Shown here piece by piece: positions 1 to 64,000 of a DNA stretch of 64,000 nt (within the stretch, counting starts at the first letter, position 1; each line of letters opens with the position of its first letter). Source of the DNA: Thiotrichaceae bacterium (GTDB lineage Bacteria > Pseudomonadota > Gammaproteobacteria > Beggiatoales > Beggiatoaceae). The position numbers were made by a program, and so were the translations under genes. The DNA lies in assembly GCA_016745055.1 (NCBI GenBank), contig JADGDF010000003.1:1-64000 (forward strand), written 5' to 3'. Under the pieces are notes generated by a model. That model was given only the letters and a program-made list of their open reading frames with translations. It did not search any database and was not told the origin of the DNA.

Positions 1-69
1 AACCGTCGTAAACGTTTTGCGCTTCGCTTCAACCTTATTGCTGCTATATACAACAAATTAATTATTTAA
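1..69 (+). CDS. IS5-type transposase, C-terminal end only
   Basis: The window opens inside a reading frame that ends at the stop codon at 67-69. The 22 visible residues begin NRRKRFALRFNLIAAIYN, which matches the conserved C-terminal tail of IS5-family DDE transposases (RRKRxxLRFNLIAxIYN). The rest lies outside the window, so completeness cannot be judged. It would catalyse transposition of the element whose right end is at about position 98. The family assignment rests on this short tail alone. Confidence 0.7.
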   Translation, partial: NRRKRFALRFNLIAAIYNKLII

Positions 70-98
70 TTCTTAACAACTTATTTTGCAAGAGGTCT
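1..98 (+). mobile_element. right end of an IS5-family insertion sequence
   Basis: Downstream of the transposase stop, the stretch 80-98 ends in TTTTGCAAGAGGTCT. This looks like the outer terminus of an IS5-type element, whose inverted repeats often begin AGACCTCTTGCAAAA. The matching left end is outside the window. Positions 99-213 beyond it show nothing recognisable. The boundary at 98 is an inference from the family consensus. Confidence 0.55.
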
Positions 99-213
99 AA
101 TTCTTCTTCTTGTATTAATTCTTGGCTTCTTTCTATTGACTGTTTTTTTACCTACTAATAACATATTTATATCCTTTTGTATCTCTTTATTATATTACTT
201 CTTTTTCCTTAAC

Positions 214-1410
214 TTAATGGCAGTGACGCAGAGCTTGGGAGCGAGAAAAGCTATTATTTACCCAGGGTAATAATGCGTCAGCGATAAGCTTATGAGTTTC
301 AGGTGTAGGATGACCATCATTTTCTATGACGATAGCTTGTGCAGGGCGTTCCTTCCAAACTTGTTCGATATAAGGAAGTAGCGAAAGAAAAGGTAGCTTT
401 TTTTGCTGAGACCATTTAGTTACCCGTTGATCCAGACGCCAGGCGTGTTCACTATGGGGTTTCGGCAAATTAATTCCCAAACCGATAATGCTGAGATTAG
501 TTACGAGCAATTTAACTCCTCGTTGGTCTAAAGTCTGAGCGATGTAATCCAAATAAGCCTCGCTCATTTTCCATTGCGTATCAAATAGAGATGGCGCGAT
601 CAAATAATCGCTGATTTTTTGCAGCGCTTTCTGTTCCTCATTGCTAATGGGAATCTGCTGATTACGTGCGACGATTTGTTCCAGAGGAGAGTGCCACAGC
701 TTCCTGAAAGTGTTACGCAACAGGACATAAAGCTTGGATTGGCGCCAGGGCGCAAAACTATTGCCATTCATGATAAGCGTATATTCGTCATCCATCCAAG
801 GAATATCAAAGAAAGATGATTCTATTACCCGATCGTCACGTAAGTCATTTTCAAATATCAACAACAAAATCGCATCTGGTTGCAACGATAGGTAGCGCTC
901 AAGATTCGCTGCATAATAAATTGGAGAAGCGCCTTGGCAACCTACATTTATAGCTTCCCAGCCATATTCGTGTAACCTTTTGTCCAGTAGTGCCGTGAAA
1001 GTTTGCTCGAATTCATTGCCATGCCCTTCAACAATAGAATCCCCGACAACCAACAAACGCTTCCGCCCATTTTCTTGTTTTGTAAGGATTTCTGGGCCGC
1101 GAAACCCCAGAGAATTGATAGCATATTGTACTCTATAATAAGAACGTGCTTGGGTATACTTTGAACCAGGAAGATGAAAAAAAATCCAGGGACGCATACC
1201 AGCAAAGTAAAGGTTGGTTTGATAAGGGTCTATTGCTTCTGGAGGAAGCGGCTTGGGCAACGTTTGCGGAATGAGAAATAGACGCACAAGTACTTCTCCC
1301 ATCACTAGAGTAAGCAGAAGTGAAAACATAGTAGCGAGAATATACAATGAAATTCGTCTATTTGGGGAATTCGGTTTTGTTTTTTCCATATTTCTGACAC
1401 CTTCATCCAT
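214..1410 (-). CDS. membrane-anchored SGNH/GDSL-type hydrolase
   Basis: A 398-residue protein with one N-terminal membrane segment (about residues 20-46) and a C-terminal SGNH-hydrolase domain, probably facing the periplasm. Visible blocks are GDSIVEG (123-129, nucleophile Ser125), a glycine block NVGCQG near 156-160, an Asn in FEND (188), and the terminal DGHP block (Asp365, His367). Such proteins are esterases or acyl/acetyl transferases on polysaccharides or lipids, and the substrate here is not evident. A second possible start, MEKTK, lies seven codons inside. The start codon is only 4 bp from the left terminus of the neighbouring insertion element, so the native promoter may have been displaced. 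Confidence 0.75.
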   Translation of the reverse strand: MDEGVRNMEKTKPNSPNRRISLYILATMFSLLLTLVMGEVLVRLFLIPQTLPKPLPPEAIDPYQTNLYFAGMRPWIFFHLPGSKYTQARSYYRVQYAINSLGFRGPEILTKQENGRKRLLVVGDSIVEGHGNEFEQTFTALLDKRLHEYGWEAINVGCQGASPIYYAANLERYLSLQPDAILLLIFENDLRDDRVIESSFFDIPWMDDEYTLIMNGNSFAPWRQSKLYVLLRNTFRKLWHSPLEQIVARNQQIPISNEEQKALQKISDYLIAPSLFDTQWKMSEAYLDYIAQTLDQRGVKLLVTNLSIIGLGINLPKPHSEHAWRLDQRVTKWSQQKKLPFLSLLPYIEQVWKERPAQAIVIENDGHPTPETHKLIADALLPWVNNSFSRSQALRHCH

Positions 1411-1424
1411 ATTTAAGAAGCTGT

Positions 1425-1916
1425 TTAAAGTTTTTTTAGAATGATAGCCAAAAAAGCTAGCATAACGAATTGTAGACTAGAATTGAGGTTTCTTTCGCAG
1501 TTTTTCCAAAGTCTTCGACACTTATCTAACCAAGCAAAAGACCTTTCAACAATCCATCGCTTGGGTAAGACTTTAAAGGTGTGCAGTTCACTACGTTTGA
1601 CGACTTCCACTGTTGCTTGGAGTTTATGTTTTACTTCTTTGGCAAAAGGAGCTCGGGTATATCCACCATCTACTAACACTTTTTCTACACCAGACAATTT
1701 GCAACGTTCAAAAGCTCCCTTCCTATCTGTTACATTAGCCGTTGTTATCTCAATAGCGTGTGGAAAACCTTGTGTATCTACTGCTAGATGCCGCTTGATA
1801 CCAGGTACTTTCTTGCCTGCGTCATCACCTTTTTTCTCAGCACCGTTCTTTACACTCTGTGAGTCAACTATCAACATACTTTGAGTGGCATTGCGTCCAA
1901 GGCTCTTTCGGGTCAT
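1425..1916 (-). CDS. IS5-family transposase, DDE catalytic frame (orfB)
   Basis: This frame carries the catalytic core: the first Asp in IVDSQSVK, the second Asp in VLVDGGYT, and the Glu within the WIVERSFAWL signature. It has no ribosome-binding site of its own that I can identify. It is in the -1 frame relative to the upstream frame at a heptameric A run (minus-strand AAAAAAAG), the usual arrangement for programmed -1 frameshifting in this IS group. The frame ends about 10 bp from the element terminus. Both frames look intact, so the element may be active. Confidence 0.87.
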   Translation of the reverse strand: MTRKSLGRNATQSMLIVDSQSVKNGAEKKGDDAGKKVPGIKRHLAVDTQGFPHAIEITTANVTDRKGAFERCKLSGVEKVLVDGGYTRAPFAKEVKHKLQATVEVVKRSELHTFKVLPKRWIVERSFAWLDKCRRLWKNCERNLNSSLQFVMLAFLAIILKKL

Positions 1917-2181
1917 GCCAACTTGCTTTTTTTAAGCTTTGTTCAAGTAAACTTTTACCTTCATCATCAGTTCTACTTCGCCAGTAGTCATAGACCCATC
2001 TAGGAAAACCTTCTGGTAGCATTCTCCACTGACAACCACTTTTGAGTACGTACAATACTGCACAAAAAATTTCATAAAGCTCCACTTTCCTTGGACTAGT
2101 ACGTTTGCGGACTCTTTCCAGAATGGGTTGGATTTGTTCAAATTGTTTGCGACTTAGGTCGCTGGGGTATGTTTTTCTCAT
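1864..2181 (-). CDS. IS5-family transposase, upstream frame (orfA)
   Basis: This 105-residue frame carries the N-terminal helix-turn-helix-like region of IS427-type transposases (DLSRKQFEQIQPIL, then a CQWRMLPEGFPRW motif). It ends by reading through the 7-A run (minus strand, opposite 1933-1927) into a short out-of-frame tail. A -1 slip on that run joins it to the downstream DDE frame and would give a full transposase of about 250 residues. DNA binding is assigned from family knowledge. Confidence 0.85.
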   Translation of the reverse strand: MRKTYPSDLSRKQFEQIQPILERVRKRTSPRKVELYEIFCAVLYVLKSGCQWRMLPEGFPRWVYDYWRSRTDDEGKSLLEQSLKKASWHDPKEPWTQCHSKYVDS

Positions 2182-2236
2182 TGTTCCATTATCTGACAGA
2201 CTTTTGACTTTTTCAAAAACTTTAAACAGGTTCTTA

Positions 2237-2625
2237 GAGATAAAGAATCGATCTTAAGCGGTAAAAAAGTATTATTAGTTGATGATGAACGTAATACGCG
2301 CATACTGAATATTTTTTTAAATAAGTACCATATGCAAATCAAAGTGGCCCATAATGGCAAGGAAGCTCTGCGTATTTTGGATGAGCACCAAGATACTGAA
2401 ATTATTTTAACAGATATCATGATGCCAGAAATGGATGGTTATGAAACAATTCGCCAAATTCGTTTACAACCTCAATTTAAGAATTTACCCATTATTGCAC
2501 TGACAGCCAAAGCGATGAAAGATGATAGAAACAAATGTATTGAGGCTGGCGCAAGTGATTATTTGACGAAACCTATTGATACTGAAAAATTATTATCTTT
2601 GATGCAGGTATGGTTGTACCAATAA
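2237..2625 (+). pseudogene. receiver-domain remnant of a hybrid sensor kinase cut by the IS
   Basis: An open frame runs out of the insertion element with no start codon and encodes a receiver domain: KVLLVDDE (acidic pocket), ILTDIMMPEMDGYE (phospho-acceptor Asp), IIALTAKAM and the Lys of YLTKPID. The closing LLSLMQVWLYQ is typical of the last receiver of large hybrid histidine kinases. An internal ATG at 2332 lies after the acidic pocket and could not give a working receiver. The sensor and kinase part is not on the far side of the element, so material has been lost or rearranged as well as interrupted. Confidence 0.8.
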
Positions 2626-2643
2626 CAAGAGGAAATAAAATTC

Positions 2644-3036
2644 ATGCGTATTCTTCACACAATGTTACGCGTTGGAAATCTTGGACGTTCTATCAAATTT
2701 TACACTGAAGTATTAGGCATGAAACTATTGCGTCAAAAAGATTATCCTGAGGGTAAATTTACCTTAGCTTTTATTGGTTATGGCGATGAAGCTAACCATA
2801 CTGTGATAGAACTGACCTATAATTGGGATGTAGAAAGCTATGATTTAGGCACAGGTTATGGTCATATTGCGTTGGAAGTTGATGATGTGTATCAAGCAGT
2901 AGATGATATTAAAAAACGTGGCGGAAAAGTTATTCGTGAAGCAGGTCCCATGAAAGCAGGTACAACAGTGATTGCATTTGTGGAAGATCCAGACAATTAT
3001 CGTATTGAATTGGTTGAAAAAAAGTTAACTTATTAG
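2644..3036 (+). CDS. gloA: lactoylglutathione lyase (glyoxalase I)
   Basis: This cytosolic enzyme converts the hemithioacetal of methylglyoxal and glutathione to S-lactoylglutathione. The protein is 130 residues, near the usual bacterial length. All four metal ligands known for the Ni-type E. coli enzyme fall at the same positions: His5, Glu56, His74 and Glu122. The start is preceded by AAGAGGAAATAAAATTC, giving a good ribosome site. It stands alone, 18 bp after the receiver remnant, and probably uses its own promoter or read-through. Confidence 0.95.
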
Positions 3037-3192
3037 CTTATGTATTGTTAGCTGATTTCATGCACATACATCAGGAAAGCAAGGGTTATCTTGCGATGTA
3101 CAAAATAAAGTTCAGCATTCTATGTTAACTTAACAGTGAAGTCCATAGAAATTAAACAGCATTTGAAATGCCTAAATTAAGAGAACGTTATA

Positions 3193-4434
3193 ATGGAACT
3201 CATCCCTCGTATTTTTCAAGAAACGATTTTCTTCTTTAATGAAGTCGCCATTTACCTCCTATTTGGTTTTTTAGTTGCAGGCATTCTGCATATTTTATTT
3301 CCAGATTCAATTGTTCGCCGTCATTTGGGTAAAAGTTCGCTAGGATCAGTATTAAAATCAACTGCGTTTGGGATTCCATTGCCCATCTGCTCTTGTGGCG
3401 TTATTCCTGTTGCCGCATCTATGAAAAATAGTGGTGCCTCTAAAGGGGCAACTATCTCTTTTCTAATCTCGACACCCCAAGTTGGCGCTGATAGTTTCAT
3501 GATTACTTACTCGTTATTAGGTTGGGTATTTGCTATTTTTCGGATAATTGCTTCTTTGATTACCGCAATTTTAGCAGGATTACTAGTTAATATTTTCGGT
3601 CGTCGTGAACAAGAAGCAGAATTGACCACTTCCAGTTGCCAAATCCCAGTGAAAGAAACATTTTGGGATCGTTTAAAATCTATTTTTAGCTATGTTGAAT
3701 ATGAATTATTAGGTTCCATTGCTAATTCTCTCATTATTGGTATTTTAATTGCGGGCGTAATTAGCGCTTTCATTCCCACAGGCTTTTTTGAAACGTATAT
3801 GGGTGTGGACAGCAATTTTTGGTCAATGCTCCTAATGCTAGTCATTGGCATTCCACTTTATGTATGTGCATCTGCATCAACGCCCATTGCAGCCTCTTTG
3901 ATACTTAAAGGCATGTCACCAGGTGCAGCACTGGTTTTTTTACTCACAGGTCCTGCCACCAACGCCATGAGTATTGCAATGGTATTTAAAATGGTCGGTA
4001 AAAAAGCAACGATTATTTACTTATTTACAATTTGTGCTGTCAGTTTGGCATTAGGCTTTTTACTGAATATTTTTGCCGATATCTATGGGCTTTCCAGCAT
4101 TATTTTGGTACACCAGCATGATGTGTTGCCAATGTGGCTAAAAATTGCAGGTTCTGTGATATTAATTTTTATGTTAGTTTGGTTTTATATCAAAACAAAG
4201 TGGTTAAACAAATATGAGGTAGTTGAAATGGCGAATAAAATCAGTGTGAACGTGGCAGGCATGAATTGTATGCATTGTGCAAATTCAGTCAAAAAAGCGG
4301 TTGAAGCTGTTGATGGTACATCCAATGTGGTTGTGGATTTGGAAGCCAATAAAGTGGATTTTGAAATAACGACGGATGAAAACGTTGACAAAGTTAAATC
4401 AGAAATCGTTGCAGCCGGCTATACCATTGCTTAA
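3193..4434 (+). CDS. SO_0444-type Cu/Zn efflux permease with C-terminal HMA domain
   Basis: A 413-residue membrane protein of the ArsP/DUF318 permease family. It has about ten predicted membrane segments in two halves (roughly 15-140 and 165-340). The first half carries the conserved PICSCGVIP motif (Cys66, Cys68) and the second half carries YVCASASTPIAASL. After the last membrane segment comes a heavy-metal-associated domain with the metal-binding motif GMNCMHC (Cys359, Cys362). The family is implicated in metal (Cu/Zn) or metalloid export at the inner membrane. The HMA tail suggests that soft-metal ions are delivered to the pore. The closest described group is SO_0444-like transporters. No metalloregulator is adjacent. 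Confidence 0.85.
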   Translation: MELIPRIFQETIFFFNEVAIYLLFGFLVAGILHILFPDSIVRRHLGKSSLGSVLKSTAFGIPLPICSCGVIPVAASMKNSGASKGATISFLISTPQVGADSFMITYSLLGWVFAIFRIIASLITAILAGLLVNIFGRREQEAELTTSSCQIPVKETFWDRLKSIFSYVEYELLGSIANSLIIGILIAGVISAFIPTGFFETYMGVDSNFWSMLLMLVIGIPLYVCASASTPIAASLILKGMSPGAALVFLLTGPATNAMSIAMVFKMVGKKATIIYLFTICAVSLALGFLLNIFADIYGLSSIILVHQHDVLPMWLKIAGSVILIFMLVWFYIKTKWLNKYEVVEMANKISVNVAGMNCMHCANSVKKAVEAVDGTSNVVVDLEANKVDFEITTDENVDKVKSEIVAAGYTIA

Positions 4435-4570
4435 GAAAAATACACTCAATGTTATTTTCAGCGAATCATGTCGATTTTTCAGAAGTGCAAGATTTATCTT
4501 GCTAAACAGATTTTGAATAAAAACTGAAAATGCAATTGTGTTATTTTTATCCGCAGGAGATGACCACATC

Positions 4571-4849
4571 GCCGGTGTCTCGCAGAGATTTCGTGACGCT
4601 CACGGGACGTCCTATCCCTTAGAGCGACTCACGTCAGCGAGACGCTAGTTGATTGCCCCGACACGTCCGGTCTCCATACGGGCAACTCCGCACTCCGTTT
4701 CACTCCGCACCTCCGTCACCCTAGTCCACCATGACTTGACGCTGGGATTGTCCAAAAATCCCGAAAAACGCACAGAAGGACTATCGCCCTTCTGTCCTGT
4801 TTTCCCGTATTTTTGGACCCCAGCTAGTCGCTCACTACTCGACACCGGC
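4571..4849 (+). repeat. structured GC-rich dispersed repeat, copy 1
   Basis: An unusually GC-rich block in an AT-rich genome. It is bounded by the inverted repeat GCCGGTGTC (4571-4579) / GACACCGGC (4841-4849). Inside are GTCTCGC/GCGAGAC arms (4577-4583 and 4637-4643). A large imperfect hairpin runs from 4741 to 4823 (GCTGGG...GTCCAAAAAT pairing with ATTTTTGGACCCCAGC). The part 4574-4752 recurs at 49651-49802 with roughly 80 percent identity and several indels. Overlapping reading frames on both strands look accidental. I do not recognise the family. Confidence 0.75.
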
Positions 4850-4860
4850 TTCGCCTCTCC

Positions 4861-5145
4861 ATGTCTCGCAGCGGTAATCCATTTGATGAATTGATAGGGG
4901 CTACCCCCGAAGAGTTTCAAATGAGTCCTGCGTATATAGCCTATTCTGCTGCGGGTATTGACGCCAGAGGCAATCATGAGCTGGACCAAGAAGTGGCTAT
5001 TTTAGCTAAAATGTTAGAGCAAAATGCACAATTCCCCGTATTATCTGCTAATCTTTACGATTCTGAATTCTTAGCCTCCAAACATTATTATCCTGCTGCC
5101 ATTGGTGTGACTAAAGGTTTACGTAGTAACTTACAAGCTCATTAA
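4861..5145 (+). pseudogene. 5'-nucleotidase/metallophosphoesterase fragment
   Basis: The frame encodes about 90 residues from the middle of a UshA/5'-nucleotidase-type metallophosphoesterase: an NPFDELIG segment, then RGNHELD, corresponding to the GNHE metal-binding block, then FPVLSANLYD. The N-terminal metal-binding block, most of the catalytic domain and the C-terminal substrate domain are missing. A few residues also seem deleted just before GNHE. The frame starts flush against the dispersed repeat at 4571-4849 and ends abruptly. It is best read as a captured or left-over gene piece rather than a working gene. Confidence 0.65.
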
Positions 5146-5208
5146 CAGTTTGATAAGTTTTTTAGAAACAATGTGGCATCCAAAACGTCAGTTTTGAACT
5201 TATATTTT

Positions 5209-5240
5209 GACCTGACAGGATTTAAAAATCTGCTAAGTCT
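5209..5240. repeat. degenerate palindrome related to the MITE core
   Basis: GACCTGACAGG, an AT-rich spacer and TCTGCTAAGTCT form an imperfect palindrome. It resembles the AGACCTGGCAGG/CCTGCCAGGTCT core of the elements at 23335, 45904 and 59491. A short perfect hairpin CAAAAC-GTCA-GTTTTG lies just before it (5181-5196). It sits between the phosphoesterase fragment and the convergent Uma2 gene and could serve as a terminator. Confidence 0.4.
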
Positions 5241-5258
5241 ACCGCTTTCCAAAAAACA

Positions 5259-5822
5259 CTATTCAAAATGAATATCCTCGTAAATCACTTTTAGTGGTAA
5301 CGTTAGTTCAACAGTTTCAAACTTCACTGTTTCTACTTCTTTATAGACAACAGGTTGCCAATTATCTTGACGACGATACACTTCTACTTGTTGTTGAGAT
5401 TGGGCAACTAATACATATTCTTCCAATGTCGCTAGCTTTTGGTAAGTGGCAAATTTTTCAAAACGATCAAAGCGTTCAGTTGAATTAGAGAGTACTTCAA
5501 TAATTAATTGCGGATATTGTTTAAAATAACGCTGATTATCACTGGTTTGACAAGTGACCATAACATCTGGATAGTAATAACGTTCATCATGAAGCGTCTT
5601 GATTTGAACCTTCATGTCATTAATGAAAACGCGACAGGGCCGACCTCGTAAATGGCTACGTAAGTGAGAGGCCAAGGTTAACGCCAGCAAATTATGTTGT
5701 TCACTACCACCCGACATGGCATGAACATAACCATCAACATATTCATGCCGGACTTCACTGTACAATTCACCATCCAAATAATCTTCAGGTGAAATGAATT
5801 GTATTGCTAATGCGTGAGACAT
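5259..5822 (-). CDS. Uma2 family (DUF820) putative PD-(D/E)XK nuclease
   Basis: A 187-residue protein of the Uma2 family, which is abundant in cyanobacteria and some filamentous sulphur bacteria and adopts a restriction-endonuclease-like fold. The family landmarks are visible: YYYPDVMVTC (catalytic Asp), QLIIEVLSNST (catalytic Glu) and a downstream FDRFEKFATYQKL followed by EEYVLV. The biological role of the family is unsettled, with associations to transposition and defence proposed. The start is preceded by an AGGAGAAA-type site. No partner gene is adjacent. Confidence 0.85.
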   Translation of the reverse strand: MSHALAIQFISPEDYLDGELYSEVRHEYVDGYVHAMSGGSEQHNLLALTLASHLRSHLRGRPCRVFINDMKVQIKTLHDERYYYPDVMVTCQTSDNQRYFKQYPQLIIEVLSNSTERFDRFEKFATYQKLATLEEYVLVAQSQQQVEVYRRQDNWQPVVYKEVETVKFETVELTLPLKVIYEDIHFE

Positions 5823-5860
5823 AAAAAATTTCTCCTGCTAGTGATTGAAACTAAAAAGTT

Positions 5861-6427
5861 TCAAAACCACTTTTCATAAACGAACCAGCCAATAATTGCC
5901 AATTGAACTATCACGATTAACCAATAAACTAGTTGGAATGAACGTTTAATTGTTTTGTGATGAAATAGTTTTTGGGCAATTAAACCTGTGGGTGAACCAC
6001 CAAATATGGCCAAACTGTGTAAAATCCATTCTGGGACTCTCAGGAAAAAAGTCTTGCCTGCAATTAATTTGTCATAGCCATAAAATAGAAAAGTTGTCAG
6101 GTTGATGGCAATAAGATAGCTAGGTATAAAATGCAAGCCTTTGTAAATTAGTAAAAAAGCGATGGTTGCTACAATGAATAAGGCAATACTACCATAAAGA
6201 TAATAAGGTGAAGTGCGTTTTTTAACTGGAATGACTTTCATTGCGGTTACCCCTCGATCAGTTTGTTTTGTATTGAATGATACATTCTGTCCTGGTACTA
6301 AATTTTGCTGGCCCCGTATTTCGCGAATATGGACGAAAATATCTTCACTGGCTGCTTTTGAGCGGATAAAGCCAAAACCCCGTTCTTCATCAAATTTAAC
6401 GACAAAGCCTTCCATTTTTTCCTCCAA
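5861..6427 (-). CDS. cold-shock domain / DUF1294 membrane protein
   Basis: A 188-residue fusion. Residues 4-67 form a cold-shock domain with both nucleic-acid-binding motifs (GFGFI and DIFVHI). The rest (about 80-188) is a DUF1294 membrane domain with roughly four hydrophobic segments. CSD-DUF1294 fusions are widespread in Proteobacteria but their function is unknown. An RNA- or ssDNA-binding head tethered to the inner membrane is the obvious reading. It starts 6 bp after argH and is probably co-transcribed with it. The start has GGAGGAAAAAATGG just upstream. Confidence 0.88.
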   Translation of the reverse strand: MEEKMEGFVVKFDEERGFGFIRSKAASEDIFVHIREIRGQQNLVPGQNVSFNTKQTDRGVTAMKVIPVKKRTSPYYLYGSIALFIVATIAFLLIYKGLHFIPSYLIAINLTTFLFYGYDKLIAGKTFFLRVPEWILHSLAIFGGSPTGLIAQKLFHHKTIKRSFQLVYWLIVIVQLAIIGWFVYEKWF

Positions 6428-6433
6428 TGCATA

Positions 6434-7810
6434 TTACAATTGACTTGCTTGCAATTTTTTGATGGCCGCTTGTACTTGTTGAACAGATGTGCCGCCCAAG
6501 TGATTTCTAGCAGCAATTGAACCTTCTAAGGTTAACACCTGGTAAACATCTGCTTGAATGACAGTAGAAAAGCTTTGGAAAGTTTCCAAAGATAAAGCAT
6601 CCAAATCACACTGCTGATCAATACAATGTTTAACTGCCGTACCCACAATTTCATGGGCATCTCGAAAAGGTATTCCCTTTTTGACCAGGTAATCGGCTAA
6701 ATCTGTGGCCGTGGTAAATCCTTGTTTAGCCGCACTTTTTAATTGCGCTTGCTTGACTTGAATGGCAGGTATCATCTCTGCGTAAACGTGTAAGCTACCT
6801 TTTAAAGTGTCTACGGTATCAAATAAAGGCTCTTTATCTTCTTGATTGTCTTTATTATAGGCAAGCGGTTGTGATTTCATTAATGTGAGTAAACTGGTGA
6901 GATTACCGTATACTCTACCCGTTTTGCCACGTACTAGTTCTGGTACATCAGGATTTTTTTTCTGAGGCATAATGGAAGAGCCCGTGCAAAATGCATCACT
7001 GAGTTCAATAAAATTAAATTGCGCAGAAGACCATAGCACTAGCTCTTCAGAAAAACGGGATAAATGCATCATCATCATGGCGGCACAAGCAGTAAATTCA
7101 ATCACAAAATCGCGATCACTGACTGCATCCATTGAATTTTGTGCTACTTGTTCAAAGTCCAACAATTTTGCAGTATATTCACGGTCGATAGGAAAGCTGG
7201 TACCTGCCAATGCAGCAGCCCCGAGTGGTAAGGTATTCACGCGATGGCGGCAATCTTTTAGTCGCGCTTGATCACGCAGTAACATTTCTGTCCAGGCGAG
7301 TAAATGATGTCCAAAAGTCACGGGTTGTGCGCTTTGTAAATGCGTAAAACCTGGCATGATAGTGCTAGCTTCTTTTTCTGCCAATGCTATCAATGCAAAA
7401 ATTAAACGTTTGAGTTCTGTTTGGATAAAATCAATTTCATGCCGTAAATACAAACGCACATCCGTTGCAACCTGGTCATTGCGGGAACGGCCCGTATGGA
7501 GTTTTTTACCCACGCTACCAATTTTTTGCGTCAAGCGACTTTCAATATTCATGTGGACGTCTTCTAAATTCACCGACCACTCAAACTGTCCTCGCTCAAT
7601 CTCTTGCTGAATTTGATTCAAACCCGCAATAATCTGTTCACATTCCTCTAAAGTTAAAACCCCGACCTGGGTTAACATTTTAGCATGAGCAATTGAACCC
7701 ATGATGTCATAAGGATAAAGCCGTTTATCAAATTCCACCGAAGCAGTAAATGCCTCAACGAATTCGTTAGTTGGCGCTGTAAACCGTCCACCCCAAAGTT
7801 TTTCTATCAT
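6434..7810 (-). CDS. argH: argininosuccinate lyase
   Basis: Cytosolic enzyme of the last step of arginine synthesis, splitting argininosuccinate into arginine and fumarate. At 458 residues it matches the usual length. The fumarase/aspartase superfamily signature [12 protein letters not shown] is at 277-288 and holds the mobile catalytic-serine loop. The conserved TGRSRNDQ is at 106-113, and the catalytic-His region [10 protein letters not shown] is near 154-163. It lies downstream of aroC on the same strand with a 124-bp gap, and immediately upstream of the cold-shock/DUF1294 gene. Confidence 0.97.
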
Positions 7811-7862
7811 AATTATGTGTTCCTACAGAAATCTTTATTTTGCTTAACTTAGTAATATTGTA

Positions 7863-7892
7863 TTTTTGTAGTTAAGCTTTAAAACTACAAAA
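7863..7892. repeat. hairpin between aroC and argH
   Basis: TTTTGTAGTT and AACTACAAAA form a 10-bp inverted repeat around a 9-nt AT-rich loop in the 124-bp gap. It could attenuate or end aroC transcription, or protect the 3' end. A uridine tract does not follow on the coding strand, so it is not a textbook intrinsic terminator. Confidence 0.35.
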
Positions 7893-7934
7893 GGTAAGTA
7901 AAATAGGTATTTTACACTGTATTTAAGATGAAAT

Positions 7935-9008
7935 TTATCTATTCACTTCATTTTGAGCACGATGTCGTAATACATGATCCATTAATACCAAGGCTAACAT
8001 TGCTTCTGCAATAGGCACTGCACGAATTCCCACACAAGGATCGTGCCTACCAGTTGTCACAACTTCAGTAGGTTGGTCATAAATATCAATGCTCTGACCT
8101 GGAATCCTGAGACTAGAGGTTGGTTTTAAAGCGATGCTAGCAATAATATCTTGTCCAGAAGAAATTCCCCCTAAAATACCACCCGCGTGATTGCTTAAAA
8201 AACCAGTGGGGGTGATTTCATCACGATGTTCCGTACCTTTTTGGATAACGGTGCCAAAACCATCCCCAATTTCAACACCTTTAACGGCATTGATACTCAT
8301 CAAAGCATGGGCAATTTCTGCATCTAATCTGTCAAAAATAGGTTCTCCTAAACCAACGGGCACTTTTGTGGCAACGACTGTGACTCTTGCACCGACAGAA
8401 TTACCTTCTTTGCGCAAATCATCCATATAATTTTCTAATTTGGGAACCAACGCCGCATCAGGACAGAAAAAAGTATTCTTTTCTACTGTTTTCCAATTAA
8501 ACTGTTCAAAACTTACACCCATTGGCCCAAGTTGCGCTAGGTAACCACGAATTTCCATACCCAAGGTTTTATATAAATATTTTTTAGCGATGGCACCTGC
8601 AGCAACGCGAATCGCAGTTTCTCTGGCCGAAGACCGTCCTCCACCACGATAATCGCGCAACCCATATTTGTGATAATAAGTGTAATCTGCGTGTCCTGGA
8701 CGAAATTGGTCTTTTATTTTTGAATAATCTTTAGAACGCTGATCTGTATTTTCAATCACCAAACCAATTGGACAGCCCGTAGTTTTACCTTCAAATACAC
8801 CAGACAGTATTTTAACTTTATCATCTTCTCGTCTTTGCGTGGTATGGCGAGAAGTGCCTGGTTTGCGACGATCTAAATCTTTTTGTAAATCTTGTTCTGA
8901 AAGTATTAAATTGGGTGGACAACCATCGACAATACCGCCAATGGCAGGTCCATGACTTTCTCCAAAACTAGTGATTGTAAATAATTTACCAAATGTATTG
9001 CCAGACAT
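7935..9008 (-). CDS. aroC: chorismate synthase
   Basis: FMN-dependent enzyme of the shikimate pathway, converting 5-enolpyruvylshikimate-3-phosphate to chorismate in the cytosol. The length of 357 residues is normal. The three family signatures are present: [17 protein letters not shown] near the N-terminus, [19 protein letters not shown] in the middle, and a C-terminal [17 protein letters not shown] stretch. It is transcribed divergently from the protease gene at 9213, with a 204-bp spacer between the two starts. Confidence 0.98.
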
Positions 9009-9212
9009 ATTGATGACCTTTTGGGTATTTTTTTGTTGCTGCAGAATGAGTGATATTTATCCTGCTGCCAAAACAATGAAATTCAGGGTTAAATTTTTGA
9101 TTATATTACAATACTTGTTGTACATTGAGTCTATTTTGGTCAATACTTTAAAAAGTAAATTACGTTTGCCCTTATGCCAATAATTAAGTGAGTGTCGTAC
9201 ACATAAAAATCC

Positions 9213-10148
9213 ATGGTAAAATTACGATTTTCTAATTTTCAAAATCTCATGAATCCTGAAATTTTCATTAATCAGCCAGAAATAAGACATTTAAGCAAAA
9301 CGTTACTAAAATTTGCCACAAAAGTACAAGCAACTGAACGTCAGGATGTATTAAGTCTTGTTGATCCTGACTTTCTCGTTGGTTTAAACTTTAATGCCAC
9401 CCCTATTAGCTTTGCCAACAGTTTATTGGCCAAATTTAAAGAATATAAAGTTTCAGCCCAAATTTTACAACATCCGATGGTAGATTTTTTTGACTTTTTA
9501 CTGGAAACAGATGCCACACAATATGGGTTTGAAGACCAAGATATTAATCTATGTCGTCAATTAGTTAAAAGAGGTCAGGAAAATCTTAAAATACTAGGAA
9601 CACGCCATGCAGTTTGTCGCATTGAATCTCCTAAAAATAATGGTATTGGCACAGGTACATTGGTAGGAGAAGATTTATTACTCACGTGTCGCCATGTCAT
9701 TTTAAATTTGTCCCAAGCTTGGATTCGATTTAATTATTACCATCAAGATAGTTATTCTCTTGATGATTATTACTTCGAACTAGATCTAACGCCAGTCAGT
9801 ACTTATGGACAATTAGATTATGCATTACTGCGCATTTTAGGTAAACCACAACAGCAAATATTAGCCCTAACCCAAACTCAACTTAGCGCAGAACAAACCA
9901 TTCAAATCATTCATCATCCTCTTGGTCAGCCCATGCAGGTTGATAAAGGCCATATTCAACAAGTGGGCAGTGATTATATTGATCATGATATTAAAACACG
10001 CGAAGGCTCTTCTGGCGCCCCCATTTTTAATGAACATTGGGAATGTGTAGCTATTCATCGTGGCCATCCTGGCATTGGACGTGAAATTCCACCTGACACG
10101 ATGGAAGGCGTTCCTATTCATGCTTTTTTAGATAAACTAAGCATTTAA
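9213..10148 (+). CDS. trypsin-like serine protease with N-terminal helical domain
   Basis: A 311-residue protein without a signal peptide, so probably cytosolic. Residues 125-305 form a chymotrypsin-fold protease with an apparently complete triad: His161 (LTCRHVIL), Asp202 (QLDYALL) and Ser267 (EGSSGAPIF). Residues about 22-118 are a helical domain. It resembles the effector-associated domains (EADs) that precede trypsin-like effectors in bacterial conflict systems, but I cannot name the subclass by eye. A second Met (residue 13 region, 9249) is an alternative start, and neither has a strong ribosome site. The next gene on the strand is a decayed nuclease-like gene. Confidence 0.75.
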   Translation: MVKLRFSNFQNLMNPEIFINQPEIRHLSKTLLKFATKVQATERQDVLSLVDPDFLVGLNFNATPISFANSLLAKFKEYKVSAQILQHPMVDFFDFLLETDATQYGFEDQDINLCRQLVKRGQENLKILGTRHAVCRIESPKNNGIGTGTLVGEDLLLTCRHVILNLSQAWIRFNYYHQDSYSLDDYYFELDLTPVSTYGQLDYALLRILGKPQQQILALTQTQLSAEQTIQIIHHPLGQPMQVDKGHIQQVGSDYIDHDIKTREGSSGAPIFNEHWECVAIHRGHPGIGREIPPDTMEGVPIHAFLDKLSI

Positions 10149-10181
10149 AAATAGCTATCAGTTTTTCAGGATAAATGTTTA

Positions 10182-11054
10182 ATGATTAATTGGCACCGCT
10201 TGTTTGGTATTGGTTTGACTGATTTATTTGCTTATACTAATTATGAGGTTGAACTGGAAAAAGATTTATCCATCAAACAACAATTTTTGGATGTAATGAT
10301 TATTGAAAAGGTCAAAACAGAGAAATTACCTAAAGATTTACCCGATGGCCTAGACAATTTAGGGCAACATAATTCTGTTGACTTACAAATCTTTTCGAGA
10401 ATCTTTAACCAATTGGACATTAGATGAACTCATTGGCCACTACGTTAATTACCGTAAGCAAATCAGCCCAGGCAAAGTATTATTGCCGGTTGACCAATTT
10501 CGCTTATACGCAGTGAGTACCTTTTATCCGAAAAAATTGGCCAAAGAAACAAGATTCACTAAAATTCAAGCGGGTGTTTACGAAATTCCATGAAATTCCA
10601 TGGGGAAGTCACACCATCAGAATCTTGGTGCTTAATGAGTTCTCTGAAACGCCCAATAATGCTTTTTGGCAACTGTATAGCGCTATTCCTAGAAAAATAC
10701 AGTCCGCTCGGCTAAACTACCGGCATAAACTGTAAAAAATGAATAGCCTTATCAATAAGCGCTGTTTGAATTTTACAAAATGAATGGAGTTATACCATTG
10801 ATGATTTTGTTAAAGATTGTGCTAGGGATTATTTGGATACATTAAGTCCAGAGGAAATTTTGGAAAAGTTTTCTCCTAAAGAAATTTTAGAAAAGCTTTC
10901 ACCTGATGTATTTTTGACTGAACTTTCCAGTGAAGAACGTTTGATTGGGCTTTCTACTGAAGAACGTTTGATTGGGCTTTCTACTGAAGAACGTTTGGCC
11001 GGCATTTCTCCCAAAGAATTGGAAGAATATTTGTCTAAAATAAAAAAGCACTAA
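10182..11054 (+). pseudogene. frameshifted conserved protein (nuclease-like, LSxEERLxGLS C-terminal repeats)
   Basis: Homologous-looking sequence jumps between frames. It opens with MINWHRLFGIGLTDLF and LEKDLSIKQQFLDVMIIEK, then shifts near 10375 into YKSFRESLTNWTLDELIGHY. It shifts again at a direct duplication of GAAATTCCAT (10582-10601) into WGSHTIRILVLNEF, meets a stop near 10735, and resumes as WSYTIDDFVKD from 10785. The tail has tandem repeats of the type LSTEERLIGL. The architecture recalls a conserved cyanobacterial/sulphur-bacterial family with a PD-(D/E)XK-like N-terminus and DUF4351-like repeats. At least three lesions make it nonfunctional. The short frame at 10833-11054 is only its C-terminus. 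Confidence 0.7.
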
Positions 11055-11102
11055 AATAGTTAGCGGTTTTGAAAATTTAACATGCAAAAATAGGGAGATT
11101 TT

Positions 11103-11417
11103 ATGCTGAAACTCACCACAAACGCAGCAGAACAAATATTTAGAGCTGCAAAAGCAGGAAATATGCAGGGCTTGGCTTTACGAATTGCGGCAACACAGGG
11201 GGGAGAAGATAACATAATTCAATATGCGGTGGGGTTTGATGAAATAAAAGAAGACGATGTGCATATTAATTCGAAAGGTGTTGATGTTATTTTTGAACCT
11301 ATTTACAAAGAATTATTAAGTGGGACAGTGATAGACTATGTAGAAATAGAACCCAATGACTTTCGGTTTATTTTTATGAATCCTAACGATCCTAATTTTG
11401 TTCCTCCAAATGAATGA
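11103..11417 (+). CDS. IscA/HesB-like protein lacking the cluster cysteines (DsrR-like)
   Basis: A 104-residue protein with the A-type iron-sulphur carrier fold signature: LTTNAAEQI at the N-terminus, ALRIAAT, then VGFDEI. It lacks the three conserved cysteines of IscA. The closing NPNDPNFVPP is also seen, as far as I recall, in DsrR, the cysteine-free A-type protein of the dissimilatory sulphite reductase operon of sulphur oxidisers. No other dsr gene is here. A good AGGGAG site precedes the ATG. It is followed directly, with overlap or a few bases, by the dehydratase gene, so the pair is probably co-transcribed. Confidence 0.65.
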   Translation: MLKLTTNAAEQIFRAAKAGNMQGLALRIAATQGGEDNIIQYAVGFDEIKEDDVHINSKGVDVIFEPIYKELLSGTVIDYVEIEPNDFRFIFMNPNDPNFVPPNE

Positions 11418-11424
11418 GGCGGAT

Positions 11425-11772
11425 ATGAGTGAATTTGAAGCTAAGAATTGCCAGTCTTGCGAAGGAGGTGTTGCGCCTTTAAACCAAGCAGAAGCTCAAA
11501 GGTTATTAGTTGCTTTTCCGCAGTGGTTACTCAATGGGGCGGGTACAGAAATTCATCGTATTTTTACTTTCAGCAATTATTATGAAACCATTGCTTTTGT
11601 CAATGCAGCCGCCTGGGTTTCTCATCAAGAAGACCATCATCCTGATTTGGAAGTCAGTTACAATCGTTGTGTCGTTCGCTATTCAACACATGCAATTCAA
11701 GGATTGTCTGAAAATGACTTTATTTGCGCTGCAAAGTTGAATAAATTAATAGCGCTTTCAGAGAAAGAGTAA
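11425..11772 (+). CDS. pterin-4a-carbinolamine dehydratase
   Basis: This enzyme dehydrates 4a-hydroxytetrahydrobiopterin formed by aromatic amino-acid hydroxylases, and the family also occurs widely without such hydroxylases (molybdopterin or folate links have been proposed). The motif HQEDHHPDLEVSYN carries the active-site histidines. I choose ATG 11425 (115 residues) because GAGGCGG lies at the right distance. An upstream in-frame start at 11398 would overlap the previous gene and add nine residues. No phenylalanine hydroxylase is in the window. Confidence 0.88.
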   Translation: MSEFEAKNCQSCEGGVAPLNQAEAQRLLVAFPQWLLNGAGTEIHRIFTFSNYYETIAFVNAAAWVSHQEDHHPDLEVSYNRCVVRYSTHAIQGLSENDFICAAKLNKLIALSEKE

Positions 11773-11820
11773 GTTACTTGTGATTTTAAGCCAATGCGAT
11801 GACTGTTTTAGGGAATTATT

Positions 11821-12906
11821 ATGGAACAACTGAGTAAAATTCTGATTGTTGACGATGAATTAAGCATCCGAAAACAAATTGAGTCAATGTTAATAGCAGA
11901 CCACTACGATGTGAAGTTAGTTACCAGTGGTCAAGAGTTGCTAGAAAAACTAGGTGAAATATCCCCCGACTTATTGATATTAGATGTAATGATGCCTGAA
12001 ATGGATGGATTTGAGGTTTGTCGCCGCATTAAAGTCAATGCTCAGTTTCAACATATTCCTATTATTTTAATTACTTCAATGGAAGGCGACAAAGTCCTAG
12101 CTGAAGGCTTAGAAGAAGCAGGGGCTGATGATTTTTTACGTAAACCTGTCGGAAAATTAGAATTACGGGCCCGTGTACGTTCCATGCTACGTATTAAAAG
12201 ACAATACGATGAATTAGATGCAACTTTACGTTTGCGTGAAGAACTATCAAGTATGATTGTACATGATATGTCCAGTCCCATTACTTCTGTCCTCTTACAC
12301 GCAACGTTGCTAGAAGAAAAAATTACTGATTCCGTTTTATGTAAAGAAATTAAAATGATTCAAATGGCGGCTGAACGACTAGATTCATTTGTCAATGATA
12401 TGTTGCTTATGGCAAAAATGGAACAAAGCAAGCTGCGGCTCAATCCTACCAAAGTGGATGTCAATGAATTAGCTTTTAATGCAGAGGAACATTTTAGAAT
12501 TATCGCTCAATCACGAGGGATTGAATTAGTAGTACACCTTCCTGGTACCCCTTTAGAAATAGAATTAGATGTTAATTTATTTCGTCGTGTCATTGCTAAT
12601 CTATTAGCCAATGCGTTACAGTACTCCCAACCTGACACCACGGTAGTACTACGTTTAGAAAAACGGTATGCTGATGACAATCGCCCTCATTTACGTATGC
12701 AAGTGATTGATCAAGGTCCAGGAATTCCTGAAGAGTACCGCTCGCGTGTGTTTGAAAAGTTTGAAGTCGTTGATTTAAAACGTAAAGGTATTTCTCAAAT
12801 TGGATTGGGACTGACTTTTTGTAAAATGGCAGTCGATGCACATGGTGGCAAAATCTATGTTAAACCCAACCAACCTGATGGTTCCATATTCGTTGTTGAT
12901 TTGTAA
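11821..12906 (+). CDS. receiver-histidine kinase (REC-HisKA-HATPase) without membrane part
   Basis: A 361-residue soluble protein. Residues 5-125 form a receiver domain with phospho-acceptor Asp55 (LLILDVMMPEMDG) and Lys of FLRKPVG. A HisKA region follows with His148 (MIVHDMSSP), then an ATPase domain (N-box LLANALQYS, G1 DQGPGIP, G2 GLGLTF). Such REC-kinase proteins usually pass signals between other two-component proteins. It lies 18 bp before phoR, in the position where phoB is usually found, so co-transcription with PhoR is likely. A functional link is inference. Confidence 0.88.
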   Translation: MEQLSKILIVDDELSIRKQIESMLIADHYDVKLVTSGQELLEKLGEISPDLLILDVMMPEMDGFEVCRRIKVNAQFQHIPIILITSMEGDKVLAEGLEEAGADDFLRKPVGKLELRARVRSMLRIKRQYDELDATLRLREELSSMIVHDMSSPITSVLLHATLLEEKITDSVLCKEIKMIQMAAERLDSFVNDMLLMAKMEQSKLRLNPTKVDVNELAFNAEEHFRIIAQSRGIELVVHLPGTPLEIELDVNLFRRVIANLLANALQYSQPDTTVVLRLEKRYADDNRPHLRMQVIDQGPGIPEEYRSRVFEKFEVVDLKRKGISQIGLGLTFCKMAVDAHGGKIYVKPNQPDGSIFVVDL

Positions 12907-12924
12907 CTCACAAGCATTTTAATT

Positions 12925-14223
12925 ATGTTGAATCCTTGGTATCAAGAGTTATGGTACATGTTGGCAGCCATTGCCTTTATGGCATTGTTTGGTTTACTTT
13001 TAGGCCAAACTTACTTGTTTTTATTAGTGACTGTGAGCGGCTATCTTGCTTGGCATATGTACAATTTGTATCGTTTAGAATATTGGTTCAGAAAAAGCAA
13101 GAAATTTGAACCGCCAGATGCACCTGGGATTTGGGGAGATGTTTATTACTACGTTTATCGTATACAACAACGTAATCGGAAACGTAAACGTAAGCTTGCC
13201 AATATTTTAAAACGTTTTAAACGCTCAACTGCGGCAATGCCTGATGCAACAGTTGTGTTAAAAGACAATTATGAAATTGAATGGTTTAACAAAGCTGCCA
13301 TTGAATTGCTAGGTTTAAAATCTCCTCAAGACAGAGGTCAGGTTATTACCAATCTCTTGCGTTATCCAAATTTTCGTGAATACCTTCACAATGAGCAGCA
13401 AAATACCTCCTTAAAATTAACGTCTCCCATTACCTCTAATGTGATATTAAGAGTCCATGTTGTACCCTATGCCGGTAACCGTTATTTATTACTTGCTCGA
13501 GATATTACGCATGTACACCATTTGGAAAAAATACGCACAGATTTTATCGCAAATGTTTCTCACGAATTACGCACACCTTTAACCGTTATTTCAGGCTTTG
13601 TTGAAACTATGCAAGATGTTGAAGTCAGTGAATGCAGCAAGCAATGGGAACGACCTTTGCTACTCATGGCTCAACAAACAGCTCGAATGCATTACATGAT
13701 TGATGATTTATTGTTATTATCACGTTTAGAATCTGACGCATCAGTGGGTAAAAAAGAAATTATTGATGTACCTGAATTATTACAAATACTATATGAAGAA
13801 ACGCGAGTTTTGAGTGGCGATAAACATCACAAAATTCATATGGAAGTTGAAGAAAAAATTAAAATTAAAGGATACGCTGAGGAATTAAGAAGTGCTTTTT
13901 CCAATTTGATTTCAAATGCCATTCGCTATACGCCAGCCGAAGGAAAAATTACCATGCGCTGGTATTTGAACGAAGACGCAGCCTATTTTGAAGTACAAGA
14001 CACAGGGGAAGGTATTGCACTTGAACATATTCCACGATTGACTGAAAGATTTTATCGTGTTGATGTTGGACGTTCTCGTAGCCAAGGTGGTACAGGTTTG
14101 GGGCTTGCGATTGTTAAGCATGTCTTAAATCGTCACAGTGGACAATTAGAGATAGAAAGTGTGATTGATCAATTTAGTATTTTTCGTTGCATTTTTTCCA
14201 AAAAAGTTGTTATTGTTGAGTAA
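12925..14223 (+). CDS. phoR: phosphate regulon sensor histidine kinase PhoR
   Basis: A 432-residue membrane kinase with the PhoR layout: two N-terminal membrane segments (about 10-42), a charged linker rich in Arg/Lys near 82-100, and a PAS domain (about 100-195). A HisKA domain follows with His213 (ANVSHELRTPL), then an ATPase domain with DTGEGIALEHIPRLTERFYR and [12 protein letters not shown]. PhoR phosphorylates PhoB under phosphate limitation through the Pst complex. Neither phoB nor pst genes are in the window. The assignment is by architecture, and a paralogue with another cue is possible. Confidence 0.85.
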   Translation: MLNPWYQELWYMLAAIAFMALFGLLLGQTYLFLLVTVSGYLAWHMYNLYRLEYWFRKSKKFEPPDAPGIWGDVYYYVYRIQQRNRKRKRKLANILKRFKRSTAAMPDATVVLKDNYEIEWFNKAAIELLGLKSPQDRGQVITNLLRYPNFREYLHNEQQNTSLKLTSPITSNVILRVHVVPYAGNRYLLLARDITHVHHLEKIRTDFIANVSHELRTPLTVISGFVETMQDVEVSECSKQWERPLLLMAQQTARMHYMIDDLLLLSRLESDASVGKKEIIDVPELLQILYEETRVLSGDKHHKIHMEVEEKIKIKGYAEELRSAFSNLISNAIRYTPAEGKITMRWYLNEDAAYFEVQDTGEGIALEHIPRLTERFYRVDVGRSRSQGGTGLGLAIVKHVLNRHSGQLEIESVIDQFSIFRCIFSKKVVIVE

Positions 14224-14329
14224 ATTTGTCTTTTCATAAAATATAAAAAATTCAAAATTTAAATCATTATTTTAAGTATGCTGACTTTGGTCATATGCTG
14301 ATATTCATCGCTTTATACAGAGGAAAGCC

Positions 14330-15841
14330 ATGTGCGGAATTATTGGTATCGTAAGTAAATCTAGCGTGAATCAAGAACTTTACGATGGTTTAACTGTATT
14401 ACAACATCGAGGTCAAGATGCTGCTGGCATTGTTACGTGTGATAATGAACGTTTTTATTTGCGTAAAAATAATGGCTTAGTACGTGATGTATTTCATACT
14501 CGCCACATGATGAATTTGCGCGGTAATATGGGTATTGGTCATGTGCGTTATCCAACGGCTGGCTGTGCTTCAAGTGCAGAGGCACAACCTTTTTACGTTA
14601 ATTCGCCTTACGGTATTACTTTGGCACATAATGGAAATTTGACAAATGCTGAAGCCTTAAAAAATGATTTATTTAAAGAAGATTTACGCCACATTAATAC
14701 AGATTCTGATACAGAAATTTTGCTCAATATATTTGCCCATGAACTTCATAGACTCAATAAACTAGACATTACTGAAGAAGACGTCTTTACCGCAATCAAA
14801 AGTGTCCATCGTCGCTGTCAGGGAGCCTATGCTGTTGTCGGTATGATTATGGGACGAGGTATTTTTGCATTTCGTGATCCGCATGGCATTCGTCCCGTTG
14901 TATTTGGTAAACGCAATACTAGTCAAGGTATGGAATACATTATTGCCTCCGAAAGTGTTGCCATTGATGTGTTGGGTTACCAGCTTGTGCGGGATATTCA
15001 CCCAGGAGAAGCCATTTTTATCAGTAACACAGGACAATTACATAGTCGTCAATGTGCTGAAAATGTGGTTTATGCACCCTGTATCTTTGAACTTGTTTAC
15101 ATGGCACGGCCAGATTCTATGATGGATGGCATTTCTGTCTATAAAGCCCGTTTAAAAATGGGCAAAACCTTGGCCAAAAAAATTATTCGTACCTATCCAG
15201 ATCATGCGATTGATGTTGTTATCCCCATTCCTGACACCAGCCGTACTGCTGCTTTACAAGTAGCTAGAGTGCTTCAATGCAAATATCGAGAAGGATTAAT
15301 TAAAAATCGCTATATTCCACGTACGTTTATCATGCCGGGTCAAAGCCTGCGTAAGAAGTCAGTGCGCCAAAAATTGAATGCGATTCATCTAGAATTTAAA
15401 GGTAAAAATGTATTATTAGTGGATGATTCTATTGTACGTGGTACCACCTCAAAACAAATTATTCAAATGGCAAGAGAATCTGGGGCTAAAAAAGTCTATT
15501 TTGCATCTGCAGCGCCACCAGTGCGTTATCCAAATGTTTATGGTATTGACATGCCTGCTGTTGAAGAACTGCTTGCTCATGATGCGAGTGTTAATGAAGT
15601 TGCAAGAAAAATTGGTGCAGATTGGCTAATTTATCAAGATTTAGAGGATTTAATTGCCTGTGCAAGAAAAGGTAATAAATCAATAAAACAATTTGATACA
15701 TCCTGTTTTACTGGACAATATGTTACTGGGGATGTTGATCAATCTTACTTAGATCGCGTGGCTTCGTATCGTAATGATAACGCAAAAACTACAAAAGAAA
15801 ACAAGGAATTAGGTGTCATCGATCTTCATAATAGTATTTGA
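14330..15841 (+). CDS. purF: amidophosphoribosyltransferase
   Basis: First committed enzyme of purine synthesis, making phosphoribosylamine from PRPP and glutamine in the cytosol. It is 503 residues, like E. coli PurF. Cys2 (MCGIIGIV) is the glutaminase nucleophile after Met removal, and [11 protein letters not shown] is the N-terminal nucleophile-hydrolase signature. [13 protein letters not shown] near residues 362-374 is the PRPP-binding motif. AGAGGAAAGCC before the ATG gives a good ribosome site. cvpA and fol genes, often upstream, are absent. Confidence 0.97.
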
Positions 15842-16379
15842 AACAGGCAAAAACGTACCCAATATTTTAGTTAACGAGTAAAAAATTAATTGCTCCATCC
15901 CCTTGTGGGAATAATTTCCACGCGAAGAAGGTAACATTCCACATTAAAGAGAAAAGTCTTACATTAATGTTTCCCTTATGTGAAAAGGAAGAGGCTGGAG
16001 TGGTTGGTGGATAACCGTTAATCATAATTTATTAAATAAACCATAATTTCACACGTTAAATTGTGACTTTGAAAATATTAGTCTCAAGCAAAAACCAATA
16101 ACCCTTAATGGCATTGAAAGCGCTTGTGGTGCGTTACAAGCAAAGCACTCTGTAGCTTAGAAACAATGGATGAAATCGTTAAACAAGTAGAATTTTATGA
16201 ATATTTTGAATAAGGCAACACGAATTTTTCTAGCCTGGTAAATTTCCAGCTAAAAAAATGTTTTACACAAACCATGCACTTTTGCTTATAACTTATTAAA
16301 TAAACTAGTTTATTACGATTTTATTCTAAAGTTATTAAGCAAGTGCACTTATGTTTAATTTTTGATACTATATTTCTTT
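15842..16379. other. gene-free stretch with a possible antitoxin remnant
   Basis: About 540 bp between purF and fabD. At 16081-16150 one frame reads KPITLNGIESACGALQAKHSV and stops. After a frame change it continues with MDEIVKQVEF to 16210. This resembles the C-terminus of an AbrB-type antitoxin, but is too short and broken to be sure. The rest is AT-rich, with a purine-rich stretch near 15985-16010. I see no RNA gene. The promoter for the fab genes should lie in the last part. Confidence 0.3.
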
Positions 16380-17339
16380 ATGAAACACGCATTTATTTTT
16401 CCTGGACAAGGGTCTCAAAGCATAGGTATGCTCTCAAATTTAGCGGCCCACTATCCCGTAGTACAAGAAACATTTGCCGAGGCATCGGCAGTATTAGGCT
16501 ACAATTTATGGGAACTAGTTCAACAAGGCCCTAAAGAAACCCTTGATCAAACAGATAAAACTCAACCTGCATTATTAGCCTCAAGTGTGGCAATTTGGCG
16601 CATTTGGCAACGTATGGAAAGAACGCCGCCTGTAATGATGGCTGGCCATAGCTTTGGTGAATATAGTGCCTTGGTTTGTGCAGAAGCCATTAGTTTTCAA
16701 GATGCCATTAGTTTAGCCCAAGATCGGGGGCGCTTTATGCAAACTGCTGTCCCAGGAGGCGAAGGTGCAATGGCAGCTATTTTAGGGTTAGACGACGAAA
16801 CGATTGAAAACGTTTGTCGAAAAGCAGCTCAAGGAGAAGTAGTCTCCGCTGTAAATTTCAACGCACCTGGCCAAGTGGTTATTGCTGGCCATAAAACAGC
16901 AATTGAACGTGCAGTCATTGAAGCCAAAAAAGCAGGTGCTAAAAAATCCATTTTATTGCCAGTCAGTGTGCCAGCCCATTCCGGTTTAATGAAACCAGCG
17001 GCCGATCAAATGGCTGAACGCCTAGCAAATATAACTATTCACTCACCTAAAGTGCCAGTACTACACAATGCAGACTGCTGTGCACAACATACCCAAGCAG
17101 AAGCAATCCGAGAATCACTAGTCAAACAATTATACTATCCTGTCAACTGGGTAAAAACCATTCAAACCATGATTGCGCAAGGCATTACCCTGTTCTTTGA
17201 AATAGGGCCAGGTAAGGTACTGACTGGCTTGAATAAACGTATTTCCAAGCAATCAATGACCTATCCAACGGATAGCCAAGAAATATTAACACAAGCCACT
17301 ATCCAAAATGCTTACGCCTCAGCTGATATACATAAGTAA
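16380..17339 (+). CDS. fabD: malonyl-CoA:ACP transacylase
   Basis: Loads malonyl groups from CoA onto acyl carrier protein for fatty-acid elongation. The protein is about 319 residues. FPGQGSQS is at the N-terminus, the active-site serine is in MAGHSFGEYSALV, and the catalytic His is in SVPAHSGLM. I choose ATG 16380 (MKHAFIFPGQ) because homologues start there. An in-frame TTG six codons upstream is possible but has no ribosome site. It is first of the run fabD-fabG-acpP-fabF. plsX and fabH, usual upstream neighbours, are not here. Confidence 0.96.
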   Translation: MKHAFIFPGQGSQSIGMLSNLAAHYPVVQETFAEASAVLGYNLWELVQQGPKETLDQTDKTQPALLASSVAIWRIWQRMERTPPVMMAGHSFGEYSALVCAEAISFQDAISLAQDRGRFMQTAVPGGEGAMAAILGLDDETIENVCRKAAQGEVVSAVNFNAPGQVVIAGHKTAIERAVIEAKKAGAKKSILLPVSVPAHSGLMKPAADQMAERLANITIHSPKVPVLHNADCCAQHTQAEAIRESLVKQLYYPVNWVKTIQTMIAQGITLFFEIGPGKVLTGLNKRISKQSMTYPTDSQEILTQATIQNAYASADIHK

Positions 17340-17361
17340 TAAAAAATAATCTTATGCTCCT

Positions 17362-17381
17362 AGCCTATTTGAAAATAGGCT
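17362..17381. repeat. small perfect hairpin between fabD and fabG
   Basis: AGCCTATTT-GA-AAATAGGCT is a 9-bp perfect inverted repeat with a 2-nt spacer in the intergenic gap. No T-tract follows, so I would read it as a processing or mRNA-stability element rather than a terminator. Confidence 0.35.
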
Positions 17382-17435
17382 GTTTGCGAAATTTGGCTTT
17401 AAATGTTTGTATCCCAAAAAATTTGGAGGAAAGTG

Positions 17436-18176
17436 GTGAAATTTGATTTAACAAATGAAGTTGCACTTATCTCAGGCGCAAGTCGAGGAATTGGTCAAGG
17501 CATTGCTTTTGCGCTTGGTCAAGCAGGGGCAACAATCATTGGTACTGCCACAACAGAAGCCGGCACTGAAAAAATTACCCAAGCATTACAAGCACAAAAT
17601 ATTCAAGGTGAAGGACGTATACTTAACCTTGCTGAAAAAGATTCTATTGATAATTTGATGCAAAATTTGCAAACCATGCCCACAATTCTGGTAAACAATG
17701 CTGCCATCACCAAAGATAACCTGTTAGTGCGTATGAAAGATGAAGATTGGCTGGCAGTCATCCATACCAATTTATCTGGCGTATACTATTTAACTAAGGC
17801 ATGTTTACGCGCGATGACCAAGGCAAAACATGGCCGAATTATCACAATAACCTCAGTTGTAGGTTTTACAGGTAATCCTGGCCAAGCCAATTATGCTGCA
17901 GCTAAAGCTGGTGTGATTGGTTTTAGTAAATCTTTAGCAAGAGAAGTTGGTAGCCGTAGCATTACAGTTAATGCCATTGCCCCAGGATTTATCGCAACTG
18001 ATATGACTGCCAATTTGCCAGAAGCGCATCAAACTACTCTATTACAACAAATCCCATTGAATCGTGCTGGGACAACAGAGGATGTTGCCGCTGCCGCTTT
18101 ATTTTTATCTTCGCAGGCAGCAAGTTATATTACGGGAGAAACCATTCATGTGAATGGTGGCATGTATATGGCGTAA
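17436..18176 (+). CDS. fabG: 3-oxoacyl-ACP reductase
   Basis: NADPH-dependent SDR enzyme reducing beta-ketoacyl-ACP in each elongation round. It has the cofactor motif SGASRGIGQG near the N-terminus, NNAA, and the Ser-Tyr-Lys catalytic set (ITSVVGFTGN, YAAAKAG). The C-terminus has TGETIHVNGGMYM. I choose GTG 17436 (246 residues), because TTTGGAGGA lies just upstream and homologues start MKFDL. A GTG one codon earlier is equivalent. The longer frame from 17403 has no support. Confidence 0.96.
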   Translation: MKFDLTNEVALISGASRGIGQGIAFALGQAGATIIGTATTEAGTEKITQALQAQNIQGEGRILNLAEKDSIDNLMQNLQTMPTILVNNAAITKDNLLVRMKDEDWLAVIHTNLSGVYYLTKACLRAMTKAKHGRIITITSVVGFTGNPGQANYAAAKAGVIGFSKSLAREVGSRSITVNAIAPGFIATDMTANLPEAHQTTLLQQIPLNRAGTTEDVAAAALFLSSQAASYITGETIHVNGGMYMA

Positions 18177-18345
18177 CTGCTTAGTGTCGCCAGAAAAGCT
18201 TTTAAAACCTATTAAATTAAAGATTTTTTCCTACCTCTTCTATCCTTAAATTAGGAAGAAAGCGAGGAAGAGTTTAAAAAGTTAAAAAAATATTAATAAT
18301 ATAAAAAGGTTATGGCTAAAAATAGAAATTCTTGCAGTAAATAGA

Positions 18346-18374
18346 TCAAGATTTTTTGTGAAACTTGGTATAAT
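18346..18374 (+). promoter_or_regulatory. candidate acpP promoter
   Basis: A perfect -10 hexamer TATAAT at 18369-18374 sits 67 bp before acpP. The -35 region about 17 bp upstream (near 18346-18351) is a poor match to TTGACA. A dedicated strong promoter is expected for acpP because ACP is very abundant. The evidence here is the -10 box and position only. Confidence 0.35.
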
Positions 18375-18441
18375 TCCAAAATTCATTTTTCAACAACGAA
18401 TTAATTACTAATTGACGAACATCCGTGGAGGATAACTTATT

Positions 18442-18678
18442 ATGAGTTCTGTTGAAGAACGTGTTAAACATATTGTTGTGGAACAGCTTGGTGCTAAAGA
18501 AGATGACGTTAAAAATGAAGCATCATTTGTTGATGACTTGGGTGCAGATTCCCTTGATACAGTTGAATTAGTCATGGCACTTGAAGAAGAATTTGGCTGT
18601 GAGATTCCCGATGATGAAGCTGAAACAATTACCACTGTGCAGCAGGCAATTGATTATATCAAAGCGCATACAAGCTAA
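18442..18678 (+). CDS. acpP: acyl carrier protein
   Basis: Small acidic carrier (78 residues) that holds growing acyl chains on 4'-phosphopantetheine. The attachment serine is in the invariant [15 protein letters not shown] motif. The ribosome site GTGGAGGATAACTT is strong, as expected. It lies between fabG and fabF, the usual order, and is followed by a strong terminator before fabF, consistent with a high separate level of acpP mRNA. Confidence 0.98.
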
Positions 18679-18704
18679 TGCACTAAGAATGGACTGGAAC
18701 ATTA

Positions 18705-18732
18705 AAAGGTCGGTGAAAGTACCGACCTTTTT
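18705..18732 (+). terminator. intrinsic terminator after acpP
   Basis: AAAGGTCGGT-GAAAGT-ACCGACCTTT forms a 10-bp perfect stem with a 6-nt loop. It ends in TTTTT, 27 bp after the acpP stop and 24 bp before fabF. It probably ends most acpP transcripts, with partial read-through into fabF. Confidence 0.8.
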
Positions 18733-18755
18733 CGTGTTTAGAGAGTGGAGATCAA

Positions 18756-20003
18756 GTGAGCAAGAGACGTGTTGTTGTTACGGGTCTGGGAGTTATCTCT
18801 CCAGTTGGTTTAAATGTAAAAGAAAGTTGGCAAAATATTCTAGCAGGCAAAAGCGGCATTGAAAAATTAACCGCATTTGATGTCACTCATTTTCCAAGTA
18901 AAATTGGCGGTAACATTAAGGGATTTGATGCTAAAAACTATTTACCTGCAAAAGATGTCAAAAAAATGGATGCTTTCATCCATTATGGGATTGCAGCAGC
19001 AGTTGAGGCTATTGAAGATGCTGGATTAGAAATCAACGAATCTAACGCTGAACGAATTGGCATCGTGATCGGATCAGGGATTGGTGGTTTACCAGGCATT
19101 GAAAAAGGTCACCTTACTTATTTAGACGGTGGACCAAGGAAAGTTTCTCCCTTTTTTGTGCCTGGAAATATCATTAACATGATTTCGGGTAATTTATCTG
19201 TAAAATATGGCATTAAAGGGCCAAATTACTCCATTGTCACTGCTTGTGCCACAGGTACCCATAGTATTGGAGATGCAGCAAGGACCATCGCTTATGGTGA
19301 TGCAGATGTGATGATTGCAGGCGGTGCTGAAATGGCCACCAGTCACATGGGATTAGCTGGGTTTGCGGCAGCCCGTGCTCTATCAACGGCCCGCAATAAT
19401 GAACCAGAATTAGCCAGTCGTCCCTGGGACAAAGATCGAGATGGATTCGTACTGGGCGATGGGGCAGGCGTGATTGTGTTAGAAGCCTATGAAGTGGCTA
19501 AACAACGTGGAGCACATATTTATGCAGAACTCATTGGCTATGGCATGAGCAGTGATGCTTATCACATGACATTGCCACCTAATGATGGTGATGGAGCAAA
19601 GCGGTGCATGTTAAATGCTTTAAAAGATGCGCAAATCAATCCTGAAGCATTAGATTATGTTAATGCCCATGGCACCTCTACCCCGGCTGGTGACAAAGTA
19701 GAAACATTAGCAATGAAAAAAGCTTTTGGGGCACATTGTTCAAATTTATCTGTCAGTTCAACCAAATCTATGACGGGTCATTTATTGGGGGCTGCAGGAG
19801 GTGTAGAAGCTGTATTTTCAATCTTAGCGATTCGAGATCAAGTGCTTCCACCCACGATTAACCTATTTGACTTAGACCCAGAATGTGCAGGACTAGATTA
19901 TGTTCCTCATCAACCAAAGGAGAAAAATGTGGCAATTGTACTGTCCAACTCATTTGGTTTTGGAGGTACAAACGCAAGTTTAATATTTAAAAAATTTGCT
20001 TAA
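18756..20003 (+). CDS. fabF: 3-oxoacyl-ACP synthase II
   Basis: Condensing enzyme of fatty-acid elongation, 415 residues, GTG start preceded by AGTGGAGA. The thiolase-fold active site is complete: Cys in TACATGTH, the first His in [11 protein letters not shown], and Lys/His in [15 protein letters not shown]. The glycine-rich C-terminus [15 protein letters not shown] is canonical. Sequence and context (after acpP) favour FabF over FabB. A separate FabB lies at 35364. Confidence 0.96.
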
Positions 20004-20029
20004 AAATCAGTTTTTGCAGCTAAATCACT

Positions 20030-20079
20030 CAAAACTGAAGTTTTGGACGCCAGCGGGCTGTTCTTTAACTTCAGTTTTG
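20030..20079 (+). terminator. long-loop inverted repeat after fabF
   Basis: CAAAACTGAAGTT (20030-20042) pairs perfectly with AACTTCAGTTTTG (20067-20079) around a 24-nt GC-richer loop. A second hairpin, CAAATC-CTTA-GATTTG (20086-20101), follows. Together they probably end the fab transcript. The long loop is unusual for an intrinsic terminator, and a small mobile palindrome is another reading. Confidence 0.5.
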
Positions 20080-20305
20080 GTATTCAAATCCTTAGATTTG
20101 GGCATATTGAGTTTTACCAAAGACATAATTCTTTAGTAGTCGTTAGCTACATCTATAAACTTAACTATGAAAAGCATTATGCGCCTAAAAATATCTTTCT
20201 TTTTTACTCAAACTAGTCCTACCTAGTACCATTGAAATGTTGCTTGGCCATTGTAAGCCTTAGGTCAACAAATATTGTTAATACCCGCTTTACTTGGAGA
20301 TAGCA

Positions 20306-21133
20306 GTGAATATAAGGGAGTTTGAGTTTTCAAACCGTGACTTTGAAGCCCTACGAAAGCTTGTAAAGCAACATACTGGGATTAATTTATCAGAGCACAA
20401 AAAAGAAATGCTTTATAGTCGTTTGGCAAGAAGACTACGTGCCCTAAATTTAGACAGTTTTGCCAATTACTGTAAACTACTCCAGGCAGATGGAGAAGAT
20501 GAACTCATGCAGTTCATGAACTCGGTCACCACTAATTTAACGGCTTTTTTTCGAGAACCTCATCATTTTGATTTCTTAGGTAAAACGCTATTACCTCAAT
20601 TAATGATAAAAAATCAAGCGACCAAAAAATTACGTATTTGGTCAGCAGGCTGTGCTAGTGGAGAAGAACCTTACTCAATTGCGATGGTGATTAAAGAAAT
20701 CATGCCCATAGACTGGGATGTACGGATACTTGCTACTGACTTAGATTCAAACGTTTTAACACGCGGAGCAAAAGGTATCTATGATAAAGAAAAACTTAAC
20801 GGCATTTCAGAGGCAAGGCTACAACGTTGGTTTAAGAAAGGCACTGGTACCCAAGTTGGTAAAGTCCAAATTTCTCCACAATTACAAGACATGGTTGCAT
20901 TTAAACGGCTTAATTTAATGCATACCTGGCCCATGCAAGGCCCATTAGATATTATTTTTTGTCGGAATGTGGTGATTTATTTTGATAAACCAACCCAACG
21001 CTTGTTATTTGATCGATTTGCCAACTTATTAACGCTGGGAGGACATTTATTTATTGGACACTCAGAAAACTTATTTCAATTAACAACTCGATTTCGATTG
21101 GTCCAACAAACGGTTTACATAAAATCTGCATAA
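20306..21133 (+). CDS. cheR: chemotaxis protein methyltransferase CheR
   Basis: Transfers methyl groups from S-adenosylmethionine to receptor glutamates. It has the CheR N-terminal helical domain (about 1-75) followed by the SAM-binding domain with WSAGCASGEEPYSIAMV, ATDLDSNVL and the DIIFCRNVVIYF motif. I choose GTG 20306 (about 275 residues), since TTGGAGA is correctly spaced. It begins a cheR-cheD-cheB group. Receptors, cheA and cheW are not in the window, so it could serve either chemotaxis or a surface-sensing pathway. Confidence 0.93.
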   Translation: MNIREFEFSNRDFEALRKLVKQHTGINLSEHKKEMLYSRLARRLRALNLDSFANYCKLLQADGEDELMQFMNSVTTNLTAFFREPHHFDFLGKTLLPQLMIKNQATKKLRIWSAGCASGEEPYSIAMVIKEIMPIDWDVRILATDLDSNVLTRGAKGIYDKEKLNGISEARLQRWFKKGTGTQVGKVQISPQLQDMVAFKRLNLMHTWPMQGPLDIIFCRNVVIYFDKPTQRLLFDRFANLLTLGGHLFIGHSENLFQLTTRFRLVQQTVYIKSA

Positions 21134-21379
21134 AAAGAGCGTACATAGATTTTTATTTAATAAATATAAAATTTTTTGTAAAAAATGCATTGATATTTTC
21201 ACTATAAGTTTCAATAATAATTATTTTAGGTTTAGCTAAACTTGTAAATTTTTAACAAAATTTAGATAACCATTTACTTAACAAAATGTTTGAGCACAAT
21301 AATAAGAAAGATGTTTCTAGTTCAACCTATTCCAAAATTGTTTCTTTTTACTAAAGATAACCACTAACCGTCTCTAAAC

Positions 21380-22009
21380 ATGATGCAACCTCCATTACCT
21401 CGTACTTTACGTGGTTACCGACATATTAAACGCTATTGGGATCATCACTACCATAGTTATATTGCTAAAATTCTCCCAGGCGAGTTTTATGTAACACGCA
21501 ATGATGAAATCATTACTACCGTTGTGGGGTCTTGCGTTTCTGCGTGTATTCGCGATAAGCTCAACGGTATTGGGGGCATGAATCACTTTATGTTACCAAC
21601 AGATAACATTAGTAGCCAATGGCAACAAACACATGTTAGTGTTGCTAATCGCTATGGTAGTTATGCAATGGAGCATATGATTAACGAAATTTTAAAATAC
21701 GGGGGAGAAAGACAATTTCTAGAAGTCAAGCTCTTTGGTGGTGGCAACATCATGTCAAATATGGGTAATATTGGACAACAAAATATTAATTTTGTAAAAA
21801 ACTATGTACGCTCTGAAGGATTAAATTTACTTGCAGAAGATTTAGGCGATATTTATCCACGAAAAATTCTTTTTTATCCCTTAACTGGACGCGTCAGAGT
21901 CAAGAAATTACGTGCGATGGAACACTCCATTGCTGCAAGAGAAACTGCTTACAGACGTAGTTTAACTAAAAAATCAACATCCTTTGATGATGATATTGAT
22001 TTGTTTTGA
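21380..22009 (+). CDS. cheD: chemoreceptor glutamine deamidase CheD
   Basis: A 209-residue protein that deamidates glutamines in methyl-accepting receptors. The catalytic Cys/His arrangement is seen in VVGSCVSACIRDK (nucleophile Cys) and GGMNHFMLP (His). The VKLFGGGNIM segment is also typical. It lies between cheR and cheB with gaps of about 125-250 bp, so they need not be one transcript. The N-terminus before residue 25 is longer than in Bacillus CheD, as usual in Proteobacteria. Confidence 0.93.
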   Translation: MMQPPLPRTLRGYRHIKRYWDHHYHSYIAKILPGEFYVTRNDEIITTVVGSCVSACIRDKLNGIGGMNHFMLPTDNISSQWQQTHVSVANRYGSYAMEHMINEILKYGGERQFLEVKLFGGGNIMSNMGNIGQQNINFVKNYVRSEGLNLLAEDLGDIYPRKILFYPLTGRVRVKKLRAMEHSIAARETAYRRSLTKKSTSFDDDIDLF

Positions 22010-22134
22010 TGTCAGGAACTAGGAAAATTATAAAAATTTGCTTCCTGTTTATCAAATTTTTATAGTAAATTCAGTCTTCTGGTGCCAACATTCCAATCTT
22101 TTTAAGTAATAAATATATTACCAACATAACAAAT

Positions 22135-23241
22135 ATGCCAAAAATACGTGTTTTAATTATTGATGATTCTGCATTAATTCGGCAGATGTTGACCAAAATT
22201 TTAAATTCAGCATCAGATATTGAAGTTGTTGGTACTGCTTCAGACCCTTATATCGCTCGCGAAAAAATAAAAAAACTGAATCCCGATGTTCTAACCTTAG
22301 ATGTTGAAATGCCACGTATGGACGGTTTGGCCTTTCTCAGTAATCTAATGCGCTTACACCCTATGCCTGTAGTGATGATTTCAGCGCTTACAGAGAAAGG
22401 GGCTGATGTGACTTTACAAGCTTTAGAATTAGGCGCATTAGACTTTATTTCTAAGCCACAAATTGATGTTGCCCAAACTTTGGAAGGGTATGCAGATGAA
22501 ATTATTAGCAAAATTCAAGTCGCTGCCACAGCTCATGTCAAACCGTTAAAACAAAGAATTCGCAAAGCTGTTTCTCCTCTCAAAGTTCCTCCAAGATATT
22601 CTGTTGATGAAATTATTGCTGATAAATCCAAGCAACCCCGTCATCCATTTAAAACCACAGATAAAATTATTGCCATCGGCGCTTCAACAGGTGGCACTGA
22701 AGCTATCAAAATATTACTTGAAGATATGCCACCAAATATGCCAGGAATAGTTGTTAGTCAACATATTCCAGCTTCTTTCAGCCGTTCATTTGCCACGCGT
22801 ATGAATCAAATATCTCCAATGACTGTCAATGAAGCTGAAGATGGCAAAGCAATTGTACCAGGACACGTCTATATTGCACCTGGTAGCCACCACCTACTAG
22901 TTGAAAGAGATGGTGCGCGTTATATTTGCCGTTTACATCAAGGAAACCCAGTCAATCGGCATCGTCCATCTGTAGATGTGTTGTTTCGATCTGTGGCACA
23001 AAATGTTGGCACAAATGCAGTGGGTGTGATTTTAACAGGCATGGGGGATGATGGTGCAAGAGGTATGAAAGAAATTAATGAAACAGGCGCAAATACCATT
23101 GCTCAAGATGAACATAGCTGTGTTGTATGGGGAATGCCAGCAGAAGCCATTAAACGAGGTGGCGTTGATTTTATTTTACCCTTACATGATATAACAAATA
23201 AACTAATTTCATTGTGTAATGCACACTATAAGGAAAGATAG
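22135..23241 (+). CDS. cheB: protein-glutamate methylesterase/response regulator CheB
   Basis: A 368-residue two-domain regulator. The receiver domain (1-125) has phospho-acceptor Asp56 ([12 protein letters not shown]). The C-terminal methylesterase (about 172-365) has the Ser184-His210-Asp306 triad ([31 protein letters not shown]). Phosphorylation relieves inhibition, and the enzyme removes methyl and amide groups from receptors. It completes the adaptation trio with cheR and cheD. A MITE-like element lies just downstream. Confidence 0.96.
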
Positions 23242-23334
23242 AATAAAAAATCTTGCAAAATTTATCTTGCTAAACAGGTTTTAAACACCGAGCAAACAAG
23301 TTAACAGAGGGGGTATAGCTGGGCTAAACATAAA

Positions 23335-23432
23335 TTAGGAATAGGAATTAAATAACTTCCATAAGTTTTCAATCAGACCTGGCAGGTTTTAAAAACCTTC
23401 CAGGTCTTGTTTCTGATTCCATTTAATTCAGA
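23335..23432 (-). repeat. MITE-like palindromic element, copy C
   Basis: About 98 bp in inverse orientation to the copies at 45904 and 59491. It starts TTAGGAATAGGAATTAAATA, continues with ACTTCCATAAGTTTTCAATC and has the core palindrome AGACCTGGCAGG...CCAGGTCT (23375-23407). It has no coding capacity. It lies between convergent cheB and the LutA-like gene and may end transcription from both sides. Confidence 0.75.
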
Positions 23433-23439
23433 GTACAAT

Positions 23440-24207
23440 TTAACCTTCAGCAATTGCAGGAATATTATCTGTATTATTGGCTAAAACTTCTGCAATATGA
23501 TAAACCTTTACCTCTGAGTTTAACCGTTTTAAACGACCAGTAATATTCAATAAACAACCCATATCTCCTGCTAATAATACCTCTGCTTGCGTTGCCTGAA
23601 TATTTGTAGCTTTATCGGAAACAATGCGGGTAGAAATTTCTGGATATTTAACACAGAATGTACCACCAAAACCGCAACACACCTCAGTTTCCTGCATTTC
23701 AATTAATGTTAATCCTTTTACCGTTTGCAATAATTGTCTAGGCTGAGATTTTACTTTCATTTCCCTTAAACTAGCACAGGAATCATGATAGGTGACGGTA
23801 TGAGGGAAATAAGCATCGACAGTGGTCACACCACAGATATCAGTTAAAAAACTTGTTAACTCGTAACAACGTTCTGCTAAGGTATGAGCTTTAATCAACC
23901 AAGATTTATCTTGTTGAAATAATTGGGGATAATGCTGCTTTATCATGCCAGCACATGAGCCTGAAGGCACAACAACATAATCATAGCTTAGAAAGGTATC
24001 AATGACTTGCTGGGCAATTTCACGGCTGTGATTTACATCACCATTATTATAAGTTGGCTGACCACAACAGGTTTGCGCTGTAGGCACAATGACTTTACAT
24101 CCCGCTTGTTCCAGTAGCTTAATGGCAGAAAAACCAACACTGGGCCGAAACAAATCAACTAAGCAAGTGACAAATAAGCCTACGTTAAATGAAGGTTGAG
24201 AAGACAC
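23440..24207 (-). CDS. LutA/YkgE-type (Fe-S)-binding oxidoreductase subunit
   Basis: A 255-residue protein with two CCG domains: CCGQPTYNNGD near residues 43-53 and CCGFGGTFC near 178-186. These cysteine clusters are shared by LutA/YkgE of L-lactate oxidation, GlpC and HdrB. LutA works with LutB and LutC, but neither is adjacent here. GTG start. The gene follows a sulfotransferase on the same strand by 25 bp. LutA-like identity is supported, but lactate as the substrate is inferred only from the family. Confidence 0.8.
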   Translation of the reverse strand: MSSQPSFNVGLFVTCLVDLFRPSVGFSAIKLLEQAGCKVIVPTAQTCCGQPTYNNGDVNHSREIAQQVIDTFLSYDYVVVPSGSCAGMIKQHYPQLFQQDKSWLIKAHTLAERCYELTSFLTDICGVTTVDAYFPHTVTYHDSCASLREMKVKSQPRQLLQTVKGLTLIEMQETEVCCGFGGTFCVKYPEISTRIVSDKATNIQATQAEVLLAGDMGCLLNITGRLKRLNSEVKVYHIAEVLANNTDNIPAIAEG

Positions 24208-24232
24208 AAATTAATATATCATGTAATAAAGC

Positions 24233-24946
24233 TTAATTATCGCTTTGCCAACAAAGCGGAGGAGTTGCTCTTTTTTTAACAACAAATTTTTTGACTTCCT
24301 TTATCTTTGCTCTATTTAGTTCGACGCCTGTAAAATTAGCTAAATGCCTGGCCGTTTCAACCGGATCATTTCTGATTTCTTCAAAATTCACAAAAATAAA
24401 GGGATATTGATCTTTGTATTTTTCGTAGAATTGCGTAATTCGGTAGTTGTAATAATTAATTACCCAAAATGCATGAGAAAAACTAATCTTAAACAATTCG
24501 TGGCAAGCAATTGCATTTGTCAAAGGATTACGTAAAGTAACGACGAAATGAGGATTTTCTAAATAAGGTAAAAATAGGTCAATCGTAATAGTGGTTTTGG
24601 GATTTTTAAATCCCCATAAATCATGAGTAGAAAAAGTATTGACGAATTCTTCAATTTTTGGAGCCATTTTATCTTTTTGAGCCAAAACATCTTCTAATTC
24701 TGGTGGCCACCAGTGCACGTCAATCCAGTGATTACCTTCTTGCTTTGGAATAGGTTCTTTAGCTGCAAGCTCAAAAATTTCAGTATTAATTGCGTGAGCA
24801 GCTAAACTTTCCCGAAACCCTTTAGGTGCATTTTTGCCCGCTTTACCAAAATCGGCATCCATATTAACACCCAATGCTTGCAAAATACCGGTGACTAGCG
24901 TCGTACCACTACGGGCATTTCCTAAAACAGCGAACGCTTTTGACAT
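24233..24946 (-). CDS. sulfotransferase family protein
   Basis: A 237-residue P-loop protein. The 5'-phosphosulphate loop is LGNARSGTTLVTGIL at 7-21. The 3'-phosphate-binding region looks like VVTLRNPLTNAIACH in the middle. Such enzymes move a sulpho group from PAPS to lipids, sugars or peptides, and no acceptor can be inferred. The start is well defined by homologous MSKAFAVLGNARSGTT-type N-termini. It is divergent from thiD. Confidence 0.75.
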   Translation of the reverse strand: MSKAFAVLGNARSGTTLVTGILQALGVNMDADFGKAGKNAPKGFRESLAAHAINTEIFELAAKEPIPKQEGNHWIDVHWWPPELEDVLAQKDKMAPKIEEFVNTFSTHDLWGFKNPKTTITIDLFLPYLENPHFVVTLRNPLTNAIACHELFKISFSHAFWVINYYNYRITQFYEKYKDQYPFIFVNFEEIRNDPVETARHLANFTGVELNRAKIKEVKKFVVKKRATPPLCWQSDN

Positions 24947-25148
24947 GTAGCTTTCCCTATTTGGCTGATGTAAAAGTCAAAACTGCTTGCTACAACTATA
25001 AATTGTGACTATTGTAAATCAGTACTTTGTTGAAAATCAACTTTCATTTAAGGTATATAGTAAAAAAACATGTTTTTACTACTGTTTTAGCCAGTAACCA
25101 AATTCACCTCAAAAATATTGCGCTAAAAATTTAAAAGGAATAATCGAC

Positions 25149-25934
25149 GTGCAAGAAATCATAATATCTCCACCTACCGTACTTGTATTTGCTGGCAATG
25201 ATCCAACAGGAGGGGCAGGTTTGTGTGCTGATACACAAACATTGGCGAAATTGGGTTGCCATATTGCGCCAGTGATTACTTGTGTGACTGTGCAAAATAC
25301 TCATAATGCTACGGAAATTTTACCACTACCAGGTAGAACTATTGTTCAACAAGCAGAAACGGTATTAGCAGACATATCAATTACAGCCTGTAAAATTGGA
25401 TTATTAGGGAGTGCAAATATTGTTGAAGGGGTTGTGCATGTGTTAAAACAACACCCAAAACTTCCCGTGATTGTTGATCCTATTTTAGCAGCAGGTGGTG
25501 GGAAAAGCATGAGTAACCAAATAATTTGCGATAGGATATTGCATCAATTACTTCCGCTAACCACAATTTTAACACCAAATTCTCAAGAGGCTAGAAAATT
25601 GACGGGCATTGAATCTTTAGAAGGGGCTGCCCAGAAGTTAATGTCGCAAGGTTGTCAAGCGGTTTGTATCACGGGAACACATGAAAATACTCATCAGGTG
25701 ATTAATACATTATACCAACAACAAGGTGAGTCACGACAATGGATGTTTGAACGCTTACCACATAGCTATCACGGTTCAGGGTGTACATTTGCATCAAATT
25801 TAGCGGGACTAATTGCGAGAGGGGAAACAATGATCACAGCCGTTGAAAAGGCTCAACAATTAACTTTTTATGCCTTAAAAACCGCTTTTTTTCCAGGTCA
25901 AGGACAAGCAGTACCTAATCGCATAGATATTTAA
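25149..25934 (+). CDS. thiD: hydroxymethylpyrimidine / phosphomethylpyrimidine kinase
   Basis: Phosphorylates HMP and HMP-P for thiamine synthesis. It is a 261-residue ribokinase-fold protein with the N-terminal signature VFAGNDPTGGAGLCADTQT, the substrate/ATP segment VIVDPILAAGGG, and the C-terminal SYHGSGCTFASNLAG, which holds the catalytic Asp/anion-hole region (here GSGC). GTG start with AAAGGAA upstream. Its stop overlaps the convergent scpA stop by 4 bp. thiL lies elsewhere in the window (53 kb). Confidence 0.93.
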   Translation: MQEIIISPPTVLVFAGNDPTGGAGLCADTQTLAKLGCHIAPVITCVTVQNTHNATEILPLPGRTIVQQAETVLADISITACKIGLLGSANIVEGVVHVLKQHPKLPVIVDPILAAGGGKSMSNQIICDRILHQLLPLTTILTPNSQEARKLTGIESLEGAAQKLMSQGCQAVCITGTHENTHQVINTLYQQQGESRQWMFERLPHSYHGSGCTFASNLAGLIARGETMITAVEKAQQLTFYALKTAFFPGQGQAVPNRIDI

Positions 25935-26734
25935 GCAAATAAGTTAATGCCTATCACCTGAATATTGCCAAATTGTTGTAATTGCACGATTTGTATAATG
26001 GATTCTCTCACTAATTCTAAAATAGCCAACAATGTGACAACCGCGCCTGGCCGCCCTTCTTCATAAGTAAATAAATGGGTAAAATCAAGGCAGTTTTCTA
26101 CCTTCAATCGGTCAAGAATCATTGTCATACGTTCTCTTACTGATAGAGGTTCTCGCATAACATGGTGAGATGAAAATAAAGTGGCTCGTGCCATGACATC
26201 TTGCATAGCACTTAAAAACTCTTCCCAACTGATGTCAGGCACTAATACTTCTTCAGGCATTTCTGGTGCTGCTGCCGTGGCTAAAAAGGTATCTCGTTCA
26301 ACTTGGGGCAGTAAAAATAATTCTTCTGCCACTTTTTTATAACGGGCATATTCTTGTAGCTGTTGTATCAATTTAGCACGAGGATCGAAGTTGGAATCAT
26401 TTATTTCTTCTACTGAAGGCAACAACATTCGTGACTTTATCTCGGTTAAAGTCGCTGCCATCACCAAATATTCTGCTGCCAAATCCAAGTGAAATTCACT
26501 CATCAATTTTATATATTGATAGTATTGTTCAGTAATTTCAGCAATAGGTACATTTAAAATATCAAAGTTTTGTTTTTGGATTAAATAAAGCAGTAAGTCT
26601 AATGGTCCTTCAAAGCTTTCTAAAAATACACGTAGCGCTTCTGGCGGAATATATAAGTCAGTTGGCAAAGCATCTAAAGGCGTGCCTTCTATAATGGCGG
26701 GTATTTGGTGAGAAATATCAATTTGAGTTTCCAT
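25931..26734 (-). CDS. scpA: segregation and condensation protein A
   Basis: Kleisin subunit of the Smc-ScpAB condensin. It is 267 residues with the ScpA signature FEGPLDLLLYLIQKQNFDI near residues 37-56 and ITEQYYQYI. The C-terminus carries a winged-helix-like TFLAI/VTLLAILELVR segment. It joins the two Smc heads with ScpB. scpB, usually next, is absent; downstream is convergent thiD. Upstream on the strand is an ABC permease gene 87 bp away. Confidence 0.93.
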   Translation of the reverse strand: METQIDISHQIPAIIEGTPLDALPTDLYIPPEALRVFLESFEGPLDLLLYLIQKQNFDILNVPIAEITEQYYQYIKLMSEFHLDLAAEYLVMAATLTEIKSRMLLPSVEEINDSNFDPRAKLIQQLQEYARYKKVAEELFLLPQVERDTFLATAAAPEMPEEVLVPDISWEEFLSAMQDVMARATLFSSHHVMREPLSVRERMTMILDRLKVENCLDFTHLFTYEEGRPGAVVTLLAILELVRESIIQIVQLQQFGNIQVIGINLFA

Positions 26735-26820
26735 AAATAATCAGGCGTCAGGATAAATTTTTGTTTCTGTTTGCCAATTTTTTACTATATCCTGCTCACT
26801 GTATTCTACATTCAACAAAA

Positions 26821-27633
26821 CTACAACATTTCTCTAACATGTGGTTCTGCTCGACGGAAAATAACCCAAACTGGCCCAATTAAACATAACCAAAGTATCA
26901 AAGGACGCATAATATTTGACATATCCCATTCAAGGTGTTGGATAGTCCCATGAATTAGCGCAATAATGTCCGCAATAGGATTCAACACTAATACCCATTG
27001 CATCGGTTCTGGCATGGAATCACGCATGTATAAAATAGGGGTTACATAAAGTGTAACTGTAATTAAAAAAGGGAAAATTTGTGCAATATCTTTTAAAAAC
27101 AGACCAATTATTGATAATAAATAACAAAGAGGGATTAACCAAATGGCAATGAGTAAAATGGTAAATAACCCCATTGGTACTGCATGAATACCTTCTAGTA
27201 AGCCTACAGTAATACCCATTACTAATGCATACAAAGTCGCTGATAAAAATAGGGGTAAAATCGGTAAAATTTCGATAGGAAAAATGGAACGACGATATAA
27301 ACTACCAAACTCACTTAAAATACCTAAACTGCGGGTTAAAATTTCAGCAATAAATAACCAGGGTAACATACCAATTAAGAAGTAATCTACAAATACCACG
27401 TTATTAGGTAATTTAATTTTTAATACCACATCCAATAGAAACCAAAAACCTAAAATTTGTAAAGCAGGTTGAAACAGTAACCAGGCATCGCCTAATGCGG
27501 TACCAGAAGTACGCACTGTAATATCACGCTTAATCAGCAAAGCTAATAAATGGCGATTCAAGTAGGCAGACTGTAAAGGCGTAATCATGCCTAACCAAGT
27601 GGCTTTGAGATAGCGAATCACAAAATTATTCAT
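26821..27633 (-). CDS. ABC-2 type permease (polysaccharide/lipid export type)
   Basis: A 270-residue membrane protein with six predicted membrane segments and the ABC-2 permease pattern of Wzm/KpsM-like exporters (ITPLQSAYLNRHLLALLIKRDI at the N-terminus, YFLIGMLPWLFIAE). I choose ATG 27633 (MNNFVIRYL). A longer frame from 27666 would run into the preceding gene, whose stop is at 27636. No ATP-binding subunit is next to it, so it is orphaned here. It is tightly linked (2 bp gap) to the cyclase-kinase gene and likely co-transcribed. Confidence 0.8.
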   Translation of the reverse strand: MNNFVIRYLKATWLGMITPLQSAYLNRHLLALLIKRDITVRTSGTALGDAWLLFQPALQILGFWFLLDVVLKIKLPNNVVFVDYFLIGMLPWLFIAEILTRSLGILSEFGSLYRRSIFPIEILPILPLFLSATLYALVMGITVGLLEGIHAVPMGLFTILLIAIWLIPLCYLLSIIGLFLKDIAQIFPFLITVTLYVTPILYMRDSMPEPMQWVLVLNPIADIIALIHGTIQHLEWDMSNIMRPLILWLCLIGPVWVIFRRAEPHVREML

Positions 27634-27635
27634 TT

Positions 27636-30600
27636 TTAACTCATTCGACTCAACTGGGTAGGGCAACTAATGCGATAAACTTGCTGCGGTTGGGCTTTAC
27701 CTTTTAGCATGACAGGATCGAGTGCTTCGAGTTTTTCAGATGATTTACTCATGTCAAAAGCTTCTATCATTGCTTGCGATAAAATAATTTCTCCGCGTTT
27801 TGCTAAGCTGACTAAACGAGATGCGACATTTACCGTATCTCCAATGACCGTGTAATTCATATAGTTAGGTGAACCCACGTTGCCCGTAATAATTTCACCT
27901 TTATTAATGCCAATGCCCAAGCCCACATCTATGCCGTAAGTTTCTCGCCAAGCTGCATCGAGTTGTACAAAATTTTTCTGCATGGTAATTGCTGAATTTA
28001 TGGCACGTTCAGCCGCATCTTCTTGGAAGAAAGGTACACTGAATCCAATCAATAAACAATCACCTGCCATATTGAAAATGGTGCCTTCGTAGTTATAGGC
28101 TGATTCTGTCAACATGGTGAAAAATTCGTTGAGTAACGATACCACATCTTTAGGTTTTAGCATTTCTGACATAGCGGTAAACCCACGTAAGTCCGCAAAT
28201 AAAATGACAGCTTCTTGACGATCTTGTTGATCACCTAAAGCATTTTCCGCATGACCTGGGCGGATTAAAATCTTATCGACAAGTTTGGGGGAAACGTAGC
28301 GTTTAAACATTCCCTTCAAATGCTCATTTTTAGCTTCTTCCAATTGTGCTCGTGCTTGTTGGTAACGCAGTAAAGAACGTACCCGCGCCATCAATTCTTC
28401 CCTGTTAATGGGTTTAGACAAAAATTCATCGGCACCAGCCTGAATACCTTTAATACGGTCTTGCTGGCCTTCTAACGCTGTAATCAATACTACTGGGGTC
28501 AGTACACTGTTTTCATCGCTCTTAATACGTCGACAAACTTCAAAGCCATCCATTCCAGGCATCATGACATCTGATAGTACAATATCGGGTTTTTCTTCAT
28601 AAATCAGTTTTAAAGCATCTTCCCCTTTATTTGCTGTCAAAACTTGATAACCTTCCTCACGTAAATAAGTACTGACCAACAGTGCATCATAAGGTTGATC
28701 GTCCAGTACCAATAATTTCACTTTATCGGGTGATTTTATTTTTGCCACAAACGTAGCTCCTAAGTTGTCTTTGTCCTTTTCTTCCGTATTTGTTTCTGCC
28801 GACAACGTTGGTGAAGGTTTAATAATTTCCGTTGGTGGTTTTTCACCTAGTAATTTATACAATGCAATTACAAACAACTGATACTCTGTTTCCAATTGTT
28901 CAAGTTGTATAGACGTTTCGGCTAATTGCTCTTGTCTAGCTGCTTCTTCTAAATGTGAGCAGATATCAGCCAATGCTGTAGCACCCAGATTTGCACTGCT
29001 TGATTTGAGTGTATGTGCCGCTTCATGTAAGGCAATAGCGTCTTTATCTACAATAGCAACACGCATAGCTTCAACTAATGGGGTCGCATCATTCAAATAC
29101 GTTTGCACTAAATCTCTAGTAATATCCGGGTCATCTTCCCCAACAAGCTCAATAACCATTGCTTTAACTGCAATAATTAAACTGTCAACTTGTTCTTCGC
29201 TAGATATTAAGGGTGTTGATTCAACTTTTTCTTGAATTGTGACTTGAGAATTAGCTTTCTTACTAACGACTTCTTCACCCATCATTTGGGCAATAATTTG
29301 ATTCAAAATTTGACTAAATTGATGGTATTCAGCCAGCGCATGTTGTACCGGTTGTGCAACACCTGTCATATCTTGTTTACGCCCATGAACTTCTAATATT
29401 TTACATACATCAGCCAATTGTTGAGCGCCTAAACTGGCACTGCTTGACTTTAAACTGTGCGCTGCCCGTTCTAGCATGTCTGGATCACTTACTTCTACTG
29501 CATTTTCTAAACTATGTGCTAACTCAGCACTACCTTCTAAATAAGTTTGTACTAGTTCCACTACTATTTCAGGCATGTCTCCTGCTAATTCTTGTAAAGC
29601 AGCTTGAATTTGCGCGAGTGATATCTCTCTATTTGTGATTACAAAATCATTTGTTGGTGCAGATTCAATAGGCGTAGATATCGTTTCCTTGGTTGTCTCA
29701 ATGCTCTCTCCATTTAACGCTTTCTGTAATGCTTGGGTAACCTGTTGATACTCAGCTAAAGTGTGTTGAACTTTACCATCAACTTCTGTCATGTCGCCTT
29801 CGCGACCTTGTTTTTCAAGCACTTTGCATAAATTAGCTAATTGAGTTGCGCCTAAACTGGCACTACTTGATTTCAAGCTATGAGCAGCCCCTTCCAATTT
29901 TCTAGAATCATTTTCTTGAACAGCGGCTTGTAAATTATCCGTGAGATCAACGCTTGCATCCAAATAAGTACTGACAAGTTCTTCGGCTAACTCAGGTAAA
30001 TCGCCTACCAATTCTTGTAGTGCAGCCTGAACTTGTGGTAATAAGGTTGGCATGGGCGTTATGTTGTTGGGCAATTTGATAACGACGTCTTCGTTTGCAG
30101 CAATCGAAGTATCAACAATTTCAACTTCTTTGTTAAGAATTTTCTGCAATGCTTGACTAACTTGTTGATATTCATCAAGCACTGCTTGAACCAATATAGG
30201 CACATCGGTCATATCTGCTGCACGACCCTGTTTTTCAAGCTGTTTGCACATATCTGCTAATCGAATGGCCCCTAAGCTAGCACTACTGGATTTCAAGCTA
30301 TGTGCTGCTTGTTCTAGTTGTGTAGGATCATTATTTTCAACTGCAAGTTTTAAACTATTTGTTAGTGTCGTGCTATCGTCTAAATACGTGGTAATTAACT
30401 CTTCAGCAATGTCAGGCATATCACTGCCAACAAGGGTATAAAGCGCTGTTTGAGCTTGTTGTAATAATTCAGTAAGGGGTGTAGGTTGAAAATCTTTACT
30501 GGTACGAACAGTTTGCTCTTCAGTCTGAACTTCTTCATCAGAGGTAGTCACTTCAACAACAGGCATAACCATCTCAGCGGGTTGTACTGTCGCTTGCACT

Positions 30601-33005
30601 GCTATTTCATCATCTCTGGTCGTATCTATCCGTTGATTACGACGTGGACATCTCAATAAAGCGGTGGCTAGTTCCTCAGGACGAATGGGTTTGGTCACGT
30701 AATCTTCCATTCCTGCGTCAATACATTTTTCGCGATAGCCTCTTAAAGCATGGGCAGTCATAGCTACAATGTAAGGTCGTTCTGCATCATCAGGCCAATG
30801 TTGACGAATAAAGTGGGTCGCTTCAAATCCGTCCATTTCTGGCATTTGTACATCCATTAACACAACGTCATAAGGCTTTCGATCAACAGCATCAACGGAT
30901 TCTCTCCCGTTAGATGCAATATCGACTTGTTGATACCCCATGCGTCTGAGAATTAAAGTCGCTACTTTTTGATTGGTCTGATTGTCTTCAGTCAGTAAAA
31001 TACGCAGTGGATTTTTTTGCGCTAAACTACCTTCAGATGAGACATGCAATTGTTCCTTATTAGCTCTATTAACATTTGGTTTATATTCACGCTGCGAAAA
31101 AACCTCAATTAAACAGTCAAATAATAAAGACGCTTTAACTGGTTTGGTTAAGTAAGCAGAAAAAAGACCCATGCCAATGTCGGTTTGTTGCCGACCTAAT
31201 GATGTCAGCATGACAATGGGTAGTTGGTCAATGGAATAATTTTTACGAATTTCTTTTGCCAAACTAACGCCATCCATTGTCGGCATTTGCATATCTAAAA
31301 TTGCTAGGTTACATTCATCAAGATCGCCTAATTTTGTCAGTGCTTCTTTACCCGATAACGCTTCTTCTGAGTGCATTCCCCAGGATTGAAGCTGTAGGTT
31401 TAAAATGCGTAAATTGGTATGATTATCATCAACAATTAAAACTTTCTTCCCTTGCAAATCTGTAGGTGTTTTAACGTTTTCTAAAGTTTGTTCAACCGCC
31501 GCTTCAGCAATCACTGTAAAGTGGAAAGTTGAGCCTGTATTTTCCTCACTTTCCACCCACATATGCCCGCCCATTAGCTCACATAAATGTTTGCTAATGG
31601 CAAGTCCTAAGCCTGTACCTCCATAACGTCTAGTCATTGAAGCATCAACCTGACTAAAAGACTGAAATAAACGATCAATACGATCAGATCGAATACCAAT
31701 GCCTGTATCTTTTACTGCAAAATAAACTTCAATTTGATTATTAGCAAGTAAATGGGAGGAAACCATGACAACAATTTCACCTTTTTCGGTGAATTTGACA
31801 GCATTGCTCAACAAATTAACCAATATTTGGCGTATTCGAGTGACATCACCTGCGACATGAGAAGGGACTTGTTTATCAAAATAGGCAGCGAGTTCTAAAC
31901 ATTTCTCGGCAGAACGAGAGGCAATTAAATCAAGCGCAGCTTCAACACATTCCCGTAGATTAAATGGATGCTGCTCTAAATCCATTTTACCTGCATCAAT
32001 TTTTGAGAAATCTAAAATATCATTGATAATTGATAGTAATGAATCACCACTGACCCGCACAGTGTCAACATAATCTAATTGTTCTGTTGTGAGTTTTGTA
32101 TCTAGCAGTAGTCCAGTCATGCCAATGACTGCATTCATAGGGGTACGAATTTCATGGCTCATATTAGCTAAAAATTCACTTTTTGCTTGGTTAGCCACTT
32201 CAGCAGCTTCTTTTGCTTTTTGCAAATCGTCAACAGTTTCTTCCAGCTCTGATGTACGTAACTTAACCTGTTCTTCTAATTGGTTACGGTGGTGAGCCAA
32301 AATCTCATCCCGATTTTGAATTTGCTGTAACATCTGGTTAAAACCATCCACCAACATACCCAATTCATCTTCATTGTGTTTTTCAGCCCGAATTTTATAG
32401 TCATTTTTGCGAGTAATGGCCTGGGCAGTATCTACTAAATGTAAAATCGGTCTGGAAACAACCGCTTGCAATTTTGCCGTTAGCATCAACGCCAACATAG
32501 AGGAAACGACCAAAATAGCCAGCATAATATAAGTATATTCTGTAATAAGCTGATTAATTTTCCCTAAATCGGATTGAATGAAAATTGTCCCAATTTTGCG
32601 ATCAGGGAAGATAATGTCTTCAAAAAGATCAAGAGATTGAGATGTGAATTTAGCACTACGGTCTTGGGCGGGTAATGACACAAAATTTTTTTTATCATTG
32701 CGAGTATATCGCGCAAAAACATCGCCATATTCATCGTAAATGATAGCTACTGTGATGTGCTTTTCAACATCTAAGGTAGCTAGTGTTTTTTCAGCAGAAT
32801 TAGCATCAATAAAAAGTAGAGAGGCCGCAATGTTTGCACCAATTACCTTGGCAAGTACTTCATGATCTCGAATCATGGCACTTCGCAGACTAGAAACTTC
32901 GTTGGCAGCAAAAAAGCCTGAAGCAGCAATAAGTGACACAATATTAATAAACATTGTAATCGTGATCAGTTTATATTTTATAGACAGATTAGCAAAAGCT
33001 TTCAT
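27636..33005 (-). CDS. CHASE8-HAMP-kinase-REC-REC-4xHpt-REC-nucleotide cyclase
   Basis: A 1789-residue inner-membrane phosphorelay protein. Its order is: membrane segment 13-33; a periplasmic CHASE8-like domain to about 158; membrane segment 159-178; HAMP; HisKA with His284 (MSHEIRTPM); ATPase ([10 protein letters not shown] near 463-472); receiver 1 (Asp571); and receiver 2 (Asp718). Four Hpt domains follow with phospho-histidines 902, 1042, 1183 and 1331, each in AAH(S/T)LKSSSA(S/N)LGA. Last come receiver 3 (Asp1479) and a class III cyclase at about 1590-1780 (metal Asp1605 and Asp1649, transition-state Asn1726 and Arg1730). The usual purine-specifying Lys is Asn1645, so ATP or GTP use is open. 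A YfiR-like gene lies directly upstream. Confidence 0.9.
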
Positions 33006-33052
33006 GATAGTATTTCTGCGTTCCGTTTGCGATGAAGTATATGCAAAGTTTG

Positions 33053-33610
33053 TTACCGTTTAACAATTTTAGCTAATTTAAGTAAATTTGCACTCGCTTT
33101 AAGATCCGCTTTTCTTATTGCATTGGGATTCATAGCTAAACGTACCTTATTGCTAATCTTAAAAAAATTGACCATACCGCCAAGCGGAATAAAATTGTCC
33201 ACATCACTGACTGTTAACATTGGATATTTTTTGGTCAAGCGCAAAATTTGAATGACTTGGGCTTGTTGGTTGTTGCTAATATAAAGAATATGACAGGTAT
33301 GAATTTGGGAAGCACGATCCAAATAGTGGAGCTTGATGGGGTGTTTACCTGCTTTTTGGTTTTCAGTCGTAACTTTGAGAAAAGCACCAAAAGGATTCTT
33401 ACCAAATACGCATAAATTAAATGGTGAAGTATCATTTTCAAATGCAGACTCAGGCCAATAAATAAAATTCACAAAATTATATAAAAATACTGATTTAATT
33501 TGATATTCACTTGCTGACGGTGAGCCGGCATAACAAGGAAAGGTTATTAAAGCATACAAGCTGAATATCAGCATATTTAGCTTATAAGGTAACACATTGA
33601 TATTTAACAT
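33053..33610 (-). CDS. YfiR-family periplasmic regulator (DUF4154)
   Basis: A 185-residue protein with a hydrophobic leader ending about FPCYA (residue 27) and then the YfiR fold: [30 protein letters not shown], and the C-terminal GGMVNFF...[14 protein letters not shown]. Cys67 and Cys106 could form the disulphide seen in this family. In Pseudomonas, YfiR binds the periplasmic domain of the CHASE8-type diguanylate cyclase YfiN and holds it off. Here the next gene (47 bp downstream) encodes a CHASE8-type kinase/cyclase, so the same kind of control is likely. Met13 is an alternative start. Confidence 0.85.
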
Positions 33611-34265
33611 ATTGCCTACTAACGCTTTATTTTTATAGTTGGGTGAATACTACTTTATTCAAAAAAGTATTGTCAGTATTAACCAATCACAACTCACCTT
33701 ATGCTTAATTTAGAAGCTATTTTGCTAAAGGTAAGGATAAGGTAACAAATCTGGATAAAATCTTCTCTAAACGTTCAAAAATTATAAATAGTTATAATTA
33801 TAATGCGAACTTAGAGTTTACTATAATGACTCATTGTAAAATGGTGGCGTTAAGCGTTACGACATTAAAATAGTCTAGTGTCCATAAGGATATATGTTTA
33901 TTTTATTAATTTGTAATTCCAGTTGATATTTGCATTATACCTGTGGAAGCTTAATTATAGCTAATCATAAAACGATATTCCAAAACATCTAAATTCAAGC
34001 TTAAGATAATTTTGCAAATAGGTACAATACATTATTAAGAATGGTTCTGGTAACAACAATGCATTCACTGTCAAGTAGTATTTTTTAGACAATAAGTGCC
34101 ACTTTTTTATATAAAGTTATTAATATTTTTCAAAATCAAGGTTACAACAATAATCTACTAACTTAGTTGAAAATTATTATATATATATATTATGTATAAT
34201 TTTATACAACTTCTTTAATATCTTTTCTTTAATTTAAATAGTACATTATAGTATGTGAATAAGTC

Positions 34266-34274
34266 TGTGGATAA
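34266..34274 (-). promoter_or_regulatory. perfect DnaA-box nonamer
   Basis: TGTGGATAA is the complement of TTATCCACA, the strongest E. coli DnaA box. It lies beside an AT-rich tract in the fabA upstream region. Confidence 0.45.
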
Positions 34275-34586
34275 CTTATATTTTAATTTAAATATCAATA
34301 CGTTAGTATGTTAAAACTTTGTGGAGAAAATTCTAATAATGTTAACTTTCAACTTAATCTTTTACAAAGTTTTTACACATTATACTTACTGCATGTCAAA
34401 GTTTAGTTTTTTTATGCCATACAGCATACAAGAACCTAGTAAGTTAAATAGAATGCCAAATTTTGATTAGTTTTATGTACATCCACAATAGGAAATATAA
34501 CTCAGCTTCTTGACACAAAATGATTTAGTTTACTCAAGAATTTTAAGCTATCTGGCTGACATTTTTTAGGTTTTACATATCTAAAG

Positions 34587-34595
34587 TTATACACA
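34587..34595 (+). promoter_or_regulatory. perfect DnaA-box nonamer
   Basis: TTATACACA matches the high-affinity TTATNCACA consensus. It is 241 bp upstream of the fabA start and 313 bp from the other perfect box. Confidence 0.4.
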
Positions 34596-34835
34596 TTCTA
34601 CTGGCAAAATTAAATATACCTAAACTTATTAACTTAGTTTGGTAAGTACTCAAAATTCTGTTTAACAAGATAAAGTTTACATACCTTTAAGAAACTAACA
34701 TTGGTTTGTCAAAAATATAACTAGATTTTGAATATAAAAACTAACAATAAGGATTTACCATCAAAAACTGATTGTGATGCTTTATTAAATTTAGCATAAT
34801 GTAATTATTTATATAAGAATGAGTTAGGAATGCCC

Positions 34836-35351
34836 ATGTCAAAAAAAAATAGCTATGCGTATGAAGAACTTCTCCAATGTGGTCGTGGAGAAATGTTCGG
34901 ACCAGGTAATGCACAGCTCCCCATGCCACCCATGTTAATGTTTGATCGTATTGTTTCTGTCACAGAAAATGGGGGAAATTTTAACAAAGGTTACATGTTA
35001 GCAGAACTAGATATAACACCCGATTTATGGTTTTTTGCATGCCACTTTCCAGGTGATCCCGTCATGCCAGGATGCCTGGGACTAGACGCTATGTGGCAAT
35101 TAATTGGTTTTCATTTAGGATGGTTGGGCGGCCTTGGTAGAGGTAGAGCCTTAGGAAGTGGAGAAGTTAAATTTACAGGCCAAGTAACCCCCAAAAACAA
35201 ATTAGTACGTTACCATATTCACATGAAACGCGTTATTATGCGAAAGCTCGTCATGGGAATCGGAGATGCTATCATGGAAGTTGATGGGCAAGAAATCTAT
35301 GTATCCAAGGATTTACGTGTAGGTTTATTTACTTCTATGGATAAATTTTAA
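34836..35351 (+). CDS. fabA: 3-hydroxydecanoyl-ACP dehydratase/isomerase
   Basis: Dehydrates hydroxyacyl-ACP and isomerises trans-2- to cis-3-decenoyl-ACP, the branch to unsaturated fatty acids. I choose ATG 34836 (171 residues, like E. coli FabA) because TTAGGA is 6 bp upstream. The ATG two codons earlier leaves no spacing. The active-site His lies in [14 protein letters not shown] and Asp in LGLDAMWQL. It is coupled to fabB 12 bp downstream, the classical anaerobic unsaturated fatty-acid operon. Confidence 0.97.
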
Positions 35352-35363
35352 GAGGACAAAATT

Positions 35364-36581
35364 GTGAGACGTGTTGTAGTAACTGGTCTTGGAATTGTAT
35401 GTAGCATTGGTAACAACAAACAAGAAGTCACTGATGCGTTACGCGAAGGGCGTTCAGGTATAGAATTTTGCCAAGAATATGCAGATTTAGGTTTTCGTTC
35501 TCATGTTCACGGTGCAATTCGCCTGAATGTTGAAGAGCTGATAGAAAAAAAAATCAGACGTTTTATGGGAAGTGCTGCCGCTTATAACTATATAGCAATG
35601 AAAGAAGCCATTGCCGATGCGCAACTAACAGAACAAGATATATCCCATCCCCGTACTGGGTTAATTATGGGTTCAGGTGGTGCTTCCCCTGAAAATCAAA
35701 TTCAAGCAGTTGACATTTTAAGAGCTAAAGGTTTACGTAAAGTGGGGCCTTATATGGTTCCAAGAACGATGGCAAGTACAACCTCAGCTTGTTTAGCCAC
35801 CCCCTTTAAAATACAAGGTATCAACTATTCCATTAGTTCAGCTTGTGCCACTAGCGCACATTGCATTGGTAATGCCTACGAACAAATCCAAATGGACAAA
35901 CAAGACATTGTTTTTGCTGGCGGTGGTGAAGAACTACACTGGGCTTTAACTTTACATTTTGATGCCATGGGCGCACTATCTTCTAAATATAACGATACAC
36001 CGCAAACTGCTTCCCGTCCTTATGACTCAACAAGAGATGGTTTTGTCATCTCTGGTGGTGGGGGTACGGTTGTTTTAGAAGCTTTGGAACATGCTCAAGC
36101 ACGTGGTGCAAAAATTTATGCCGAAATCACGGGTTATGGTGCGACATCTGACGGATACGATATGGTACAACCGTCAGGAGAAGGGGCTGTACGATGTATG
36201 CAACAGGCTATGGCTACAGTAGATTCGCCTATTGAATACATTAACGCCCATGGCACCAGCACACCTGTTGGTGATATGCGTGAACTTGAAGCAATTAAAA
36301 CTGTTTTTTCGGAAAAAATGCCAGCCGTTAGTTCAACAAAATCTTTAACAGGACATGCATTGGGCGCAGCAGGTGTAAATGAAAGTATTTTTAGCTTACT
36401 AATGATGGAAAACAATTTTATTAGTGCCTCTGCCAATATTATGGAATTTGATCCTCAAGCTTCAGGGGTACCCATTGTGAAAACATTAGAGGATAATGTG
36501 ACATTAAATACGGTCATGTCTAATAGTTTTGGTTTTGGTGGTACAAATGCTTGCTTAATATTTCAACGTTTTACAGGTTAA
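35364..36581 (+). CDS. fabB: 3-oxoacyl-ACP synthase I
   Basis: Condensing enzyme needed to elongate the cis-unsaturated intermediates made by FabA. It has 405 residues and a GTG start with AAGAGGAC upstream. The catalytic set is complete: Cys in [10 protein letters not shown], His in [11 protein letters not shown], and Lys/His in [15 protein letters not shown]. The C-terminal [15 protein letters not shown] is canonical. The FabA-FabB pairing distinguishes it from FabF at 18.8 kb. Confidence 0.97.
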
Positions 36582-36618
36582 ACTTAACTTGACTTAAAAA
36601 TTTAGGGAGAAAGCTATA

Positions 36619-37134
36619 ATGCAAACTGAAAAATATCATCCTGCGATTCAGACGCTTCATTGGATAATGTTTTTATTATTCGCCATGATTTTTGTACTTG
36701 GTGCCGTGATGGTGGAGTTTAAAGAAAGTGAACCGTGGGCCATGTATGGTATTCACAAATCCACAGGTGTACTCGTTTTTTTACTCGTTTTACTTCGGTT
36801 AATTGCTCGTTGGACAACGGTTATACCACCTTTACCTTCAGAAATTCCTGAACTAATTCAAGGGGTTGCACACAGCGTTGTTCACTTAATTTACCTCTGT
36901 ATGATTATTGTACCCATTAGTGGCTATGCACTTTCCAATATACATGGGCATCAAGTAAAACTATACGGCCTTGCTTTGCCAAATTTATTTCCCGAAAATC
37001 CGGCTTGGGAAAATTTTATCAGTGATTTCCATTTTTACGCAGCTTATACTTTTCTAGCATTAATTATTTTACATATTTTGAGTGTTGTTTATCATCACGT
37101 TAAAGGCCAAGATGTTTTGAGTAGAATTACTTAG
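36619..37134 (+). CDS. cytochrome b561
   Basis: A 171-residue inner-membrane b-type cytochrome with four membrane segments. The haem-binding histidines are expected at HPAIQTLHWIM (N-terminal), GIHKSTGV, VVHLIYL and FLALIILHILSVVYHH. It passes electrons from the quinone pool. The electron partner is unknown. It lies 37 bp after fabB with AGGGAGAAAGC as ribosome site and may be co-transcribed with fabAB. Confidence 0.9.
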   Translation: MQTEKYHPAIQTLHWIMFLLFAMIFVLGAVMVEFKESEPWAMYGIHKSTGVLVFLLVLLRLIARWTTVIPPLPSEIPELIQGVAHSVVHLIYLCMIIVPISGYALSNIHGHQVKLYGLALPNLFPENPAWENFISDFHFYAAYTFLALIILHILSVVYHHVKGQDVLSRIT

Positions 37135-37147
37135 GAATTAGATTTTA

Positions 37148-37241
37148 CTCCTCTCTTAACTGAAACCAGTGGTTAAGTATATTGGTTTCAACATTATGTG
37201 AAGAAAGCTATTTAACTTAGCTATCAAGTAGAAGAGAGGAG
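37148..37241. repeat. 94-bp nested inverted-repeat element
   Basis: Outer arms CTCCTCTCTT (37148-37157) and AAGAGAGGAG (37232-37241) enclose GAAACCA/TGGTTTC and an AGCTATTTAACTTAGCT hairpin. It follows cytochrome b561 and faces the convergent methyltransferase-like gene, so a terminator or small non-coding palindrome is possible. The rest of the 37135-37464 gap shows nothing else. Confidence 0.45.
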
Positions 37242-37464
37242 ATTATACAACGCTTAGTTTATTTTTTTGCCATCAGTGCGTGGTTGCTTTCTGGTTTTTT
37301 TTCTCTCTTTAAAAAATATAAACATGAGTATTGTCAACACTATTTCATTATTATGATTTTATTGGCTATGATACCAAGCATAAAAGCTGGAAAGTGGTAC
37401 TAAAAAAATAGCAGGTAGCTTCATGATAGTTGCTAGTTGCGGGTAACTACCTTATAGTAAAAAC

Positions 37465-38415
37465 CTAATAACCTTTCTTTATATAAATAGTCGCTTTACC
37501 CCATTGATGTTTGTGATATGAACTTAGATTACCTGCAAAAGAATCACAAACTTCTGAAATGTGAGTATTTGGTTTTGAAACCTCATTAATTATAGATATA
37601 ATAGCTTCTGGTTTTGTGACTAAATCCATATACCTAAATATTTTTACAAGCTTTGCTTTTAGGGTTTGTACCTCAATATTTAAAGTTAAATATTGAATCA
37701 CATTGTGAATTAGTAGTAAGTCAAACGCTGCATCTTGGATAGGTGATTTATCCACATGCAATAAATCAAAATCCTGAAAAGTTACTTTTTGAGTGAAATT
37801 GCGACTGAAACTAAATACATCTTCCTTTTGTTCCTCAAAATAAACGTTCATGCTATTTTTAAAATAGTGGTTAATCGTTGTTTTTGGATAAAGCATACCG
37901 TGCCTTAGCTTTTGAAAAATTCTATTATTTTGACTTAATACTGTTACGTGATAGTTTTTGCCTGTTTTATTAGTCCTTTGTAGCATCTGTTCAACGTAAA
38001 ATAGGGTAGTAATTATTTCTTGTCCATATCCTGCCCCAATAATCCCAATGTTAATTTCATCTAAATGGGTTATATCCCATTGATTAAATAAATAGTCATA
38101 AACTTTGGGATAGCGATTAAACATTGAATATTCTGGCCCTATGATTTGCCTAAAGAAAGGGTGATTATCTAATATTTTCAAAATAGGGTGATCTAGGTCA
38201 AATTCTGTCACAGCTTTATTAAGTGTTTCCCAAACCTCTGTGGTGGGTATTTGTTCTACAGAAGCTAGTTCGTTATTAATTTCTTCGTAAAAATTTAAAA
38301 ATACAATTTCAACAAATTCTTCAATGGGCAGTCCAAATGAACCCAATTCAATATATTTGGTGAAAATATCCTTCTTATTTTCTATAGATAACATGTTAGA
38401 AGAAATTGATAACAA
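37465..38415 (-). CDS. CheR-like SAM-dependent methyltransferase, divergent
   Basis: A 316-residue protein of unrecognised family. The centre has a SAM-binding-like loop IGIIGAGYGQEIIT (about 142-155), an acidic strand end FQDFDLLHVD, and FDLLLIHNVIQYLT (about 231-244). These correspond in order to the motifs of CheR-type enzymes (SAGCxxGEE, then FDLIFCRNVLIYF). The first 100 residues are helical and could be a CheR-type N-terminal domain. Substrate and partners are unknown, and no chemoreceptor is adjacent. A second Met (MLSIENKK) is seven codons in. Alternatively it is a small-molecule methyltransferase. Confidence 0.45.
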   Translation of the reverse strand: MLSISSNMLSIENKKDIFTKYIELGSFGLPIEEFVEIVFLNFYEEINNELASVEQIPTTEVWETLNKAVTEFDLDHPILKILDNHPFFRQIIGPEYSMFNRYPKVYDYLFNQWDITHLDEINIGIIGAGYGQEIITTLFYVEQMLQRTNKTGKNYHVTVLSQNNRIFQKLRHGMLYPKTTINHYFKNSMNVYFEEQKEDVFSFSRNFTQKVTFQDFDLLHVDKSPIQDAAFDLLLIHNVIQYLTLNIEVQTLKAKLVKIFRYMDLVTKPEAIISIINEVSKPNTHISEVCDSFAGNLSSYHKHQWGKATIYIKKGY

Positions 38416-38708
38416 TACTTTTAATAGTAAATTATTTAGCTTTTATTAAAACATAATAAGTTGTTACAAAGCACGTAATATTTTAAAAAAATAAATAAAA
38501 TATTCATATCCAAACAAAAAGTAATTTTAATAATAGATATTTTTAATCAGTTTAAATGCCTTGTTATGTTTTAACGTACATTATGTGAGTTTGAGCTTTG
38601 ATGTAAGAATTAACAAACTATTTGGAACTGGGTTATGACAATGTAAACCAAGTTAATTAACGCTTTCATCGAATTTAACTAAAACTCTATCATGGGTGTT
38701 TTCAGATC

Positions 38709-38795
38709 GTAGGTTGGATTGACGAAGGAAGTCCAACCAAAATCAACGATTGAATGTTGGATAGAGTTCGAGTTCGCAAGCTCACGCCAACCTAC
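38709..38795. repeat. palindromic repeat with GTAGGTTGG/CCAACCTAC ends
   Basis: An 87-bp element with terminal GTAGGTTGG (38709-38717) and CCAACCTAC (38787-38795). It resembles the GTAGGTTGGGTTAGCG-type non-coding repeats scattered in many cyanobacteria and sulphur bacteria. It sits in the otherwise featureless 38416-38897 gap, just before the VWA gene. Confidence 0.65.
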
Positions 38796-38897
38796 ATGCT
38801 ATGATTTTATTCAAGCGACAGAACATTTCCCAACGTAAGCCCTAAAATTTATGCTAATCTTCTTAATACAAATCAGTTTTATTTAACAGGAGATTTT

Positions 38898-40757
38898 ATG
38901 GTGTTACAGGTCACTTATCAATTTAGTCGTCCATTGATTCCTACCAGCCAATCAAGCCTTGTTGATTTATATATCCAATTCAAACCAATTACTCAAACTG
39001 AACCACAACAACGTCGTCCTTTGAACTTAAGTATTGTGATTGATCGTTCAGGCTCGATGATTGGACAACCACTTAAGCAAGCGATTAATGCCGCACATTT
39101 GTTGGTAGAACAAATGACTGCTGAAGATACGTTATCCGTTGTTGTTTATGATGATAAAGTAGATACGATTTTTGAACCGCAACTTGTTAAAAATAAAGAT
39201 ATTATCTATACCGTTTTGAGTAAAATTAGAGCGGGGGGGTGCACTAATTTAAGTGGCGGTTGGTTAAGAGGATGTGAGCATGTACAAACACATCATGCAG
39301 CCAATAAAATCAATCGCGTGTTGCTATTAACTGATGGACAGGCAAATGTTGGTATTACAGATAGCAAAGTCCTAATCAAGACTGCACAACAAAAATCTCA
39401 AGAAAATCATGTTAGTACGACAACATTAGGCTTTAGAGAACGTTTTAATGAAGATTTGCTCATGGGCATGGCTAAACAAGGAAATGGTAATTTCTATTTC
39501 ATTCAAAATCCAGAAGATTTAGTCAGCGTCTTTCAAATTGAATTAGAAAGTATCAGTTCGTTGATTGCGCAAGATTTGACTACCACACTCGTTCCTCATG
39601 AAACGGTAAAAATTGAAGAAATATTAAATAGTTACCGTTATAAAGACAATGGTGCTGAAGGATTAGAAGTCGTTTTAGGTGATGTTTATGAAGTGGAAGA
39701 TAAAATACTGGCTGTTTCGGTCAATATTTCGGCTGCTCCACAAGTAGGCACGCAAGTGGTGCTTGAATTACATTATCGCTATCAAGCCGTTGTTGATGAA
39801 GCGATTAAACAATTTTCACAACAAGAAACCATTGTCATTCCTGTTGATACCCAAGCCACATTTGACAGTACGCCGATACAACAAAATGTGATAGAACAAA
39901 CTCATCGTTTGCGCATTGCCAAAGCCAAAGAAGATGCGGTCAATTTAGCCGATCAAGGTGAATATCAAACGGCTTCTGAATATTTACATACCATGATTAG
40001 TTTTTTATTGAATAATCTGGTAGAAGAAACCTTTGAATTATCTGAAGAAATGGCGCAACTCAATTTCTTTGCTAAACAATTAGAAGACAAACGTTACAAT
40101 CCAACACTGCGTAAAGAACTCAAAGATCAATCTTATCAATCTAACAATCGCGGTCGTGGTGACCTTAATTTACGCGGTATTTCCACCAGTGATGCAATTT
40201 GCGATTTGCCCATTGTCACTTCATCGGAACAAGGTGTTATATTACAATGTTTTCGAGAGGGCGGTAAATTGAGAATGAAAGTGATTTCAAAAGGTTACAA
40301 CTCTGATTTCAATGTTCAATTTCCACGTCATATTCGAGAAGATGGTGCAACCTATTTGGTAGATAGCGTCGAATTGTCATCTAATGGGAGCTTTTACCGT
40401 ACCAAAGGTGATATTCGTCTTTTAGTTGCCCCCGGACAAGAAAACATTTATCAACAACGCAAAACCGCTCGTGTACCCCGTTCAACTAAACCACCTAAAG
40501 CGTCAAAAGCTCCAGCAACGGCTGCTGATTTGGAAACGACAGATGAAGTGGGTAATGGCGTATTAGTTCAATGTATTCAAGATGGTAAAAAGCTACGCGC
40601 CCGCGTTGTATCAGACGGTTATAATCCCAATTACAATATTAGATTTCCACGTAGTATCAGAGAGTTAGGTATTATGTTTGTCGTTGAACAGGTGATTGAA
40701 AATCCAAAAGGTGGTTCTTACATTGCTTGTGGAAAAATTAAGCGTTTTATTCAATAA
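38898..40757 (+). CDS. VWA-domain protein with duplicated C-terminal module
   Basis: A 619-residue protein without a signal peptide. The von Willebrand A domain (about 42-215) has an intact metal-ion adhesion site: Asp49, Ser51, Ser53, Thr116 and Asp146. A beta-rich middle follows to about 430. The C-terminus has two copies of a ~65-residue module (about 446-512 and 552-617). Each opens GV(I/L)xQC, contains (S)xGYNxxxN(V/I)xFPRxIRE, and ends in a short basic strand. VWA proteins of this kind (YfbK/Ca-activated-channel-like) bind partner proteins, and no function is known. AGGAGATTTT gives a strong start signal. Confidence 0.8.
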   Translation: MVLQVTYQFSRPLIPTSQSSLVDLYIQFKPITQTEPQQRRPLNLSIVIDRSGSMIGQPLKQAINAAHLLVEQMTAEDTLSVVVYDDKVDTIFEPQLVKNKDIIYTVLSKIRAGGCTNLSGGWLRGCEHVQTHHAANKINRVLLLTDGQANVGITDSKVLIKTAQQKSQENHVSTTTLGFRERFNEDLLMGMAKQGNGNFYFIQNPEDLVSVFQIELESISSLIAQDLTTTLVPHETVKIEEILNSYRYKDNGAEGLEVVLGDVYEVEDKILAVSVNISAAPQVGTQVVLELHYRYQAVVDEAIKQFSQQETIVIPVDTQATFDSTPIQQNVIEQTHRLRIAKAKEDAVNLADQGEYQTASEYLHTMISFLLNNLVEETFELSEEMAQLNFFAKQLEDKRYNPTLRKELKDQSYQSNNRGRGDLNLRGISTSDAICDLPIVTSSEQGVILQCFREGGKLRMKVISKGYNSDFNVQFPRHIREDGATYLVDSVELSSNGSFYRTKGDIRLLVAPGQENIYQQRKTARVPRSTKPPKASKAPATAADLETTDEVGNGVLVQCIQDGKKLRARVVSDGYNPNYNIRFPRSIRELGIMFVVEQVIENPKGGSYIACGKIKRFIQ

Positions 40758-40841
40758 ACTCAACGAATAATTGAGGCCAGAATAAAATTAATTTGATACG
40801 ACTGTCTAAAATTAATAAGATGATTCATGGCAAGGTTAGCC

Positions 40842-40895
40842 TAGTAGTTGGTGGGATGGTACATTTCCTCGGGTTACTAACCCGACTTACTACTA
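40842..40895. repeat. palindromic repeat downstream of the VWA gene
   Basis: TAGTAGT (40842-40848) and ACTACTA (40889-40895) enclose a perfect hairpin CGGGTTA-C-TAACCCG (40870-40884). It could terminate the VWA transcript. It is similar in style, but not in sequence, to the repeat on the other side of that gene. Confidence 0.5.
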
Positions 40896-40971
40896 TGTAG
40901 AACATCAGAATTTGCAAAACCTAAGGAGCAAGTTATATGATAATAGGTAGTCTATTATCAGTGAATAATCT

Positions 40972-42009
40972 ATGTATCAGCTTATCCGCCCTTTATTATT
41001 TCAATTACCGCCTGAAAAATCACATACTTTAACTTTAAATGCACTCAGTTTTGTTTATCGACTAAAACTCTCTAAATTACTATTTGGTAAATCTGAAAAT
41101 TTACCTTGTACAGTCATGGGGTTAAAATTTCCAAATCCTTTAGGTTTAGCGGCAGGGCTTGATAAAAATGCGGCTTGCATTCAAGGTTTTTCAGCGTTGG
41201 GATTTGGATTCATAGAGGTCGGCACAGTTACACCACGTGCACAATTTGGCAATGCCCAACCTCGCTTATTTCGTTTACCAAGCGCACAGGCTTTAATTAA
41301 TCGTATGGGATTTAATAATGATGGTCTTGACAATTTACTTAAAAATATCAAAAAATCAAACTTTCAAGGTATTTTAGGCGTAAACATTGGAAAAAATGCA
41401 GATACACCACTAGAAAATGCCATTAATGACTACGCCGTGGGTTTAACTCAATCCTATCCTTACGCGAGCTATATTGTTATCAATATTTCTTCTCCCAATA
41501 CTTCAGGGCTTAGAAAATTACAATATGATGATGAATTTGAACTTTTGCTGTCTACGCTCAAAAAACAGCAAGTTGAGTTAGCGAATAAATATGATAAATA
41601 TGTACCATTAGTTATCAAAATTGCCCCAGATTTAACCCCCTTACAACTAGAATCTATTGCCAAAAATTTATTGGCTTACCAAATTGATGGTGTGATTGCA
41701 ACGAATAGCACCTTATCTCGTGAAGGCGTGGCTCATTTACCTCAAGCAAATGAAATCGGCGGTTTAAGTGGTGAACCTTTATTTGCAAGCTCAACAGAAA
41801 TTGTGAAACAGTTGTATCATTATTTAGGCGGCGATATTCCTATTATTGCTTCAGGGGGTATCATGAATGTACAAGATGCCGTTGAGAAAATTCAAGCAGG
41901 GGCAAGCCTGTTGCAAATTTATACAGGACTTATTTATCATGGCCACCCACTTATCAAAGACATCTTAACTGATACTCGTTTTTGTCAGTTCTTTAAGCAA
42001 ACAGTTTGA
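40972..42009 (+). CDS. pyrD: dihydroorotate dehydrogenase (quinone), class 2
   Basis: Membrane-associated flavoenzyme oxidising dihydroorotate to orotate with quinone. It is 345 residues, with the class 2 N-terminal helical extension (LIRPLLFQLPPEKSHTLTLN) and NPLGLAAGLDKN. NRMGFNNDG and INISSPNTSGLR contain FMN and substrate contacts, and the class 2 catalytic base (Ser) is in this last segment. SGGI and LLQIYTGLIY hold the phosphate site. It is followed 12 bp later by the large oxidoreductase gene. Confidence 0.96.
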   Translation: MYQLIRPLLFQLPPEKSHTLTLNALSFVYRLKLSKLLFGKSENLPCTVMGLKFPNPLGLAAGLDKNAACIQGFSALGFGFIEVGTVTPRAQFGNAQPRLFRLPSAQALINRMGFNNDGLDNLLKNIKKSNFQGILGVNIGKNADTPLENAINDYAVGLTQSYPYASYIVINISSPNTSGLRKLQYDDEFELLLSTLKKQQVELANKYDKYVPLVIKIAPDLTPLQLESIAKNLLAYQIDGVIATNSTLSREGVAHLPQANEIGGLSGEPLFASSTEIVKQLYHYLGGDIPIIASGGIMNVQDAVEKIQAGASLLQIYTGLIYHGHPLIKDILTDTRFCQFFKQTV

Positions 42010-42021
42010 CATCAAAATCAC

Positions 42022-45000
42022 ATGACAACACAAACCCGCATTCGTGAAATCCCTTATAATTACACATCTTTTTCTGACAAAGAAATTATTATTCGCTTAC
42101 TGGGTGAAGATGCTTGGAAAATTTTAACAAACTTGCGTGATCAACGTCGTACTGGTCGTTCCGCGCGCATGTTGTTTGAAATATTGGGCGATGTTTGGGT
42201 TATTCAACGTAACCCTTTCATTCAAGACGATTTGATTAATAATCGTAAACGATGTCAGCTTTTAATCAATGCTTTGTATCATCGTTTAGAACAATTTGAA
42301 ACTCGCGCTGCCAATAATGTTCAAGCGTTGCAACTCCATGCGAGCGCTTTAAAAACTGTCCAACAATTTGAACAATGGATAACTATTCAAGCAAAGCAAC
42401 GTCACCTTGCCTTTAAACGTTTAAAACTGGTGACACATAAAGACAATATTTGTTTTGACGGTATCTCTCGCGTCGCACACGTCACAGATGCAACAGATTG
42501 GCGGGTAGAATATCCTTTTGTGGTCATTAATCCTGACAATGAAACTGAAATTGTACATATTGTTGCAACCTGTATTTCATTAGGTTTAACCATCATTCCG
42601 CGCGGTGGAGGGACTGGTTATACAGGAGGTGCTATTCCTTTACAAGCAAATACAGCAGTCATTAATTTAGAAAAATTAGATCACATCAGCGAAGTATCCC
42701 AAAACGTTTTGCCAGGTGTGGATGAACTTGTGGCCATTATTCGTGTTGAGGCAGGTGCCATTACTAAGCAAGTTGCAGATAAAGCACTCTCTGCAAATAC
42801 CATTTTTGCGGTTGATCCCACTTCTCAACATGCTTCCACCATTGGTGGTAATATCGCCATGAATGCTGGTGGGAAAAAAGCGGTCGCTTGGGGAACAACA
42901 TTAGATAATTTATTTTCCTGGAAAATGGTGACACCTGATGCACATTGGTTGGAAGTACAACGCTTAAATCACAATTTGGGAAAAATCCAAACAGTCAAAA
43001 CGGCTGAATTCAAAATAACGCGCTATGAAAAAGAGGATAACACGCCATTAGGTGAACCGGAAATTTTACGTATTCCCAGTGCAGAATTGCGTCAACCAGG
43101 TTTAGGCAAAGATGTGACCAACAAATTTTTGGGTGGTTTGCCAGGTCTGCAAAAAGAAGGCTGTGATGGTTTAATTACCTCTGCTGTCTTTATTTTGCAC
43201 CAACAGCCTAAGCATTTACGTACCATTTGTTTAGAATTTTTTGGCTTTGATTTAAATAAGGCTGTGTCTGCCATTGTTGAAACCAAACAATATTTAGAAT
43301 CGTTGCCTGATTTGCTATTAATGGGCATGGAGCATTTAGACGAGCGCTACATTAAGGCGGTGAAATATGCAACCAAAGCAGATCGGCAAGCGTTACCCAA
43401 AATGTTGTTATTAATTGATATTGCTAGCAATGAAGAAAGAAAAGTAGATGCCGCAGCGCAACAAGTTGTCAAATTAGCCAATGCACGAGAGGCCGAGGGA
43501 TTTATTGCCAGCACTCCAGAAACTCGTCATGCATTTTGGCAAGAACGTGCCCGGACAGCGGCCATTGCTGCGCATACGAATGCATTTAAAGTCAATGAAG
43601 ACGTGGTTATTCCTCTAGAACGTTTAGCTGAATACAATACTGAGATTGAGAGAATTAATATTGAATACTCAATTAAGAATAAAATTCAAATTGTTGAAGC
43701 CGTATTAGACTATTTAACGGGCGATTTACCAGAATTGCAAAGGAAAAATGAAGAAAATTTAGAAGATCAGACAATAACTCGTTTAAAAAAACAAAAAGCT
43801 TGTGAACATTTACACCAGGTACACCAGGTATGGGTGACATTATTAGAGAATTTAGATACACCTACTAAAAATATTGAAAAAGTAATAAGAGCCTTCCCGC
43901 AAGCCATTAGTTTACAAGAAGACTCAAGCTTTTGTGTGGAAAATTTTATTTTAACGCTGTTCTTAAAGAATACCCTAAGAATCTCTTATCGTCAATCTAT
44001 TAATAAGCCACTCAAAGATATTTTTATGGGCGGTAGATATACTGGTGTACACCAAAAATTGGATGAAATACATGCCAAAATACGTGGAAGTCGACTGTTT
44101 GTCGCTACCCATATGCATGCTGGGGATGGAAATATTCATACCAATATTCCTGTCAATTCCAATGATTACCAAATGTTACATGAAGCTGACAAAATTGTAG
44201 CACGGATTATGCAACTTACACGCAAACTCGGCGGTGTGATTTCAGGCGAGCACGGTATTGGCATTACAAAATTACAATTTTTAGAAACCGAAAAAATAGC
44301 AAATTTTGCTGCGTATAAACAAAAAGTGGATCCAAACGGCCATTTTAATCAAAATAAGTTGCTAGCGGGGGCAAATTTACAAAACGCTTATACACCTTCT
44401 TTGCGGTTACTAGAACAAGAAGCGCTGATTTTAGAAGAAAGTGAGCTAGGTGATTTAAATCATTTGATTAAAAATTGCTTACGCTGTGGTAAATGCAAAC
44501 CTGTATGCAATACTCATGTGCCACGCGCCAATTTACTTTATTCCCCACGCAATAAAATTTTAGCGGTTGGTTTAATGGTTGAAGCCTTTTTATACGAAGA
44601 ACAGACTCGACGTGGTATTTCTCTGCAACATTTTACCGAAATGAACGATGTTGCAGACCATTGCACAGTGTGTCATAAATGCTTTAAGCCTTGCCCTGTT
44701 GACATTGATTTTGGCGATGTCACCATTAAAATGCGTACCATTTTGGCAAATTATAATAAGCGCCATAAAAATATTGGTAAATGGGCAGCGCTGGAATATT
44801 TGAATATTCATCATCCGACAGCGATTAAACTCATGCGTAAAGGCATGATTCAATGGGGATATGCAGCACAACGTTTAGGTCATTATTTTAGCAAACGGTT
44901 TTTGAATCCTCGTCCACAAAATACCACTGGCAAAGCAACTGTTACATCACAAGTAATTAATTTGTTGAAAAAACCTATGCCCAGTGATATTCCCAAACAT

Positions 45001-45876
45001 ACTTTACGTAGTGCCTTAGGTTTAGAAGATCAAACAACTGTGCCCATATTGAGCAATCCTGCCAAAAATATGGAAGACAGTGAAGCTGTATTTTATTTCC
45101 CAGGTTGTGGTTCTGAAAGATTATTTACCCAGGTCGGTCTAGCAACTCTCGCTATGTTATATGAAGTGGGCGCTGAAACTGTACTGCCTCCTGGCTATTT
45201 ATGCTGTGGCTATCCGCAATTATCCAATGGTGATGAAAAAATTGGCCGAAAAATGATTACAGCCAATCAAGTGTTATTTCATCGCATGGCAAATACCTTA
45301 AATTACCTTGATATTAAAACAATTTTAGTCTCTTGTGGGACTTGTATGGATCAGTTGTTGAAATACCAATTTCAGCAAATTTTTCCAGGCTGTCGCTTAT
45401 TGGATATTCATGAATATTTGTTAGAAAAAGGTATTTCTTTGCAAAACAATACAAAAAAACATTATTTGTATCATGATCCCTGTCACTCTCCCATCAAACA
45501 CTATGCACCAACGAAAGTTATTTCTCAGTTAATGGGACAAAATGTCCCACTGTCAGAACGTTGTTGTGGTGAAGCTGGTACCTTTGCAGTTGCAAGGCCA
45601 GACATTGCCACTCAGGTACGTTTTCGTAAGCAAGAAGAAATTTTGAAAAATGTACATGAATTACAAAATTCAGCTACAACAGATAAAAATGAACAAGTTA
45701 AATTATTGACAACTTGTCCTGCTTGCTTACAAGGCTTATCACGTTATCGTGAAGAAGTAAATATTAAGGCTGATTATGTTGTAGTGGAATTGGCCAATCA
45801 GTATTTGGGAGAAAACTGGCAACAAACGTTTGTGAACGAAGTAAAAAAAGCCGGCATTGAACGGATATTATTGTAA
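42022..45876 (+). CDS. DUF3683-type fused FAD-linked oxidase / Fe-S / CCG oxidoreductase
   Basis: A 1284-residue cytosolic or membrane-associated fusion. It has a DUF3683 N-terminus (about 1-130), then a FAD-binding PCMH domain (PRGGGTGYTGGAIPL near 193-207, GGNIAMNAGG) and a FAD-oxidase C-terminal domain (GEHGIGITKLQFLE). Next come two Fe-S clusters (CLRCGKCKPVC, CTVCHKCFKPCP) and two CCG domains (CCGYPQLSNGD, CCGEAGTFAVARPDI). The order equals a GlcD-GlcF-type pair in one chain. It should oxidise a 2-hydroxy acid such as D-lactate or glycolate and feed the quinone pool. The substrate is not determined. It starts 12 bp after pyrD. Confidence 0.88.
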   Translation: MTTQTRIREIPYNYTSFSDKEIIIRLLGEDAWKILTNLRDQRRTGRSARMLFEILGDVWVIQRNPFIQDDLINNRKRCQLLINALYHRLEQFETRAANNVQALQLHASALKTVQQFEQWITIQAKQRHLAFKRLKLVTHKDNICFDGISRVAHVTDATDWRVEYPFVVINPDNETEIVHIVATCISLGLTIIPRGGGTGYTGGAIPLQANTAVINLEKLDHISEVSQNVLPGVDELVAIIRVEAGAITKQVADKALSANTIFAVDPTSQHASTIGGNIAMNAGGKKAVAWGTTLDNLFSWKMVTPDAHWLEVQRLNHNLGKIQTVKTAEFKITRYEKEDNTPLGEPEILRIPSAELRQPGLGKDVTNKFLGGLPGLQKEGCDGLITSAVFILHQQPKHLRTICLEFFGFDLNKAVSAIVETKQYLESLPDLLLMGMEHLDERYIKAVKYATKADRQALPKMLLLIDIASNEERKVDAAAQQVVKLANAREAEGFIASTPETRHAFWQERARTAAIAAHTNAFKVNEDVVIPLERLAEYNTEIERINIEYSIKNKIQIVEAVLDYLTGDLPELQRKNEENLEDQTITRLKKQKACEHLHQVHQVWVTLLENLDTPTKNIEKVIRAFPQAISLQEDSSFCVENFILTLFLKNTLRISYRQSINKPLKDIFMGGRYTGVHQKLDEIHAKIRGSRLFVATHMHAGDGNIHTNIPVNSNDYQMLHEADKIVARIMQLTRKLGGVISGEHGIGITKLQFLETEKIANFAAYKQKVDPNGHFNQNKLLAGANLQNAYTPSLRLLEQEALILEESELGDLNHLIKNCLRCGKCKPVCNTHVPRANLLYSPRNKILAVGLMVEAFLYEEQTRRGISLQHFTEMNDVADHCTVCHKCFKPCPVDIDFGDVTIKMRTILANYNKRHKNIGKWAALEYLNIHHPTAIKLMRKGMIQWGYAAQRLGHYFSKRFLNPRPQNTTGKATVTSQVINLLKKPMPSDIPKHTLRSALGLEDQTTVPILSNPAKNMEDSEAVFYFPGCGSERLFTQVGLATLAMLYEVGAETVLPPGYLCCGYPQLSNGDEKIGRKMITANQVLFHRMANTLNYLDIKTILVSCGTCMDQLLKYQFQQIFPGCRLLDIHEYLLEKGISLQNNTKKHYLYHDPCHSPIKHYAPTKVISQLMGQNVPLSERCCGEAGTFAVARPDIATQVRFRKQEEILKNVHELQNSATTDKNEQVKLLTTCPACLQGLSRYREEVNIKADYVVVELANQYLGENWQQTFVNEVKKAGIERILL

Positions 45877-45903
45877 GTTTAAGTTTTTCTCACCCTTCCT
45901 TTG

Positions 45904-46001
45904 TTAAGGAATAGGAATTTAATAAAACCTAAAAAAAGACCTGGCAGGTTTTAAAAAACTGCCAGGTCTGATTAAAAAGTTATGGAAGTTATTAAATCTT
46001 A
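45904..46001 (+). repeat. MITE-like palindromic element, copy A
   Basis: Starts GTTAAGGAATAGGAATTTAA, has the core AGACCTGGCAG...CTGCCAGGTCT (45937-45969), then GATTAAAAAGTTATGGAAG and an AT-rich end. It matches the copy at 59491 in the same orientation. It lies between convergent genes (oxidoreductase and epimerase), and its core is a plausible two-way terminator. Confidence 0.8.
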
Positions 46002-46050
46002 CTTAAACTGAGCCATCCAAAATTGGCATTTTGTTAATAGTTGTTGCTTA

Positions 46051-47004
46051 TTAATGGGATGAATCAACTCGTTTCAACACAATGTGCCCATAATGGACAT
46101 CACAAAAAGTTTCATGAATGGCTTGTTCAAAAGGAATTTGAATCACATTAAAAGTTTGCTTGGTATCAACACCTGTAAAATGGTCACCTGCTGTTAATGC
46201 TTTCAATTGATCAGCGGTAAAAGGTGGTTGTCGGCTAAATAACGCATAGATTTTTAACAATCCGTAAAATAGCCAGTAAGGAATGTGAATAATCCAAGCT
46301 TTTGAGCGTATTACTTTTTTAATCGTGCGAATAATATCAACATAGTCAACTTGTTGATCGCCGACCACATCATAAACTTTCCCATTCGGCTGATTCTCAA
46401 TACAGTGAATGATCATTTTGCAAAAATCTTTATTGTATAAAGGTTGACGCATGTAACGCCCGTCTCCAGGAATGGGAAAAACCGGCACTTTTTGCATAAA
46501 ACGCGATAACCAGCCTAAATGTTTAGGATCAAACCAACCAAACATTAGAGTGGGGCGTAGAACACAGTGTTTAAAACCACTGTTGACCACCATTTCTTCT
46601 TGGTTTTTTTTAGTCTGGGTATAATCATCATCGGCGACTGAGTTCACAACAGAAGAGCTGATATGAACAATATAAGGCACTTGATGTTGTTTGATGGCGG
46701 TTAAAATTTGCTCTGTGGAAGTGATATTGTTACGAATAAATAAATCTATATATTTACCTGTAATTTGAGCTTGTAACATCACCACACAAGCCGCATTTTT
46801 AAAAAAATTTTGCCATTCACCTGGCTCCGCTAAATCTGCTAAGATTGTTTCAACATCAGGATGTAGTTGTTGCAAAATTTCCAGATTATAAGCATGTTTA
46901 TCAATAGCAACAAGTTGTGTATAACCTTGTTCTTTAAGTTGAATAACTAGGTTTTGGCCGACGAGTCCAGCAGCACCTGCTAGAATAATTTTTTGTTGTT
47001 GCAT
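46051..47004 (-). CDS. NAD(P)-binding SDR/NmrA-like epimerase family protein
   Basis: A 317-residue extended-SDR protein. It has the nucleotide loop AGAAGLVGQNL (about 9-19), VDKHAYN at the second strand end, and HISSSVVNS, followed by the active-site-type YTQTKKNQE. The C-terminus continues to a hydrophobic IPYWLFYGLLKIY helix. The overall look is of the NDUFA9/complex-I-assembly-like or quinone-binding SDR subgroup. The substrate is unknown. Monocistronic, downstream of the CBS-domain kinase with a terminator between. Confidence 0.75.
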   Translation of the reverse strand: MQQQKIILAGAAGLVGQNLVIQLKEQGYTQLVAIDKHAYNLEILQQLHPDVETILADLAEPGEWQNFFKNAACVVMLQAQITGKYIDLFIRNNITSTEQILTAIKQHQVPYIVHISSSVVNSVADDDYTQTKKNQEEMVVNSGFKHCVLRPTLMFGWFDPKHLGWLSRFMQKVPVFPIPGDGRYMRQPLYNKDFCKMIIHCIENQPNGKVYDVVGDQQVDYVDIIRTIKKVIRSKAWIIHIPYWLFYGLLKIYALFSRQPPFTADQLKALTAGDHFTGVDTKQTFNVIQIPFEQAIHETFCDVHYGHIVLKRVDSSH

Positions 47005-47249
47005 AAGTTCAATAATGAGGAATTTTAAGAATAGAATACGGGTTTATTTTTACTTGTCAATTATTCTGTTTACCATGTATATGGCGGAAAACTTCTTAAT
47101 GTTTGAGTGCAAACATTTTAAAAATAGCGTGAAATTATCTATACAAACTAAGCCTGATCGTTTGTAACAAAGAGGGTATAAAATTAAAGCATGAGCAGAA
47201 GTACCTGAACTTAGAGTTAGAGTTGTTTTGGAAGATTTACCAAAACACA

Positions 47250-47265
47250 AGGAGCAACGGCTCCT
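47250..47265 (-). terminator. probable terminator of the CBS-domain kinase gene
   Basis: AGGAGC-AACG-GCTCCT forms a 6-bp GC-rich stem. On the minus strand it is followed by TTGTGTTTTGG. It lies 70 bp after the kinase stop and 246 bp before the epimerase start. The remaining gap (47005-47334) shows nothing else. Confidence 0.5.
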
Positions 47266-47334
47266 GTCAAAGGTGTTTGGAGAAAAGTGGCTATTTTTGG
47301 TTGGGAAATAAGCGAGTAACTTTTGTAAATTAAC

Positions 47335-48621
47335 CTACTTTATATTAGGTTGCAATTTAGCGGGTAAACGAATCACAAAGGTACTGCCTTTACCAGATTC
47401 ACTATCTACTGTAATACTACCACCCATGACTTCACAAAATTGTTTAGTAATGGCCAGTCCTAAACCGGTACCGCCATATTCACGCGTACTTGAAGTATCT
47501 GCTTGAGTAAAAGGTTCAAATAATTTGCTCACCTGGGCTTCGTTCATGCCAATGCCATTATCCCTGACACCAAAAACAATTTCATCTTCTACAATTTCAT
47601 TTTCTTCTCTGGCAGCAAACAGTAAAATTTCCTCCTCTTTAGAAAATTTAGCCGCATTACTCAACAAATTAAATAAACATTGCCTAATTTTCATTTCATC
47701 CATGTAAACCATGCCTAAATAACCATGTTCTACAATTAAATGGTTATTATTTTCTCGAACTACGCTTTGCAAAGTACCTGCAACTTCTTGTAACACTTTT
47801 CCAAAATCAAAGTGTTTAATTTGCAAATCCATTTTGCCCGCTTCAATTTTGGTAATATCTAAAATATCACTAATAATACCCAGTAAATGATTACCCGCAG
47901 ATTCAATATTATCTAAATCTGCCACACAATTTTGGCAACCTGGACATTGATTATCCGCCGCATCTTCTTTAAGTAAGCTACTGTAACCAATAATCGCATT
48001 CATAGGCGTGCGTAATTCATGACTCATATTAGCCAGAAAGCGAGTTTTTGCATGATTGGCAGCTTTTGCTTGTTCGGTCGCAGACTGAGCTTTCATGGAT
48101 GCCATGGCCAATTCTGCAGTGCGCTGTTCTAATTGGCGTACTTTTTCAGCTAATGCGTAATTATATTCACGAATTTGCAAATCAGTAACCATTTTTAATA
48201 AATCAAGTACTGTGCCCATGCCTTTATAATAACTTTCTTCAGTAATAATAAAGTCTTGTGCAATCGATAATTCCATATTTTGGGTAATATATTGGCTGGC
48301 AACTTCCACGGGTAAATTATCTTCGATGATAATGGGATTGGTATCCATAAAACGTGAAATGGGTTTTCTGCCATGTAAATCGCGCCCATAAGGATTAAGA
48401 AAAATATCCATAAGTTGATAGCGATGCACAATACCCACAGGCATACCTTCATGCACAACAGGCAATGATTGTAAATTTGGATTGGCAAAAAACAGTTTAC
48501 TCACTTTTTCTACTGTATGATCGGGCTTTACATAAGTCCGTGGTTTTGCCAAAGTAGAAACGATTTCTTGCATTTGGTGATGACGATTTTTCATAGAAAA
48601 ATAGATGCCGTTAGTTAACAT
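47335..48621 (-). CDS. CBS-domain sensor histidine kinase with CxxCxxC insert
   Basis: A 428-residue soluble kinase. A pair of CBS-like motifs spans about 18-150 (TLAKPRTYVKPDHTVEKV, LPVVHEGMPVGIVHR), followed by a coiled linker. HisKA has His201 (ANMSHELRTPM), and the ATPase domain runs to the end ([17 protein letters not shown]). Between the two HisKA helices is an insert with CPGCQNC (Cys226, 229, 232), which could bind metal or respond to redox. CBS pairs usually bind adenosine nucleotides. The start has TTAGGAGGG five bases upstream. There is no receiver domain and no adjacent regulator, so its target is unknown. Confidence 0.85.
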   Translation of the reverse strand: MLTNGIYFSMKNRHHQMQEIVSTLAKPRTYVKPDHTVEKVSKLFFANPNLQSLPVVHEGMPVGIVHRYQLMDIFLNPYGRDLHGRKPISRFMDTNPIIIEDNLPVEVASQYITQNMELSIAQDFIITEESYYKGMGTVLDLLKMVTDLQIREYNYALAEKVRQLEQRTAELAMASMKAQSATEQAKAANHAKTRFLANMSHELRTPMNAIIGYSSLLKEDAADNQCPGCQNCVADLDNIESAGNHLLGIISDILDITKIEAGKMDLQIKHFDFGKVLQEVAGTLQSVVRENNNHLIVEHGYLGMVYMDEMKIRQCLFNLLSNAAKFSKEEEILLFAAREENEIVEDEIVFGVRDNGIGMNEAQVSKLFEPFTQADTSSTREYGGTGLGLAITKQFCEVMGGSITVDSESGKGSTFVIRLPAKLQPNIK

Positions 48622-48758
48622 ATGTCCCTCCTAACCGGCTAACTGCTTGAAAACCTAATATTTTGTGTGAGTCTAGCAAAAATATATGACAAAATTGTTT
48701 CAAACACATTGATTTTTCAATTAAAATACATAAATTACCAAGCAAAATAGTAAATATT

Positions 48759-49634
48759 ATGATATTTCCGTTTGAATCTGCCAAATCTTATCAAACATGG
48801 CGTGAAGCTAAATTAGCCAATTATCCAACCCATTTGGAAGAATATTTAGTTTCTATTGAAAATCCCTATCATTTAACAGAGATAGAGCGCCATAAACTAC
48901 AGAATTTATGTTGTAAAACTAATATGGCCATTTATCAATTTAAAACGGAGATTGATCAAAAATCAGCCTTGCTCGCATTCGGTAAACAACTGGGATTACA
49001 ACAAATTGATCGTACTTTAAGTTGTGAAGACGATGAAGGTATTTCAGACATACAGGTGGCTAAAACAGGTCAATCGCAAGAATATATTCCCTATACGGAT
49101 CGTCCAATTCGTTGGCATACGGATGGATATTACAACCATTTAGAACAGCAGGTACTCGCTGTTTTACTACACTGCGTTCGTCCAGCATTAGAAGATGGCT
49201 CAAACCAATTGGTTGATCACGAAATTGCTTATATTCGATTGAGAGATGAAAATCCTGAATTCATTCCTGCTTTAATGGGAAAAAATGTAATGACAATTCC
49301 TGAAAATATCCAAAATGGAAAGGTTTTACGGCCTGAACAAACTGGTCCAGTTTTTTCAACTCATTTGGGACGATTACATATGCGTTATACAGAGCGTAAG
49401 CGGCATATTGTTTGGGAGCAAAATCCACTGCTCAAAGAAGCGATTGCCTGTTTAACTGATTTTTTACACGCAAATTCACCTTATATTTTGTCTCATACCT
49501 TGGAAGCAGGGCAAGGTTTAATTTGCAATAATATTTTACATAATCGTGCTGCATTTATGGAAAGTGAAGCAACAGAACGACAAAGGCTACTTTATCGTAT
49601 TCGTTACTATGACAGAGTTGATTGTAAGATGTAA
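48759..49634 (+). CDS. TauD/TfdA-like Fe(II)/2-oxoglutarate dioxygenase
   Basis: A 291-residue jelly-roll dioxygenase. The metal triad is His120 and Asp122 in IRWHTDGYYN and the distal His261 in NNILHNRAAF. The 2-oxoglutarate-binding Arg is probably in the RQRLLYRIRYYD stretch. Family members hydroxylate taurine, amino acids or alkyl sulphates, and the substrate here cannot be named. It is monocistronic, followed at once by the second dispersed-repeat copy. Confidence 0.82.
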   Translation: MIFPFESAKSYQTWREAKLANYPTHLEEYLVSIENPYHLTEIERHKLQNLCCKTNMAIYQFKTEIDQKSALLAFGKQLGLQQIDRTLSCEDDEGISDIQVAKTGQSQEYIPYTDRPIRWHTDGYYNHLEQQVLAVLLHCVRPALEDGSNQLVDHEIAYIRLRDENPEFIPALMGKNVMTIPENIQNGKVLRPEQTGPVFSTHLGRLHMRYTERKRHIVWEQNPLLKEAIACLTDFLHANSPYILSHTLEAGQGLICNNILHNRAAFMESEATERQRLLYRIRYYDRVDCKM

Positions 49635-49650
49635 ATAGATGTAAAACTCT

Positions 49651-49802
49651 GGTGTCTCGCAGAAATTTCATGATGCTCACGGGACGTTCGAGCAACTCAC
49701 GTTAGCGAGACGCTCGTTGATTGCCCCGAGCCGTCCGGTCTCCATACGGGCGACTCCGTACTCCGTTATTTGAGTACTCCATGACTTGACGCTGGGCTTG
49801 TC
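49651..49802 (+). repeat. structured GC-rich dispersed repeat, copy 2
   Basis: Shares GGTGTCTCGCAG, GCTCACGGGACGT, AGCGAGACGCT, GTTGATTGCCCCGA, CGTCCGGTCTCCATACGGGC and CCATGACTTGACGCTGGG, in the same order, with 4574-4752. It lacks two short blocks present there. The GTCTCGC/GCGAGAC and TTGCCC/GGGCGA pairings are kept. In copy 1 the second is TTGCCC/GGGCAA, a pairing-compatible change. Immediately downstream is an RHS-repeat fragment. Confidence 0.75.
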
Positions 49803-49809
49803 AAAAGCG

Positions 49810-50037
49810 GACGATGCCAACGACCGTCTGACCCAGCAAGGTGGGGTGATCTATCAATACGATAAGAATAGCAATACCATGCGTGTTATTGAAGAAGGCA
49901 ATATCCTGCATCATCGTTACGATGGAAACGATCGTTTAATTGAAGTGGTCACTGAAAAGAATGGGCAAGTTACCAGCACGGTGAGTTATGTCTATGATGC
50001 TGAGGGAAATCAGGTACAAGCCACTGCCAAAAATTAA
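49810..50037 (+). pseudogene. RHS/YD-repeat protein fragment
   Basis: About 75 residues of YD-repeat sequence: DANDRLTQQGG, YQYDKNSNTM, HHRYDGNDRLIEV, SYVYDAEGNQVQ, then a stop. RHS proteins are normally well over a thousand residues. This piece has no start of its own (only a TTG inside the dispersed repeat) and is joined abruptly to that repeat. I read it as a gene fragment, not a functional gene. Confidence 0.75.
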
Positions 50038-50080
50038 CTCCCAATGTTTTGAAACCATTTGAATGGGATTAGTCATTGTC

Positions 50081-50115
50081 TAAGAACCTACTTAAAAGAC
50101 TTTAAACAGGTTCTA
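50081..50115. mobile_element. relic made of both termini of the 1414-2236 insertion element
   Basis: TAAGAACCTACTTAAAAGA followed by CTTTAAACAGGTTCTAA. The two halves match the left and right ends of the IS5-family element at 1414-2236 (AAGAACCTGTTTAAAG), head to head with the interior gone. It is either an internally deleted copy or a miniature derivative. The rest of 50116-50389 is AT-rich and featureless. Confidence 0.6.
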
Positions 50116-50389
50116 AAAAAATTTTCTAATTCTATGTAAATTTAACCACAGAGACTAACAAATTTTTATTTGTCATTCAATCCTAGTATACGGTAATTAT
50201 AGCGTTTTCAAATGCTTGTGCTGAGAAAAATTTCATTTAAATTCATATCGCTACTTACAATATTTTTATATTTTATATAAATATAATTATTTATCTTGGT
50301 TGATATACTTTTCTGAAAAAGGTATTTTGGGGCGTGATTTTGGGAACGAGGTTACTTTGTCCAGATGCAACAATAATTAATTACATCAA

Positions 50390-50412
50390 TCCCTCCTTTG
50401 ATTAAGGAGGGA
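50390..50412. repeat. GC-rich hairpin after the MMPL transporter gene
   Basis: TCCCTCCTT-TGATT-AAGGAGGGA is a 9-bp perfect stem 26 bp beyond the transporter stop. It could end that transcript, although the following minus-strand bases are only moderately T-rich. Confidence 0.45.
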
Positions 50413-50437
50413 AGTAGGAGTGGCTGGAAAAATTATC

Positions 50438-52738
50438 TTATGCTGAAGAAGCTTTTTTCTTCCCAATAGCGATTAGCAAAGGTGGTAAAAGTAAAAAGTC
50501 CAAAATAAGTGCTAATGCGATTGTAATTGCGGTCAATAATCTCATACCTGCGTTTATTTGGAAATGAGAAGTCGATAAAATTAAGAAACCTGCAATTAAC
50601 ACGACCGTGGTAATCCATAACGCGGTACCAACATTGTGAAAGGCATAGCGGACTGCTTCAATGGAATCAAAGCCATTTTCTCGTCTTGCACGTAAATACT
50701 TGCTGATAAAGTGAATCGTATCATCCACCACAATACCCACTGTCATACCCGCTACAACTGAAAGTGCCATACCGACTTGGCCAACAAAAATGCCCCATAC
50801 CCCAAAAGCCACAGCGGCAGGTAAAATATTTGGTGCTAAGCTAAGCATGCCGTATTTAAAGGATTTTAGAGCAAAAATGAGAATCATGGAAATTAGCACT
50901 AATGCAACACCAGCTCCAGTCAACATTGCTCGAATATTAGAATAACCAATATGCGCAAACATGACTGATGTACCACTGCCAGGTGTGATCATTGAAGGTA
51001 AAGCATTTTCAGCTAACCAGTATTGGGCACGATTTTCTAACGCTAGTAAATCATTGGTGGATAAAGTCTGTGTCGTAACAGTGAAACGGGTAGCCGATTT
51101 ATTCACATTGATTTGATTATTTAAGTCTAAGCCATAAGGCAAAGACATTTCATATAGCAGTAGGTATTGAGCTGCGAGTTCCCGATCTTCAGGTAAACGA
51201 TAATAATCGTTATCGTCAGCATGCATATTTTTATTTAACCGTTTGAATATGTCTGTAATTGTATTAACATGCATGACTTCTGGCTGCTGTCGATACCAAT
51301 TAGCAAAGGCTTCAACCGCATTTAAAAATTTAGGTTCGCTAACTGCATTAGGTTCTCCCGATGAAAGTGAATAATCAATGTAATACAAACCGGTTAAATT
51401 GTCGGTGGCAAAGTCAGTAGCAACCCGAAAATCAAAGGTTTCATCAAAATAATTAACGAATACATCATTGAGTTCATTTTTAGGGATAAATGCAATCAGA
51501 GTAACAGTGATTAAAGAGACGCTCCACAGTAAAGTTTTACGTTGTTTTACCACAAAACTACCCAATTTATCCATGATTTGAACCTTACCTTTTTTCTCTG
51601 GCTTTGCTCTAATAGGCATAATTGCCATGAAAGCTGGTAGGAAAAAGATTGAAAATATAAAAGCAAAGGCAACGCCAATAGAGACAATATTACCCAGATG
51701 CCGAAATGGAGGTACTTCGCCAAAATTTAAGCTTAAAAAACCAATAAGTGTGGTTAAGCTAGTCAAAAAGATAGGTTGAAAATTAATGCGTAGGCTTTCA
51801 ACAATTGCTTCCAATTTTTCACGAGCGTTAGCACGCATTTCATGGAATATTGTGACTAATAAATGCACACTGTCCGCAATGGCTAAAGTTAAAATAATGG
51901 TGGGTGCTGTCGCTGAAGGCGGACTGAGTACAATACCAATCCAACCTGACATGCCCATCGCACAAACAATAGAAAAAAAAGTAACAATCAATGTTGCCAA
52001 TGTACCAAAAAAACTGCGCAATAGTAGTCCCAGCATAACAATCATGACAAGGTACATCATGGGTATTAGCGTTGACATATCCTGTTTTGAAGCCACAGGA
52101 AAGTTGTTATTCATCACAACCATTCCTGTTAAATATATTTTAATGTGAGGATAACGGGCTTCAAAAGTTTTAACCAAATCTTCAGAAAATTCAATGACTT
52201 CAGGGACTTCTTTTGCAGGTCTTTTGCCAGGTAGTTGCGTTGTTATATTTACGCCTGTGACATGGGCTTTGGGAGAAATTAAACGATGTAAAAGTAGCGG
52301 CTCTTGTAAAGCAACTTCTTTAATTTTAGTAATTTCTTCTTCCGATAATGTTTTTCCATCAATCACCAAATCTTCGACAATTAAATCGTCTTCTTCGGCG
52401 TAGGTATGCTGAAAATTGCTGATAGAATCTACACGAATAGAAAAGGGAATTTGCCAAGCTTCGTTAGTTAGCCATTCAACAGCATCTAAAGTTTGTGGGG
52501 TAAACACCTGATTATCTTTAGGTGCCAACACAAGCAGTACATTGTCGTTCTTGGTGTAAGTATCCTGAAGCTCTTCAAAGGCTGCACGATGTGTATTTTC
52601 AGGACTAAAGAAAATACGATAGTCAGTGGTGAATGTTAAATGCTTTATCCCACTTGCTGCTAGCGCAATAATAAGCAATGAGACAATAAAAACCAAATAT
52701 CGCCAGCGAATTAGCCACCAAGCGTAACGTTCAACCAT
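50438..52738 (-). CDS. RND/MMPL family transporter
   Basis: A 766-residue inner-membrane protein with two repeats of one plus five membrane segments, each with a large periplasmic loop (about 35-210 and 410-595). The conserved stretches IILTLAIADSVHLLVTIFHE and VGIVVDDTIHFISKYLRA belong to the fourth segment of each half and include the acidic residues of the proton path. It belongs to the HAE3/MMPL-like group that exports lipids or hopanoids. The cargo is not evident. No fusion-protein or outer-membrane partner is adjacent. It lies 114 bp after thiL on the same strand. Confidence 0.85.
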   Translation of the reverse strand: MVERYAWWLIRWRYLVFIVSLLIIALAASGIKHLTFTTDYRIFFSPENTHRAAFEELQDTYTKNDNVLLVLAPKDNQVFTPQTLDAVEWLTNEAWQIPFSIRVDSISNFQHTYAEEDDLIVEDLVIDGKTLSEEEITKIKEVALQEPLLLHRLISPKAHVTGVNITTQLPGKRPAKEVPEVIEFSEDLVKTFEARYPHIKIYLTGMVVMNNNFPVASKQDMSTLIPMMYLVMIVMLGLLLRSFFGTLATLIVTFFSIVCAMGMSGWIGIVLSPPSATAPTIILTLAIADSVHLLVTIFHEMRANAREKLEAIVESLRINFQPIFLTSLTTLIGFLSLNFGEVPPFRHLGNIVSIGVAFAFIFSIFFLPAFMAIMPIRAKPEKKGKVQIMDKLGSFVVKQRKTLLWSVSLITVTLIAFIPKNELNDVFVNYFDETFDFRVATDFATDNLTGLYYIDYSLSSGEPNAVSEPKFLNAVEAFANWYRQQPEVMHVNTITDIFKRLNKNMHADDNDYYRLPEDRELAAQYLLLYEMSLPYGLDLNNQINVNKSATRFTVTTQTLSTNDLLALENRAQYWLAENALPSMITPGSGTSVMFAHIGYSNIRAMLTGAGVALVLISMILIFALKSFKYGMLSLAPNILPAAVAFGVWGIFVGQVGMALSVVAGMTVGIVVDDTIHFISKYLRARRENGFDSIEAVRYAFHNVGTALWITTVVLIAGFLILSTSHFQINAGMRLLTAITIALALILDFLLLPPLLIAIGKKKASSA

Positions 52739-52852
52739 AAAAAATTCTCCTGCTTGTGAATATTAAGTGTAAACAGTATATAAGGTTTTATTTGTGAAGA
52801 GGATATTGTTTTTTTCTTTACTGGTATAGTCAATTATTTTTTGGTAATAAAA

Positions 52853-53809
52853 TTAACTAAAGTGTTGATAGCCCTGGCCTTTAGGTGTAAAAGTCATACC
52901 TTCAGGTGTGATGCAACGTATGCCAGGCGTAGATTCTATAATACCGATTTTGCTGTAATTGCTTGTACTTAATATATCAACAAGTAATTTTTCTCGGTTG
53001 GGGGGTACAGTGAAGCAAAGTTCGTAATCATCACCCGCAGTTAAAGCTAATTCCCAAGCTTCAATTGGAGATAAAGTGGTGCTAATTGCTTCAGATAAAG
53101 GGAGCTGTTCTAGGTCGATTTGTGCACCGACACTGCTCATCGTCAAAATATGCCCTAAGTCTGCAATGAGTCCATCGGAAATGTCAATTGCACTTGTGGC
53201 AATACCCCGTAAATTCTGCCCTTCAAGCCAGCGAGGTATGGGACGATTTAAGCGTGCTTCGGTATAATAGCGAAATGATTTTGGTAAATTGATCTGTCCT
53301 AAAATTGAGGCCAGTCCTAAACCTGCATCACCCAAAGTGCCTGTAACATAAATACCATCTCCAGATTTAGCACCTTGCCGATGTAAGGCTTGGCCAAAAG
53401 GAACCAATCCGGCTGCTTGAATTGTGACTGTTAAGGGACCCTGGGTTGTATCGCCTCCAATTAAATTAATTTGCGCAATTTCAGCAAGTTTGCTCAATCC
53501 GTAACTAAACTTGCTTAACCAAACTTCTTCAATCTGTGGACAAGTTAAAGCTAATGTCATCCAAACAGGCGTTGCCCCCATTGCGGCTAAATCACTTAAA
53601 TTCACTGCAAGCGCTTTATAAGCTATATCTTCTGGTAAAGTTGTTTCGGGGAAATGTACACCTGCAACCAATGTATCAATGGTTATTGCTAATTGTGTTT
53701 CTTCAGAAAGATTATATAAAGCTGCATCGTCTCCTACACCTAAAGCAATATTATTTTTATTAGGGAGTAGGTTAGAAAAATAACGTGCAATTATATCGAA
53801 TTCAGCCAT
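52853..53809 (-). CDS. thiL: thiamine-monophosphate kinase
   Basis: Makes thiamine diphosphate from the monophosphate. It is 318 residues from ATG 53809 (MAEFDIIARYF, the usual ThiL N-terminus). Visible signatures are VGDDAALY, IDTLVAGVHFP, KALAVNLSDLAAMGATP, GGDTTQG, and DISDGLIADLGH with the Mg-ATP aspartates. A direct 18-bp duplication (AGATATTTTAATGGCTGA twice) places a second in-frame ATG 18 bp upstream, and a third at 53848, so the true start is uncertain. Neither upstream ATG is normal for the family. Confidence 0.94.
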   Translation of the reverse strand: MAEFDIIARYFSNLLPNKNNIALGVGDDAALYNLSEETQLAITIDTLVAGVHFPETTLPEDIAYKALAVNLSDLAAMGATPVWMTLALTCPQIEEVWLSKFSYGLSKLAEIAQINLIGGDTTQGPLTVTIQAAGLVPFGQALHRQGAKSGDGIYVTGTLGDAGLGLASILGQINLPKSFRYYTEARLNRPIPRWLEGQNLRGIATSAIDISDGLIADLGHILTMSSVGAQIDLEQLPLSEAISTTLSPIEAWELALTAGDDYELCFTVPPNREKLLVDILSTSNYSKIGIIESTPGIRCITPEGMTFTPKGQGYQHFS

Positions 53810-53908
53810 TAAAATATCTTCAGCCATTAAAATATCTAAGGAATGCAAAACTCACCTTGCTAAAAAAGTTTTGCACACCAATTAAATTGAACAAATGTTT
53901 GCCATAAA

Positions 53909-55069
53909 TTATCTGACTACCATAATCAGTGCTTTTTTGCCAATGGGCATTGTTGATACAATTTTCTGTTGTTTAAGGTCAATTTTACCAATAATACTGT
54001 CCAGAGTATTGATAGCATATAAATAACCACCATCAGGGGTTAAATATGCAGAATGCGCTAATTTTTTGCCTTTTCCAACTTCAATATTGTTAATGACTTC
54101 TTGTTTTATGAGGTCAATGACTGTCACAATATTATCTTTATGAGGAATAATATAGGCAAATTGTCCATTTTTACCAAAATAAGTATGTCCTGCCCCCATA
54201 CCTGCTTGTAGTGTTTTGACAATTTTCATCGTGTTATGGTCAATGATAGTCACAGTTTTACCCCCTTCATTACAATGGAAAAAGTAACGTCCACTGTTAT
54301 CAAAAGCACCATGATGGCCTTTAGCTTTTTCACCATTGACAAGTGAAAGAGGTATGTTTTTAAGTACTTTATCAGTTGCCACATCAATAATTGAAATTGA
54401 AGTGCCTCCCACTTTATTTTTTTCGTGGGCCACATAAAGTTGCTCACCCGTTTTATCTAAGGTAAAGTGGTGTATTGAACCTGCAACGGGGATGATTGCC
54501 ACAACTTTGAAGGTTTGCGCCTCTACTTTGACGACTGTTTGATTAACATTATCACCAATGTACACAAATTTGCCATTTTTTGACCAGTAAGGATGCTTAC
54601 TTCTTTTAGTTTTTGTACCTTTAGGTTCTTTTCCTATGGAAACAGAGGCAATTACTTCATCTTTTTCTGTATCTATGAAGGAGACGAGTAGTGCATCTTT
54701 ATAACCGACAGCTAATGTTTTTTTATCTGGAGAAATAGCGAGTTGAAAGGAAATAGCTGGCAGTTGAATGTGATTAATTACTTTAAAATGATTGCCATCA
54801 ATGACAGTTAAAGTTTGGCTACCTCTGTTATTGATATACCCTTTGCCTGTGTTGTTAAATACTAATGCGTGAGGAATTTTGTCAGTGTTAAGTATAGCAA
54901 TCGTTTTTTCTTGCTTAAGGTCGATAACCAGTAGGCTATCATCTCCTTCATTCGTCACATAGGCAAATTTGTTTGGCTCCCACGCGATTTCAGCTTGTGT
55001 TGCTGATACAAAACTACTCACTGGAACTAATAAAACAAATATTACATAAGCGATTGTTTTCATATTCAC
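53909..55069 (-). CDS. exported YVTN/cytochrome-d1-like beta-propeller protein
   Basis: A 386-residue protein with a signal peptide (leader to about residue 24, cleavage near SATQA). It is followed by a seven-bladed beta-propeller with blade motifs of the type FAYVTNEGDDSLLVID, LAVGYKDALLVSFID and FAYIIPHKDNIVTVID. It resembles YncE/NirF-type proteins. No haem-ligand motif stands out, and the nir genes are absent, so NirF function is not supported. It follows the c-haem-type two-component pair on the strand, with a hairpin in between. Confidence 0.75.
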   Translation of the reverse strand: MNMKTIAYVIFVLLVPVSSFVSATQAEIAWEPNKFAYVTNEGDDSLLVIDLKQEKTIAILNTDKIPHALVFNNTGKGYINNRGSQTLTVIDGNHFKVINHIQLPAISFQLAISPDKKTLAVGYKDALLVSFIDTEKDEVIASVSIGKEPKGTKTKRSKHPYWSKNGKFVYIGDNVNQTVVKVEAQTFKVVAIIPVAGSIHHFTLDKTGEQLYVAHEKNKVGGTSISIIDVATDKVLKNIPLSLVNGEKAKGHHGAFDNSGRYFFHCNEGGKTVTIIDHNTMKIVKTLQAGMGAGHTYFGKNGQFAYIIPHKDNIVTVIDLIKQEVINNIEVGKGKKLAHSAYLTPDGGYLYAINTLDSIIGKIDLKQQKIVSTMPIGKKALIMVVR

Positions 55070-55133
55070 CTACCTTGATAATGTACTTAAAGTTTCACCA
55101 AAAATTAAGTAAAAGATGATTCAATAAACTGGT

Positions 55134-55166
55134 AAATCTGGCAGATATTAAAAATCTGCCAGATTT
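55134..55166 (-). terminator. 13-bp perfect hairpin terminating the NtrC-type gene
   Basis: AAATCTGGCAGAT-ATTAAAA-ATCTGCCAGATTT lies 29 bp after the regulator stop and 65 bp before the beta-propeller start. The sequence is close to the core palindrome of the MITE-like elements, so it may be a solo core used as a terminator. Confidence 0.65.
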
Positions 55167-55194
55167 AGTTTATACGATTACTTGGCCTTCTTCC

Positions 55195-56754
55195 CTAATT
55201 AAATGCCCTTCTCAGAGGATTACCTACAGTTAAACTGGTATGGCTACTGGTTTTTTTGATGCTACGTTTTTTAACGTTTAGACCATGTTTTTTTAATAGA
55301 CGATAAGTATTACGTTCACTAATACCCATTGTTTGGGCCACTTTTAAACGGTGTCCATCATATTTGTCCAGTAATAGGGTCAAATAGTATTGCTCAATCT
55401 CTTCCAATGTAGGCTCGTGATCAAATGCTAGTTTAAACCCTTTAGCATCATCAAGCATCTCAACTGTTTTAGGTAAACTAATTTCGTTGGGTTCTGGTTC
55501 TTCTGGTTCTTCTGGTTCTTCTGGTTCAGCTTCTGGTAATTGTTGACTAAATGAATCACTGACGAATCTGTCGTTAATGGTTGTCGCATAGCTGTTAGTC
55601 GTGAAAGTGAGATGCTCGGGTAAAATAGTTTCCTCGTCACCAGAAAGAATAATGGCTCTTTCAACAACATTTTTTAACTCCCGCACATTACCAGGCCAAG
55701 CATAGGCCACCATTTGCTTCATTGCTTTTGTAGATACTTTCTTTTGTACCCTTCGAGAAAAACGATGATTGTCAATAAAATACTTAACTAATAAGGGAAT
55801 ATCGTCTGTTCTTTCTCGTAAAGAAGGAACCGTCAGTACAAAACCACTTAAACGATAGAATAAATCTAATCGAAACTTACCTTCTCGACTCATGTGTTCT
55901 AAGTTACAATTGGTCGCAGCGACAATACGCACATCTACCGTTAAATCTTTATTGCTTCCCAACCGTCGAAAAGTGCCAGTTTCTAAAACGCGGAGTAATT
56001 TAGCTTGAATGGAAGGTTCAATTTCCCCAATTTCATCTAAAAATAAGGTGCCACCATCAGCGCCTTCAATTAAACCTTTTTTTTGTCTATCTGCGCCAGT
56101 AAATGCCCCTCTTTCATGGCCAAATAATTCAGATTCAAACAGTTTTTCTTGTAGTGAACAACAGTCTAATGCAACAAAATTGCGATGGGTTCGATCTCCA
56201 CGATTATGAATTTCTGCTGCAACCAACTCTTTTCCTACACCACTTTCACCTTGAATAAGGACACTCATATTAGTAGGAGCAACTTTATCAATATGATCAA
56301 AAATTCTGGTCAAAGAACTGCTTTTTCCTACCATACGTTTATGCTGACGTTTATTTTGTACTTGAGATTTATAAAACTGATAATCATTGCGTAAAGCCGT
56401 ATTCTCCAAGACTCTTTTAATAGTAACCTCCAATGCATCAATGTTGATAGGTTTAACTAAATATTCGGCAACGCCTGCTTTAATGGCATCAACAGCATCT
56501 CGAATAGAACCATAGGCTGTGAGCAGTACCACAGGCACAACATTATTCAGTTCTTTAAACAGATCCATGCCGCTGCCATCTGGCAAACAGTTATCCATTA
56601 AAATTAATGCTGGTTCATTATTAGTTAAAAAGTTGCGGGCTGCCGCAAGAGAATTGACAAAGGCTGTATGATAACCTTGTTTTTCTAAGCTTTGACTCAT
56701 TAAATCGCTTAACAAGGTATCATCTTCTACAATTAAGATGGTAGGGGTTGTCAT
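55195..56754 (-). CDS. sigma-54-dependent NtrC-family response regulator
   Basis: A 519-residue regulator. The receiver has Asp54 (LILMDNCLPDGSG). The AAA+ domain (about 140-385) has Walker A GESGVGKE (169-176), the sigma-54 contact loop GAFTGA (216-221) and Walker B GGTLFLDE (234-241). A Fis-type helix-turn-helix lies at about 450-490. Between them is a Glu/Pro repeat (EPEEPEEPEEPEP, about 410-422) encoded by a 9-bp tandem repeat. It activates sigma-54 promoters when phosphorylated by the kinase whose gene stop overlaps its start by one base. Confidence 0.93.
   Translation of the reverse strand: MTTPTILIVEDDTLLSDLMSQSLEKQGYHTAFVNSLAAARNFLTNNEPALILMDNCLPDGSGMDLFKELNNVVPVVLLTAYGSIRDAVDAIKAGVAEYLVKPINIDALEVTIKRVLENTALRNDYQFYKSQVQNKRQHKRMVGKSSSLTRIFDHIDKVAPTNMSVLIQGESGVGKELVAAEIHNRGDRTHRNFVALDCCSLQEKLFESELFGHERGAFTGADRQKKGLIEGADGGTLFLDEIGEIEPSIQAKLLRVLETGTFRRLGSNKDLTVDVRIVAATNCNLEHMSREGKFRLDLFYRLSGFVLTVPSLRERTDDIPLLVKYFIDNHRFSRRVQKKVSTKAMKQMVAYAWPGNVRELKNVVERAIILSGDEETILPEHLTFTTNSYATTINDRFVSDSFSQQLPEAEPEEPEEPEEPEPNEISLPKTVEMLDDAKGFKLAFDHEPTLEEIEQYYLTLLLDKYDGHRLKVAQTMGISERNTYRLLKKHGLNVKKRSIKKTSSHTSLTVGNPLRRAFN

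Positions 56755-64000: not shown

Follow-up and report, generated by a model that had tools for sequence, protein, structure and literature searches.

The window, which is the whole stretch of DNA analysed here (64,000 nucleotides), comprises bases 1–64000 of a 73-kb contig from a 4.65-Mb genome with a completeness score of 100%. Relatives were drawn from 43 Beggiatoaceae genomes, the sole family representing its order. Two genes on the minus strand were examined. The first is a yfiR-like gene (33053–33610) encoding a 185-aa protein with a signal-like N-terminus followed by a DUF4154 domain (33068–33505). The second, on the same strand, encodes a 1789-aa protein (27636–33005) and is separated from the first by 47 bp between the yfiR stop and the kinase start (33006–33052). 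The initial annotation had placed a yfiR-family gene, a 47-bp gap, and a CHASE8/HAMP gene at this locus, and its coordinates and strand were exact.

The 1789-aa protein, all of whose domains lie on the minus strand, begins with a CHASE8 periplasmic sensor domain (residues 43–143; 32577–32879) that carries the stretch AASLLF and is bracketed by hydrophobic helices at residues ~13–31 and ~159–177. This is followed by HAMP (residues 183–230; 32316–32459), HisKA with the phosphoacceptor His284 (residues 274–339; 31989–32186), and HATPase_c (residues 386–498; 31512–31850). Two receivers come next, REC1 with Asp571 (residues 514–635; 31101–31466) and REC2 with Asp718 (approximately residues 668–780; 30666–31004). 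The Hpt array consists of Hpt1 (residues 869–952; 30150–30401), with the motif AAHSLKSSS, and of Hpt2 (approximately residues 1009–1092; 29730–29981), Hpt3 (approximately 1150–1233; 29307–29558), and Hpt4 (approximately 1298–1381; 28863–29114), the limits of these three being inferred from the motif. Hpt4, the divergent last copy, reads AAHTLKSSS. A third receiver, REC3 with Asp1479 (residues 1432–1543; 28377–28712), and a class III nucleotide cyclase domain (residues 1594–1774; 27684–28226) complete the chain. The domains were assigned with Pfam, and the HisKA, receiver, and Hpt assignments also drew on alignments.

The Pfam scores were 51.6 bits for CHASE8 (cut-off 27), 38 for HAMP (cut-off 25), 81.5 for HisKA, 98.7 for HATPase, and 84.6 for Guanylate_cyc (cut-off 21.9); Response_reg matched in three stretches and Hpt in four, every domain scoring above its curated cut-off. 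The proposed layout, in which the input module is joined to a histidine kinase, a multi-step relay, and a class III cyclase, is real and its phosphosites are conserved. The initial annotation had also staked its reading on the periplasmic domain being CHASE8, and the profile match bears this out.

The product of the yfiR-like gene matched Pfam DUF4154 at 143 bits (cut-off 24.9) and NCBIfam YfiR_like_TOL0243 at 136 (cut-off 125), and it scored 40 bits with NCBIfam sequest_YfiR, below the cut-off of 85. In the alignment, it has the first two of the four cysteines of Pseudomonas aeruginosa YfiR and lacks the other pair. A profile built from 48 YfiR neighbours matched the solved P. aeruginosa YfiR structures (E 4e-13); phmmer searches of the PDB with a single YfiR or CHASE8 sequence gave no match, and a CHASE8 profile gave matches to DcuS only, which were insignificant. 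Judged by its sequence, the product of the yfiR-like gene is a YfiR-like family member of the TOL_0243 type, not a YfiR orthologue.

How widespread is this arrangement? A profile of the cyclase domain retrieved orthologues at 362–388 bits from 18 of the 43 Beggiatoaceae genomes; no other match within the family exceeded 158 bits. The fused form was found in 16 of these 18, in frames of 1472–1895 aa; the other two, G003 and G004, encode CHASE8-HK-REC-REC-Hpt3 in one gene and the REC-cyclase in the next. When the CHASE8-kinase portions were placed in a tree, all cyclase-fused proteins formed a single group (support 100/100), within which the split members and those lacking the cyclase were nested. 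The simplest reading is that the fusion arose once in the Beggiatoaceae, was later split, and lost its cyclase at least twice (G016; G029). Among the matches listed for 365 other sampled Gammaproteobacteria, the sole comparable cyclase domain scored 260 bits and belongs to a standalone frame of 399 aa (G315); none of those listed lay in a frame longer than 1000 aa.

Furthermore, we observed that the phosphorelay residues are under tight conservation. All 20 aligned proteins have His284, Asp571, and Asp718, and all four Hpt domains of the window protein have an intact AAH[ST]LKSSS motif. We propose that the pair probably forms a YfiR-gated system, in which a transmembrane hybrid kinase acts through its own phosphorelay on the class III nucleotide cyclase built into the same chain. 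Periplasmic YfiR would bind CHASE8 at the AASLLF stretch and hold the receptor in one state, and redox or envelope stress would remove or inactivate YfiR, upon which the HAMP/HisKA dimer would switch. Phosphate would pass from His284 through REC1/REC2 and one or more Hpt domains to Asp1479 of REC3; phospho-REC3 would then bring two cyclase domains together as an active dimer, and the dimer would produce a cyclic nucleotide. A point against this reading is the number of Hpt domains, two to six per protein among relatives, where a linear relay would need fewer.

Could the kinase instead signal mainly in trans, with separate response regulators receiving phosphate from the Hpt array and the cyclase as a secondary or phosphate-independent output? 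The number of Hpt domains varies from two to six, and the duplication is lineage-specific: Hpts 1–3 of the window protein are mutually closer (60–64% identity) than they are to the last Hpt, and Hpts 1–4 of G029 are recent duplicates, in a short alignment with many forks unresolved. The lineages G016 and G029 keep the kinase and the Hpts after loss of the cyclase, and at seven loci the gene is followed by one for a second hybrid kinase. Signalling in trans nevertheless appears unlikely to be the main route, as all 16 fused members have a REC3 with an intact Asp interposed between Hpts and cyclase, and as the REC stays with the cyclase in the adjacent gene of the split members.

The YfiR-gated reading further depends on the pairing of the two genes. 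In 15 of the 18 genomes with an orthologous cyclase, a same-strand yfiR immediately precedes the kinase gene, with a gap of −26 to +90 bp, so the adjacency is not due to chance; the conservation of this neighbour across relatives, the other point on which the earlier reading hung, was thus borne out. The AAVVF stretch of the YfiN periplasmic domain is the mapped YfiR-binding site according to Malone et al. 2012 (PMC3375315), and we take AASLLF as its counterpart, placed by eye in an alignment without P. aeruginosa YfiN. An aromatic residue at the last position of this motif was found in 51 of 51 CHASE8 proteins with yfiR and in 12 of 21 without it (Fisher p 3.5e-6, relatedness uncorrected), where yfiR was counted as adjacent if within 400 bp, it was scored with a home-made profile, and some of the loci without yfiR stop near contig ends. 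In addition, the YfiR and CHASE8 distances correlate (r 0.72 for all, 0.74 within Beggiatoaceae paralogues, and 0.81 within the relay clade; 0 of 5000 permutations each). Such a correlation is expected of partners and equally of genes inherited together, and shared ancestry contributes to it.

On the other hand, the yfiR pairing might be a neighbourhood relic, with CHASE8 sensing a ligand of its own. An adjacent yfiR is absent at 3 of the 18 cyclase orthologues; G018 has a kinase-cyclase without one. No DUF4154 gene was found anywhere in the Thioploca-type genomes G040 (one contig) and G041; some members therefore do without YfiR. Both genomes have lost the aromatic motif residue. The CHASE8 model (pLDDT 91.5) has a PAS-like fold near the sensor domains of LapD, WalK, and the ligand-binding CitA. 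Set against the motif retention, the conserved adjacency, and the co-varying distances, a relic is very improbable.

The output domain of the YfiR-gated kinase has the class III cyclase catalytic set of two metal Asp, Asn, and Arg. The adenine-selecting Lys of CyaB (GTIDKFVGD), however, is Asn in 18 of 18 orthologues (GTIFNMAGD), and the Thr partner of this substrate Lys is retained in the window cyclase. With Asn where adenylyl cyclases have the Lys of the Lys-Asp/Thr pair and where Cya2 (2w01) has Glu, the window cyclase has the selecting residue of neither the adenylyl cyclases nor the guanylyl cyclases of the Cya2 type. Because the substrate-selecting Lys is Asn, the activity and the product are uncertain, and the cyclic nucleotide cannot be named from the sequence; the cAMP or cGMP of the initial annotation are candidates alongside other nucleotides. 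Among 83 homologous cyclase stretches, of which 82 come from other records and one from the window, Lys-Thr is found in 73; it is missing from the window cyclase, from its standalone REC-cyclase sisters in Steroidobacteraceae and relatives (His, Ser, Asn), and from one stretch with Glu. The AlphaFold model of the cyclase matches CyaB (3r5g), CyaC (1wc1), and Cya2; one of five models was confident, with a mean pLDDT of 84.6 versus 57–66.

That the domain is catalytically dead, or a nucleotide-binding regulatory domain, as the loss of the canonical Lys in all 18 orthologues and in the sister standalone REC-cyclases might suggest, deserves little credence given that both metal Asp and the transition-state Asn and Arg are invariant in 18 of 18 and that the mean column identity of 73% across genera indicates strong constraint. 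The window genome has 19 class III cyclase domains and 8 cNMP-binding domains, and cyclic-nucleotide signalling as such is therefore plausible in this host.

The closest cyclase domains outside the Beggiatoaceae are those of gammaproteobacterial standalone REC-class III cyclases (L114–L120, L222), in which His, Ser, or Asn likewise replaces the substrate Lys; those of L114–L120 are 46–50% identical to that of the window. Unlike the window domain, they are free-standing proteins of ~270–500 aa, and no CHASE8 kinase or YfiR gene was found near them in the stretches examined. This subfamily is a possible source of the output domain.

Does the same input serve other outputs? The proposal that a kinase-phosphorelay-cyclase stands here instead of a diguanylate cyclase held for the window protein, which has no GGDEF domain, but not for the cell, as the same genome keeps a canonical yfiR beside a CHASE8-HAMP-GGDEF-EAL gene (L015:5825–8464; G000:C356). 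Most of its other DUF4154 genes adjoin genes without CHASE8 (L009–L014). Other Gammaproteobacteria have CHASE8-HK-REC-REC-Hpt-REC-GGDEF-EAL proteins of 1624–1664 aa (L192–L194; two of the three receivers are visible in L192) or split versions with a REC-GGDEF-EAL gene next door (L202, L207). An adjacent yfiR is present in L193, L202, and L207, and none was seen at L192 and L194. These proteins have the same input and relay order as the window protein but a c-di-GMP output; therefore, the input module feeds different second messengers across lineages. Direct descent of the window protein from them by a swap of the output is unsupported, since they form a separate clade in the CHASE8-kinase tree. 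A bolder version is conceivable, although we regard it as doubtful: the Beggiatoaceae YfiR-CHASE8 module may, through the phosphorelay, drive a distinct REC-linked class III cyclase subfamily (Asn/His/Ser-Thr, not Lys-Thr) whose nucleotide selectivity is non-canonical, and a single cell would then respond to YfiR-type signals with two second messengers.

The known system nearest in its input is YfiBNR (TpbB) of P. aeruginosa, with which (PMC3375315) the locus shares a periplasmic YfiR beside a CHASE8/PAS-HAMP membrane receptor with a hydrophobic YfiR-binding motif. The window protein has the CHASE8-HAMP of the YfiN diguanylate cyclases and lacks their GGDEF; its output is instead a kinase-phosphorelay-class III cyclase, the locus has no YfiB gene, and the window YfiR has one of the two Cys pairs. 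Malone et al. 2012 (PMC3375315) described YfiN homologues in which GGDEF is replaced by GGDEF-EAL, Hpt, sensor kinase, or MCP domains, and put forward a modular core of YfiR and PAS/HAMP. YfiR-associated histidine kinases, known from there and from NCBIfam (NF053592/NF053591), likewise have YfiR beside a CHASE8-HAMP-HK, but the window protein adds the relay and a class III cyclase in one chain, and no class III cyclase is mentioned in the available text of PMC3375315. NCBIfam has models for both the YfiR-like protein and its kinase. With HK_near_YfiR_like (NF053592, cut-off 194), the window kinase scored 190.9 by hmmscan and 197.2 in a whole-genome search, and its orthologues scored up to 226.9.

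CyaC of Spirulina (Arthrospira) platensis and Anabaena shares the class III cyclase fold (match to 1wc1), and the CyaC-type combination of kinase and REC in one chain with the cyclase is present in the window protein. We know of no YfiR/CHASE8 input and no Hpt array in CyaC, and its substrate residues are canonical, unlike those of the window cyclase. The activation of CyaC by autophosphorylation and phosphotransfer is stated in the title of Kasahara and Ohmori 1999 (reference list of PMC1183210). The suggestion that the combination was undescribed therefore stands in part. In our literature search, which reached few subscription journals, nothing described a YfiR-CHASE8 module with a class III cyclase at its end, but YfiR beside histidine kinases was reported in 2012 and is modelled in NCBIfam, and the cyanobacterial CyaC is a known case of a phosphorelay acting on a class III cyclase.

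If the YfiR-gated reading is true, a periplasmic repressor module well studied in biofilm c-di-GMP signalling would have a different nucleotide messenger under its control as well, through a complete phosphorelay within one polypeptide. The GGDEF-EAL and cyclase paralogues in one genome, the Thioploca-type losses of YfiR, and the split genes would offer direct tests of sensor-output coupling, and the cyclase subfamily without the Lys a testable case of nucleotide substrate selectivity.

Several further observations concern the neighbourhoods. At nine sister loci (L048, L050, L051, L053, L054, L055, L057, L062, and L063; e.g., L054:2503–3144), the gene directly upstream of yfiR, or of the kinase if yfiR has been lost, encodes a DUF4398-type lipoprotein with a PTQEMSDARQA motif, which is a candidate outer-membrane counterpart of YfiB there. 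Such a role at the window locus was dropped, as neither the gene nor a remnant occurs in the window; the single DUF4398-type copy of this genome is on another contig (G000:C355). The sister kinase of G029 (L053:2245–7251) has six Hpt domains and no REC3, cyclase, or adjacent yfiR. Other Beggiatoaceae CHASE8-kinases (L072:487–4544, L075:1189–4556, and L076:3476–6810) adjoin separate REC-cyclase genes of different, Lys-bearing subfamilies. In L072, a divergent yfiR lies beside the kinase and the REC-cyclase gene, and this is a second, independent YfiR/CHASE8-to-cyclase set-up. Finally, CheD-like and CheB-like genes lie at 21380–23241 of the window, and a similar pair just upstream of yfiR in L052 (377–2133) suggests loose local synteny.
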